This document shows positions 1 to 64,000 of a stretch of DNA of 64,000 nucleotides, piece after piece. The number at the start of each line of letters is the position of its first letter. The stretch's first letter is position 1. Position numbers and translations under genes: made by a program. The DNA is from Escallonia rubra (taxonomy: Eukaryota > Streptophyta > Magnoliopsida > Escalloniales > Escalloniaceae), in contig JAVXUO010000785.1 in assembly GCA_033065855.1 (NCBI GenBank), positions 1-64,000 on the forward strand, in the 5' to 3' direction. Below the pieces are notes generated by a model. That model made no database searches. It worked only from the letters and a program-made list of their open reading frames with translations, and had not been told where the DNA came from.

Positions 1-620
1 CTTTTGAGCTGTACAAAAAGATGCGGGACCACAGATTAGCCATGATCGAAATGGACATAATGGGCAACGAAAAATGACAAAACCAAGTGGGGAAAGAATA
101 AAGTTGTCTGCCACAATAAAAGAAAAGAGGCCCTACCAAAGATAATAGAGGATTTTTTCACTATTGAAGGATCCTATGTGCCTGATCCTTTCTTCTATAA
201 AAGGGGGTTGAAGGAAGAGTTAGAAGGTAGAGGAAGTCTGAAAGAGAGTGACGTGTGTAAGAGTGTGAAGTAGTGTGCTAAGTTTTAGTGTGTAGAACAA
301 TAGAAGAACCATTCCTTTATATTGCTCCTATGTAATATTTCATTTTCAGTATAAATAAAAAAGTATTGATTTTAGTACGACGTCTTCTACTGCAATTTTC
401 AAACTAATATCTTGAAAGCTTAAGGATGTTTGATAATAGCCATTAGCCAAATCTGAGGAACGTTAGGCAATAAGTTGTGTGTCCACCGGGTGAAAAGCTT
501 GGATATCGAAAAGCAACAGGAGAAGAATGGCGGGCGTACATTCAAGGACCCAGAGCAGAATTTCTATAAGTAGCGTTATACCCTAAATTTTCTTTGTATG
601 TGACAAGGTATTAGGGTGCA
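1..620 (+). other. Promoter-like repeat fragment, family uncertain
   Basis: No protein is recognisable. A good TATA box (TATAAAAG) lies at 196-203 and an AATAAA polyadenylation-like signal at 354-359. That spacing resembles the promoter/R region of an LTR or a pararetrovirus fossil. No TG...CA ends, primer-binding site or second copy is visible in the window, so the family cannot be named. Confidence 0.25.
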
Positions 621-793
621 TAAAATAATATTGTCCTAAAGTTTTTGGGCTAGATTGCAAATATGTGAAAGTACTAGGGTTATCAAGCACTTTTGAGGGA
701 AAAGATCTAATCTGGACCGTCCATAAATCACGGATAGACGGCTAGATCGCGTTGGCAAGAAAACTAATTTGCCAGCGCCGGCAGTGGATCGTG

Positions 794-797
<4 letters not shown>

Positions 798-829
<32 letters not shown>
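798..829. repeat. (TA)n microsatellite
   Basis: Uninterrupted run of about 16 TA units. Another of similar length lies at 5272-5301. Confidence 0.95.
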
Positions 830-830
<1 letters not shown>

Positions 831-983
831 TGGACAAATAAAGATGAGAAGGCTTATTCGATCATGCAAAACTGTGTAGTTTTATTAGGTCATTTCTTTA
901 TCACAAACTAAATAAACAAATCAATGTTATTAAGTACCATCGCCCACAACCACCACAACAAGCTGATACCATCACCACCAGTG

Positions 984-1884
984 GGATCTGGATCACCTGT
1001 TGTAACTAGGGTTACAACAGAGATGTTGTAACACTAGTTACAGCCGTTGGATTAAAATAAACGCACAAGATCAAGCCACGTCAACAACTTTAGTAAAATA
1101 CATCAAACACAGCGTTTAGCGTGTTAATGGAGTGCCGTCCGCCGTTACTCAGATCTGCCAATATTCTATCTCTCCAGAAACCCCTCCCTCTCTAAAACTC
1201 TCCAGATTTGGCGATCCACCTTCCGGCGACACTTCTAGCATCACCATCACCACCATTTTTCACTTCATCTCGCCATCCCCAACCAACAAACCATCTGTTA
1301 TCATGCCACATCTACCCACATCCAACCTTCGCCACCGACGTTGCAAAAACATGTAAACGAAGAGAAAATAGGAGGAAATAAGACTTCAGATTTAGTGGGG
1401 AACCAGATCTGGGTAATTTAAAAGTATCCATTGATCAATCTCAGGGAAAGAAAGGGATTCTCAATTGATGGTTGGCATGTGGATCGGCGACTGTGGATAA
1501 GGTTGAACGGTAGATTGATTTTAAAGAGAGAAGATCGAGCTGTCACTGAGGTACGATCGTGATGGTGGTAGCATGAAGATCGATGGTTGGCACGATGGCT
1601 GGATGTGGGCGTGAGAGGGAGACGGGATAGTGCTGTTCGGCTATGTGGTCGCAAGAAGGTGGAAGTGTGCCGCCGGCGATCGATTGTAAAGAGAGAAGAT
1701 TGGGGTGCTGCTGTGGACTTCACGCTGGGAAGACTATCGTTCTCTCATCCGAACGCTGCGTTTTGACCAATTTAATTGCTTTGGTGACATGGCATAATCT
1801 TGTGCGTTCATTTTGATTAGACGGGTGTAACTAGAGTTACAACATCTCTGCTGTAACCCTAGTTACAGCTGGTGATCCGGATCC
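984..1884. mobile_element. Non-autonomous MULE-like TIR element
   Basis: A 901-bp element with long terminal inverted repeats. The left end starts GGATCTGGATCACCTG and the reverse complement of the right end starts GGATCCGGATCACCAG. The match continues for about 140 bp on each side (984-1125 against about 1745-1884), including the shared block GTAACTAGGGTTACA. Flanks at 975-983 (CCACCAGTG) and 1885-1893 (TCACCAGTG) agree at 8 of 9 bases. Long TIRs with a 9-bp duplication fit Mutator-like elements. An 8-bp duplication would fit hAT, but hAT TIRs are short. No transposase is present. The interior (about 1130-1740) has short reading frames on both strands that I do not recognise. It could be captured host DNA. 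Confidence 0.75.
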
Positions 1885-2333
1885 TCACCAGTGGTATACT
1901 CTGTGTGCAGAGCCATCCAGACTAACCATCACCTCCTCCGAAATCGACATTAGCAACCCATCAATGGCTGCCAATCAATTGCCACTTCAGCCACCACCAT
2001 CATTACATCGGATCAAGCCCACACCATAAACACCAACAGTCCCATCACTAACAACCGACCACCGGCTTCCGTTGAATCCACCAGAGGTGACGGTGGTGTG
2101 TCCTGTGCAGATCGTGGATCTCACTGAGGTGAGGGTGGCGGCGAATTCCATTGGGAGGCGACAGTTGTGTTTGCGCATGCTGATTGGCGATCTCATGAAA
2201 AGCGACAGGGGCCGCAGATTCTACATGAGGAAACGGTGGTTAGGGTACGCATGGTCAGGGATTTCAGTGGTGACAGTGGTGGTGGAGAAGGTAAGCTTGG
2301 TTGTAGTTGGATTTCGTTGGAGACATGTGCGAT
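1885..2333. other. Intergenic, no recognisable feature
   Basis: Short open frames on both strands look like chance. No motif, repeat or RNA gene is recognised. Confidence 0.5.
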
Positions 2334-3166
2334 CAGTGGCGGGGCCAAAATTTTTTTTTTAAGGTGGACACCAAAATCTCAATCTAAAATTAATAATCCC
2401 ACTAGTAGTAATTGTCAAATTCTACCAATTTCTAATTGCATATTGTAAGTTCCAAAACTCAATTGTCACATTCTAGATTGATACAAAAAAAGAAGGGTTC
2501 TTAGAAGTAGAAAATTTAAGAATCAATCATTGGATCTTTCCTTACTTTCACAGACTGTCGTGACCATTAGTGTCATCGTCGAGAAATTGACATGTCGACT
2601 GCCGTCCGTGAGCGCCGTCGCCGGTGAGCTTGTGAATCGCCCCTGAGGCCATGCCTAAGCACGTGAGGCCGTGACTCGCACGCGCGTGACCTGCTGGAAG
2701 TGGACCGGCCAGTGGAGGCAATGCCATTGGCCGTTGAAGGCGTGCCGGCGGGAGGTAAGGCCGGTAGGCAGTGAGAGAACTGAGGAGGAGGCGGTGCTCT
2801 CCTGTCCGCATATGTGCCTTTAAGGCTTTGAAAATATTGAGGCTTTGGAAACCGTAAGTATGAAAGTAAAAATCATTTTTTTATGACTTTATGCATAGAT
2901 TAAGTTTTTATTTCTATTTTTTTGGTTTATTTGTTCAAGTTTAACATTTTAAATGATAGAAAGGATATTGTTTTTAACCATCTTTGAAACTTTTAGGTAT
3001 TTTATTATGTAAAATGACCACAAATACATATCCTTGAAGCATTTTTTCAAAAATTTTAGGTGGGCATTTTGACCATTAAGGATAAAATATACCATCTAAA
3101 GAGGAAAATTTATGGAGAAGCAGGTGGGCACCGGCCCACAGGTGTCCCCCGTTGCCTCGGCGACTG
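2334..3166. mobile_element. hAT-like non-autonomous element
   Basis: The left end CAGTGGCGGGGCC followed by a T-run and a GGTGGACACC block is the common plant hAT-type terminus. The right end, reverse-complemented, starts CAGTCGCCGAGGC, with GGTGGGCACC nearby. The flanking octamers TGTGCGAT (2326-2333) and TGTGTGGT (3167-3174) match at 6 of 8, and both differences are transitions, as expected of an old 8-bp target duplication. No transposase sequence is seen inside. The GC-rich stretch at 2560-2810 gives only accidental frames. Confidence 0.6.
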
Positions 3167-3386
3167 TGTGTGGTGATGATGAGAAGACAAACACAGTGGA
3201 CGGCGGCGATGATGGGGAAGGTGGGTCGGCGACGCTTTTAGTGGTGCTGATAAATGGTAATGGTGATTGGAAGGTAAAATTACAAAAGAGAAAACAAAGA
3301 AGTCAATAAAAAAACGCTTATCTTAATAAAACTAGCAGTTTTAAAGGCTTCTTTTTAAGTTATGTGAAAAACCTTGTCATTTTCAT

Positions 3387-3472
3387 CACACACGCGCGAG
3401 CATACATGCGCGCGCGCGTGTACACGCGCACACACATGTATGTATATACATGTATATGTGTATATATGTGTT
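3387..3472. repeat. Alternating purine/pyrimidine tract (CA/CG/TA)
   Basis: Mixed CA, CG and TA dinucleotides with almost perfect purine/pyrimidine alternation, the type of sequence that can adopt Z-DNA. Open frames across it are low-complexity artefacts. Confidence 0.85.
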
Positions 3473-4238
3473 CTCGTTATAGCGTCGAACCCTCAATACT
3501 CAAAGCCATCTTTTGCACTTTTAATCCTTCCTCATTCTCTCTTTTGCATCATTTATAGGTTTTTACATTACCAAATAAAAGGTAATATGAGAGTGAGTTT
3601 ATCCGTATGTGTGTGTTGCTACAATTAGTTAAAAATCCAAAATTTCCTTCTTTAACACCTGAGAAGTACTTCAAACATCGACACAACATACATGAAGATG
3701 TCGCCATGCAAGAATAAAATAATGTACTAGTTGGCTATTCACGTGGGGATGGGATTCCTTGTGTGCCACAATCTCATACAGCATGTTCAATCAGTAAAAT
3801 TAGGCATAAACTAGTGACCTCAATCATCTCTGTTTCTGTTTCTGTTTCTGTTTCACAACTAACAACAAAGACAAAGTTGACTGCGCCATTGCCACCTCAC
3901 GACACCAAGCAAAGGCAATTCCCTGTATTGTCGGCATCACATGTGACAACGTCAGTTTATTTTACGTGACATTTGGCTAGCTTTTAGTGCTCTACAATAG
4001 CTGTCCAAATTGACTTCAACCCCTTCTCTTTGGTATTAAGTCCACCATGAAAAACGCATTTGGTTGTAAGTTTAAGATTAAAGGGATATATTAGGCAACT
4101 TTTGGTGGAGAATGCTATTTTCGTTTTATTTTAGGAAAACCAGAGCCTGTATAATCTAGTTGAGAACTAAGCCATTAGCCATTAAATTTTAGAATAAATT
4201 TCAGTTTAGTGAGTGGACTTTCTACTTGCCGCAATTTA
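3473..4238. other. Intergenic, no gene seen
   Basis: Only a short TTTCTG hexanucleotide run (about 3829-3854) stands out. Confidence 0.5.
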
Positions 4239-4698
4239 GGGTCTGTTGCAAATCACTTACAGTTTTGATTTTTTGTTTTAATAAAAATAAAAATAAAAAT
4301 CAGTTTATTTTTTTTTTTTTACAAAAATAAATGGATGTTTGATTAACTAATTTTTATTTTTAGTTTTTTCTTTAGTGGTGGTTGCGGTGGCCGTGGCGGT
4401 GCCGGCAAGTGGCGGTGGGAGGCGACGGTGCCTAAGGGTGTCGGTGGCCGGCGGCTAGCAGTGGGGCGGTGGTCGGTAGCATTTTGGGGGGTTGGGGGGG
4501 GGGGGATGGTCTCAAAACCAAAACTGGAAATCCGAAACTCCAAAATGAGAGTTTTAAAAAACAGTCATGTTTTAAAAACTGATTTTCAAAACTGAAGGGA
4601 AAAAAATAACGAAAACTTTGTGCCAAACGCATTTTTTTTCTCTAGTTTACAAAACTGAAAAAAAAAACTTAGAAACTTAAATGTTATCAAATGTTACC
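4239..4698. mobile_element. Short non-autonomous element, copy A
   Basis: About 460 bp with T-rich and A-rich shoulders around a GC-rich core (GGTGGCGGTG-like triplets and G-runs at about 4485-4506). It is the same family, in opposite orientation, as 43200-43673: both share the GGTCTGTT end, the CTAGTTT...AAACTG shoulder, the CAAAACTCCATTTTGGAG-like inner block and the GC-rich core. No protein. Ends were set by comparison with copy B, whose target duplication is clear. No clear target duplication is seen here. Confidence 0.6.
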
Positions 4699-5269
4699 TT
4701 AGTTATTGAATTCTGATTAGATCGAGTAAGTCATTCGGTGTGAGTCTGTCAAGATGAATACCGTCAAATGCTCACAAGAGCATAGCTGAGGGGCATTTGT
4801 GTACTTCCATAGCTAAGCCCTTCATTTTCTTTTTTCTTCCTTCATTTCAGATAGTCGGTTATTCAAGTCATGTTGGGACTACTACTAGTCAGGTTGCCAG
4901 CTGTGGGCTATCAAAGATGGATTAACTCTTGCATGTGACATGGGTATCGACGACTTCTATTAGTAAATGCCTTATCAATGCTTAATTTGTTAACCAATGT
5001 TTCTCTTCAAACACCTCCCCATCTAATCACTTTGATACTTGATTGTATGGTGCTCCTTAGCCGTGACTGGACCGTCGAGGTGAATCAATACATAGGAAAA
5101 CCAATTTTTATGCAGATGCCTTGCTCACACAGGTAGTGTACTAGCGGATCTATTTGTGTTTTGTCCACAACCATCACTGTTTTCGTTACGCTGTCTGTCC
5201 AAGGACATACGTGGGAGGGCCACCTAACGATCTGTAGATCACTGTTATATATTGTGATATGCGTGGTTT

Positions 5270-5306
<37 letters not shown>

Positions 5307-5642
5307 CATCCCACCACCCACACATCACCACGATCAACAACATTACAACCCAATCATTACCAAGCCACCACTTCCACTACCCACGGCCACATAACCATCA
5401 CCCCAACAATGCCACCATCTCATCACGACGTCAATTACTGCAACAGCCATCATAGCCAAACCCACAGTCATCACACAACAAGCAAACCACCCATCACAGG
5501 CATCCCACATAATCGTCTATTATACTTTAATGAGGTCTATACATTAATCCAAATAAAAAATAAACTATATTTGATTAGTAATCGCGTAGTTCACTGTTTT
5601 AGAGAGATAGAAGATATAATGCGAAAAAGTTGAATATATAAC
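4699..5642. other. Intergenic, no gene seen
   Basis: It holds a TA microsatellite at 5272-5301 and CA-rich sequence after it. The open frames there are simple-sequence artefacts. Confidence 0.5.
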
Positions 5643-6064
5643 TGTTACTACTTAAATCTTGATCGGGACCACAGCTAGGAAATGAGCATGCAAAATAGAA
5701 CACAGAGTGACCACCGGAGATGTTCCGGTGGAGGCGGCTCCGATGCTAAAGTTAGAACGTCACTACTAGAGTAGAACTCTGAATAGCAGAAAATGCACTG
5801 AGTGCTTGTGTGTGAACTTGTCCGTGTACCTGAGGATTTTCCCATTATATAGGTCATTTCCAGACTCCTTTCTTCTTTCGGACTCTTTTCTGACTGATCC
5901 TTCACGTATTAGAGCCATGTTAGGACTCTCCTTCTAGCAATTGAGTCCTAAACGGCTTCTATCACCTCTCTTAGAATCTGTCCCAATACAGATTCCTTAG
6001 TCCACTCAAGGTCAACCATGCCACGTGTCATCAGTTGGTTGGGCGGATATATTTAGCTATATCA
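5643..6064 (-). repeat. 3' LTR of the Tat element
   Basis: Terminal repeat of 422 bp, nearly identical to 15515-15936. It is the 3' LTR because the coding regions read on the minus strand. Confidence 0.95.
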
Positions 6065-6081
6065 TAATGCCCCCTACCTTT
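6065..6081 (-). other. Polypurine tract
   Basis: On the minus strand this reads AAAGGTAGGGGGCATTA directly upstream of the 3' LTR. It is the expected plus-strand DNA primer site. Confidence 0.75.
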
Positions 6082-6221
6082 GACGGTTCCCTCGAGTGAA
6101 CAGTTAAAGGCATATGGTGAAAAGACTGACCGAAGGCAGTTCAGCTATGAATTTTCCCTGTCTGTTATTTATCGGAATTTTTTAATATTCCACACTCAAA
6201 AGTATGTGCTAGGGAGATCTG

Positions 6222-6955
6222 ATCAGGAGATTTGGTCGTGAGACCTGGTCGGACATTCTGCTCAGGAAACGTGGTCGGGAGCTCTGGTCGGATCTCCTGG
6301 TCGGGATCTCTGGTCGGATTTCCTGGTCGGGATCTCTGTCGGACATCCTGATCGGGAGCTCTGGTCGGGATCTCTTGGTTGGGATTTCTGATCGGACATC
6401 ATGGTCGGGAGTTCTAGTCGGACCTCCTGTTCGGCAGCTCTGGTCCGGCCTCCTCCTTGCGAGCTCTGGTCGGGCCTCCTACTCGAGAGATCTGGTCAGG
6501 CCTCCTGCTCGGGAGCTCTGGTCGGGCCTCCTGCTCGGGAGCTCTGGTCGGACCTCATACTCGGGAGCTCTGGTCGGGCCTCCTGCTCGGGAGCTCGGGT
6601 CGGGAACCCTGCTCGGGAGCGCTGGTCGGGAACCCTGCTCGGGAGCTCTGGTCGGGCCTCCTGCTCGGGAGCTCTGGTCGGGCCTCCTGCTCGGGAGCTC
6701 TGGTCGAGAACCCTGCTCGGGAGCGCTGGTCGGGAACCCTGCTCGGGAGCTCTAGTCGGGAACCCTGCTCGGGAGCGCTGGTCGGGAACCCTGGTCGGGA
6801 GCTCTGATCGGGAACCCTGCTCGGGCAGTCTGTTCGGGAACCCTGCTCGGGCAGTCTGTTCGTGAACCCTGCTCGGGCAGTCTGCTCGGGAACCCTGTTC
6901 GGGAGCCCTGGTCGAGCAGTCTGCTCGGGAACTCTGCTCGGGAACTCTGTTCGGG
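6222..6955. repeat. 26-bp minisatellite (two 13-bp half units)
   Basis: About 28 copies of a 26-bp unit built from two related 13-mers, TCGGGAGCTCTGG and TCGGGCCTCCTGC, becoming irregular at both edges. Because 26 is not a multiple of 3 and the unit has no stop, several frames on both strands stay open (100-190 codons). These are artefacts. Tandem arrays between the coding region and 3' LTR are known in Tat/Ogre elements. Confidence 0.95.
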
Positions 6956-7114
6956 AGTAGTCTAATTATTGTGTTGCCACGTGTTAGGTGTAACGGTCCT
7001 TTAGCCGCCAAAACTAAGGCTGTTACAGTTCGAATTTCAAAATTTAATGCTCCGGGAATCGCGCAAGACACGTGTCTTAAATGCTGCCGCCTTTGTAGGG
7101 GAAGTTATTTCAAC

Positions 7115-7275
7115 TCCCTTCTATATATTTGGGCTCCTCTCTTCATTTGCCCCCTGCTACTCACTCTTACTCTGTTCGGCTTAACTTTAACAAGTAAGTT
7201 TCTCTTCTTTTCTTCTTGTTCGGCACATATCTATTTCCTTTTAGTAGCTCTCAATATCGTAGCTTCTGTTAGAAC
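7115..7275 (+). promoter_or_regulatory. Candidate promoter and leader of the antisense gene
   Basis: A TATA-like box CTATATATTTGG sits at 7121-7132, about 150 bp before the ATG at 7276, with a pyrimidine-rich start region after it. A GTAAGT at about 7193 and a pyrimidine-rich ...TTTTAG at about 7244 could bound a small leader intron. This is inferred from sequence only. Confidence 0.45.
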
Positions 7276-9264
7276 ATGTCTTCAACAACTTCGAGTAGTT
7301 CTTTGTCACCTTCGAGTAGTTCCACAGAAAACGATTTAGAAAGTGATTCAGAAAGTAGATCCTCACAAGTAGGTACTTCAACTCATAACAGTCAAGTAGC
7401 AACTTCCACTCCCCAAACCAGCACTTCGTTTCCCCGTAGAGATGCTCTTGGGGAAATCAAAGATGAAGCTAAAGATAAGTTTGATGAAGACACTTGGTTC
7501 ACCGCAGATGAGAAGAGGAACAAGATAACAAAAGAAAGCATAGTCGAGCTTTTGGAAGAATGTCATTTGCCTCCTCCCTTCTTTGCTCGGGTTCCTGCAC
7601 TCCAAGAGCCTGCCAACTATGGTACGGACTTAGAAACAAGTGTCTACGAAGGCCAGATTAGGTCTGGCTATAGAATCCCAATGCACCCATTTGCCGTCGC
7701 CTTTTTTAACCACTATAAAATGACGCCAGGTCAACTTGTGCCCAACGGGTGGATGAAGCTAGTTGGCTTGATTTACCTTGTGCAAACCTCAGGGTATCTA
7801 GTGACGGTCCATGACTTCATGAGGTTATACCTTGAGTATGCTTTATAAAGAATGTGGCCAAATGTGTTGGCTGGTATTATATTCACAACCGGATCAGAGT
7901 GATAAAGGGGGGTCCCAAATCCAACAAAGGTTGGCACTCCCGATACTTCTTCATTCAGCGGCCAAGCGGCAAATGGGAGTTCCCAAGAAAGTGGAACGAT
8001 TTCTGTAAAGATTACGAAAAGAAAGGCTTATTGGCTCCCAGTGCTATGACAAAGAAACTGCTTGATCACATAAAGAGGATGGGTGTTCTCAATATTGATG
8101 AACCCCTTACAGATCAAGAGATGCAGCATGCGGGGCTCATTCCTCCTGCCCCCGCTATGCATGTTCCTCCAACTCCTGTTTTAGAACCTCGAATTGTTTC
8201 GAAGCCTAAGACTCAAGAACTGGCGATAGGAACATCGTCTTCTAGGACTTCAAGTCTAGGTAGAGTCTAAAGCCATGTTTATATATTTATATCCTTTCTT
8301 GTTGTGAACAAGTTATCTAACTCGGTTTTTGTTTTCTTACAGAAATGGCTGGCAAAGGAGAAGGTGCAAAAGGTGACTTTTTAGGATTGCTGCAAAAGGC
8401 TTCGAAGGGGAAAAGGAAGGAGAGCACAGGGGAAGGTTCTTCCCCTTTTGTAAAAAGGCTTCGCGCTCCTACTCCTCCAGTGCCTCCGCTTGTGGTCAAG
8501 GATATTTCCATCGACAAGGATCCAATTTTTCGTCCCAGATGGACCATTAAGAGAGGCGACTAGAGAATGCCCCACTCGCACGTCTCCGCTCAGCACTTAG
8601 CTCATGGGGTGTTGCCAAGTGATAAACTCATCTTGGAAAACCAGCCTCATGAGGCCTTTGCTATGGCGCACGTCCAAGCTGCTTACAACGTAATTTGAAT
8701 TACTTCATTCTTTTTGCGCTATCAATTAAACTCTCCCCGACCTTCTACCATATAATCATCTTCATTTTTTTTTCTTTTCAGGCATACTGCTATAGCAGCC
8801 AAATGCAGGACAGGTTCGCTATGGCAATGGATGTGGCCCGCAACGCCGAGACTGACAAGAGAGCAGCCAAAGGCAAGGCTGACAAACTTGATAAGGAGGT
8901 CAAGAACCTCAAGAAGGAGAATGTTGATCTGCTTACCAAGCTCGGTCGTCTTGAAAAAAGATGTGAGAAGCTAAGGCATGAAAAGGCCGAGATCGGGAAC
9001 AAGGCCATCCAGGCATTCCTTGATGGTACTGCTGGTGATGAATGGCTCCGGAAGCGGACAAAAGATAGGCTTTCCATCTTTCAGGAGGGCTTCCAGAAAG
9101 CCAAGGAGTTAACGGTGGCCAAGTATCCGAGCCTTTTTCTTGGACGACGTTGTGGTGCCCAGCTTTGAGTCGCTGTCGGGGGAAACTGCCGCACCTACTA
9201 AAGCTGGAGATGCTATTTCTCCCAGGGAGAAAAGTGTCCGATCCGGGAATGCTCCTGCATCTTA
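7276..9264 (+). CDS. Antisense ORF region of the Tat element (Transposase_28-like)
   Basis: Runs opposite to the gag-pol genes, between integrase and the 3' LTR. The N-terminal part (ATG 7276) is Ser/Thr-rich, then carries a block with YRIPMHPFAVAFFNHYK and GQLVPNGWMKLVGLIYL, which resembles the family called putative gypsy-type transposon (Transposase_28). A basic middle part follows. A Lys/Glu-rich coiled coil at about 8800-9120 (KADKLDKEVKNLKKENVDLL) follows that. Likely GT-AG introns lie around 8260-8341 and 8692-8782, so it is probably expressed as a spliced antisense transcript. Its role is unknown even in well-studied Tat elements. It is not whole as read here. The start is chosen because a TATA-like box lies suitably upstream. 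Confidence 0.6.
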
Positions 9265-9930
9265 GGACAATTTATCTTTATTCCCCTGTTTTGCAATTCC
9301 CATTTGATGTGCCCCCAGTACTTTTATTGCCTCAGAGGCTTGCAAATGGATATCTTTTTGTTTACCCCTTGATGGGTTTTATTTTTGCAATCGTGTTTTG
9401 AATCTTTCACATTTTGCTTGCGTTTTACTTTGACGCGAACCCTTATCGTCAGCTAAGGGCTCGCAAAGAAGCCTCGCACTCACGCTCGGCCAGGTTTCGA
9501 ATTAACAAAACTGGGTGGGTCGACGATCCCCCACATGGTTTTTCCGTTTCTCGGGCTAGAACTAAAGCTAGACCGTGTTAGGTAAGACTTGTGTCTTACC
9601 CTATCACATTGGGTGATACTTTTCTTGAGCAACATTCGTGGTTTTACTTGATCGAGCAGTCTGTTCGGGCAGTCTGCTCGGGTATTGAATGTACGTTGTT
9701 CTTGGGAACATGGATATCATTTTTTGAGCTAACCAATCATCGTTATGCTAATGTAAGCAATAACTCTTTGAAATAATGATAAAGATTTTAATATTGGGTA
9801 GACGAAACGAACTTCTTCAAACTGAAGAAGATTTTTATTACAACGGAAATACTTCATCTCTACTCTCCAACTATGTTCTATGCCAATTTCCCCCCAAAAA
9901 AAGAAGACGTCTTGTGACAGATACAAGATT
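9265..9930. other. Spacer between antisense gene and integrase
   Basis: Non-coding. A short island of the 13-bp motif (CAGTCTGTTCGGG type) sits at about 9655-9685, detached from the main array at 6222-6955. Confidence 0.6.
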
Positions 9931-11163
9931 CTACTGGTAGTATTGCCTCAAGTTGTCAGCATTCCACGTTCGCGGGATCGCTTTTCCTGAAAGTGTTTCC
10001 AGTGAATAAGCGCCTGGTCTAAGCACATTCGATATCTTGTAAAGTCCTTCCCAGTTTGGCGACAACTTCCCCACAGCTGCCTTCGGGTTTGAAACTTCCA
10101 ATTCTTTGAGGACTAGATCGCCAACTCTAAATATCCTCATTCGAACCCTTCGATTGTAGAATCGGGCAACTCGTTGTTTTGTAGAAATCATTCGATCTAA
10201 GGCTTGGGCTCGCACATCATCTAATAGATCCAGATTTCCTTTAAGATTCTCCTCGTTTTCTGCCTCCGAAAATTGCAACACTCGAACCGTGGGGAGGCCC
10301 ACTTCTACGGGTAGCAGCGCCTCTGTCCCGAAACACAGGAGAAATGGTGTCTCGCCTGTGACAGAATGAGGTGTTGTGCGGTATGCCCAAAGTACCTTAG
10401 GAAGCTCATCAACCCATGCCCCCTTAGCATCGTCCAGCTTTCTTTTCAACCCTTGAAGGATTGAGCGATTCATGTTCTCTGTCTGTCCATTGGATTGGGG
10501 ATGAGCGACCGACGTAAAATGGAGATCAATAGAGAGACCTTCACAAAAGCTTCAAAAGTTAGAATTATCGAATTGCTTCCCATTATCTGTGATCAAAACC
10601 TTTGGAACCCCAAAGCGGCATACAACGTTCTTCCAGAAGAATTCTTTGCATTTTGATGCCGTTATGGTGGCCAATGATTCGGTCTCAGTCCATTTTGTGA
10701 AATAGTCGATGGCGACTATCACAAATCGCCTTTGTCTGGTAGCCATCGGAAAGGGGCCCAAAATATCCATTCCCCACATTGCAAACGGAATTGGGGAAGT
10801 TAAGATACTAAGGGGCGCCGCCGGTGTATGCCTTAGTGGGGCGAATTTTTGACATCGGCCACCTCTTTTCGTGAACTTAATCGCATCCTTCTGTATTCCT
10901 GGCCAGTAATAGCCTTGCCTCAATATTTTGTGCGCCAAATTTCTTCCACCCAAGTGTTGTCCGCAAATACCTTCATGAACCTCTTGTAACGCATAGTCCG
11001 CCTCTTTAGGGCTCAGGCATTTTAGGTACGGCAAGCTAAAAGACTTCTTGTATAGCACCCCGTCTACAAGAGTAAACTGAGCAGCTTTAGCACGTAAATT
11101 ACGGGCTTCGCTTCGCTGTAAAGGTAACGCTCCCGAGACGACGTACTGAATAATTGGATCCAT
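9931..11163 (-). CDS. Integrase region of the Tat element (fossil)
   Basis: Reads as a Ty3/Gypsy integrase. It has an N-terminal zinc-binding region (GQHLGGRNLAHKILRQGYYW), a core with GMDILGPFP and ITDNGKQFD carrying the first two catalytic acidic residues, and a C-terminal part with LPKVLWAYRTTPH and TGETPF. The family inserts the element cDNA into host chromosomes. It lies downstream of the RNase H region in element sense. The frame is not whole. Confidence 0.9.
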
Positions 11164-11180
11164 TCAGCACGGTTCATACT

Positions 11181-12230
11181 CTAGTACATCCACTTCCTTT
11201 GAGAGCTGGATACTTCTTTCTTGGAGGAACTCAATGTATACTGCACGGGAGAATCTGAAATGTCCTCAGAAGTTAGTCTTGACAGTGAGTCTGCTTGGGC
11301 ATTTTGGTCTCGCGATATGTGGCGGATGGCGAAATTCTTGAACTTAGCGGCTTCCGTCTTCACGGCCTGGAGATATAGGGCCATTCTATCATCTTTCGCT
11401 CCGTACTCTCCCAAGATATGATTCACAATTAACTGAGAATCGTTGTGGACGGAAAGAGAGTCGACTTTTAGAGAGTGTGCCAATCTTATTCCTGCTAGTA
11501 GCGCTTCGTACTCAGCTTCATTGTTTGATGCCTGGAAATTGAAGCGGAGGGCATACTCAATCACGAACTTCTCTGGGCTGATAAGTATAAGCCCGGCTCC
11601 ACTACTCTCTACCTTGGAGGAGCCGTCGACATAAAGGAGCCAAGGATTCGAAACTTCTGAAAGAACCAACTGCGGGGGGTTTTCCGGTATTGTGCACTCA
11701 ACAACAAAATCTGATAAGGCTTGAGCCTTAATTGCTGTACGGGGTTGGTACTTGATATCAAATTCACCCAGTTCCACTGACCAGTTTACCAATCTCCCCG
11801 ACGCATCAGGATTTTGGAGAACTTTCCCCAATGGCTGATCAGTCAACACAACGATGGTGTGCGACTGGAAGTATGGTCTCAGTTTTCTCGCCGATGAGAC
11901 AAGGGCAAGGGCCACCTTGTCTATTTGAGGGTACCTCGTCTCCACGTCTTGTAAGACCTTGCTCATGTAATAAACAGGTCTTTGCTTGCCTTCCTCTTCT
12001 CGGATTAAAACCGTGCTGACCGCTACTTCGCTAACCGATAAGTATAAGAACAAGTCTTCACCAGTAACTGGTTTTGTAAGAAGCGGCGGGGACGATAGAT
12101 AATGCTTCAATTCTTCGAACGATTTTTGGCATTCTTCAGTCCACTCAAAATCTTTCGCCTTCCTGATAGCCTTAAAAAAGGGAAGGCATTTTTCCGCTGA
12201 TTTGGACATGAACCTTCCTAAAGAAGCCAC
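11181..12230 (-). CDS. RNase H and second (archaeal-type) RNase H of the Tat element (fossil)
   Basis: The first part is the reverse-transcriptase connection and RNase H (RPVYYMSKVLQDVETRYPQI, VLTDQPL). The second part is an additional RNase H with WLLYVDGSS, NNEAEYEALLAG, VHNDSQLIVNHI and ISRDQNAQADSLSRL. This supplies the D-E-D-type acidic set of archaeal/plant RNase H1. Possession of both domains is diagnostic for the Tat lineage. It is contiguous with the RT region at higher coordinates. Confidence 0.9.
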   Translation of the reverse strand: MASLGRFMSKSAEKCLPFFKAIRKAKDFEWTEECQKSFEELKHYLSSPPLLTKPVTGEDLFLYLSVSEVAVSTVLIREEEGKQRPVYYMSKVLQDVETRYPQIDKVALALVSSARKLRPYFQSHTIVVLTDQPLGKVLQNPDASGRLVNWSVELGEFDIKYQPRTAIKAQALSDFVVECTIPENPPQLVLSEVSNPWLLYVDGSSKVESSGAGLILISPEKFVIEYALRFNFQASNNEAEYEALLAGIRLAHSLKVDSLSVHNDSQLIVNHILGEYGAKDDRMALYLQAVKTEAAKFKNFAIRHISRDQNAQADSLSRLTSEDISDSPVQYTLSSSKKEVSSSQRKWMY

Positions 12231-12233
12231 TCT

Positions 12234-13673
12234 TCATGTAAGCTCCTGAACCTGCTTGATTGTCTTAGGCGACTTAATGGCATGAATAGCGCCTATCTTC
12301 TCTGAGTTGGCTTCGATACCTCGCTGAGATACCATGAATCCTACGAACTTCCCTGACGCTACACCAAACGCACACTTGAGTGGGTTTAGCTTCATGTTGT
12401 ACGCTCTCAGGATGTCAAAGGTTTCTTTGAGGTCTTTCACATGAGCCTCCGCTTCTACACTCTTTACCAGCATGTCATCCACGTATACTTCCATATTTTT
12501 CCCGATTGAATTGCGGAAGATCATGTTAACGAGGCGCTGATAAGTTGCCCCCGCATTCTTGAGTCTGAAAGGCATGACTTTGTAGCAATATAATCCCCGT
12601 TCTGTAATAAAGGAGGTTTTGGGAATATCGTCTACGCACATCTTGATCTGGTTGTAACCAGAATATGCATCCATAAAACTCAACAGCTCATGACCCGAAG
12701 TTGCATCAATCAATATATCAATTCGTGGTAGCGGGTAACTGTCCTTTGGACAGGCCTTGTTAAGGTCAGTGAAGTCGATGCATATGCGCAAACGGTCGCT
12801 TGACTTGGGTACCATCACGACATTGGCGATCCAATCAGGATATGATATCTCCTCAATGAATCCGGCTGCCAACAACTTGTCAACTTCTTCCTCGATTTTT
12901 ACCTGTCTTTCTGGAGCGAACATCCTCTTCTTTTGCTTGACCGGCTTCTTGAGCGGGTCCACATTCAATTTATGGGTGATCACTTCCGGATCAATCCCGG
13001 GCATATCCGATGCCGTCCAAGCGAAGATATCTGAGTAGCTTCGCAATAAGTCCACAAGCTTGAGCTTGAGGTCGTCTGACAAGCCTGTCCCTACCCTTAC
13101 CATTTTCTCTTGATTTCCTGGATATAGCTCGATATCAATGAGGTCTTCAGCGGGCTTACCTCTCTCGACTTTGGTCTCATCCCTCAGATCTTCAATCATG
13201 AGGGTTTCTTTGGCTCTGTTTCGGCATGACGCCATGTAGCACTGCTGAGCCACCACCTGATCTCCCTTGACTTCCCCAACTCCATTCTCCGTGGGGAATT
13301 TCATTTTCATGTGGTATGTTGATACCACCGCCCTTAATTGGTTTAACGTTGTTCGGCCCAAAATTGCATTATAGGCTGAAGGAACACGTACCACCACGAA
13401 ATCTAGCATGAGCTTAGCTTGGGTCGGAGGGGCACCCACAGTCACTGGTAATGCAATAATTCCCTCGCAAGCAACAGGGTGGTTAGAGAAACCGTATAGA
13501 GGCGTATCTATCTTCCGTAAGCGGTCGGATGGGATGTTCATTTTTTGAAACGCCTCATAAAAAAGTACTTCCGCTGAGCTCCCATTATCTACGAGGATTC
13601 TTTTCATGTCGAAGTTTCCCACCCGAAGTGTAACTGCCAGAGGGTCGTCATGAGGTGTTCTTGTTTCTCCCAC
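12234..13673 (-). CDS. Protease and reverse transcriptase of the Tat element (fossil)
   Basis: An aspartic protease motif ILVDNGSSAEVLF is near residues 26-38 and ILGRTTLNQL near residue 105. The reverse transcriptase follows: IANVVMVPKSSDRLRICIDF, DLNKACPKDSYPLPRID, FMDAYSGYNQIKM, and the catalytic YVDDMLVKS (about 12467-12490). The protein would process the polyprotein and copy element RNA. The family match is strong. Confidence 0.92.
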   Translation of the reverse strand: MGETRTPHDDPLAVTLRVGNFDMKRILVDNGSSAEVLFYEAFQKMNIPSDRLRKIDTPLYGFSNHPVACEGIIALPVTVGAPPTQAKLMLDFVVVRVPSAYNAILGRTTLNQLRAVVSTYHMKMKFPTENGVGEVKGDQVVAQQCYMASCRNRAKETLMIEDLRDETKVERGKPAEDLIDIELYPGNQEKMVRVGTGLSDDLKLKLVDLLRSYSDIFAWTASDMPGIDPEVITHKLNVDPLKKPVKQKKRMFAPERQVKIEEEVDKLLAAGFIEEISYPDWIANVVMVPKSSDRLRICIDFTDLNKACPKDSYPLPRIDILIDATSGHELLSFMDAYSGYNQIKMCVDDIPKTSFITERGLYCYKVMPFRLKNAGATYQRLVNMIFRNSIGKNMEVYVDDMLVKSVEAEAHVKDLKETFDILRAYNMKLNPLKCAFGVASGKFVGFMVSQRGIEANSEKIGAIHAIKSPKTIKQVQELT

Positions 13674-13715
13674 ATCGTCATCAGAGAAGGATATTGTTGG
13701 GGCCGGTTCTTTCTT

Positions 13716-15280
13716 CTACTTTTTAGTCGACGGTCCCACAGTTGTGAGGACTTCCCTTACATAAGCTTTTCGTCTTTGTCCAGAAGAGCCTCCTGCGGCG
13801 ATTCCTCCCGAGATAGTATTGATGACGCCCGCATTTTCTTGCACTTCTTCTCTTCCTGCTAAAGGAGTGGCTTCCCTCTTTTCATTTCTTCGATTGACAT
13901 ACCCTCGCAAGTGTCCGCGTTTGATAAGAGCCTCTATTACACGCTTGAGCGATTCACACTTGTCGGTAGTATGGCCATGGTCATTGTGGCAACGGCACCA
14001 CAAATTCCTATCTCTCTGACTGGGCGCCGATCTCATCATGTCTGGTCTTTCCAGTATTTCTTTATCCTTTATCTCATGGAGAATCTGCGATGGTCTAGCA
14101 GTCAATGGCGTCAGATTCTTCATGTCGAACATTTCTTTGGGACACCTTTCGTCCCTTCTTGAACGCTTAGAACCCCGTCCACCTTTTGGACTATCTTCTC
14201 AAGCTCTCTTTTCTTGCTCTTGCCCATTGTCCCCTCGGTGTCCTTTGTGGGTTTCTAAGTACTCCTCGGCCTGGATGTACTTGTTGGCTTTATCCAACAA
14301 GGCGCTCATACTTCCGGGGGGCTCTTATTTATCGCAAATGCAAACTTGGTTGTAGGACGAAGCCCGCGCATAAAAGCTGTGTACTTTATTGACTCATCCA
14401 GGTTATCTATTTCTAATGTCGCCGCATTGAAGCGTCCCAAATACCGCGACAAGGATTCGTTCCTTTCCTGGACCACGTTGAGGAGACTTGCTGAATTCTT
14501 CCTCCGAGTTCGGCTGCTCACAAAATGTTTCTGGAACAAGTCAGACAGCTGGGCGAAGGAATGGATGATCCTGGGTCGTAGAGACTTAAACCACGCATGC
14601 GCCGCCTTCCTCAAAGTGGTTAGGGATGCCCGGCACATGATGGCATCTGAGACCTAGAGGAGCAGCATATTTGTTTGAAACTGGTAGACGTGCTCTCCGG
14701 GGTCTCCGCTCCCATCATATAAATCGCACTGCGGCATCCAAAAATTAGGAGGAAGTCTCGCCTTCTCAATTGTTTTGGACATAGGGTATCCTGAGTCTTC
14801 CCTTGGGGGAGTGAATGCCTCCGGGCAAGGACCAGAGATAGTTTTGCGAGAAGTTCGCCCTTAGGGACGCACTTTTCGTGTGGAGCCATGAATTCATCCT
14901 TGGGGACAATGCCTTTGGTTCGCGCAGCGTCGTCCTCGAATTTCGCCGCCTACAACAGGAGGCGAATTCGTGCTGTTCTCCACTGACATCCTGTGCCGGA
15001 AACATGATCCACTTCTGGTGACATGTTTTTCAATTTCTTGTTCTGGCTGATAGCTGGGATCAGTCTCTGATTTATGCTTTCGACCACAGCTGGACCTTGA
15101 GGTCAGTCTAAGACGAAGGTCGCTGGGATCTAGACGCGTCTGGTTAGTAGAAATCATCGGGGCCACCTCTTCAAGCTTTTTCTGTAAGGTAGTTACCACA
15201 CCCTTAAGTTCGTGGACTTCTCTGGTCAGATCCGCATTCGGAGTGTCAAACAACTTTTTGGTCAGGCGATGGCGCAAGTC
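13716..15280 (-). CDS. gag region of the Tat element (fossil)
   Basis: A capsid-type segment includes AAHAWFKSLRPRIIHSFAQL and SLLNVVQERNESLSRYLGRF. A nucleocapsid-like zinc knuckle reads CRCHNDHGHTTDKC. A coiled segment (REVHELKGVVTTLQKKLEEV) is near the start. The family forms the virus-like particle core. The frame is broken. Confidence 0.88.
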
Positions 15281-15492
15281 TCCCCTCTTTAAAAGAGGGG
15301 TCAGGGAACGAGTTCCCTGGGAGCTGTCAGTCGTCTTCGGGGTGACTGAAGTTACATTAATCCAGTCGTTACTAGAATGTTGTTGGTTGCCGACCTCTTC
15401 GGCAGGAGCCGCTTGATTTCGCTCGTCGATGTTGGACAGAGTGACTCGCTGGAGGAGTGTCTGAAGGTGATTGTCTAGCCATGTTCCTTGTC

Positions 15493-15511
15493 GGTCCCAC
15501 GGATGGCGCCA
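15493..15511 (-). other. Primer-binding site of the Tat element
   Basis: On the minus strand it reads TGGCGCCATCCGTGGGACC, three bases inside the 5' LTR. The TGGCGCC start fits tRNAs ending GGCGCCA, such as plant tRNA-Asp. The exact tRNA is not verified. Confidence 0.75.
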
Positions 15512-15514
15512 AAA

Positions 15515-15936
15515 TGTTACTACTTAAATCTTGATCGGGACCATAGCTAGGAAATGAGCCTGCAAAATAGAACACAGAGTGACCACCGGAGATGTTCCGG
15601 TGGAGGCGGCTCCGATGCTAAAGTCAGAACGTCACTACTAGGGTAGAACTCTGAATAGCAGAAAATGCACTGAGTGCTTGTGTGTGAACTTGTCCGTGTA
15701 CCTGAGGATTTTCCCATTATATAGGTCATTTCCAGACTCCTTTCTTCTTTCGGACTCTTTTCTGACTGATCCTTCACGTATTAGAGCCATGTTAGGACTC
15801 TCCTTCTAGCAATTGAGTCCTAAACGGCTTCTATCACCTCTCTTAGAATCTGTCCCAATACAGATTCCTTAGTCCACTCAAGGTCAACCATGCCACGTGT
15901 CATCAGTTGGTTGGGCGGATATATTTAGCTATATCA
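15515..15936 (-). repeat. 5' LTR of the Tat element
   Basis: Partner of 5643-6064, same length, about four differences by eye, followed by the ATAAC duplication at 15937-15941. Confidence 0.95.
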
Positions 15937-15974
15937 ATAACTAACACCACAAGTGAAAAATTAAAGAGAGAAAC

Positions 15975-18091
15975 TGTCACGCCCCCAAAACAGAAGCCGT
16001 GACTGAAATCAAATTTCCTGATATACCGATATAATTCTGGTGACAACGGTATAACAGAGCAACTAAAAACTCTAACATAAAATATCTCCATAAAACAAAA
16101 ATCTAATGCAATCCGTTCTCTTAAAAATCCATTACAAATCAAATTTACTAAACGCAGCGGCTAAACCAATCATATGAAATCAATTCTATCAAATTACCCA
16201 CTTTCGGGTAAAGTTCTCAAAACAAATTGTAATCTAATTAACTAAAAAGGAATCTCAAAGCTCCAACGCCGTCACACGGATCCTTAGTCACTTTCATGAC
16301 CTGTGGCAAGGGGCAATGTAAAGTGAAAGGGTGAGCTCAAATAGCTCAGTAAGGTACAAAAACGACAAGATATCAAAGCAACAACTAACATAGTCAAACA
16401 GCAATACTTGATGGAATGGGTAAACCAAATTCTTATATCAAATGCCGAAACAAACGTGATTAAGCATTAACCCTAAACATATATATAATATTTCAGGAAT
16501 GCTACACAACAAAAATATACGATGACTATGTTGGTCATAAGACCCAAACGTTGAACCAAACATACAAACATCAAACATGTGCTACCGGCAGCGTGCTAGG
16601 CGTCCATTGATCGCCAGCATATAATCAAACGTGTGTCCAAAGGACCCTCTCAATTCGAGAGTTGTTCAAACATAGTCGATAACTAGTCGTAAATTGACGA
16701 GTACAAAAATACAAATTCCATGGGACTGAAACAACTCAACTCTGGGTCCCTTTGAGCTTAATATGACATGAAATCAAATAATGGATGGCAAAATGATTAA
16801 ACAAGGAAATAGGAACCAAATTCAAACTTGAACTTAAAAAAAAGAAAACAGCACAAGAACTGTTTCTTTTTAATGATCAATATCATGCATGTAACGTGAA
16901 CCTGGGAGTTCGTCCAATGATTTCAAAAGAATTTCCTAAGGTGACTTGAATTTCAAGGCATATACATGCATTAGAAAACATGAAAGGAACTGTAATGTAA
17001 TGTCCATGAATAAATTAAAGCCTGAATAAGTGATTAAGGACAAAAGATGATGCCATCCATAAAGAAGAAAGGCATTGACCATGCCTTCTGCCAACCCAGC
17101 AATGAAAGAAAGAAAGAAAAATAAGACTAGGGCTTCTGTTGGTGATTAGCAAACGACAATGACACTTGGGATGCAACTGATTTATGCAACTGCATGATGA
17201 ATACTGTAACAATGATACTATAAACCTAACCGAACTTAGAAGGCATTTCATAGGCTTCAAAATCACAAGCTGCCTAATGAAATTTCAGGTAAAATGGTAG
17301 CTAAATAAACAGCGGGTTTGCATTGGTTTAATGGGTATGGAAATCCCGCACGTGGCCCGTAAGGGAGTATCATATTTACCACACTTCAGCAGATTCAAAC
17401 AGGACATGCCAGACTAATGAGATCAGTGCAAGAATGATTTATTATCATACTTTAAAAAGAAGGAGAAACAAGAAGCAGACTATATCAATGATCGTGGAAA
17501 CCTGAATCTGACACAAGATGGATACCCTTTTCAAAGGCAATTAACGTAGGAATTTGAGCGATAGGAAATAATAGTGGAAACCCTCATCATCGGAGAAACT
17601 AGAAAACCTTTACAATAACAAAATCAGATTCCCGTACCATAGAAAAAATTAAAAATCTCTTACACAACAAGCTTGATCGAGATCCAATAATTTTTCAAAT
17701 TGAAAGAAGGAAACCCAAGCCACAGCAAAAAGCGTTAAAATCCCTTACCTTATACAAGCAATTCGGCGAAAGCTCAATCCCCCAGCGCTACGATACTCGA
17801 TTTACATCAAAATTCTTCAAAAAACGCAAGATTAGGGGCTGAAATTAAGAAGAACCAAAGGAGGCAGCAAGAGGATTGAAAGAGGGCTGGAAGAAGAAGA
17901 AGAAGAAGAACTATTTATATTAAAGCCCTAATTGGAAAATTACACAAAACCCCCCTAAACTTTATCCACTTATTCAAAATGCACCAAAACTTTTCTAATA
18001 TCATTAAAAGGCCACAAACTTAGTTAATTAGCTATTGATTGATTTATTTATTTTAAAGTGACTGAAAATTATTAAAATATGGGGTATTACA
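15975..18091 (-). mobile_element. Solo LTR (Ty3/Gypsy)
   Basis: A 2,117-bp sequence starting TGTCACGCCCCC and ending GGGGTATTACA, flanked by a perfect 5-bp duplication GAAAC (15970-15974, 18092-18096). No internal coding sequence is present. Orientation is taken from the conserved box near 16331-16356, which is shared in reverse complement with plus-strand LTRs at 58319 and 62711. This is the product of LTR-LTR recombination. Confidence 0.9.
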
Positions 18092-18096
18092 GAAAC

Positions 18097-18640
18097 CAAT
18101 TATTGGGTCTTAATTGTATGATATTAGGTTTTGACGTGATTTTAGTAACCTCATTTGATTTCAATGCCTTCTGACGTTGATCTATATATGGTAGCAATTG
18201 ATTTGACACAAATCTTGCAAGAGATGGCAATAGTCAAACCTAGTGGCTTTCATAAGATGCTTTTAAGGACACAAAGATGAGCGTTGGGAAGGCAGCAATG
18301 GCAGAGTAGGTGGTTGGGCTAAAACAGTTTAATAGGGAGATTAATGTTGTGGGTGGTGGACATGTTTATATGGAGGGGAAGGGCATGCTAGTTTTGATTA
18401 GATTAGGAGAAAATAACCAATGATCCCTTGCTATACACAAAGTGTGGTTTTACTCCCTCTATTTCAATATGACGTGCTAAAACCCTCCCCAACTAATAAA
18501 ACACCACTCCTTAAATAGAACCGTTATGGACTCATTGAAATGACATAAATACTCATATTTTGTTATCATATTTTAGGTCAATGCCTTTCTTCCGACCCCC
18601 TTTCTTTCCCTCTCTTTAACTTCCACCCCATCACTCATCC
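18097..18640. other. Intergenic, no gene seen
   Basis: A possible Stowaway-like edge (TACTCCCTCTATTTCAA) near 18450 has no visible partner end. Confidence 0.35.
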
Positions 18641-18764
18641 ACACCCCCAAAGTTGCAACCCACTTCCACTGCTGCCCATCCCCCACCATCACACACACAA
18701 CCCACGTACACATGCACTGCATGCACATACCACGGACACACAAACACGCTTTGCAAGCACACAC

Positions 18765-18810
<46 letters not shown>

Positions 18811-19240
18811 ATGGTTCCCCCTCCCTCATCTTCATCATCCACACCACACACACATACTGCATGCACATACAAACACATAGCTATATAACTATCTCTCTAT
18901 CTCTCACTCACTCAGTCACTCACTCACTCACACACACACACACACAATGCTTCCCCCCTAATCACCCACCAACACACAAACCCTTCAGGAAGACACACAC
19001 TTATACGCATACACACGCCCACCTCTCAAGCATGTGCACGCATGCACACACACGGGCTGCCCCCTTCGCACCCAATCCTCAACACCTACCACTCGGCACA
19101 CCCTACACACAGGCGCGCACTCGCAGACGCACAAAGACAAAACACTCCACGCGCACGCACGCGTGCATGCACACACACACACACACACTAATAAACACAC
19201 ACCCACACGGTTGCCTTCCCTCTCTTATCCTCTGTTGCTA
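18641..19240. repeat. CA-rich low-complexity region with (AC)n core
   Basis: Pure (AC)n at 18766-18809, with further CA-rich and CG/CA tracts to 19200. Open frames full of Thr and His are artefacts. Similar CA-rich blocks occur inside the Tekay LTRs further on. Confidence 0.9.
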
Positions 19241-19329
19241 GTCCATTGTGGCTAAGCTCTTTTAACTGCTCCACATCAATAAATATTTAACGGTCAAAAT
19301 TTAACATGACCAATCTGGTCAATTGGGAG

Positions 19330-19830
19330 CTCACACCCCTCATCAATGCCCCGAGGCCTTCTCCTTGGTAGTCAGCATGAGCTTCCCTTGGGGAATTGGC
19401 CTAAGACCCTCCCTTGAGGAGGTCGGCCATAGCCTCTCCTCGCCATTTGATCTTTCTTCTTCTTGAGGGCCATTTGCCTCACCCCTTGGTCTTACCTATC
19501 CTTGTGGGCTCCTTCTAACCCTTTGTTACTCTTCCCCTTGGGGCCTCCTTACCTTGTTGATTGGTCACTCCTCTCCATGGGTGCTTCTTATCTCATCACA
19601 CTTGCTCTCTCATCTCCTTGAGGGCTTCTTGCCTCACCCCTTGGTCTCTTATTTCCTTGGGGATTCCTTACCTAACCTTTTGGTCTTTCTTTTCTTAGGG
19701 GTTTTCTTGCCTCACTCTCTGGTCTCTCCTCTACATGGGGCTCCTTGCCTAACCCTTGATCTTTCTTGCTCTTGGGGCCCTTTCCTCCCCCTTGGTCTCT
19801 CTTCTCCCAGGGGCCTCCTTGCTCTATGAA
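19330..19830. repeat. Degenerate ~38-bp minisatellite
   Basis: Repeated unit of the form CCTTGGTCTCT...CTTGGGG...CCTTGCCTCA with a spacing of about 36-39 bp, roughly a dozen imperfect copies. Confidence 0.7.
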
Positions 19831-20339
19831 CTCCATGGACGCGCATGAATTTCAGGACATCTTAATGTGCCTGAGCACCATCTCTGTGTTATTTGCCCCC
19901 GGTATAATGCCAGTACGCACCAGAGCACCGTGATGCCCTACCGCTCATAAGCCGCGTCACCACATTACTTGCCTTCCCCATAGCACCTATCGTTGTTTCG
20001 ATGTATTGTCTTTAATTCTTGTGCCCCATCGCAACAAGTATTGACTATGCCCATATGCCATCTACTTTGGGCTTGCCTCAAACCCTACACATCCCACCGC
20101 GGCTATGTAATGTACCATTTATACAGTCGCTTCACCCGCACGCAGTTATAATGCCACACTCTCGACCTTAGTCCATCCCCTCACCATGTTATGCATAGCT
20201 CACCTTGGTCATAGAACATGCTTCGACCCGCTCAGAGAATGCAGTATCCGTCAAGCAACTCCTCTTAAAAAATACCTCAGCACGTCGGATTGGCCATTCC
20301 TCCATAATATTTCCTTAGTATGCTCTAACTACTCCGTAC

Positions 20340-20990
20340 ACAAGGACTCCTAACTGGGTAGGCGAATCCCCCAGGACACTATCTCTGCCAAGGAACTCTG
20401 AGTGCTCCGGCATGGGCACTCCCCACTTGTGAGGTAGACGGCTTCTTAGGGATACTACCATGGCTCGTTGAGTAGGAGACTCCTACAAAATACAACCTTG
20501 GTGCTGCTCTGACTGCTTCAGCAAAGGACTCATCGTGGGATATGCTACTCCCCCAGAACACTATGATCGTTAGGATCTCCGAATGCTCCGGATGAGACTC
20601 CCCCACCTTCCAGATATGGAACTACTCCATCACGCTACTTTGGCATACCTTTCAGAACACTACCTTAGAGCACTCTAAGGGATTTGGCAAAAGGACTCAT
20701 CGTGTGATAAGTGACTCCCCCGGGACACTATCTTCACCAGGGAGCTCCAAGTGCTCTGACGTGAGGACTCCCTTTCCGCTAAGTAGGTGACTCCCTAGGG
20801 AGACTACCTCGGCCCGTTGGTTAGGCGAGTCTTCTGGGATAGTACGTTTGCCCATCAGGTAGTGATTCATCTACAACACTACCTTGGCGTGCCCTTAATG
20901 TTCCTGCAAATGACTCACCCGCAGGATAGGTGACTCATCTTGACCATTATCTTTGCCAGGGTGTCTACATGAGTAGTCTACATGCTCTAG
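20340..20990. repeat. Degenerate long-unit tandem repeat
   Basis: Recurring phrases (AGGACTCATCGTG, ACTCCCCC, GGACACTATCT, GTGCTC) at irregular spacing suggest old, diverged tandem units next to the LTR that ends at about 21942. No coding potential. Confidence 0.55.
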
Positions 20991-21239
20991 CACTAGGGGC
21001 TCTTCATCGGCACCTCTTAGGACCATGAGTCCTGGGTCATTCCTAGACGCGAGTATGTCTTCAAAGGGCATCGCACCTAGTCTGCTTGGTAGAGTTTGGT
21101 GTCGTGCCTTCTCTATCATTGTTAAGTTATCTGCGTCTCTAGATGGTTTGCGATTTCTACCTAATATTCTATCTTATCATCAGATCATAGATTGAGATAG
21201 TCATCTTTATCATTTTTTTCCCCTCATACCTTTATAAAT

Positions 21240-21943
21240 AAGGCCTTTGGCCTACATGTTGAGGAACCTGCCTTTTCTCCTTAGATCGTTTACACCATTT
21301 TCTCTCAAAAATGGTAGATTATCTCTTAAGAGAAACTACCACTTCATATCTCACTTATATATTTATCAAGCCACTTGCATCCTGGATCCTTCACAAAGCG
21401 TTCTCGAGTATTTTAGGCAAGCAGACTTGTGAGGTACATTTTATTGCCTTCTAGGCTAGTCTATCACAAAGGTCTAGAATAAATTCCTTTCCCCGCGATC
21501 ATATTTTACTTTCCAAAACTGTAGTATTTTTATTACTACTAAGTTCGAGTCTAGACCGAAGTGTGGGTCGCCTCTTGTGAGGTTCGAGTCGAACCGCGAT
21601 GATTTTTATTATGGTTTGTCCGACTAGATACGTAAGCAATTCGAACCCTAATATCGAGTTGAAGCCAATAATATAGAAATGAACTTAAGGTTTATGTTGT
21701 TTCATTACATGTTTATGTGTTAAAAAGGCTAAAACCAATAGAAATGAAGTAGAGACTGAAAGGGTATAGCGGGTGCCGAATACCTTCCCGTCGTATAACT
21801 TAGTCTCCGAACCCATTTATTTGTTTTCAATAGACTACTCAGTCTTTTGGAAATTTTTAGAATCATTTTTCAGTTTTTCCTTATTTTCTTGCTTTAATTA
21901 AATAAGATGGCGGCTCTCAATTTTTTTGAGGTGGTTCGCTATA
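21240..21943 (+). mobile_element. End part of a Tat/Ogre-like 5' LTR
   Basis: Homologous, with many differences, to the minus-strand LTR at 43038-44901, for example around the TCTCTTAAGAGAAA block and the GTGGTTCGCTATAG end. It ends just before the primer-binding site. The left boundary was not found. The minisatellites at 19330-20990 may be part of this long LTR. Confidence 0.65.
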
Positions 21944-21944
21944 G

Positions 21945-21963
21945 TGACGACTCCGTTGGGGAC
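21945..21963 (+). other. Primer-binding site, tRNA-Arg type
   Basis: TGACGACTCCGTTGGGGAC follows the LTR end. TGGCGACTCC is the Ogre-type site complementary to a plant tRNA-Arg ending GGAGTCGCCA. The sister site at 43018-43036 reads TGGTGACTCCTTTGGAGAC on the minus strand. Confidence 0.75.
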
Positions 21964-22989
21964 CAAAAACTAAGAGGACTAGACTTGAAAAAAATTTCTA
22001 TTGTTCTTTGGCCTTTTGTATTTTCTTTTTAGTGTATAACATGTGTAATATGCTATAGCTGTGGTAATCGTGCTCTTATTTCATTCGTCACACACATGCA
22101 CATTTGTCCCTAACCCACCTACTGAGGGCAACGCTTGAAATCCTTGAACTTCCTAGTTGTAAGGTGTATTCGACTGTACCCTTAGCTCCAAGACCTCGTA
22201 CTAAAAGGACATCCTAGTTCCTTAGTATATTAAACGACTTGTACACATACTGGTGATCACCCATTATTAGCTACTTGAGTTACTCGTCGGAGGTGTATGG
22301 TACAAGTCGAACCGATGGAATGATCTTATGCCAGCACTGAGAGAGAAACCACACCACCCCGACAATTTCTGTGTTTTACCCTTTTTTAGAGAAAAAAAAT
22401 CCATTTTGGCCTATGACATATTGGCAGGAAAACTAGCGAGTATTCTGTAACCTAACTGGTAATCTCCCAAAAAAGGGGAGACTCTGACAAATCGGCCAGA
22501 TTGTCAACCTAGTGAAAGGACGGTTAGTTGGTAAATGTTATACTTACAAATTTAAACTGGTTGGCCTATGCTCCAAACCCTAAAACCACTGACCAACCGG
22601 CTGATTAGTCAGTGACTTGACCTTCCCCAAAATATTTCCAGTCCAAAACCCTAAACCCACTGACCAACTGGTCGGTTAACCCACCAGGCCACCGGACGGT
22701 TAGTCAGAAACTTTGACGATCCTGAATTATCCATCTTGCCAAACCATAAACCATCTTATCAACCGGCTGGTTAACCCAATCGGTTATCGGACGGTTAGTC
22801 AGCGCCATGGCCTTTCTCCAATCTTTAAAAAATCCAAAGATAAACCATATGACCAACTGGTCGGTTAAGCTCACAGATTACCTGACAGTTAATCAGATGT
22901 CTTGCAATTAATCACCTTCCTATTCCCCATGTGGTGTAAATTTCATGTGGTTGTATGATTAAATTTTAAAATTCTCCGTACATTTAAGG
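21964..22989 (+). other. Leader of the Tat/Ogre-like fossil, with ~95-bp repeats
   Basis: Untranslated leader. From about 22590 to 22905 it holds about four imperfect units of roughly 95 bp (the first spacing is shorter), each opening with a phrase like GACCAACTGGTCGGTTAA and closing with GGACGGTTAGTCAG. The first 100 bp after the primer site match the reverse complement of 42858-43017. Confidence 0.65.
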
Positions 22990-24240
22990 ATAAAAAAGGT
23001 TGGTATTGAGATTCATCCAGGAAACTTGCTCGAACCCTAATTGTCGAAAAATACCCACTGTTGGCAAATTTGTTCCGCATCATCAGCAAATTATAGAACC
23101 GACTTTCTTCTTATCGTCTTTCTTCTCAAGCTTAAATTCATCTTCACGTTCTCTCTTACCTCTTTTCTTAAGGTTTTCAAATTCCTCAAAATTTCGTGTC
23201 TGTTGATCTACCATGGTTGCAGAGCCGACCAAAAGATGAGGAAAAAAAACATGCCACCCACAAATAGAAGGATAAATTGGCTCCTTGAGTCCCAGATTGC
23301 CCAAATAAGAAGAGCAGATGACCCACTAGACCTCAATGCACTCGCCCTGAACTTGGAGGACCGATTGTCGTTCAAGTTCAAGATACCTGAATGGACAAGT
23401 TTGATGGAACCACAGACCCCCACGTCAAGATATACATGCGTGCATTGGCCCTTAATGAGGTGAACACAATAATTTAATCTAGATTTTCTACCACATCCTA
23501 ACAAGAGCTGACTCTATATGGTTCTTTACCCTAAAAGAAGCCCGAGCTCGAACATGGGAGGATGTAGTAAGGGAGTTTGTGAATCAATACTAGTATAACA
23601 CTGACTTGGACATCACTCATAGAGATCTAGAGACCACCAAGCAAGAGACCAAGGGAGTCCCTTTCGTCATGAGATGGATAAACAAGGCTGCACAGATGGT
23701 AAACTGCCCAACAGAAGAAGAGCAAGTGAAAACAGTGAGGAACAATCTGCTACCACGCTACCATGAATGCATTTTTGGACACTATTGTACATCATTAAAT
23801 CCCTGATGGGCTTCCTGGTGTAGATTGAAGATGGTATTAACAAGGGGACCATATCTCGAGAGACGATGCCCGGAGCCTATCGAGCTGGCGCGAGAAGTAT
23901 CAATACCCAACCTAAGCCTGCCAGTGCCAACAATATCAATAATGTCTGGGCACCACAAATAGTATCATGGGAAGCAAGCACTGAGCCCAAAAGGAATTTT
24001 ACCCCATTAGCTGCCCCACTACCCAAAGTGTTCGAACAGTTGTTGAGAAGGGGCATGATTTCAAGGCAGCCTTCTACCCCTACACCAGTAGTGATATCCG
24101 AGGGGTATGATGTTCAAGCTTTCGGTGCATATCACGAGGGAAAAGACACTCTATAGAGAGATGTATCAGCCTCCGACGTACCATTCAAGATCTTATTGAT
24201 AAAGACAAAGTCTCCCCTCCTGCCAAGCCCAACGTTATAA
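22990..24240 (+). CDS. gag region of the Tat/Ogre-like fossil
   Basis: Recognisable Tat-type gag phrases are present: a LEDRLSFKFKIPEWT-like segment, then DLDITHRDLETTKQETKG and FVMRWINKAAQM. It lies one leader length downstream of the primer-binding site. The frame is broken in several places and no pol follows. The fossil is interrupted or deleted before about 24290. Confidence 0.7.
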
Positions 24241-24289
24241 ATGAACCCTTACTAGATCACAGGGTTAACACTATCGAGGAAATTCTGCG

Positions 24290-24520
24290 AGTGATAGAAT
24301 GAGGTTTTCGCGCCTCGGTAGATTTGCAGTAAGAATGTTGTTAATGGAAGGAGATAGATGTCGGATGTTTGAGCGAGGCCTTAGGCCTGGATTGAGGGGA
24401 TGGAGTGATATCTGCTCGGTTAACGAGCTATATGGAATGTGTAAACTTGGCACGTGCTTTGGAATCATTTTGGTTATGGCATGTTCTTTCAAATTAACCT
24501 ATTATATGATTCCATTTTTC
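24290..24520 (+). CDS. Tekay-type gag fragment (fossil)
   Basis: Matches, at DNA level, the gag at 59050-59215: both contain GATTTGCAGTAAG, a RFERGLRPGLRG-like segment and the GAGCTATATGGAAT block. It is a short detached piece with no LTR beside it. Confidence 0.65.
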
Positions 24521-24602
24521 TGAAATTTTGAAATTTCATAAAGATGATTGCATATGTTATCAATTTTCAAATGCATGCATGCATAAAAACCCTTAGTTCC
24601 CG

Positions 24603-24649
24603 TTCAAAGGTACTCATTACAAAGTAATTCTTTGTAATGAGCCTTTGAA
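24603..24649. repeat. 20-bp stem hairpin
   Basis: The left arm TTCAAAGG + CTCATTACAAAG pairs with the right arm CTTTGTAATGAG + CCTTTGAA around a 5-base TAATT loop, with only a 2-base bulge. It lies at the left margin of the CACTA region. Function unknown. Confidence 0.85.
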
Positions 24650-24743
24650 TGTCTAGTTTAGACAATTTGGAAAAGTTACAGTGTATCGACTCATGCTCTG
24701 TGTTCTATGTCGTGAAAATTTGGTACACGTTCTCCGAGTGCAT

Positions 24744-24859
24744 ACAGATCTGGTGTTCTAACATCAATTAATTCTTACAAGAGCAAGATTAGACACAGAT
24801 CTAGTGTTCTAACATCCATTAATTCTTACAAGAGCAAGATTAGACGGATGTTAGAACAC
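24744..24859. repeat. 51-bp tandem duplication followed by an inverted copy
   Basis: Copies at 24744-24794 and 24795-24845 differ at about two sites. The 14-mer GTGTTCTAACATCC of the second copy recurs inverted at 24846-24859. Confidence 0.85.
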
Positions 24860-25108
24860 CTAATCGATGTCGTGTACTTAGAGAAATACGTGGAGGTGCT
24901 GCCGAATTTTCCACAGACATAGGACTAAGCATGAGTTGGTAACTGTTTTATAAACATGTGCTTTTTTTAATGGGATAGAACCACTACCCATTAGAGAACG
25001 AAGGGGGTATATATAGACATGTTGTCACATGCATGCATTCATTTTCACATCCAACCTGCCTAACTGTTAGTTTTAATTTAAGGTGGTATATATTAATCTT
25101 AGTCGTCA

Positions 25109-28100
25109 TGTCGGTCGATCAAAGTTGGATAAAAAGGAAGAATGATGATGATTTTGAGAATCGCGTCGACGAATTTCTTGAGTTCGCTTACGCGCATCCT
25201 GCATATGTTGACTTTGAGACGATAAAGTGTCTGTGCATCGGATAAGGAGAATGGTGGTAAAATGACATCTTCTTTGATACGGTTTTATGGGTGGATACAC
25301 AAGGTGAACGTAGCACGGGGAAACATAGTATTGTCATCCAACCCGGCTAGTCAAGTGACGTTAGGGAGGAGGTACAGTATGATTACCGAGATATGATTAT
25401 GGATGTTGCGCATGCTAATGTTGAATGGGGTGACTACCGCGGCGATGACAGTCCCTAGCAGCCGAACGAGGGGGCTCACCAGTTTTATGATTGGTTGAGA
25501 GACGCAGAGAAGCCGTTGTGGGATAGGATTCAAAAACACACACGGTTGTCTGCAGTTAGTAGGTTATTACAGTTGAAATTGGACCACGGGCTAAGTGAGA
25601 AAGGATTTAACGAGTTTGTTACTTTTATCAAAGAAATTTTGCCGGAGAGTGAAAAGCTGCCCCCGTCATACTATGATGCGAAGAAGATGATGAGGAAACT
25701 TGGATTGAGCTATGAGCGGATAAATACGTGCAATAATGACTGTGTGTTGTTCTGGAAAGAGAATAAGGACTTGACATTGTGTCCAGTATGTGATCATTCG
25801 AAGTATAAACCAGACAAAGGGAAGAAGGAAAACATAGCATGGAAGGTACTGCGATATATTCCCGTTACCCGAAGGCTTCAGAGGATGTACTACTCCTCTA
25901 ATACGGCTGAACATATGAGGCTCACTGTGAGACTCGTAGCAACGATGTCAATGTGCTGACACACCCAGCTGATGGAGAGGCATGGAAGGAGTTTGACCGC
26001 AGGCATCCAAGCTTTGCTCAGGAAGTTTAAAATGTTAGACTTGGTTTGGCAACCGATGGGTTCAACCCTTTCGGGCAGTCTAGCATGCCTTACTCCACAT
26101 GGCCTGTTATTATTGTCCCGTACAACCTTCTACAAGGCATGTGCATGAAGAGTTTATCGTTGCTTATTTTGGGGCCGAAGAGTCCCGATAAGGACATAGA
26201 TGTGTATTTAAGGCCGTTGATTGATGAGCTGAAACAACTATGAGATCATGGAGTTAAAACTTATGATGCATCCCTCAAACAGAACTTTCAGATAAGGGCT
26301 GCTTTGATGTGGACTATACACGATTTCCCCGCATTGAGAATGACGTGTGGGTAGAGCACACATGGAAAATTAGCGTGCCCTGCTTGTATAGGCGTGAATC
26401 CCGGTCATACGTTAATGCATGGGGGAAGCCCTCGTGGTTCGGATGTCACCGAAAGCTTTTGCCATAAAACCATCAGTTCCGTAGGCACAAGGATAAATTC
26501 GACGGGACAATCAAGCGTGAGGTTGTCATACTGAACTAACCATCTGGTGAAGAAGTGCTCTCGCACCTGAAGACACTTGATACTGACATACCATATGGCA
26601 AGGGTGTACCGGATGTATCGGATCAGAAGATTACAAGATACAGGAAAGAGCACAATTGGAGGAAACAATGTATTTTCTAGGAGTTAGCCTACTGGAGGAC
26701 ACTCATTATCCGAAACAACATGGATGCGATGCACATTGAGAAGAATGTTTTCGATAATGTGTTCAACACAGTGATGAATATTAAGGGTAAATCAAAAGAT
26801 CACCTTAAAGTGAGAAAGGATCTACAACAGTTGGGTGTACGCCATGAACTGCATCCTCGGATAGTCAGCGGGAGGACGCTACTTCCGAAAGCACCTTACT
26901 GTCTAGACAAAAAACAGGTGGAGAAGGTCTGTCAGTGGGTTAAGAATTTGAAGCTTTCAGATGGGTATGCGTCCAACATATCTCGTTGCTGCAATGTATC
27001 GGAATGCAAGTTCCAAGGGATGAAGAGTCACGACTGTCATGTACTTATGGAAAGATATATTCATATTCCCTTCCAGGGACTGTTGCCAAGGGTTGTATGC
27101 GAGAATTTAACTGAGTTATCTCATTTCTTTCGGGATGTCTGTTCTTCTATAATCTGGGTGAGTATATGGAGGTGCTTGAAAAGAACATTGTGTTGACAAT
27201 TTGTAAGGTCGAGAAAATCTTTCCGCCGTCATTCTTTGATTCAATAGAGCATTTGCCCGTTCACTTGGCGTATGAAGCTAAGATGGGTGGGCCTATGAAA
27301 CATCGGTGGATGTATCCATTCGAGAGGTATTGCTTTAACTCTATGTTGTTCGTTTACAGGTAATGAAAACACTGTTTCATTGATATTCTACCTAACTCTA
27401 TTCATTAAACTTCTAGGTTCATGTTCCATTTGAAGAAGAAAGTCTGTAATAAAGCTCATGTTGGAGGGCTCAATTATTGAGGCTTTCATAATGGAAGAGC
27501 TTGTAAACTTTTGTAGCCAATATTTTGGGCTTAATGTTGATACAAGGTTAAATCAACTAAGCCGAAATGGGCACGGAGCCAGCACACATTTGGAAGGACA
27601 ATTGTCAATATTCAAGCAGTCAGGTAGTCCGTTTGGATGAACCTATACTCGGTGGCCAACGGATGTAGAGTACAGTGCTGCAACAATATACGCCCTTCTA
27701 AATTGTGATAAAGTTTCAGCATTCGTTGAGTAAGTTTCTGACTTCAGATAATTACTGTACATAATTGAAAATGTGTGATGAGTGGGTTAACTCTCTCAAT
27801 TTGCAGTGAATTCGATGTGGAATCTTTAATAACTGATCCCGCTGGACTTGTATCTCACTGGAAATTGCAATTTATAAAGTGGTTCAAAAGATGTGTAAGT
27901 CTTTAACCAATATATAATATGTTTTATATGTCACTCCATATGTGGTTTATTAACTTTCACCGTCCTATATAATAGGTTCAGTCGGTCGATGCTTCAGTAG
28001 CCTCCTTGTTGAAATTACTAGCTCAAGGCCCTAGTAAACAAGCAGCCTATCATGGAGGCTATATCATCAATGAGTTTAGGTTTAACATAAAAGATGATGA

Positions 28101-28722
28101 CCAGACAAAATAAACCAAAAACAATGGAGTCTTGGTCAACGGCGACATTTATGACGAGAATTACATGGACTTTTATGGAGAGCTGGATGAGATTATTGAG
28201 CTAACATACATGGGTTCCCAAAACTGCCTAGTAATGTTCAAGTGTACATAGTTCGATGTCACATGCAATAGAGGAATCCGTGTTAGTTCTCAAGGGATTG
28301 TAGATGTCAATGTTAAGTCAAGACTTGCATCAGACGAGCCGTTTGTGTTTGCTCGTCAAGCTGCACAAGTCTTTTATGCGGAGGACGTCACAAATCCCAA
28401 ATCTCATTGGTATACAGTTATTAATTCCAAGAAATTTCCCGTGGCATATCACAGTGAGGTAGACACCTTTCAAGTCGACCAAACACCTGTCTGAGTACCT
28501 GTTGAGGTGGACAACAAGGAGGACGATCTCCCTCTTCAACCGACAGTTGATATAGGAGAAGAAATCGTAGATGATGATGCGGAAGACGTAGAAAGTGTTG
28601 AAGATGATGAGGCTAAGTCTACTGATGAAGATGACGAATTACTTGATGAAGAGGACGACGAGTCCCAGGAAGAAGAGGATGACGAGTCCTACAATGATGA
28701 TTCCCAAAGTGAAGATGATTGA
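25109..28722 (+). pseudogene. TNP2-like CACTA transposase, decayed, multi-exon
   Basis: Transposase of CACTA elements, which cuts and moves the DNA. The start MSVDQSWIKRK at 25109 fits the usual TNP2 N-terminus. Next come HQFYDWLRDAEKPLWDRIQ and YERINTCNNDCVLFWKEN...CPVCDHSKYKP (Cys-rich). The core follows at 26046-26243 (ATDGFNPFGQSSMPYSTWPV, DIDVYLRPLIDELKQL) and the MDAMHIEKNVFDNV block at 26720. DUF4218-like (EKIFPPSFFDSIEHLPVHLA) and DUF4216-like (FYAEDVTNPKSHWYTVI) C-terminal segments come after that. The very acidic tail ends at 28720. In-frame stops, for example near 25458 and 26241, and several frame changes mark it as a pseudogene. Introns are likely around 27360-27420 and 27730-27980. 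Confidence 0.88.
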
Positions 28723-28753
28723 CTTGTACTGTTGTAACATGCATTCTTTTAGT

Positions 28754-28970
28754 ACTCGGTTCATATAGTTTTTTTATACTCGATTCATATATATACTCGG
28801 TTCATTTATCTATGTAACATGATGGACTATACATTATTTTGTATGTGTTAGTTTCTTTGAACTCGATTCATATAGTGTTTTTATACTTGGTTCATATATA
28901 TACTCGGTTCATTTATATAGTGTTGTAACATGATGGACTATACATTATTTTGTATGTGTTAATTTCTTTG
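28754..28970. repeat. 107-bp tandem duplication between the two CACTA genes
   Basis: Two copies (28754-28860 and 28861-about 28970) share ACTCGGTTCATATA and ACATGATGGACTATACATTA phrases. It lies in the presumed 3' untranslated part of the TNP2-like gene. Confidence 0.85.
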
Positions 28971-28994
28971 GACTTGTTGTACACGAAGTCAGAC

Positions 28995-30790
28995 ATGGAT
29001 AGATTACGGGCCATCCGTGGTCGCGGTGGACGCCGAGCTGCGTCAACCCCGGTGGCTCCCGCCTCGTCATTGCCCGATGATGACGAGGCACATAGTGCTC
29101 ACATCCAACAGGTGGGGGCCCAGTCCCAACCGCAGTCGCAGCTGCTGCCCTTACCCCAGCCCAGTCCCAGTCCCAGTCGCTGGCCCAGCCTTGGGTCGAT
29201 TCCTCCCACACGTCTGTGGTTCTCCTTCTTCTGTGGGTTCTACCTCAGGTATATTTGATAACGGCGTTTGGTCATAATACTAGACTTATATTTAAATTAT
29301 ATTTGATATGTATTAATGTTGGTGTTTTGCAGGATCTCGATGAGGCCCTGGACCGACACGCGGGGTGCGCATTGACCCCCAACATAAACAGAGAGTTACT
29401 CTCACCCAGAAAGGCCAGTAAGTAAAAGAATTACATAATGCAGTACTTACAATCTTCAATTCCGATATTTATTAATGTCCACTTATTTATTGTACTCAAT
29501 GTTTGTTTCTCTATCAGGATCCTGGAGACTCCAGCGAAGATGAAGATCGGCGTCCTTGTGAAGGGCCGATTCTTTGAGCCACGGCTATACTGGAAGGAAT
29601 AGGATGCCACGACGAGGGAGTCCTTATGGTAGGAGTGGCTGGTATGGTTTTTAGCCATTTGTGTCAGTCATTGTTTGTTTAATTAGAACTTAATTTTAAA
29701 TTAATCGTATTGATTGTGTAATTGGATGCCTTGCATGATGGGTTCGAGTTTGAGTCGCTTGAGCAGCAGGCGTTAGGGCGGCAGGCTTTTTTTGCCTACA
29801 TCGGCAAAAATGACCAGTAATGGCTGCACGACGCAAGGGAACGTGCGATGAAGATGATGCCCGAGGGTGCCCTGATGGAGGAGTGGAAGAAATTTCCCCC
29901 TCATTGGATATCTCTATCTATATGGGGAGAGATGGTTGATAAGTGGAGGACTAATACATCCTGGAGGCCAAGAGTAAGAGTGGGAGCGAGAACAAACATG
30001 ACAAATATCCCACGCACACATGGGGGTCGGTGGCTCACGACGTCCTCCGTCATAAAAATGCGATTAAGCACCCGAACCTGGCGCCGAATGAGGTATGTGC
30101 TCTGACATACACTCAGATGCACGTGAAGAAGAAGGATAAGGATGATCAACACCAGGCGGGGGACTATGTTTCAGATATTTCTCGGCAGATCGATGTAAGT
30201 TACAAATTAGTTTGTTTAGTTTGTTAAATTTTTGCCTTTGTATTCAATGTTTGTCGCCTTAATGTTTTGAATGTCAAATCACTATTTATAGGCCTCGTAC
30301 GAACAGATCAGGGGGTTTGGGCAGTAGTCCAGACAGCCATCAGCGTCCACGGGGACAGGCACCAGTATGGGCACAAGTACTAGGGGATTGAAGTGATGGC
30401 TGGATACATCGGGGGTCGTCAATAGGCCGAAAGGCCGCGCACACGGCCTCCCCGGTACTACTGCACGTGTCTTGATAGGGGTTTCCCCACCCCCCGCTCC
30501 CCCTCCACGGACCCAGACACCGACCATGGGGCGACTGTCGTTACAAGAAGACGAGATATGTCGCATTGCTACGGAGGTGTTTAGGATGATCGTGGAAAAT
30601 AATCAGGTACAACCAATATATATGTTGAGTAAACACTTTATACGATTACTATCGAGGTTAATGCGTCCGTGCCTTTACATGCAGGGCACTGCTACTGGAC
30701 ATGCCGAGCCGGATCTGAATCACGGTGCCCCCTGTGGATGAGGACGATCAGCAGGATCCAGATCTTGGACTCACCGACCCCTGATCAGCC
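28995..30790 (+). pseudogene. Second En/Spm gene (plant transposase, TNPA/Transposase_24-like)
   Basis: Accessory gene of CACTA elements, whose products in the family bind subterminal repeats. The start MDRLRAIRGRGGRR opens a Gly/Arg then Pro/Gln-rich N-terminus. Later segments are KIGVLVKGRFFEPRLYWKE, KKFPPHWISLSIWGEMVDKW, LRHKNAIKHPNLAPNEVCAL and YTQMHVKKKDKDD, then MGRLSLQEDEICRIATEVFR. These are hallmarks of the plant En/Spm transposase family. Exons are separated by probable introns (about 29250-29330, 29420-29518, 30195-30290). Stops and frame changes (for example TAG near 29602 and TAA near 29818) show decay. Confidence 0.75.
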
Positions 30791-31094
30791 CTTCCCCTCC
30801 TAATTATTTGTATCCCGCTCCAGTGCCCCCCCCCCCCCCGACTTGTACTCCTCTCCAATCCTCTACTCTATTGTACCCCGCTCCCGTGTCCTCCTGAACT
30901 TTGTATACATTTTATTTTTCGATTAGATAGAATCCATTCTTTATACATGTGTTGTGTCTGTGTTAGAGTTAAATAATTGCTAATGGATCAGTAATTATTT
31001 AACCTTAATGTGCATTGAGAAATATTTGTTGGATTGAGAATGATTGTTAAGAATTTGTAATTACAGGTTTGTGTATTAAAATTTTTATTTTTAA

Positions 31095-31617
31095 AATTAG
31101 TTTGACTTTTACCAACGGATTTTCTTCCGTTGCTAAAAAGTCTTACTTGAATAAGTGATTTTTAGCGATGGAAGTTCCATCGCTGAAGTTTTAACGACAT
31201 ATATTTAGCGACGGAAAATCTGTCACTAAAAGTCAACATTTTTGAATATTTTTTAAGGACGGATAATCCGTCGCTAAATATCTGTCGTTAAAACTTTTGA
31301 CGATGAATTGTTCAGTCGCTAAATATTTTACGTAATAATGTTTTTCCAAAAAAAGGAAATAAATTAAAATACAAAAAATACAATTAGCGATGGATATTCC
31401 GTCGCTAATTGTATTTGTACGTTCGTCGTTCAAGGTCAACTTTGGGCGACATATTTCAAAATTCCGTCACAAACTTTTAGCAACGGGGTTGTAGGCAACG
31501 GACTTTTAGCGATGGGGTGTCCGTCGTTAAAAGTATTTGGCGACGGATATACGGCTTTTAGTGATGGAGTTGGCCGTCGCTAAAAGGCCGTCGCTAAAAG
31601 TCTTTTTTCTTGTGGTG
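31095..31617. repeat. CACTA subterminal repeat array and right terminus
   Basis: About a dozen copies, on both strands, of a motif around TTAGCGACGGA / TCCGTCGCTAAA, spaced 20-60 bp apart, up to the terminus at 31617. In this superfamily such motifs are the binding sites of the accessory protein. Confidence 0.85.
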
Positions 31618-31678
31618 TATGTGTTGTCCTTTTTTCGGTGATGTTCGCCCTCATGCGCGCTTCATCCCCAAGGGGCTC

Positions 31679-32385
31679 CGTAGACACCCCATTTTTGTAG
31701 GCATTTTTAATTGAATAAATAACGGGATTTATTACTAATTAGAATGCATTATTGAGTTTAGGCTTAGTAATGTGATTCAGTTAATTGATTCAGTCCAATC
31801 TAGTTTAATTGCCCTAGTCCAACTGCATTAGTCCAGTCCAAATATCAAGTCAAATTCAAGGTCTAGATTATTCTAATTAATGTAGTTTGTCTAGATAACT
31901 TGGGAAAATAACCCATAAATTATCCTTGATGTGGAGATCTGATCAATTTTTTTCCTTTTTTTTTTGTTAGGGAATGACTTATCTCGAATCTGGTACATCT
32001 TATTTATGATTTCAGAGATAATTACCAAAAATGGGGGTAGATAATATCTCAAAATTCGGGAAAATCATTTTTAATTTATGGGGTGAACCGGCCGGTTAGT
32101 TGACTTTTGTCAATCTGCATTTTTTATCACTTATTCTGACTTGTCTCCAGCCTTGCAGTTTGGCATTGCCAATCTTATTAAATTTTGCTACCCTGAGCAC
32201 TATAAAAAGGGATCTTGGACTTCCTTTTTTGGGGATTGAGTCTGAAAACTCTAAGAGCTTATTCTCTTTAGAGCTTCTGCGCCAATTCTTTGCGAAGTGA
32301 CATACTATCTCTCTTCAGAAGCCTAGCCATCCAAACTACTTTTAAAACATCTCTTTGCTTTTTACATTGTGGATCATACAATATC
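31679..32385 (+). mobile_element. Truncated Tat/Ogre-like LTR (start part)
   Basis: Begins CGTAGACACCCCATTTTT (family start TGTAGACACCCC, as on the minus strand at 44901). It shares the GGCCGGTTAGTTGACTTTTGTC block with 44340-44370. A TATA-like TATAAAAAG sits near 32202. It is cut at about 32385, where Tekay-type gag sequence begins. Confidence 0.75.
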
Positions 32386-32726
32386 CCCGAGTCGTGAAGA
32401 ACAATGCAAGTCCAACAGGAAAGAATGGTATGCACAGAGGCGAGAAAGACAAAAGAGAGCTAGGCAAGAGCTTTCCCAGAACAGATTGGTAGAGGCTGCT
32501 AAGCATTGCTGGTTTGCACAGTCAGTACAACAGGATACCCAAGGCCCTGAGATGGGGCAAAATCAGGAATTCAGGCCAGCATTGGCTCAGGGATCTAGAC
32601 CTGGGCAGAGTATGGGATTCAGAGGAGTGCAAAGTGTAGGCGCTTGACCAGCCCAGAGTACTAGATTTGGAACATCGCAGAATTATGAAGTTCGACCTAC
32701 ATAGAGTACTGGTCAGGGTGGCGGGT

Positions 32727-35700
32727 TGCAACACTCCGAAATTTCTGGACCTTTAGCCAATCAATCGATCAATTCTTAATTACTCAATCATCTCAAATCC
32801 GCTAAGAAAATCCCAATAAATATCTCTATCAGAGCTTCTACAATAACTCGATTTCTCAACTAATTATTCTTAAACGTAAAGACTAGATTAAAGTACTCAA
32901 TTTAGTGAGTTACACACTGATTTCCTCACAGAAGCTTAAGTAAACAGAAGAATAAAAAATCTAAACTAACTCTATCATCCGGCTCTAACCAATTCAAAAA
33001 TTTATCGATGGTTAATACATGAAGAAGAGAACAAAAAATGGGTGAGCTTTTGAGAGCTCAGTAAGGTCGCTTCAAATTCAGTAGAGGAATATAAACGATT
33101 TAAAGAATTCATTTCAATGGCAATATGGGAAGAGATTCACCGCAATCCCTCAAATCAGAAATCAATAGAAACAATTTCGATTACACAGTAAACAATGCAG
33201 ATGATATATTGAACATGAGTAAAGTTGCAAAGCCATACAGGCAGTGCAGGGTAACATTTAGCGAAGCCACATATGCAGTGCGGGGTAACATTTAGCGAAA
33301 CCACACAGGCAATGCAGGGTAACATTTAGCAAAGCCACAAAGGCGATGCTCAATAACACTGATAACTACATATGCATATGTACACTGACTAGACCATTAA
33401 GGTACTAACTTTTCCCGCAATAACAGATCATCCTTATATCGCCCCCGATACAGACCATCCTTATAACTCCTCAATACACTAACTCATGTCAATATGTAGA
33501 ATGCAATAATTGATAAACAATGAATAAGTCGACGCTCAACGAGAAATAAATACTGAGCATCGATAAGGATTTCCAATAAACGTGTAAGGCTCAAAACAAG
33601 GTAATAAAGGCAAACGATGCATTTTCATGACAATTATAAGAGACTCCAAAAAAAAAATTTGATAACAATTCAGAAAAATATATATGAGGGCAATTAGATG
33701 AAATTGGGTTTCGGAAAGAAATCTCTTACCTCAATCCAAGAAATGCGATCGCTTCTATTCAACCTCGTACAAACTTCGAATTAACCTAAATTGGTATATT
33801 AATTGTTAGAATAAAACCTAACCTAACCTCACAAACAATTAATCTAATGCTAATTCTTAATCTTTGCTCATTCCGACACTCTTAACATAAACAAAAACGA
33901 ATCGGATCCCTCGAACGGTTAAACCTAACTAATAACCATGTACACTCTATAACGCATTAAGACGACCCAAAATTCATTATAAATTCTAGTAAAACACTAT
34001 CATAGCTTAAAACATCATAAGAAGTCAGAATAAGAATTTTGTGAATTTTTAAATATTTTCCAATTAAAATAATTTCTTTAAATACCAGAAAAGCCCAAAA
34101 ATAGCTATTAAGATTTTCAGCTCAAATCAAAGTCTAATAAATTTTATGATAGCTTTAAAATATATAAGGAAAATAAAAAAATTAAAATCAAAATTAAAAA
34201 GCATCAAAACTATTTTAAAACCATCCATTTAGCTAACTCAAATGCCATACGGATTGAGTACCAAATCAACTCTAAAAATTTTGAAATTGAAAATGGAACC
34301 TTTTTATAACATAAAAACGTTACAAAAAAATTCCAGAATTTATTAAGGATTTAAAGACTCCAAACAAATTTTAGAAAAACTGAATTTAAAGAAAATTTTA
34401 AAGGTACCAAACGATATCAGAAAAATATGAAATTTCAATAGTAATTCTAATATTTCCCTAAAAACATTCCTGAAAAGTTTCAATATTTTTCAACAATCGT
34501 ACAAAGCCCAACAACCACGTGGTACAACTGTGCAAGCACAGCGTACCACCCCACTGCACAAACCCATTTCCCCACTTCATCTTCTTCCTCCGCCTTCTCT
34601 GAAGTGCAACAACACTACACTGAAACACACAGAGACACGTTACTTGCACGTTACACCAACCTACAATCACACACTACACCCTCAATACACAACATTTACA
34701 CACATGTTTACACACATCAAGACACTCATTACACATACACCCTACAGTTGTTTATGGCAGCCGTGCAACATCCTTTGCTCCCTCATTTCACATACACAAA
34801 CACACCCACCACTACTCTCCTCAACAAAACACTATGTTCCTATTAGCACCTCTAAAGCCACTTGCAAAGGATAGAAAATTTAAAGCATATTAAGTCCTAA
34901 ATGCCCAAGTCTCCACATGGCATCAGAAAGCATGCCATCTCCCTTTTAACCAAGTGATACTTCATGGAATTTTAGGAGCACCTCCCACACTTTACGTAGT
35001 AAAATACAAGAATAATTTAAACATCTGAGATTACCTGGAAGATGCACCAAGTTCTTTTTTTTTTTCTTTTTCCGGCCACTTCTTTGTTCAGTCCCTCTCC
35101 TTCTCTTCTCTTTTTAAGACCCATTTCATACAAATATATAGACTATACACAGCTACTGCCATCACGGCAGTAGCTTTCTCCTTCCCAACCCATATTCACA
35201 CATGCATAAACACATTTTTTTTTTCAATGGTTATTCTCATTCCTGTAATAATTGTTTCTTCTTCTCATCTGCTTCTACCCCTTGTCCCCGATACACACAC
35301 CCAAAACCCACACAAATGTCCCCCGCACGCTGCCGCACACAACCATGGTAGCCACCATGGCTGCCCTCTGCATGAACCCCTCCTTTTTCTCATTACTATA
35401 CACCATTGCACACACATATTGTATACATATGTAGCAATATACATATAAACACACTAAATAAATCTATAAGAGGGCTTACCGAAGATTTTGATTCACTTCG
35501 CCGGATTCGGGTGAATCTTTGTTTGGCCCCAGTTTCTCTGTTTCCTTGTGTGTATTTCTTCTTCTTCCTTTTTCATGAGCACACCCACAGCCTTCTACCC
35601 ACAGACTTCATCTCTCTCTCTCTCTCTCTCTATACTCTCATTTCTCTCTTCTCTGTAACCGAAAAGCAATACGTTATGTCTTTCTCTTCGTCTATAACTT

Positions 35701-36140
35701 TCTTTCCTTTTGATTGAGCTGTAATTGTTTGTCAAATTAAAGTAAGGTTTCAATTTCCCCTTAATTCCATTCGTTTGTTCCTCTCTGATTTGCTTCCAAA
35801 GATAGAGAGTTGACTAAGCCTAAAAATCTGATTTTGTATTCATTTAATTTAATTATCCTATAGTCCCAAAATTTATCTTATAAACTTTAACTATTACGCT
35901 TCACTAATTGTCGCTAAAAGTTACGGATAAAGTTTGGTCACGCTATTTTATCACTAAAAACCTGAATCAATATTTCTTATAACTACTATCATTAAACTAT
36001 AACTTAAGGCTTTTAAAATTTATTGCTAAAGGTTACCGATAAATTTTCGCTCATGCAAATCGACGCTAACTGTTCGGTATGAATATTGTCGCTAAAAATA
36101 AATTTACTGGCTAGACAATATTAATATTGGGGGTGTTACA
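32727..36140 (-). mobile_element. Solo LTR, Tekay-like, inside gag
   Basis: A 3,414-bp insertion starting TGCAACACTCC and ending GGGGGTGTTACA, bounded by a perfect duplication CGGGT (32722-32726, 36141-36145). The gag sequence interrupted here is continuous in the related copy at 59540-59590, which proves the insertion. It contains the conserved LTR box (33042-33068, reverse orientation) and a CA-rich block at 34600-34830. Confidence 0.92.
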
Positions 36141-36145
36141 CGGGT

Positions 36146-37910
36146 CAACCTCTCCGGCCACCCCACGTATCATGTGCGGGAAGTATCATGGCAGTAGGCC
36201 ATGCTACACAGTTACCGGAGGGTGTTTTAGGTGTTAAGTCTGAAAGTTTGTTTTGAGAGTACGATAAGAAATTTGGAATCCTACCTTGTCATCTCATTCA
36301 TTCTTTTGTACATTGAATTCAATTGCGACTTAATTGAATGTTAATCCGCTACGAGACATCAAACAATATGTCATTCATACTGAGTCCTCTTATTTCTTTT
36401 CTAGGATATTAATTTGTTTCTTTTAAATCTATTTGGACTTGATGGGATAGTAATTGATCCACTGGCCATGGGGAAGTTATGAATCCTATTAAGGACCAAT
36501 AATTCTAATTAATTGTATTTGCTTCGAGTCATTGGGTTGACTTTCCTTCGTCATACCTACCCCCATTGTCTCTGTACTCATCATATTTTGGAATGTCATA
36601 AAAGGGTATCATAAATCTCGAGAGCCAATATGTATGATTTTGTTAAAGATTCTCGTGTTTTGATTGCCTAATTGCGATTATTTTTATCATTTGACCCCGA
36701 AATACTTGACTGAGATATTTGTTTGTTGTGATTAATGTTAGATGATTTGCTTTGTAACCATCATTGTTTTCTTGTGATTTGTGTTTGTTTTAAATGTTCC
36801 AAAATGGTAACATGTTATCATTGCTGCTTGCAGTTAATTTGATTACCAGTATTTTGCTCAAATGATTTGAAAATTAGCAATATGTTATGTACGTGTATAT
36901 TTACCTGATTTATGATTTGCATAGTTTCACCTACTCTAATATGAGTTTGTGTAGACTCCTAAGCCTCAGATAATTGGTGAGTGAGAGAGTAGAATCTGAG
37001 AATGTGGATTATATTTGGACAATTTCTTTGATAGTTCTGTATAAGATTGAGATTTTGGTTGAGCACGCCATAGTAGACCCCATATTACTTGCTTTTAGAA
37101 CTAAAGGATTCTAAAAGTTTAACTAAAACAAATAACTGAAGGATAAGGCTATAAGATTTTTGTAATTAATGTGACTGTGAATCGGAAGTGATGTGATAAC
37201 TTAGAGCCTTACACTTTAATGAAGTTCAATACATAGGTATGCAGAATCATATTTTGCATTATGTTAAGATAGCACATCTCTCTGTGACGAATTTGGTAAC
37301 AGTTTGGACTCGTTAATGTAAGGCACTAGAGTGCGCAACGAAACCGAAGTGGTTATAGTTTTCCGTCATTCTATGAGGTGTAAGTGCTTATAAGAATTGG
37401 TTACCCCACCCATGTTAGTTTGGTAGAGTGCAAGTCATGTGTGACCATCGCTTAGTATTCTAGTACGCCATGCGCTTAAAGTTAAGCTTACCATCATTGA
37501 GTAAATTATGCAAATGATAGAGTCTCGGGTATAGTAACAACATAATGCAGTTGAAGTCTATTGTATTAGAGTTTGATTTAACTCGTTGTATATGCGTTGA
37601 ATTCGGAGCGGTGTAGGTTTAGTTCAGTGAGTTTTGATATTAGCTAAGTCATTGTTCGTGAAGTACCGAAACGGTTAGAGTGCAAGTGATAGTCATTGCT
37701 CATGAAGTACCGGAACGGTTTGAGTGTCGTATTACGATGTGAAATTAAATAGTTGTGTTCGAGTACTTATGTGGAAATGAATTTAGGCGCGAAGGTCAGA
37801 GGTAGCTCAGCTACTATGTGATAGTTGTCAAAGTTACGCAGCGGAAGCATAGTGCCTAGACGCTATAGGTAATGGGAGATTCAAGATCAAATTTCGAGGA
37901 AAAATTTTCT
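36146..37910 (+). other. Non-coding interior of the Tekay-type fossil
   Basis: No protein match in any frame. From 36230 it is closely similar to 63285-64000, so it is a real family component, not unrelated DNA. A direct repeat (CATTGCTCATGAAGTACCGGA type) lies near 37650 and 37700. Confidence 0.6.
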
Positions 37911-37925
37911 ATAAGGTGGGAAGAA
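37911..37925 (+). other. Polypurine tract of the Tekay-type fossil
   Basis: ATAAGGTGGGAAGAA directly precedes the LTR start. It is the usual Tekay/Del arrangement. Confidence 0.7.
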
Positions 37926-39897
37926 TATAATATCTCGCACTTTTGGAGCGGTTTAAAATGACTATCGGAGACCCAAAAAAATAAACGTGCATTAAATTTG
38001 AGCAATGCTTGGGTTTTAGTAAAGTACGGGAGTTTAAGACCATTTTGGGGCAAAAATATAATTTTGAAAACTTTTGGGTCATTCTGTAATTTTGAAAAAT
38101 TTTGGGGGCATAAATGTAAATTATAGCTTTATTGATGAAAAATAATGAAATGAGTGATAGTATATATATTTAGTGATGTCTAACTAAATTAATAAAGATT
38201 GGAATAATTTTGGGGCTTAAATGTAATTACACAAAGTTTGGGGTTATTTTGCAAATATGAAAAACTTTGGGGTCCAAATTTGTAATATTTAAAAGTTAGA
38301 CATTATGTGTCATATTTTGGGAAGATGGATTATAAGGGGATGCCACCTCCTACTTATTTAAGTTGTGACTCATCTAGTTTAATTATAAATTAATGATCAT
38401 CTAATTCTTTAGGGAATTAAATGAGAGAGAGAGAGAGAGGAAGAAAACAGAGCAAGGAGGAACAAGAACAAAAAAACAGAGCAACAGAGAAAGGAAAGAG
38501 CAGAGAGCTCGGGGAAGAGAAAGAGAAAAAGAGAAAGGAATTGAGAAGAATTCTCAAGGGAGAAAGAGAAAAAGAGAAAGGAATTTAGAAGAATTCTCAA
38601 GGGTAATTCCCTCTCTCTTTAGTGTAATTCTTCTTGTGAATTTGAGGTGTAATTTCAGTCATGGTGAGTTGTGTGTGTGTATATTGTGTTCATGGGTTCG
38701 GGTGTGTGTGTTCACGTGTAATTTGGTGTGTAAAATTTTGTATAGTGTGTTTAAGTGAGTGGATGATGGAAATGGGGTGGGTTTTGTGTATTTCAGTGAA
38801 TTCCCGGAGGTGTGTGTGTTTTGGTGTATATTATGTGTGTTCTTGAGTGTTCATTGTGTGTGTGTGTGTGTGAGTGTGTGAGTGATTGTGTGTGTTACGT
38901 GTTTGATCATGTGTTACTGTGTGTTTTAAGTGGTATAATGTGTATTTGAGGTGTTTTAGTGGGCGTGGGTGCATAGCAGTGTGTGTGAGAGTAGTGCATG
39001 TGCGTGTGGTTTCAACAGTGGAGGGAGGTTGAAGATGAGTGTGGGTTTTGAAGGTGTAATAATAGGTGTCATGGTTTGAACAGTGACCGTAAGTGTCACT
39101 AAAAGTAGGGGATTAACTAGGTAGTTTTAATCCAATTTTTTTTAAATATCTAGGTTCATAATTTGAACCCCATTATTTTTACGAGAAGTATGCTATGAAA
39201 TTTTTCAGGAATTTTTAGTGTCTGCGAAGGATGCTAAATTAAGGTATCGAGTAGAAAGAATTATCACATTATTTAGCATAACAAACCAATCTATTTTAAT
39301 CTGAGAATTTGAGAAGAAACTTATCTTACTGAGATGTTTCAATATCTAAAATTCCGTGCCATTCCGAGGCCAATAGCTATTTTTGGCAGAATCGGCTTCT
39401 AAGCACTCGGTCTAAACACCAGTTCGGAATTTTCGGGCGAAAATTTTCTCAAATACTTTTTAGCTCAAAAATGACTTCAGGATGCTTAAAATAGTATTTT
39501 AAGATGTTTTGGGATTTTTCAGTGTTGAAAACCCCTAGGCGGTATTTTCGTAATTTGTCACCTAAAGGGGTATTTTGGTAATTTTACCTATAAAATATAT
39601 TTTAAAATAAATTCACATATAGTAAGGTTACTTTAGCGGTTTTACTCACGGGAAGGCCATTTTGGTGATTTAAGTTCGAAAGGGGCATTTTGGTAATTTT
39701 ACATACCCGGTGAGGGGGGGTTCATTTTGGGAATATGCGTGCATCCGTATTGAGTTTATAATATCGTAGTGTAGGCTATGTTCTGATGATTTGATTACCT
39801 CATTTAGGTTGAAGCCAAAGACTTCCGGTTAGGATAATTTGGCTGCGGATCCAGGTAAGGTTTCTATCTGAACCTTGGGTAAGAACTTTTGTCCGAA
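37926..39897 (+). mobile_element. 3' LTR of the Tekay-type fossil, truncated
   Basis: Matches the complete LTR at 60071-63090 from its first bases (TATAATATCTCGC against TGTAATATCCCAA) to the GTCCGAA phrase. There an opposed LTR begins at 39898. It includes a TG-rich tract (about 38660-38960) and three to four degenerate copies of GGGGCATTTTGGTAATTTTA near 39540-39720. Confidence 0.8.
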
Positions 39898-42850
39898 TGT
39901 AACAGCCCGGAAATCAGAAGCTCCGTCGCCCCGAACTCCCAGAACGTTTACCTGCCACATCATATCAAACTTGCCAAATTCTGTTTACTAACACGTACTT
40001 CAAAGCATCTAATCCGATATGAACTCGAGTTCTTCAAATACAAGATTAGAAAACTGCTTAAACTTACACTATTAAAACCTAGATTCTTTACAAACTCGAG
40101 TCTGTATAGAACGAGTTGATAGTACCAACCCAAGCAGGGGTCTCACTACACAATAGTGGTGGGCTCACCGGTATCTCACAAAGACTCCAACACTATTCCC
40201 GAGCATGCTACAACTGATCATTTCTTACAGAAGGGAATCAAACGAAGGGTGATCTTTTGAGAGCTCAATAAGGTCGTTCAAGGAACAACCGAAAGAACTA
40301 CAAGATGACTCGAGATTTCAACCGAAGAATATTTCTCAAAACATTTCAACAATCATGGACATTTTGGTAATTCTAAAACAACCATAATCAGTCATAAGCA
40401 TATACCAAAAACAATCATAGGCAGACACCAAAACAAACATTATCAATCATCTCAGTTTCCAAACAAACATTAACAATTATAACCATATATCAAAATGATT
40501 GTTTGAAGAACATTTTCAAAGCCATCATTTTAAAAATACAAATGTGATTTTTCAAAGGGTTTCAAAATGAACAAAGATACTTCAAGGGCAATAGGGGAAG
40601 GGTTTCGTACAAATACAACATTTCAATCACAATATGGGGAAGAGTTTCAACTCAATCCCCTTCAATCAGGTAACAATACCTTCACTTGAACATCACTTTC
40701 CAAAATAATCATTGTAAGATGCAATGTAAACAAATTTAACAATATTGATCTTGGGCAGATGCAATGTCATTCAGGCAATGCGCATATGTACACATGCATG
40801 ATGTACGATAATAACTAGCCCTCTTCATCGATCAAGAAACTAGCATGTGTTCCCTGTAGGAAGCAATAACAAACCAGCCTTATAACGCCTCCCCACATAA
40901 CAGATTCTCGGGTCAACACAGAAACAACAATCACAAAATCAACAAGAAATTCACTGCTTAGCATGCAGTAAAATGAGCACCAAGATGAATACAAATAACC
41001 GGTACAATTAAGGTTTTAATAAAAATTAAGGATATTGATGTAATTCATCACTCAGAATTGTCACAAACAAATAACAGGAACGATTACGAACAATTATCGA
41101 ATTTACACAACAATTCAAAAGAAAGAATGTGAACAATTATCAAATTTGCTCAGCATGTGATATAAGGTGAACATCAATAAGATTTCCAATTGCTTGGCAA
41201 TAACATTCTGATATCAAATGCATATCTCAATATTTGACAATAGCTATAGAAAAATCGAAAGCATACTTAGGAACACCAGTTATCGAAATTAGGGTTCAGA
41301 TAAGAATTCTTACCCGGAGTTCAGATAAAAACTCTTACCTAGATTCAAAGCTAAGCTATCTAACCGGAATGTCTGTTGCTTTAATCTAAATGGAACAATC
41401 CAATTATTAGTATACAGTATAGACTACAATATTATAAATTCAATACTGACTCACGCATACTCCTAGAATGCCCCCCTCACCGGGTACGTAAAATTACCCA
41501 AACGTCCCTTATGTGTAAAATTACCAAAATGCCTCTCTCGGACTTAAATTATCAAAACGGCCTCCTCGTGAGTAAAATTGCTAAAATAACTTTATTGTAT
41601 GTGAATTTACTCAAAAATATCTTTTATAGGTAAAATTACCATAATATCCCCTCGGCATGGTAAATTACCAAAATACCTTATGGTGTTCCTGGAACCCGAA
41701 AGACCTCAAAAACACATCAAAACACTATATTAAGCATCCTAAAGTCATTTTTGGGCTACAAATATTTTAGTAAATTTTTGCCTGAAAATTCCGAACCGGT
41801 GTCTGGACCGAGAGGTCAGAACCCAGTTTCACTAAAAGTAGCTATCGACTTCGGAATGGTACGAAATTTTAGAAAATAGAACATTTCAGTAAAATAAAAT
41901 TTTCTAAAATTTTTAGAATAAAATAACTTGGTTTAGTATGCTAAATAAATCGGGAAATCCTTTTAACTGATACCGCAATTTAGCATCTTTCGCGGACACC
42001 AAAAATTCCCAAAAAAAATCACGACACGTCTTACAAAAATAATATGGGTTACTATTTTGGACTTTGTCAAATTTTGATCCTAATTATTTATAGAAATGCG
42101 TGCAAAGCTGTTAACCATAGCTCTCTTTTTTGGGTGACAATAACATTTACTATTCAAATTACACACACACACACTATTACACCTTAAACACACACACTTG
42201 CCTTCTTCTTTCTTCAGCCGAGACCCACACTCTCACAGAACCTCCATTTCTCACACTAGCACACACACAATTGCATATACACACATTACACTTCTAAAAC
42301 ACCCTCTAACCCACCATTTCACAAAACAAAAACACATATATACACACTCACTGTCAACATTTGAAAACCCACATGCAGTCACACCAAGCACACTCACATG
42401 CTCTTGGCAACACAAACAAATACTTCTATCACCCTAATTCTCTCCTTAACACGCACTAATACCAGGTTTGCACATTATACCCATAATTACACCCAAAAAC
42501 CGAACCTTCAAACGCACACCTGCTACAAAACACACACATGACTGCAAAACACACTCACCCACTGCCTAACCTCATCTCGCATACACATACACTCATCTCC
42601 CTCTTATATACCCATATACACCTATCACATCATAACCACACACCCACACAGAATGAGTAATCACACCCAACCACTGCCAAAATACCTCCACAATACAACA
42701 TAAACACACACGACTCACACTGAATTTAACACACGGTAGTGGTGGAGAGATTACCCCTTCAAAGTGTCCTTCAATTTCTCTCTCTCTCTCTCTCTAATTT
42801 CTGCTCAAATTCTTGCCCAAGCCCCTGCTTCCCTCTTTCTGTTTTTCCTG
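39898..42850 (-). mobile_element. Opposed Tekay-like LTR, truncated on the right
   Basis: Starts TGTAACAGCCCGGAAATC, the reverse complement of the LTR ends at 58695 and 63090. It carries the reverse LTR box near 40248-40275, the ACCGG...CACCGGGTACG region near 41470-41485, and CA-rich sequence at 42160-42720. It is inserted into the LTR on its left. Its far end is lost where Tat leader sequence begins. Confidence 0.75.
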
Positions 42851-44901
42851 TCTCGAGTGGGTGGGTTAAGGACAGACGTGAGTGTGTGTGAGGCATAGAA
42901 ATAAAAGCACAAGTACCACAGTTATAGCACATTGTACATGTTGTAAAATACAAAGAAACTACAAAAAGGCTAAAGAGCAATAAAAACTTTTCAAGTCTAG
43001 TCCTCTTAGTGTTTTTAGTCTCCAAAGGAGTCACCACTATAGCGAACCACCTTGAAAAAATCCCCAGTACGATTTTAGAGAGTCGCCATCTCAGTTAATT
43101 AAATAAAGGAAAATAAGAAAAACCTGCAAAATGACGCTAAGGTGTCCAAAAGACAACTGCTCTATTGAAAACAAAGAAACGGGTTCGGGAACTAAGTTAG
43201 CGTTTGGTAATATTTAAGTTTCTAGTTTTTTCTCCAGTTTTGTAAACTGGAGGAAAAAAAAGCGTTTGGCACACAGTTTTCGTTTTTTTTTTCCTTTAGT
43301 TTTTAAAACAGGGCTGTTTTTTAAAAACTTCCATTTTGGAGTTTTAAGGGTTTTAGTTTTGATTTTTGTTTTGAGACCCCCCCCCCCACCCCCCGCCACC
43401 GCCACCCGTCAGCACTGTCGCCGGTCACCGTCGACGGGCCACCGCTGCCGGCCACTGCCACGCCCCACCACAACCACTGCAACCATTACAAAAGAAAAAA
43501 CTCAAAATAAAAATTGGGTAATCAAACACCCAAAAGAAAAAACTCAAAATAAAAACAAGGTAATCAAACACCCATTTGTTTTTGTAAAAAATAAAAACTA
43601 AAATGGTTTTGATTTTTGTTTTTGTTTTTCTGAAAACAAAAAACCAAAATTGTACGTGAATTCAAACAGACCATAAGTTATATAGCGGGAAGGTATTAGA
43701 CACCAACAATACTCTTTCGGTCTCTACTTCATTTTTATTGATTTTTGGCCTTTTTAACACATGAAAGTGTAAAATGATATAAAATACTTAACCCTAAGTT
43801 TATTTCTATATTATTAGTTTAAACTCGACATCGAGGGTCGAATGGCCTACGTATCCGGTAGGACTAATCGGAATCAAAACCACCGTAGTTCGACTCTAGC
43901 GTTACGTCAAGTGACCAATACTTCGATCTTAGCAAGCTAAGGAATAAAAGTGACTTTTTTTTTATGATTTTGTACTAGAAATTAAATGTGATTGCGGGAA
44001 ATGGGAGACAATTGCAGACTACTTAACTAAACTAGAAAGCTGCAAATATACCTCTCGAGTCTACTTGTCTAGACGACTCGGGAACACTCTACGGAGGATC
44101 CATGATGCAAGAGACTAAGAACTTTGTTTTTAAAGTGAATATGAAGGACTAATTTCTCTTAAGAGATGATATATCACTTCTGAGAGAAATGGTATAATAA
44201 AAGCTTTAGGGAGAAAAAGCTGAGATCCTTAAAAATATAGGCCAAGGGGCCTATTCATAGAGCTTTGGGGCACCAAAAATGAAAATAATGGCCATATAAA
44301 TCTGCAATCTAGAGATAAGACATAATATTTGATCAAAATCGCAGATTGACAAAAGTCAACTAACAGGCCGGTTTGTCGAAAACCCGTCGGTTCATCCCAT
44401 AATTTTATAATATTTTTTCCCAAATTTTGAGATGTTATCTAGCCTAAATTCGATAATTATCTCGGATTTTCTAGATGGAATGTACTAGATTCGGCAATTA
44501 TCTTCATAAATCACATAAATAATTGATTTAACCCCTTGCTTCAAGGATAAATCACAAATAATTTCTTAAATCATATAGACAAATCATAATCTAGACATGG
44601 ACTGGACTAACATAATTGGATTGGCTGGGCTCATTCACTAATTGAACAACTGGACTGAACTGCAGGACTGATGGACTACTAGATTGGACTAGACAATTGG
44701 ACTAGACAAATTGACTGGACAATTGGCCTTATGAACTTGACTGGACTAAACAATTAGATTGGACGACTACACTTGGACAATTGGACTAAATTAAATTAAT
44801 TGAGTATATTACCAAGCCTAACCTTAATAATAATAAAGTCGAATAAGAATGAAGCCCAATAATTATTAAATTATGATGACTATAAAAATGGGGTGTCTAC
44901 A
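42851..44901 (-). mobile_element. Tat/Ogre-like LTR and leader, minus strand
   Basis: Reads on the minus strand. The LTR starts TGTAGACACCCC at 44901 and ends near 43038 (about 1,390 bp without the 474-bp insertion). The primer-binding site TGGTGACTCCTTTGGAGAC is at 43018-43036 and leader sequence runs down to about 42851. It is homologous to 21240-22130 on the plus strand. No gag or pol remains. Confidence 0.8.
43200..43673. mobile_element. Short non-autonomous element, copy B, with target duplication
   Basis: A 474-bp insertion in the Tat LTR, flanked by TAAGTTA on both sides (43193-43199, 43674-43680). The uninterrupted site is present in the sister LTR at about 21794-21803, where the reverse complement reads CTAAGTTATA. 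It has the same architecture as copy A (4239-4698): T/A-rich shoulders and a C-rich core (43378-43400). It contains a local duplication of GGTAATCAAACACCCA. A 7-8 bp duplication favours a hAT-type mechanism. No protein. Confidence 0.8.
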
Positions 44902-45207
44902 AGGCCCAAACACCAACCATCACTCCTAATTATATTAGGGTTCTAACCTATACCGATTTAAAAGAGGCCTCCCCCAAGTATGTAGATAGATTCACACACT
45001 CAAACACCGTCTTTCATGATTTTTTAGAGTTCCTATGTTATAGCTACGCTCTGACTTAAGCATCTCTGCTAGGAACCCCACCCAGCGGTCACTCGTTTTC
45101 TGTCTTGCAGGTCATCAGTCCAGGCTAGGATTCTGGAGCATATTTTTAGCAACAACAAGTCTAAAGGTAACAAGTGTTATTATGTGATATGTAATCTACT
45201 CGATATA
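44902..45207. other. Possible LTR-like remnant, no gene
   Basis: The phrase CTGACTTAAGCATCTCTG and the GGTCATCAG region resemble R/U5 sequence of Gypsy LTRs, but no ends are visible. Confidence 0.3.
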
Positions 45208-45353
45208 AGCGCACGCGCGCGCGCGCGTGTGCGTGTGTGTGTGTGTTTAGAAATACACAAACATATATACGTTCATACATATATGTATAGATATATATAG
45301 CCATATATGTATGAATGTATATATGTCTATGTGCGCGCGCGCGCGCGTGTGTG
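45208..45353. repeat. Alternating CG/CA/TA tract with 24-bp inverted repeat
   Basis: CG runs flank a near-perfect inverted repeat: arms 45262-45285 and 45302-45325 match at 23 of 24 positions around a 16-base TA-rich loop. It is prone to cruciform and Z-DNA structure. Confidence 0.9.
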
Positions 45354-45360
45354 TATAATA

Positions 45361-45596
45361 CTCTCTCCGTGCCAAAGTAATTGCTCCATATTGACTTTGC
45401 ACGCTAATTTAGGTAGCTAATCATGTTTTGTAAGTTGTCCGTTATGCCCTCTAGTGAGTCTTAATAAGGAGGTGTGTCCCATTAATAATGGAGTGGTTAA
45501 GGTTGGTAATATAGTAGATACATAAGGGCAAAAATGAAACAGTTTTAAATTTTTATATTGTACATATGGAAACTAAGCAATAATTTCGGGATGTCC
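45361..45596. mobile_element. Stowaway-like MITE
   Basis: A 236-bp element beginning CTCTCTCCGTGCCAAAGTAA (the Tc1/mariner Stowaway start, normally CTCCCTCCGTCCC) and ending with the inverted AATAATTTCGGGATGTCC. TA dinucleotides flank it at 45359-45360 and 45597-45598. It has no coding capacity. Confidence 0.7.
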
Positions 45597-45599
45597 TAA

Positions 45600-46435
45600 G
45601 ATGAAAAGTTGATCAATAATTGCCACCTTAGGCCAATTAGGAGGATTTTCCTTCCCCTAAGAATGCCACGCCATCCATTCGAGAAGTTGCCGGTTTCAGG
45701 AGAGAAGAGGAAACTCTGGCAAGTGCAATACTTACCTTGCATTACTCGGGCAAAAAAGGATTCCGGGTTTGCCATAATTCTCCATGCAATTTTGGAGAGT
45801 AGAGCTTGATTAAAGAGCCTAGTATCTTTGAATCCAAGCCCACCAAAGTCCAGTGGTCCACACAACACATGCCAATTGATCTCATGCATGCCACGATTAA
45901 TCTCATTTCCTGACCACCAAAACCTTTCCAGCAAAGAGTCAATCTTGTGGCATACATGAGCGGGAAAGAAACATACCTGCATATGGTAAATTATGAGAGA
46001 TTGAAGAACATATTTGATAAGAGTGGCCCGTCCAGCTTTATTCAAAAGAACCCTTTTCTAGCTCACACATCGATTTCTGACGTTGTCAATCAAGTCTTGA
46101 AAAAATTCCTTCCTCTGGGTAGTGAGATCGAGCGTGGTGCCCAAGTAGGATCCAAAAGATGTTGTTAATTTGAATCCCACGCTTCTAGTCACATAATAAG
46201 CATCAACCAGACTAGCATTTGGACTCAAAGTGATGGAGGACTTTGTGAAATTTATTTGTTGGCCTGATTCCGAGCAATAAAGCTCCAGGGTTGATTTAAT
46301 CGAGTCAATAGATTGAGGCGTAATCTTTGTATATATCATGGCATCATCAGCAAAGAAAATGTGATTTCTAGGAGGACTATTTGTGCCTGCTTTGATACCA
46401 GGAATCAAGCGCATATCTTGGGCCTTTTAAAGATC
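45600..46435 (-). pseudogene. L1-type LINE reverse transcriptase fragment
   Basis: Minus strand. The upstream piece (46414-46058) holds the reverse-transcriptase catalytic motif FADDAMIY and GQQINFTKSSI. The downstream piece (46045 to about 45600) holds the post-RT region NKAGRATLIKYVLQSLIIYH, LLERFWWSG, GPLDFGGLGFKD and FNQALLSKIAWRI, typical of plant L1 elements. These proteins reverse-transcribe LINE RNA at the target site. The fragment lacks the endonuclease and RT N-terminus. A frame change lies between the two pieces near 46050. It abuts the Stowaway-like MITE. No poly(A) tail is seen. Confidence 0.88.
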
Positions 46436-46830
46436 TGCTGATAGTCCTTTAGCACAAAGGATAAACAGATAAAGGCATACTATCATGCGACAATAAAAAA
46501 TCATAAATCAAAAAATAAATAAATAACTTACGTGATTCAGAGCAAAAAAATGATCTAAGAATTGATCTAAATTTGGAAGTGTCTTCATTTCTAAATTTAA
46601 GAATTCCCCAGGAATATAAAGGGTTATATTCTTGAGCCTCGTATGATTTAAAGACTAATTATAATCATTCCAAATTCAACCAAATCAATATTCTTACTTA
46701 TTATTAGCACAAGATATTGACTATTATATCCTTAAAAACTACTCTCTAATATGATTATAAAAATATATATCTAACAAACGAAGATAACTTATTAGATCTG
46801 GAAGAAGAAAGATGATGTCACAATTGAGAT
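46436..46830. other. Intergenic, no gene seen
   Basis: AT-rich, nothing recognised. Confidence 0.5.
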
Positions 46831-47105
46831 AAACGCGTGCGCGCGCGCGCACACACACACACACATATATATATAGACACACGCGTACACACATACATAT
46901 ATATACACGTAGACACGCGCGCGCGTGTACACACACATAAATATACACGTACACACGCGTGCATGTGTAAAGACACACACACATAAACACATGTGTGTGT
47001 AAAACACACGCACGCGCATACATATATACATATCTATGAATGTGTGTGTGTGTTGGGAGGGGGGGGGGGAAGCGTGCGTGCACGCGCGAGTGAGTGTTTG
47101 TGTTG
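46831..47105. repeat. Long alternating CG/CA/TA tract
   Basis: About 270 bp of CG, CA and TA dinucleotide blocks ending in a G-run (about 47057-47070). The minus-strand open frames full of Cys, Val and Tyr here are simple-sequence artefacts. Confidence 0.9.
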
Positions 47106-47194
47106 GAGCTAATCTGTTGCTCGCGCACACAACTTCAATTAAGTTGTCCACTCCATCTGAACAGATCTAGCTTTTTTTTTTTTTTTTAAATAAT

Positions 47195-47475
47195 ATTGTC
47201 CGCTACATAATGTAGCGAACGGATATTTTGTCCAAAATGCCCATAGATGCCCGTCATTTATATGGAACAGTGCCCATCCGCTATATTTTGTAGCGGACGA
47301 CTTTTGATTTGACAACAAGTCAGGTCAAAAGTCGTCTGCTACGTAATGTAGCGGACCACTTTTTCCCTACCACACGTCGAATATGTCCCCTTCGTCCTCT
47401 AGATTATCTCGCGGACGATGGAACAGTCCTCTTTTTCGAAAGAATTCTCGTCTGCCACATTATGTAGTAGACAGG
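47195..47475. repeat. Left palindrome cluster of the PMD/Ulp1 element
   Basis: Four palindromes of about 21 bp with core CTACATAATGTAG. The second and third are linked by an inverted repeat (GACGACTTTTGATTTGAC ... GTCAGGTCAAAAGTCGTC, loop AACAA), giving a stem over 20 bp long. Confidence 0.9.
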
Positions 47476-47871
47476 TGGTATAAAAGAAACGACCCCTAAT
47501 TTTGCAAGTCTTTTTTTCCTTCTTTACTATCTTCGCAGTAGCTAGCAAGTAGATCTACAAACTTTGCATCTCCAAGCCCTTGAATCTTCCAAGTAAACCC
47601 CTAAATCGTGCAATTAACCACGTAAGTTCACAAATTTGTGTATAATCTTATTACGCATGATTTTGATGATGTAGTGTGTGTGTATTATGCATGTGCTAGT
47701 GTTGTCAAAGCTGGAATTGCCAATGTTTGATAGCAATTTACGAACTTGATGTATTATGTATGTATAGATGTGCATATAGATGATGTACTATGCATGTGCT
47801 AGTGTTGGCAAAACTGCCAACATTTGGAACAGTTTACTAACTTGATGTATTTGCTTAATTTCAGTCAGAAA

Positions 47872-49787
47872 ATGGCGTTGAATCCCAGACCCGAAGATCC
47901 CTCCGTCTTGTATGACGAAGAAAACCATATTAGTACAACAATTTGGAACGGACAAGTAAGATACTATTTTTTGAGATTATTTTTTTTATTTTCAATCATG
48001 AACGTTGTATATTTTTCTTAAATATGCTTTGTTAAGCCACTTGTAGCGTGGAGGTTACACCCGCTTCAGAAGCATTTGTTGCGTGGAATGGGGTTTGGTA
48101 CTTTTACCTATGGGGATTTTTTTCCTCAACATGACTGGACTTTAGTATGTGATTTCGTTGAACGGTGGAGAAGCAAAACGAATACGTTTCACTTCCCACT
48201 TGGAGAGATAACAATAAATTTTGAAGATGTAGGGTACATCTTAGGGTTACCCGTGACCAGCGGCCAGTTTGATTTGCTAAGATTGATAGGCAACATAAGA
48301 GATTTGCTAGGGACAAATTTGGCGTGATACCCCAAGACCAGTTTGGGCACAGTAGAATAAAGTTGAAGTGGTTGGCAGACTCGTTTGCAGTTTTGTTGGA
48401 ACCCTTCATGGAGGGGATGCTAGTTATGCACACAAAGGCTTTCATGTTCTATGCGATGATGGCCATTTTGTTCCCAACGACGATGAAGAACACAGTCCAC
48501 ATGAAGTATTTAGCTCTGTTAGATAACTTGCAAGAGGTTGGCAAGTATGCTTGGGGCGGAGACACAATTGCATACTTGTATTGCGCTCTGCACAAAGCAA
48601 CGAGGACCGAGTACAAAGCTATATGTGCATGTCTCTCATTGTTGCAGGTATATCATATCACCTCTCTTAATTTTTTTTTATTAGTCACTGCAAAATTAGT
48701 TTTGACCATACTTCACCTATTTTTCTTTGTTATTAGGTGTGGTCTTATGAACACCTCAGTGTCAGACGCCCCCAACCTAGGCCCAATACCCCAAATATCT
48801 TACGCGCTTGGGGGCGTACAGCCGGAGAGAGAGCCATTACCCGATAAGAGATGACCCATATCACAATGTTGTCTTCTATCAGGGGGAGTTCGACATGTTA
48901 TCTATGGTCCAAATATGTTGGGCACCGTATGAGAGATTAAGCATCCAGGTGGAAGAGTGGTACGTCTTTACGCTCTTTCGATTGCAACGCACTCCATTAA
49001 TCCATTGGGAGATTATGGAGTGGCAACTATCTAATCGTGTCATGCCACAGTTGGAGTTCCTGCAGGGTTTGCCAACAAATGTCCCAAACATGAGACCTAA
49101 CAGGAACCCACCGAATGTGATGTTCGGGCAGGTGGATGCCATCGAACTGTCCGGAAAGGAGATTGGACTATGGGTGTCCAGGCAGGACACACTTTCAACT
49201 ATGGTGTTGGAGCCCAACCATGTAACCAGCATTGACCAGTATCTGCAGTGGTTCAACCGCATCACTCGGATGAGAGTACACCCAGTGTCACGGGCAATAG
49301 GAAAAAAATACCAGCCCAAGGGTGTAATTGATCAACGAAGAGCTTTCTATCTCGTAAGTTTCCTATTTAAGTTTCATTCTTATGCTGATCTGTTGATCTT
49401 ATTATTTTTAATTTTAAAAATTATCTTTCTTGATGTAGGTTGATGCCTCGCTCGCATTCTTCTAGAAATTGAATGAACGAAGAGATCTTCTGGATGCCAT
49501 GGGAGCGAATCTTCGTTCCCAGGTTGAGATCTTGGCGCATAGCTGCGGGGACCTTGTGAGGGGCTATAGGGGATAGCCTTCAGGAGTGAGCCCGGGAATG
49601 AGTCATCTCTCATAGCAGCCTTTGGGTGTGAGTGAGGGAATAGTTGATCCCTTAAGGCAGCCGTCAACCGTGGGCGAGGGAATGGGTGATGCTTGGGGGC
49701 ACTGTTTGGCCGTGAGCAAGGTAATGGGTCGTTCCTAGGTGTAGCCTTCGGCTATGAGCCAGGGAATGGCTCATTGGGACCAGTGGA
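47872..49787 (+). pseudogene. Plant mobile domain (PMD, MAIN-like) gene, decayed
   Basis: PMD proteins of plants occur both as host silencing/genome-stability factors (MAIN, MAIL) and as transposon passengers. Exon 1 (47872-47955) starts MALNPRPEDPSVLYDEEN, a usual PMD opening. Exon 2 from 48037 continues in phase with PLVAWRLHPLQKHLLRGMGF and the core FVERWRSKTNTFHFPLGEIT, INFEDVGYILGLPV. Then come RIKLKWLADSF, YLALLDNLQEVGKYAWGGDT and, after an intron (48648-48737), VWSYEHLSVRRPQPRPN. Exon after 48850: HNVVFYQGEFDMLSMVQICW. Introns with GT-AG ends are 47956-48036, 48648-48737 and 49354-49438. A one-base frame change near 48320, a stop near 48851 and stops after 49439 mark it as broken. It continues into a 14-codon repeat and then the Ulp1 region. 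Confidence 0.82.
49577..49786 (+). repeat. Five tandem 42-bp (14-codon) units
   Basis: Exactly five 42-bp units in the frame of the last PMD exon. They encode variants of QPSGVSPGMSHLS-like peptides (QPLGVSEGIVDPLR, QPSTVGEGMGDAWG). The units are diverged and a few carry stops. Confidence 0.88.
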
Positions 49788-49899
49788 GTGAGCCCTTATT
49801 TGAGTTGCTTAGGGACTTGGATGTTACATAAGATCCCTAGAGTCAAGCCACACAAGATTTGGACTTCGCGAACTTGTCCTTCTTAGAGTCGTTATAACT

Positions 49900-50928
49900 C
49901 GTCTCGTGGTTGGGAACTTCCACTTCGGGCCTTGGGATACCTGAAGAGCCTCAAGGAGAAACTAGGCAAAAATATCCCTCACGCTGATCCTACCCTTCAT
50001 ATGTCAAAGGTCATCCATTTGCGCCCTTGAAGCTGAAAAAACATGCCCTTGTCCACGAACATTGGTTTAGTGAGCCCCTCCTAACTAAGCTCTCAAGTTC
50101 GTTCAATGTTCATATTACGAAGTCATGTGGGACAGTATGTTCTCCCTCAAGCTTGGAGCTTGGTTGGATGATACAGTGATGAATGCCTACATCCAGCTTC
50201 TGATCCATAGAGAGGGATATGGGAGATGCGTATCCTCGAGTTTTTATGTCTGATACGCTTTTTAGTTCTTTACTTCTTGGACATTGGCCAATAATTTAAG
50301 GTAAAAAATAAGCGGACATTGAGCAGATATCGTCCCGATCAAGAGCTCACAAAATTTTTCACTACTACAACGAATTCGGAGAGTTACCATGATGCGAATG
50401 TCTTTCTACTACCTGTCATAGACCACAACCATTGGTTTTTTCTTTGCTATCAACCATCAGCTATGTCTGTTTCAATCATCGACAATCTCCACAAAGATAT
50501 GAAGTGTATGCCTCTTAAGGGCCTTTACAGTGCAACCTTGGGAGCTATGATGAGAATAACATTTTTCTTTACAGTTTATCTATTTCTTAATTCGACTCTC
50601 ATAGCTTACATTTCTTTTATTATTCCACATGATTTGTTTTGTGCCATTCTTTGCAACCTCTGTAGGCTTAAAGTATCGGCAAGGCCAAAACTCGATATTC
50701 GGGTGAAGAAAAGTAGGCCCATGCAAATTAACGAATCAGACTGTGGTGTCTATGTGTTGATGTACATGTAATTCATTTGTCGGTCCGAGAGCCTCAAGAA
50801 GCACAACTGGATCCAAGACAACATAGACAACTTTAGATATATGATAGTTTGGCAAATTCAAAACTGTAAACCTATGGAAGTTAAAGATTTTGTATTTTCG
50901 GCTAAACCACATATGTTTTTTGTGTAAT
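49900..50928 (+). pseudogene. Ulp1-type cysteine protease (C48) region
   Basis: SUMO-protease-like domain. The visible catalytic set is His in DHNHWFFLCYQ (codon 50430-50432), Asp in SIIDNLHKD (50481-50483), Gln and Cys in PMQINESDCGVYVLMYM (Cys codon 50742-50744). The order His-Asp-Gln-Cys is that of Ulp1/SENP enzymes. Upstream, 50100-50230 reads as the domain's N-terminal half (LDDTVMNAYIQLLIHREGYG). A likely intron separates the Asp and Cys parts (about 50550-50664, acceptor TGTAG). A TAG near 50247, upstream of a possible intron, and a stop directly after VLMYM (50769) interrupt the frame. An AATAAA overlaps the final stop at 50926-50931. It may have been one gene with the PMD region. Confidence 0.8.
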
Positions 50929-51218
50929 AAAATAGCAGTTGATATGATTATTGAGCACTTCTTTCTAGTATTGATTGTGTGATGTGATTCGAAAATGTCA
51001 TGTGTTTCTGGTTTGAGTATTGATATGTGGATGTGGTGCGTTATAGTTGAGTATCGCTTTGAGAATGTGGTGTGTCTGTGGTTGCTTTGAGAATGGTTAA
51101 AACAGGTTGATAGGGGAGAATGTGGTGTGTGTGTGTGTGGTTGCTTTGAGAATAGTTGAAAAATGTTGATGGTGAGTTAAAAAAAAAGGCAAAATAGGTT
51201 TTAAGAGATGCTTTACTG

Positions 51219-51547
51219 TCCGCCACATTATGTAGCGGATGTAATGCAATGTACTAAGTCTTTGTTCCCTCATCCGCTACATTATGTAGTGGATGGTGGA
51301 ACATAATGCTTTTTTAGTGGTCTTTTTCTCTATAAGTGTTGGGACCAAGAACCCTGAATTTTTTGTAAGTGTGGAATGGATAGTTTATGTCCCCCCGTCC
51401 GCTACATTGTGTAGTGAACGGTGGAACCAAATGCTCTTTTAGGTGTCTTTTTTCTCTATAAATGTTGGGACCAAAAACCCCAAATATTTTCTAAGTGTTG
51501 GAATGGGTAGTTTATGTCCCCTCGTCCGCTACGTTATGTAGTGGACG
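51219..51547. repeat. Right palindrome cluster with ~126-bp tandem units
   Basis: Palindromes at 51219, 51273, 51398 and 51525. The last three head tandem units of 125-127 bp that share TTTTCTCTATAAGTGTTGGG and TAGTTTATGTCCCC. The first is a partial unit. Confidence 0.9.
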
Positions 51548-54500
51548 TGTAACATCCCAGAATTTCCACAACGTTAACACTCGCTCGATCATTTACACTA
51601 AGATAATAATACCTCAACCTCAACCAAATAATGCCACAAGATGTCAGAGCAACTAAACATCCATCAATGTATATTCTCTCAGTGTACAATCATATATGGA
51701 AACTAATTTAAACCTGAATAATAAACTATCAAAGTCACCCACGCAGGGGTTCTAACAATCAATACCAAAATTAAATTCCTTTCTTTCTCTCGCTCAACTC
51801 TAATCCCTTTTCGAGCAACTTAATACTGCTTATTACCTGCGGAAAGGAAGTCAAATGAGAGTGAGCTTTCGAGAGCTGAGTAAGGTCGATCAAAGATTTA
51901 AAAACAATCAAAAATGATTCTGGCAGTTTTACATTTAAACCAACTAACAACTTTAAAAATGGAGAACATAACGATTCTAATAATTTTCTATATACAAACA
52001 AATGATAATTTTAAAAGGGTTTTCAAAGAAAACCACATCATTTCAATATAAATATAGGGATGAATATCAACTCAATCCCTTAAATCAATAATCATTTTGA
52101 AACACTTCAGGTGCAATAAAACAGAAAACATGAAACATTGAACAGAAGCAGTACGATGTAGCAAAGCCACCCCGGCAGTGCTCGATACGATTTACATATG
52201 CATATGTACACTGACTAGTCCATCTAGGTACTAGTTTAACCCAACCAACAGACCATCCTTATAACTCCAACAATACAGACCATCCTTATAACTCTCAGGT
52301 TCCTAACTCATGTCAACATTGAGAAGCAATAAATAGAATTAAAAATATTTTACGATGATTGAGTCAATAAACAGATAAGTGTGAATCATAATTTCAAACG
52401 ATCGCTAAATGGCTTAAATTTGGGTTTCATGGGCAGTTTAAAAATATTTTTATATCAATCACAAAATCAACATTTAATGTAGTCTGTAAAACTGTTAAAA
52501 TAAAGCATTTGAAATCAAACAATGATATAGGGTTCGGAGAGAAAATCCTTACCTCGGTCCATGCTAAGCGATGCAACCAACCTTGATCAATATTTTCTGA
52601 ATAAACCTAGATTGGAAATCCATTTGTTAGAACACAATCTATGGTGCGATATTATAAACCTAATATCAGCTACCTGCAACGTGCTCACTTCTAACTCCGA
52701 AATTGCTCAACTCAATGAGCGCCTCGTACGCGGCCAACCTAACCGAGAACCCGGTACGTTCTTTAATGCGTAACAGTATTTTAAATTTATTATAAATTAC
52801 AATAAAATAATTTTATAGCTTAAAAATTATAAAAAGTCAAAGTATGAATTTTTCTGAATTTTTGAATATTGTTTAATTAAAATAATTTCCTTAAATGCAA
52901 TAAAAACCCATAAATTGCCAAAATTGCTTCTAGCTAAAAATAAAGTCCCATAATTTTTGTAACAGCTTTAAAATATGTAAAACAATTATAGAAATTTAAA
53001 TCAGAAATTAAAAGGCATTAAAAATATTTTTAAATTATTCATTTTGCTAAAACCAATGCGATACGGAAACCATAGAAAACCAACTCCAAAAATCATCAAA
53101 TGCAGACTGAGTCTTATTTATACCATAAAGACATTACTATAATTTTTCCCAGGACATTTTCAGGGTTTAATGGCTCAAAAAGAATTTTACAAATCTAAAA
53201 TTACAGAAAATACTAAAAATACATACGATTTCAGAAAATTATAAACTTTTGCCAGAAATTCTAATATAGTCTAACGTGTTATAATGTAAAGTTTTTCGTG
53301 CTAACGATAACCGTGTGCTAGTTTACGCACGTATCAAACTTAACGCTAACCCAAATTACCCACTCCTCCCTTTCCATTTCACCACTATACTCCCCACACA
53401 AAACACACTAAGGGTGTGTTTGATAAAACTGAAATTTAAGTGCTGAAAATTTAAAGTGCTGAATTTGTACAACTGAAAATTCTAAACTGCTGAATGTTAA
53501 GCACTGAAATTTTTTTGGTCTTGTCTGAAATTTAAGTGCTGAATTAATCTATTCTGTTTGATAAAACAGAACAACTGAAATTTGAAAATTATTTAATTTG
53601 ACAATAATACCCTTTATCTGTTTTTGAAGATTTAACAAGCTTGTTAGACAATTGAATAATTGAACGTATTACCATATCAGTGAAGGATACTTCAAATTCA
53701 ATTTTACAGTCATGAGCATAGCTTTGAAACACAAAAGAATATTTTATTCATTCACACGATAAGAATTCACAATAATTTTTGGATAGCCAAAAGTCACATT
53801 ATTACACAAATGAATTATAACATCAAATTAACTAATTGAGTTGCAATCTACTCTTGTAAATTAACCATAAATAATTGATCAGCTTGTTGTGCTTCTGCTC
53901 TCATATCTACTGTATTTTTGTTATGGCGACCACGATCTGAATGAAAAAAGGGGATTTTTTTAACCAAAGACATGTAAACTATAAAATGCTATAAACCAAA
54001 TCATATACAGAAGAAAGAATAGAAAAGAATCCGGATAGACACGATGAAAATCAAGAGAACAACAAGCTGAAACTCGATGACAATCAAAAGAATTCAGGTT
54101 TCACATAATTTGTTCAATTATTTTTGCTTTGAGTTAACAGGATCATGGGTCTACTCCATTTCCTAGTAAGCTCCCTTCTCTAGTCAGCTCCATTTCCTTT
54201 CTTTCAATAGCAGGCCAAATCACTACAGGATCATGGGTCTCCTCTACCGACTCTATTGGCTATTGGTCATAGTTTCCTGCTGTTTTGGCAGGAATACCAA
54301 CGACTGAATTGCAACTCCAAAAGGCTCAGTTCAATGCAATTGTCTCCAACACAGCAGTATCCAAATCAAGTGCATAAAAAATTGATTCAGTGCATTCTAA
54401 TTCATTCAGTGCATCAAAAACTCAGTTTGCAATAGCTTGTGATGGCGACCACCATCTGGGTATTAGAACCTAGGGTTCCCCTTTCTGGGTATATTCAGAT

Positions 54501-56064
54501 TCAAGAACAAATAGGAAAAAAATCACAGATTAACCAACCCCCACGTAATAAAGCACAAAGAAATTGCGCACCAGCAATTTGTGGTAGGAGTACCTAAGAA
54601 GAGATCGTTATTGCGGCTCAATTAGCAGGAAGGAGAGGAGGCAGTGGAGAAGAGGACTGGAAAGAGGAGGTAGTGAAGAAAAGGAGAAGAGGATCGTGAA
54701 GAAGAGGAGGCGAGACAGTGAGGGCAGATTGGTAAAAGATTTAATGACGTAATCATTAAGCATGTTCAGTGATAAGTGATAAGTCAGCTATGGATGACTT
54801 AAAATATTAGTCTATAATTAACATATCACTTATTATTTTAAGTGATAGAAAAAGTACGTTATCAAACGCACTTATTTTAAAACCATTGAAAATTTTCAGT
54901 TTTAAGTACTGAATTGAGTTATCAAACACACCCTAAATCTGCCCAGCATTAGGTCTCTTCTCTCTCTCTCTTTGACGCACTCAAACACGCTTGTACCCAG
55001 CCATGTCAGCCGTGCAAACACAGCCATGGCAGCCCCTCCATGGCTGTCCTCACTCTTTCTTCCTTGCCACTCTTAGACCCACATATATACTTGCACTCAT
55101 TATACTCTTACTCACAGGCTACACACACGCGCACACAAAGGCAAAGACTCACACACAGTTTATAGCACACACTCAAGCCACAATACACTCAGCACACACA
55201 AAAACACACACACCCATGAAGCACTCACACGCACATGCAACAAACACACCCTCACAAACTTTAACACAGCTACTGCCTCACGACAGTAGCTGCTCTCATT
55301 TGCACCAAACCCACACACCACACACAATAACGCACTCACACACAACACGCACTAAGGCACACATTACTCACACATGGAAACACCAACACAGGCAGCCTCT
55401 CTCCCTTCCTCTTTTACACACATATTCCCCATCCCAAAGTGATACTTAAATGAAAATTTCTTTATAGATACTAGAGCATTTCAAACCCAATAAGTGTTTA
55501 GAAATACAAGAACATTTCAAAGCTGGAAACTTAAAAAATAAAATTAAAATACTAGAGCATTTCACAAACACACCACACTCATCTGCTCACACACACCACT
55601 TTGCATACATTCACGCACACTCATACACACATGCACAGCACACACAGATCCGCACTTTCACGGCACGCTCAAAACACACACCAACTCACACAACGCACAC
55701 ACGCACACAACTCCCTCAACGCACATCCAATCACAGCATGCTGCTCTCTCTCTCGCACAGTTCCTTCTATAGCAGCATCTCCCACGGCCGCACTAAGTAC
55801 ACACACCTGCACGCACACTCAACAGTTCACAACAGCCACCTTTTCCTCTCTCATAACACCTACAAACACACACTAACTCTCTTCATCTTCCACCCACAAC
55901 CCACCATGATTGCTACCATCAAAGACCTTGCATGACCACAAGATCATCTCTCTTTCGGCAGCCGTAACCATCCACCAAAAAACCCCTCGGCAGGCATGGT
56001 TGCTTTGCAACCTTATGCATTTTTTTCTCAAACCCAAACGGTACAAGGACACAGCCCCTAAACC
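51548..56064 (-). mobile_element. Tekay-like LTR, minus strand, interrupted and truncated
   Basis: Starts TGTAACATCCCAGAATTTCC, the reverse complement of Tekay-like LTR ends in this window. It carries the reverse LTR box at about 51861-51888 and CA-rich blocks at 54990-55440 and 55560-55880. A PIF/Harbinger-type element (53412-54933) lies inside. Without that it is about 3.0 kb. The far end is lost at the hAT boundary at 56065. Confidence 0.75.
53412..54933. mobile_element. Non-autonomous PIF/Harbinger-type element
   Basis: A 1,522-bp insertion with ends GGGTGTGTTTGATAA and TTATCAAACACACCC (perfect 13-15 bp inverted repeats), flanked by TAA (53409-53411, 54934-54936). A 3-bp TAA/TTA duplication is the mark of PIF/Harbinger. 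Both ends also share a CAGTACTTAAA / TTTAAGTGCTG-like subterminal stretch. Nothing inside resembles a DDE transposase or Myb-like protein. Confidence 0.75.
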
Positions 56065-56640
56065 CAGGGGCGGAATCAGGAATTTTTTTCAGGGGGTGCA
56101 AAAATTATATGTCCGTTACCATTTTTTTTATTAAAATAATATTTAAAATAAAGTGCACTTATAAAGCATACAAAAATTATTATTAAGTTTCACGAGAGTC
56201 ATTAAAGACTCTTTACAAGTACAACACAAAAAAAAAATACAAATTATACTCCGAGCGTTTACAAGCAAAATTACTAAATTACTATTCGATGAGGCCCTGA
56301 AGATTGGTAGCGCTTGATAATAGCCTCGTTCCCAATAGTTTTGAAGACATTTTTCTCAATGTAGCAAATCAAACTATCATTCATCCATTCATCTCCCATG
56401 CGATTCCGAAGTCGAGTCTTTATTATCTTCATTGCAGAGAAAGCCTTTTTCCACAGTAGCAGTTGCAACAGGCAAGAGTAAGACCAGTTTTATGAGCAAG
56501 TACACCAAATGATATTATATCACATCTTTTTTCAACTCAACTAACTTCATAGCAAGTTCACCAATTCCCTTTACATCATAAAGCTCTTCACATGACCGCA
56601 CATCCATAATATAAGTCTCAAGCTGGCTTCCAAGATCATG
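56065..56640 (-). pseudogene. hAT transposase C-terminal fragment with element end
   Basis: The element end CAGGGGCGGAATCAGG at 56065 is of the plant hAT type. On the minus strand, 56640 to 56274 encodes LGSQLETYIMDVRSCEELYD, then VLLLPVATATVE and FSAMKIIKTRLRNRMGDEW, the hAT dimerisation domain. The family excises and inserts hAT elements, and the C-terminal domain mediates dimer formation. A one-base frame change lies near 56450 and the N-terminal catalytic region is absent. Beyond 56640 Tekay-type gag begins, so the element is cut there. Confidence 0.85.
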
Positions 56641-57151
56641 GTATTCGAGGTGATGGGGTGCTCAGACAAACATAAGGTGAAGTTAGCAATTTTTCAGTTG
56701 ACAGGCGAGGCGAACCAATGGTGGAAGATGACCTCAAGGATGATGACGGTACAAGAGAAAGCAGATCTCACATGGCAAGCATTTCAAGACCGCTTCTTCA
56801 CGAAGCATTTTCCCCAAAATGTGAAGGAACCTATGGAGAGGAATTTCATGAGGATCGCTCAACATCCAAATGAGACGATCACGGAGTATGAGGAGCGATT
56901 TTCTCGAATTTCAAGATTTGCCCCACATGTTGAACCAATGGTGGAAGATGACCTCAAGGATGATGACGGTACAAGAGAAAACAGATCTCACATGGCAAGC
57001 ATTTCAAGACCGCTTCTTCACGAAGCATTTTCCCCAAAATGTGAAGGAACCTATGGAGAGGAATTTCATGAGGATCGCTCAACATCCAAATGAGACGATC
57101 ACGGAGTATAAGGAGCGATTTTCTCGACTTTCAAGATTTGCCCCGCATGTT
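56640..57151 (+). CDS. Tekay-type gag fragment with tandem duplication (fossil)
   Basis: Retrotransposon gag (capsid) domain: KLAIFQLTGEANQWW, TWQAFQDRFFTKHFPQNV and NETITEYEERFSRISRFAPH. A 220-bp segment is present twice in tandem (56712-56931 and 56932-57151) with only a few differences. Broken fossil with no primer-binding site or pol. Confidence 0.85.
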
Positions 57152-57159
57152 GACACCTC

Positions 57160-58695
57160 AAGGGCATTTCGATAATTTTACATACCCGGTGAGGGGGCTC
57201 ATTTTGGGAGTATGCGTGAGTTCATATTAATTTATAATAATTCGATTATTCCATTTAGGTTAAAGTTAAAGACTTCCGGTTAGATAGTTTAGCTGTGGAT
57301 TCAGGTAAGGGATTCTATCTGAACCTAAAGTAAGGACTTTTGTCCGAATCCTTATTTGATAACTTGTACTCATAAGTACTCCTTGATATACATATGGCTA
57401 ATGCCGAACTCTGAATTATGTCTTGATATCAGCATGTTATTGCCCAAAAAACCTCAATGTTGAACCTGAATCGATTATTTAGAAATCTTGTGATGCTCGC
57501 CTGTATTGCAGGCTGAGCAAATTTGATAATTGTTTGTATATGTTCTTCTGAATTATTGTGCTTAAATTCGATAACTATTTACAATCGTTTTGCTGTTTAT
57601 TTGTGATTTTCTTATAGAATTCTAAATGATGACTTATCTCGGTATATTATGGTTATTAAAATCCAATCTGATTTTGGTAAATTGAGCTTATGTTAATGCT
57701 CATTGATATTGTTGATTTTTCTGTGTTGATCTGGGTTTCTGTTCTGTAGGGAGGCGGTATAAGGCTGGTCTGAATCCTGTATGGAACGCAGGCTAGTTCC
57801 TTGATCGATGTTGAGGACTAATTATATTCTGGTACATCATGTGTGTGTACACTCTGTTAGCTTGCCAGAATGGCATTGTATTCGCCCAGGATCAACATTG
57901 ATTTTTGATTTTATATGCTCTGTATATTGCCGCGACTGTTACAAAAATGACTACTCTGTATATTGCCGTGACTATTACAGAAATGACTGGAAAGATTTCT
58001 CTGAAATAATTTGTGCTCGTGTTGAAATCTTTTTTGGGAATCTTTTAGTGTATTTTGGAAAGAACTGTCTCAGATGATCTGTGTACGTTTTGAAGTCCTT
58101 TGGAAAACCATAATTGTATCTTGGAATTGATGACTTTTGAAAGAATCTTTTATTGATCGTTTTGGAACCTGTCGTGATTGTATTTGGCGATTTTGGTATT
58201 TATTTATGATGAATTTTGATCGTTTTGGAAATCATTGAATTTTGATTGTTCGAAGTGTTTTGGAATCGTTGCTTGGATTCTCGAAAAGTGTGTTGTAATC
58301 TTTTTGTAGTCCTTGTACGACCTTACTGAGCTCTCAAAAGCTCACCCTTCGTTTGGCTCCCTTCTGCATGTGATGACAAGTTGTAGCAGGTTCAGGAATG
58401 GGTTAGAGTCTGTGTGAGGTTCCGATAAGCCCGCCACTACAGTGGAGCGAGACCCCTACGTGGGTCGGTACTGTCACCGTGTTTCATATGGACTCGAGTT
58501 TGTAAAGAACTTAGGTTTTAACAGTTTAAGTTTGAGCAGCCTTGTAAGCTTGTGTTTGAAAATTTTTGAGATGGTATCGGATTAAATATTTTGAAGTATG
58601 TGTTAGTGAACAGATTTGACAGGTTTGATATGATCCGGTAGGTTAACGACCCGGGGGTTCGGGGTAGCAGAACTCTGGATTTCTGGGGCGTTACA
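57160..58695 (+). mobile_element. Tekay-like LTR, 5'-truncated
   Basis: Matches the later half of the LTR at 60071-63090, from the ATTTTACATACCCGGTGAGG block through the LTR box at about 58319-58348 to the end ATTTCTGGGGCGTTACA at 58695. The start is missing; gag sequence abuts it at about 57152. Confidence 0.75.
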
Positions 58696-61600
58696 GAGTA
58701 CCTTGGGTAAATTTACCAAATATATGCGACTAGCTATAAGAGGTTATTGAACCCTATAGAAGCAACAAACTGGATTAGCAAAATTGAGAAAATTTTGAGC
58801 AACTGATTGTACTAAGCGACAAAAAGATTGAATTTGTTGTATATAAATTGAGAAGGGAGGCCGATCAGGGGTGGAAAATGGTAGCGAAGAGTCCAACTCA
58901 CCAGCAATTGATTGATATCACTTGGGAACAGTTTGGGGAATTATTTTCGACCGGTATTTGTACGAGATTTTATGAATAGATGTTAAAGGAATTTTTTCAA
59001 TGTGACGCAAGCAGATCAGGAATCGTTAAAATAATTTGGAAATGAGGATTGTTGTCTCGCTAGATTTGCAGTAAGGATGTTACTGACGGAGGCAGATAGA
59101 TGCCAGAAGTCTGAGTGGGGGCATAGGCCTGAACTGAGAGATAGAGTGATCCCAGCTCGATTGAGGAGCTATATGGAATATTTTTATTTGGCATGTGTTT
59201 TGGAACAACCTAAGTCTGACAATGGAGGAAGGTATGAGTAAACACAGGGTGGATAGAAGAGAGATAAGTAAGAATTTTCCAAGAATAGATTTATAGGAGC
59301 TGACAGTCGTCAGCAAAAAGTTTTTTTTTTAAGTCAGCATAGCACGGTGCCCAAGGTTAATGGTTGAGGCAGAATCAGGGATTCAGGTCTACTTCGGCGC
59401 AGTGATATTGAGATCTAGATGGAGTTCTGAAATTCGATCACGGCATGATATGGGATTTAGGGGAGTGCAGGGTGTAAGCGCTTGATTATCTCAGAGTACT
59501 AGAGTTGGACCATCGCTGAGTTTCAGAGTTTGACCTACATAAAGTACTGATCAGGGTGGCAGGTCAGCATTTTCGGCCACCCCATATGTCAATTATGGAA
59601 GAAGTTAGGATGGTGAGTTATGCTATGGATTGACTGGATGATGTTTTAGGCATGGCAATGTGGGGCCGTAAGTTCGAAACTGTCCATTTATGAGAAATAA
59701 TCAGTCCACTTTTTGTCGTGCACGTATTGCTAGTGTAACAGGGAGCAGCGTTCCTTGTCAAGGAAGAAGACAAGGCCGCAGGGCCAGACCCAGCAGTCTC
59801 AGGTCCCGTAGGGCAGAGGCCCAGATCATCAGCTAGGTTTTATCCAATGTCTGTTCAGGATGTTGCTACATCCGGTGACGTGGTGTCAGGTACACTACAG
59901 GTTAAACCATGAGATGCTTGTATATTGTTTGATTCTAGAGCATCATATTATTTGGTATCTCTTACTCTGGGAACTGATCTTGTGATTAGTACTCCGTTGG
60001 GAGAGTCTTTGACTGTTTTGCAATTCTATGTGATTATACTGTCTATGTTGGGATCAGATGCTTCTATGGATGTAATATCCCAAACTTTGGGAGCCGTTAA
60101 AAATAACCATTCGTGATCTGAAAAATAAACAGACATTAAAGTTGAGTAATGCTCGGGCATTAGTAGTGCATAGGAGCATAAAAAGATTTCGAGGCAAAAA
60201 TGTAATTTTCAAAATTTTGGGGGGCATAAATGTATATTATGGTTTTAGTGATGAAAAATGATGAAGTGAGTGATAGTATATGTTTTAGTGACATTTAGTT
60301 AAATTAATAAGGATTAGAAATTTTTTGGGACTTAAATGCAATTATATGAATTTTGGGGGGCTATTTTGCAATTTTTTAGAATTACGCCTTATGTGTGAAA
60401 TTTCAAAAACTACTTGCTTCAAATGATGCCACCTCTTCCTTGTTTTATCTGATGATGCATGACATAAAATTATAAAGTATTGTTGGATAAGATTGGTGAA
60501 GGAAATTATAAAAGAAATTGTGGGGTGGAAAATGCAATTAAAGAAAATTATGAACAGAGCGTAAACAGTAACCATGAAGAACACATAAATAGGGAGGGAA
60601 AAAGAGAAGAAAGAAAGAAGAGACGAGAGAAATTCGTGCAATGAGAGAAAGGAAAGAGGAAAAAAGGATTGGGAAAAACTTCCAAGGGTAAAAAATTTCA
60701 CTTATGGTGTTGATTTTAGTGTGTGTTTGGAAGATTTAGTATGTGTTCGTCGGGTTTAGGGATTTGATTCGAATGGTATGTGTTCAATTGTGTGTAATTT
60801 ATGTATATAATTTGGGTTAGGGCATTAACAATTGGATTGTAATGAGTTTAATTGATTTAAGATAAGTTATTGAGGGAATACATGTGTGATTGTGGGATGA
60901 GAATACCCAGATAGGCAGCTGATTGAATGAGGAAGAAGACATGTGTTTGTGCTCAAGATGTGATAGTGTGTGTTCGAATTTGAACAGTAGATGTAATCGT
61001 CGCTAAAAGTGAAGATTTAATAAACAGTTTGTTAACCCTACGGTTATCTTTTTGGTTTCACAGTTTTTAATCCAAAATTTAAAAATAGTTAGGATCTGAT
61101 TTAGCCAAAGTACAAAAAAGAGACCTTAGTTGAGACCTACATTGTGGAAAATTTTCGAATTTTTTCGAGGTCAGGAAAGGGGTTAACCGATGCGAAAATT
61201 TTGAAACTTTATAGTGAAATTTAAAATATCAAACTACAACGGTTTCATGCAAAAAATTTATGAGAATCCTAAGATTCTGGGAAGTTCTATTTTCCAAAAT
61301 TTTGGGTCATTCCGAAGTCGTTTGCTATTTTTGGCCAAACAGGCTTTTAAGCTCTCGATTCGGACACCGGTTCAGAATTTTTGGGCGAAAATTCACTAAA
61401 ATACTTTTTAGCCCAAAAATGACTTTAGGATGTTTAAAATACCATTTTAAGATGTACTTAGAATTTTTTTCCGGTACCGGAAACCCCCAGGGGTATTTTG
61501 GTAATTATCCCCCCAAGGGGGCATTTTGGTAATTTTACCTGTAAAAGGTATTTTTACATAAATTCACATACGGGAAGGCCGTTTGGGTGATTTAAGTCCG

Positions 61601-64000
61601 AGAGGGGCATTTTGATAATTTTACAGCTAAGGGCATTTTGGTAATTTTACATCCGAGGTGAAGGAGGTTCATTTTTAGAGTAGGGGTGAGTCCGTATTAA
61701 CTTATAATATTATACTATAGGCAGTGTTCTAATGACTCAATTATTCTGTTTAGGTTAAAGCTAAAGACTTCTGGTTAAGATAAGCTAGCTGCGGATCCAG
61801 GTAAGAGATTTTATCTGAACCCTGGGTAAGAACTTTCGTCCGAACCCTTATTTTGATAACTCGTACTCGTAAGTACTCATTTGATTTACTTAGGACTAAT
61901 GTCGAACTCTGGGGTATGAATTGAGATCAACATGTTATTGCCCAAGAAACCCCAATATTGAACCTGAATCGGTTATTTGGAAATCTTGTGTTGCTCGTCT
62001 GTTATTGCTTGCTAAGCAAATTTGATAATCGTATATTATTATGAGTTTTCATCGCTATTCGTTTGGACTCTATTATGTTGATACAAGTTGCATTACTTGC
62101 CTTAAAAACCTTTCATTGAGCCTTAAAATGTTTATAGAAACTCTTATCGATGCTTATTATCTATTACCCATTGAGCATTGAATAACATGTTGTATTATTG
62201 AATTGTTGTCATTCTGTACATTGACACGAGATTGTGCATTGGTGTGGGCTAGTACCTTAACAGACTAGTCGGTGTATTTGTGATTGTCTGCATCGTATCT
62301 AAAAAATTTCTTTGATATCTGATCGAACTTGTTATGATTCTTTTGAAACTCTTAAAATTTTATTTTGAATTGCATCTGTGAATTATTTCGTAATGTCTAT
62401 GTATCGGAGGATTTGGTGTGTATTGGTGTGGGCAGAAATGATTGGAAAATATATCTGAATGATTTGTGCTTGTGTTGAAATCCCTTAAGAAATAATTTCG
62501 TTGTACTTTGGAAATGATGACTTTGGAAGTGATCTTTTACTGATCATTTGGAAATCATCGTAATTCTTATTGTTATTTTGGTATCTATTTATGAGGAATT
62601 TTGATTGTTTTGGAAATCATTGAGCTCTTCAAATTGTTTGAGGTATTTCAGAAATCATCGTCAGTTGGATTCTTTGGAGTCGTTTGGTAATTCTTTTTTG
62701 TAGTCCTTGTACGACCTTACTGAGTTCTCAAAAGCTCACCCTTCGTTTAACTCCCTTCTGCAGGTGACGAACAATTGTCGCATGTTCAGGAATGAGTTAG
62801 AGTCTGTGTGAGATTCCGATGAGCCCATCACTACTGGGTAATATGACCCCTGCGCGGGTCTGTACTGTCAATTCATTCTATCAGGACTCCAATTATTGAG
62901 AACCTAGGTTTTAATAGTTAAGTTTGAGCAGTTATTGTAATCTTGTATTTTAAGGAATTTGGATTAGGGTTGGATCAGATGCTTTAAAGTATGTGGTAGT
63001 GAACAGGATCTGACAGGTTTGATGTGATCCGGTAGGTTAACGATCTGGGAATTCAGGGCGGTGGAGTTCCAGATTTTCGGGGCTGTTACAATGGACCTCA
63101 TTCCATTTTTGTTGTTCAGGATTTCGATATCATACTAGGTATGAATTGGTGATTTGCTAATCATGCATCCGTGTATTATCAGGAGAAACTCTAGTAGTGT
63201 TTGAAAGTTTGTAAGGTTTGAGTAGTAGTTAAGTTGGTGATTTGCTTTATGAGTGAGAATGGTGCTGTTGAGGAATGACTGGTGTTAAGTCTGAAACTTT
63301 GGTTTGAGAGTACAATAAGAAATTTGGAATTATACTCTGTCATTTAGTTTATTCCCTTGAATATTGAACTCAATTGTGACTTAATAGAATGCTAATATGC
63401 TCTGAGACGTCAGAAAAGATGTCATTCTTATTGAGTCATCTTAATTTTTTCTGGATATTTATCTGCTTCTATCGAATTTATTTGGACTTGACAGGATAAT
63501 ATATGATCCACTAGCCATAGAGAAGCTACAAATTCTCTTAAAGACCGATAACCTTTACTGATTGTAATTGCTTCGAGTCATTGGGTTAACTTTTCTTCAT
63601 CAAACCTACACCATTGTTTCTGTACTCATCGCTTTCTGAAATGTTGTATCTTTGCATTGTGAATATCGAGAGCTAATAGATATGGTTTTGTTAAAGATTT
63701 TCTCGTTTTAATTGTCTGATTACAATTCTTGTTATCATTTGAACCCTAAATACTTGACCGAGATATTTGTTTGTGTGATTAATGCTAAATGATTTGATGT
63801 GTAACCATCTGTGTTTCTTTGTGATTGGTATTTGCTTCATACGTACCGAAATGGTAACATGTTATATTTGCTGCTTGTGGTTAATTTGGTTATCAGTTCT
63901 ACTGTATTTTATTTCCAGATGATCTGGAAATTGACAATATGTTGAGTACGTATATCTTTACCTGATTTAGGATTTGCATAGTTTCATTTGCCCTAATATG
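58696..64000 (+). mobile_element. Tekay-type gag-protease fossil with nested solo LTR
   Basis: Plus strand. The gag region is about 58740-59560 (for example GLRPELRERV-like and RSYMEYFYLAC segments). The protease region is interrupted by the solo LTR at 60071-63090: VLFDSRASYYLVSL-like sequence lies before it and DFDIILGMNW after it. From about 63285 a non-coding interior matches 36230-36960. No reverse transcriptase is seen before the window ends. Broken at several points. Confidence 0.75.
60071..63090 (+). mobile_element. Solo LTR, Tekay-like, inside the protease region
   Basis: 3,020 bp from TGTAATATCCCAAAC to CGGGGCTGTTACA, with a perfect duplication ATGGA (60066-60070, 63091-63095). It is the most complete copy of this LTR family here and the reference for the others. 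It contains the LTR box (about 62711-62740) and degenerate copies of GGGCATTTTGGTAATTTTAC (61490-61660). Confidence 0.93.

Follow-up and report, generated by a model that had tools for sequence, protein, structure and literature searches.

The systems closest to the locus described here belong to the Mutator-like (MULE) transposons. In the available parts of the respective papers, the VANDAL elements are reported to have degenerate TIR (PMC10398659), VANC to bind short motifs in non-coding tandem repeats (PMC5735166, PMC10398659) and KIU to carry a Ulp1 domain (PMC13317346). The FARE1 foldback elements of Arabidopsis are classed as MULE in the available text of PMC4486113. The host PMD proteins MAIN and MAIL1 act in gene silencing, and an anti-silencing role for the PMD borne by MULE was put forward as a speculation by Ikeda et al. 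(both in the accessible part of PMC5418596).

The window studied here is the whole stretch of DNA analysed, namely positions 1-64,000 of contig JAVXUO010000785.1 of Escallonia rubra (assembly GCA_033065855.1). One of its loci is a single decayed, interrupted copy of an abundant MULE family. With a probability of roughly 0.87, this locus would be the left portion of an old and degraded two-gene DNA transposon of the FAR1/Jittery type, which carries a PMD-Ulp1 gene and was cut by a retroelement. The reading draws on the anatomy observed, the number of copies and their common ends, the preferred targets, the constraint on the coding sequences and one empty site. SUMO proteases act on chromatin regulators. 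A transposon that keeps PMD and Ulp1 together beside repeated symmetric sites offers a concrete test of silencing escape, and the family allows one to ask whether such elements bring their own anti-silencing factor.

The Window Copy and Its Boundaries

The MULE-type terminal repeat starts at about 47103, beside a compound CA/TA/GT microsatellite (46831..47102) that flanks the left end and, judged from its sequence and from the ends of the relatives, is the probable target. The left terminus (47103..47119, + strand), where the TIR begins, is a relative of GGAGCTGATCCNTTG with 2 mismatches to the terminal motif; the left limit of 47195 given in the original prediction is thus displaced to about 47103. 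A reverse-transcriptase fragment to the left of the microsatellite belongs to another repeat, as does the Gypsy gag on the right.

The right limit, formerly placed at 51547 as an element end, is of a different nature. A genome search with the right edge, in which the best 40 candidates were scored, gave 40 match rows besides two on the window's own contig. In 35 of the 40 the match opens between query positions 96 and 100 (window 51545-51549), and in the remaining five at query 86, 121, 121, 178 and 189. Another repeat therefore begins there and 51547 does not end the element: at the right edge, 51548, the MULE meets an LTR-type retroelement. This separate, LTR/Gypsy-like retroelement (from 51548 to at least 57093, + strand), which cuts the MULE, was recognised by the common left boundary of its copies and by a Retrotrans_gag match (PF03732, E 6.6e-17) at 56596-57093. 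It begins within the internal palindrome cluster of the window MULE, whose transposase half was not seen there. No terminus motif at ≤3 mismatches lies beside the right palindrome cluster of the window. A transposase was not found in the window copy (best tblastn match, E 0.053), and tblastn of the window together with the best 40 candidates in two genome searches revealed neither a transposase nor a right end on its contig. The other half of the element, sought on contig C2469, was likewise not found among the best 40 candidates.

The Predicted PMD-Ulp1 Gene

The predicted arrangement of PMD exons, linker and Ulp1 domain in one orientation between palindrome clusters was borne out by the Pfam and motif scans, in which both the PMD and the peptidase C48 profiles scored above the Pfam cut-offs. 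A putative first exon, read from the sequence, opens with an ATG at 47872 and ends before a GT donor at 47956 (47872..47955, + strand). The PMD domain (PF10536) was matched in three open stretches of the + strand when pieces of the window were scanned (E 3e-14, 4.4e-19 and 3.3e-10); it covers profile positions 15-57 and 84-184 at 48130..48659, where the frame changes inside the domain, and profile positions 222-346 at 48862..49254. A decayed, repeat-like linker with QPLGVSEGM-like units and several stops follows (49439..50294, + strand), as seen by eye in the translations of the window and of relatives L010, L012 and L015. The Ulp1 domain (Peptidase_C48, PF02902, E 3.8e-5) lies at 50361..50768 on the + strand and probably contains an intron; a DUF1985 match in the window pieces stayed below the Pfam cut-off (E 0.097). 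With its PMD frame shifts and interrupted linker, the window gene is decayed. The predicted active-site residues H, D, Q and C, presumably the catalytic ones, are present in the window copy, and all four are retained in 8/21 Ulp1 copies, a set that includes the window copy as well as L017 and its near-duplicate L018. Judged from their order, strand and linker, PMD and Ulp1 probably belong to a single gene.

The median dN/dS is 0.50 for PMD, 0.58 for Ulp1 and 0.56 for the transposase, whose compared pieces, taken from 13 loci, carry 2 to 11 stops each. The out-of-frame medians range from 0.69 to 1.02 and five of the six are below 1, so that the gap to the in-frame medians is moderate. Coding constraint is similar across PMD, Ulp1 and transposase.

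Palindromic Sites

Palindrome clusters exist on both sides of PMD-Ulp1, as had been predicted with four sites each; the scan gave five on the left and four on the right. At ≤5 mismatches the 64-kb window holds 9 palindromes, all in these two clusters, and one shuffled window holds none. The left cluster (47198..47472) lies in the TIR and comprises sites of 23 bp each at 47198, 47276, 47334, 47394 and 47450, of which those at 47394 (weak) and 47450 have 4 mismatches. The first of them is 93 bp inside the left terminus, and in many relatives the distance is about 113 bp. The second cluster (51218..51546; sites at 51218, 51272, 51397 and 51524) corresponds to an intergenic region in the transposase-bearing relatives. 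Palindromes occur between the two genes in 11/12 relatives with a convergent transposase; L015 and L019 have none at ≤5 mismatches. The right cluster is best read as internal, in the spacer between convergent genes, and not as an element end. The idea that the two clusters are the two ends of the element was consequently rejected, given the retroelement junction at the right edge and the internal position of the right cluster in relatives. Where a gene is flanked by such clusters, they may belong to the interior of an element rather than to its ends.

At ≤3 mismatches, the motif occurs genome-wide at 18,651 forward and 18,986 reverse positions, which for a near-palindrome are mostly the same sites counted on both strands; the motif written backwards gave 0. 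Symmetry is preserved by paired changes in 33 cases, whereas shuffling gave 17 on average and 26 at most. Identical cores entered this count a single time, which left 75 distinct cores from 224 sites; related sites are not independent, and the shuffle control is not equivalent to a probability. The sites were picked by similarity to the consensus, and their high internal information is partly a product of that selection; the low information of the flanks is not.

Relatives and Their Transposase

A genome search with the locus returned 118 matching pieces from the best 40 candidates scored, a lower bound like every count drawn from the whole-genome listings (best 40-150 scored; 100 pattern places), and the long pieces are 68-78% identical. 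The sequence is thus multi-copy, and no copies with LTR were found among those examined. PMD and Ulp1 are on the same strand in 19/20 fetched loci; L019 has PMD only. Downstream of Ulp1, and convergent with it, a FAR1/Jittery-type MULE transposase is present in 12/20 fetched relatives, or 11/19 when L017 and L018 (95.3% identical over 4,415 bp, with 2,300 and 2,001 masked bases, respectively) are counted once. In C2385 the transposase lies just beyond the fetched stretch, and in 7/20 loci no convergent transposase was detected in the fetched stretch or among the best 40 candidates of a further genome search. The original description of an element without a transposase holds for the window copy and fails for its relatives, and a transposase-less family is rejected. 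The proposal of a MULE relative with PMD joined to a Ulp1-like domain stands, by virtue of the copy number, the transposase of the relatives and the shared ends.

The MULE transposase domain (PF10551) was identified in two ORF of L010 (E 7.4e-26 and 3.3e-33) and the FAR1 domain (PF03101) in an ORF of L033 (E 1e-14), which matches L010 at 8629-9245, right before the MULE domain. Positions 1-1640 of L033 contain the FAR1 start, variant palindromes and the terminus. Matches to this segment reach at least query position 1596 in 28 of the 40 best-scored places, itself included, and at 17 of the 40 a transposase match follows in register, 13 of these being open frames of 774-776 aa. At C85:81230-90361, PMD (+) and a transposase (−) with a 783-aa frame lie between two exact termini, and this element contains no exact consensus palindrome. 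Since the L033-type element carries variant palindromes, the consensus palindrome and the transposase are directly linked only in decayed copies.

Ends and Insertion Sites

The relatives have common termini. The terminal motif occurs genome-wide at 2,847 + 2,920 = 5,767 sites, versus 27 + 26 = 53 for the control. Six of 11 MULE-domain copies (contigs C1-C91) lie between two exact family termini 7-10 kb apart; that of C84 has one exact terminus and four have none nearby. The family prefers microsatellites and inserts in TA-rich ones: a dinucleotide run of ≥12 bp adjoins 53/65 ends (77 terminus matches less 12 without a palindrome within 400 bp) and (TA)5 or more is found at 47/65, compared with 45/1,969 random 30-mers having such a run. 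The window copy's own left end is among the 12 ends below this threshold, the adjacent 30 bp holding just a 6-bp run.

The TIR of the short relative L034 are about 300 bp long, with 99.7% identity across 302 bp; of the two TIR of the window copy, the left is present and the right is missing. Short relatives have palindromic repeat modules at both ends and are foldback-like. Of the earlier view of a non-autonomous or foldback element framed by palindromes, this feature survives for the short relatives, and the view does not apply to the window locus. Elements are stacked in arrays at L029, L036 and L038. When the two flanks of L045 are joined, they align without interruption to four places with 92-95% identity and to a fifth with 74%, and this empty site supports the insertion of one non-autonomous member. 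A clean target-site duplication (9 bp; 8-11 bp for MULE) was not seen at this one empty site, which differs by 7 bases; most ends sit in dinucleotide repeats, which would hide a duplication.

Discussion

The full element would consist of a microsatellite, a long TIR with palindromes, the PMD-Ulp1 gene, further palindromes, a convergent FAR1-type transposase, the second TIR and a microsatellite. The transposase would recognise the terminal repeats, in which the palindromes would be symmetric binding sites, and would move both the full and the transposase-less members into TA-rich microsatellites. PMD-Ulp1 would be the second protein of the element, selectively retained, and most likely an accessory factor against silencing.

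How the palindromes and PMD-Ulp1 relate to each other can be read in different ways. At slightly less than even odds, the palindromes bind the FAR1-type transposase only, and PMD-Ulp1 either serves some unrelated function or was captured as a passenger. The distance of about 113 bp between terminus and first palindrome in many ends fits such end-recognition sites, as do the palindromes of short elements whose interior yielded neither PMD nor Ulp1, and MULE TIR are described as containing transposase-binding sites in the available part of PMC3310237. The additional intergenic cluster, however, is unneeded for end recognition, and PMD and Ulp1 look constrained. On a more tentative view, PMD-Ulp1 might be an anti-silencing factor comparable to VANC and KIU, which would bind the non-coding palindrome arrays of the family and take off either silencing marks or the SUMO attached to silencing proteins. 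The palindromes occupy both non-coding zones (ends and intergenic spacer) as well as the short members, their dyad symmetry is kept by paired changes, the protein has a repeat-like linker and its constraint resembles that of the transposase. Precedents, as far as the partial sources describe them, are the motif binding of VANC, the Ulp1 of KIU and the speculation on MULE-borne PMD. The palindrome may nevertheless bind the transposase instead, and VANDAL elements are described with degenerate TIR, whereas this family has long ones. The boldest form of this view is rather unlikely: a second sequence-specific anti-silencing system of independent origin, in which the PMD-Ulp1 of a FAR1-type MULE would recognise the dyad arrays of its own ends and spacer and strip SUMO- or PMD-dependent silencing, letting thousands of transposase-less members spread.

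Two further readings concern the identity of the locus itself. A non-autonomous PMD-Ulp1 element, bounded by palindromes and mobilised in trans, is improbable. The window copy indeed showed no transposase, and 7/20 relatives no convergent one in the fetched stretch or among the best 40 candidates, but the right edge is a retroelement junction without a terminus motif at ≤3 mismatches, and the right palindromes are internal wherever a transposase is present. Ordinary host genes that lie by chance among repeats can be practically dismissed. The Ulp1 domain occurs in host genes, and so does PMD (in the available text of PMC5418596); this origin is refuted by dozens of copies that agree in order and ends, by the decay of their frames and by their linkage to a transposase. 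The two-gene MULE cut by a retroelement remains the preferred reading, and it can be set beside the described systems.

MuTAnT/AutoMuTAnT of Medicago (available text of PMC4486113) is alike in its foldback-like TIR, mostly (TA)n insertion, Jittery-like transposase and many short non-autonomous members. It comprises 218 elements with one single-ORF putative autonomous copy, its terminal sequence GGGGTTTGCTAGAACA is unlike that of the present family, it has 9-nt TSD, and that text does not mention a PMD or Ulp1 gene. SaTar of guayule and rice shares the MULE TIR in microsatellites and the stacked arrays; it has 10-bp TSD, and in the available text of PMC5907723 the word palindrome has 0 occurrences and an accessory gene is not described. 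Foldback (FARE-like) MULE have palindromic end modules in common with the short relatives found here, a likeness with FARE by description only. The PMD-bearing MULE (MUDR, MUDRAVI2, MDR and others) resemble the family in a PMD gene on the strand opposite to the transposase, often antisense; in the accessible PMC6446971, the table gives the Jittery dicot/monocot group with FAR1 and without PMD, and "ulp" has 0 occurrences in the main text. Kaonashi/KIU VANDAL and the Ulp1 MULE of melon, rice and grape (PMC13317346, available part) also place Ulp1 in a MULE accessory gene. Kaonashi/KIU are non-TIR MULE with a VANC-type partner, whereas the present family has long TIR, near-identical in L034 and neither absent nor degenerate, a FAR1-type transposase and a PMD partner. 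Each part of the element therefore has a precedent in MuTAnT, SaTar, FARE, the PMD-bearing MULE or KIU, and it is their combination that looks new.

Domains and boundaries of the window copy

Pfam profile searches place the plant mobile domain (PMD, PF10536) in three stretches and Peptidase_C48 (PF02902) in one stretch of the + strand of the window, all above cut-off; the PMD and Ulp1 domains of the original prediction are therefore real. By inspection, this copy is a pseudogene, because the reading frame shifts within PMD near 48,300 and the linker contains stops. The Ulp1 part retains the four catalytic residues.

The predicted limits, 47195 and 51547, do not mark the ends of the element. 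The left terminus lies further out, at 47103-47119, 93 bp ahead of the first palindrome, and 51547 is a junction with a retroelement. With window 51450-52150 as query, the best 40 candidates scored gave 42 match rows, of which 40 remain once the two on the window's own contig are set aside. The start at query 96-100 (window 51545-51549) is common to 35 of these 40 rows, which argues that a different repeat starts there; the other five begin at query 86, 121, 121, 178 and 189. This repeat is most probably a 5' LTR, since a Gypsy-type gag lies at 56596-57093 and the sequence opens with TG at the junction. No second copy of the retroelement start was found on the window's contig among the best 40 candidates scored. 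The gag region also contains a ~220-bp tandem duplication (56712-57157, 97.8% identical).

Other repeats are present in the window. The direct repeats at 5640-6067 and 15512-15940 (98.6% identical over 429 bp, ~9.9 kb apart) resemble the LTR pair of a young retrotransposon. At 6213-6958 lies a minisatellite-like tandem array, in which short-offset self-matches are numerous and overlap one another. A reverse-transcriptase-like fragment at 46058-46426 (-), below cut-off for PF00078 (23.3 vs 29.6 bits), is placed between two GC/TG/TA microsatellites partly inverted to one another; the adjoining frame, 45596-46054, matched no Pfam family.

A convergent transposase in the relatives

The genome searched comprises 566 Mb. 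All 20 fetched relatives (L009-L028) contain PMD and 19 contain Ulp1 on the same strand. In 12 of the 20 (L009, L010, L011, L013, L014, L015, L016, L017, L018, L026, L027 and L028) a transposase is found 3' of Ulp1 on the opposite strand. Two of these, L017 (contig C1509) and L018 (C70), are near-duplicates that share 95.3% identity across 4,415 bp; either the locus was recently duplicated or the two contigs represent alternative haplotypes of it. The transposase pieces of L022 and L025 lie upstream and were counted as neighbours, outside the 12, and that of L012 is located a short way outside the fetched stretch (C2385:150057-151236). No convergent transposase was seen in the remaining seven of L009-L028. 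L025 also has, at 8141-9001 (-), a 287-aa open frame of another type, which has a similar counterpart in L031 and may be a hAT-type dimerisation region.

The L010 transposase matches MULE (PF10551), which bears out the assignment to the MULE superfamily, and the protein of a further relative, L033, matches FAR1 (PF03101). In L015, L027 and L028 the C-terminal pieces matched no Pfam family; gene order and tblastn link them to the transposase. Palindromes separate the Ulp1 and transposase genes in 11 of the 12 convergent loci, the exception being L015. On contig C598 (L010 and L007) the order is terminus (~54,400), transposase, palindromes, Ulp1, PMD and terminus (~62,400), spanning ~8 kb, with 676 unread bases between the two loci inside a continuous transposase match.

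L033:1-1640 comprises the start of a FAR1-type transposase together with variant palindromes and a terminus. With it as query, alignments reach position 1596 or further at 28 of the 40 best-scored places, L033 itself included, with 85-100% identity. An in-register transposase match follows at 17 of these 40 places, and 13 of the 17 are 774-776-aa open frames without stops. Further cases come from comparing match lists, the intervening DNA being unread. At C85:81230-90361, two exact termini enclose PMD (+) and a transposase with a 783-aa frame (-). Among the 11 listed MULE-domain copies on C1-C91, the range of the terminus listing, six have an exact terminus on either side (C17, C64, C70 and three times C85); the C84 copy has one exact terminus among the matches listed, 7.5 kb off on the PMD side, and the copies on C16, C27, C81 and C89 have none nearby. 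Paired by domain proximity alone, regardless of GGAGCTGATCCNTTG-type termini, Ulp1 and MULE matches lie within 5 kb on at least eight contigs and are convergent in 8/8 (C27, C272, C1209, C1738, C2254, C2265, C2268 and C2764); on C1738, PMD is also at the expected place among the matches listed.

Four neighbouring PMD open frames (643-689 aa, 373-384 bits) at C922:1278226-1296817 are the strongest PMD matches among those listed for the genome, and are possibly host genes.

Termini and palindromes

Three short relatives (L034, L036 and L040) share long terminal inverted repeats (TIR), which in L034 measure 302 bp with 99.7% identity, the flanking TA repeat excluded. From the end inward, these contain a motif close to GGAGCTGATCCNTTG, a hairpin and about four palindromes, the first ~113 bp from the terminus. 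The motif occurs at 2,847 forward and 2,920 reverse sites in the genome (up to 1 mismatch; control 27 and 26). The window and L009-L048 contain 77 matches with up to 3 mismatches, and for 65 of them a palindrome lies no more than 400 bp further in. A dinucleotide repeat of at least 12 bp adjoins 53 of these 65, vs 45 of 1,969 random 30-mers. The 30 bp beside the window copy's terminus are among the 12 below this threshold; overall, 46831-47102 is a compound microsatellite.

With up to 5 mismatches, GTCCGCTACATTATGTAGCGGAC palindromes form only two clusters in the window, of five and four sites, and are absent from one shuffled window. The predicted frame of palindromes exists, but its right cluster lies in an internal spacer and not at an element end. 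Genome-wide, 18,651 forward and 18,986 reverse matches were counted (up to 3 mismatches; control 0), mostly identical sites read from both strands. Information per position is 1.61 bits inside the palindromes vs 0.15 in the flanks (177 sites, L029-L048), and 1.35 vs 0.17 in the window and L009-L028 (143 sites). In 15 aligned terminal repeats, identity is 87.5% in palindrome columns vs 66.4% in spacer columns. Among 75 distinct cores, paired changes keep complementarity at 33 pair positions, vs a mean of 17 and a maximum of 26 in 1,000 shuffles; one-sided changes number 100. The L033-type and L022 variants retain symmetry. This pattern fits either a DNA-binding protein that acts as a dimer or homogenisation driven by hairpins, and points to no particular binding protein.

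Coding constraint and mobility

In query-anchored codon comparisons, median dN/dS is 0.50 for PMD (21 copies, 210 pairs; shifted frames 0.74 and 1.02), 0.58 for Ulp1 (19 copies, 169 pairs; 0.96 and 0.81) and 0.56 for the transposase (13 copies including the upstream L025 piece, 78 pairs; 0.69 and 0.84). Almost all copies compared carry stops and decay moves dN/dS towards 1, so the constraint is referred to the ancestors: all three ancestral coding sequences were probably constrained, on evidence kept at moderate because the shifted-frame controls are mostly below 1 too and pairs share history.

The joined flanks of the non-autonomous L045 are uninterrupted at four places over nearly all 365 bases (92-95% identity) and at a fifth with 74% identity. 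At one of the four, an empty site read at the junction, the left flank is exact up to the terminus; the other side has 7 mismatched bases, and a clean duplication is not callable. Copy number and shared ends suggest that the PMD-Ulp1 element is itself mobile.

Comparison with published elements

The original prediction started from real features and was correct on the superfamily, but what it took as an element end is an internal spacer with a retroelement junction, and its class lacking a transposase is a single interrupted copy; the lack holds for the window copy but not for the class, given the convergent transposase in 12 of 20 relatives. Separate parts of the PMD-Ulp1/transposase element are already covered by published work: MuTAnT elements (PMC4486113), SaTar elements (PMC5907723), MULEs with multiple TIRs (PMC3310237), a survey of MULEs that includes antisense PMD genes (PMC6446971), PMD (Ikeda et al., PMC5418596), VANC (PMC5735166, PMC10398659) and KIU, named in a review (PMC13317346). 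A paper on an Amaranthus EPSPS cassette lists plant-mobile-domain genes and a Ulp1 gene as separate entries. No description of PMD-Ulp1 combined with a MULE transposase was found in the literature searched, subscription journals and Repbase being outside its scope. The point of interest is why a PMD-Ulp1 gene is kept opposite the transposase, near arrays of a symmetric site. The palindrome-TIR elements of L029, L036 and L038, which are stacked side by side with short TA repeats between them, resemble the arrays of SaTar elements (PMC5907723).
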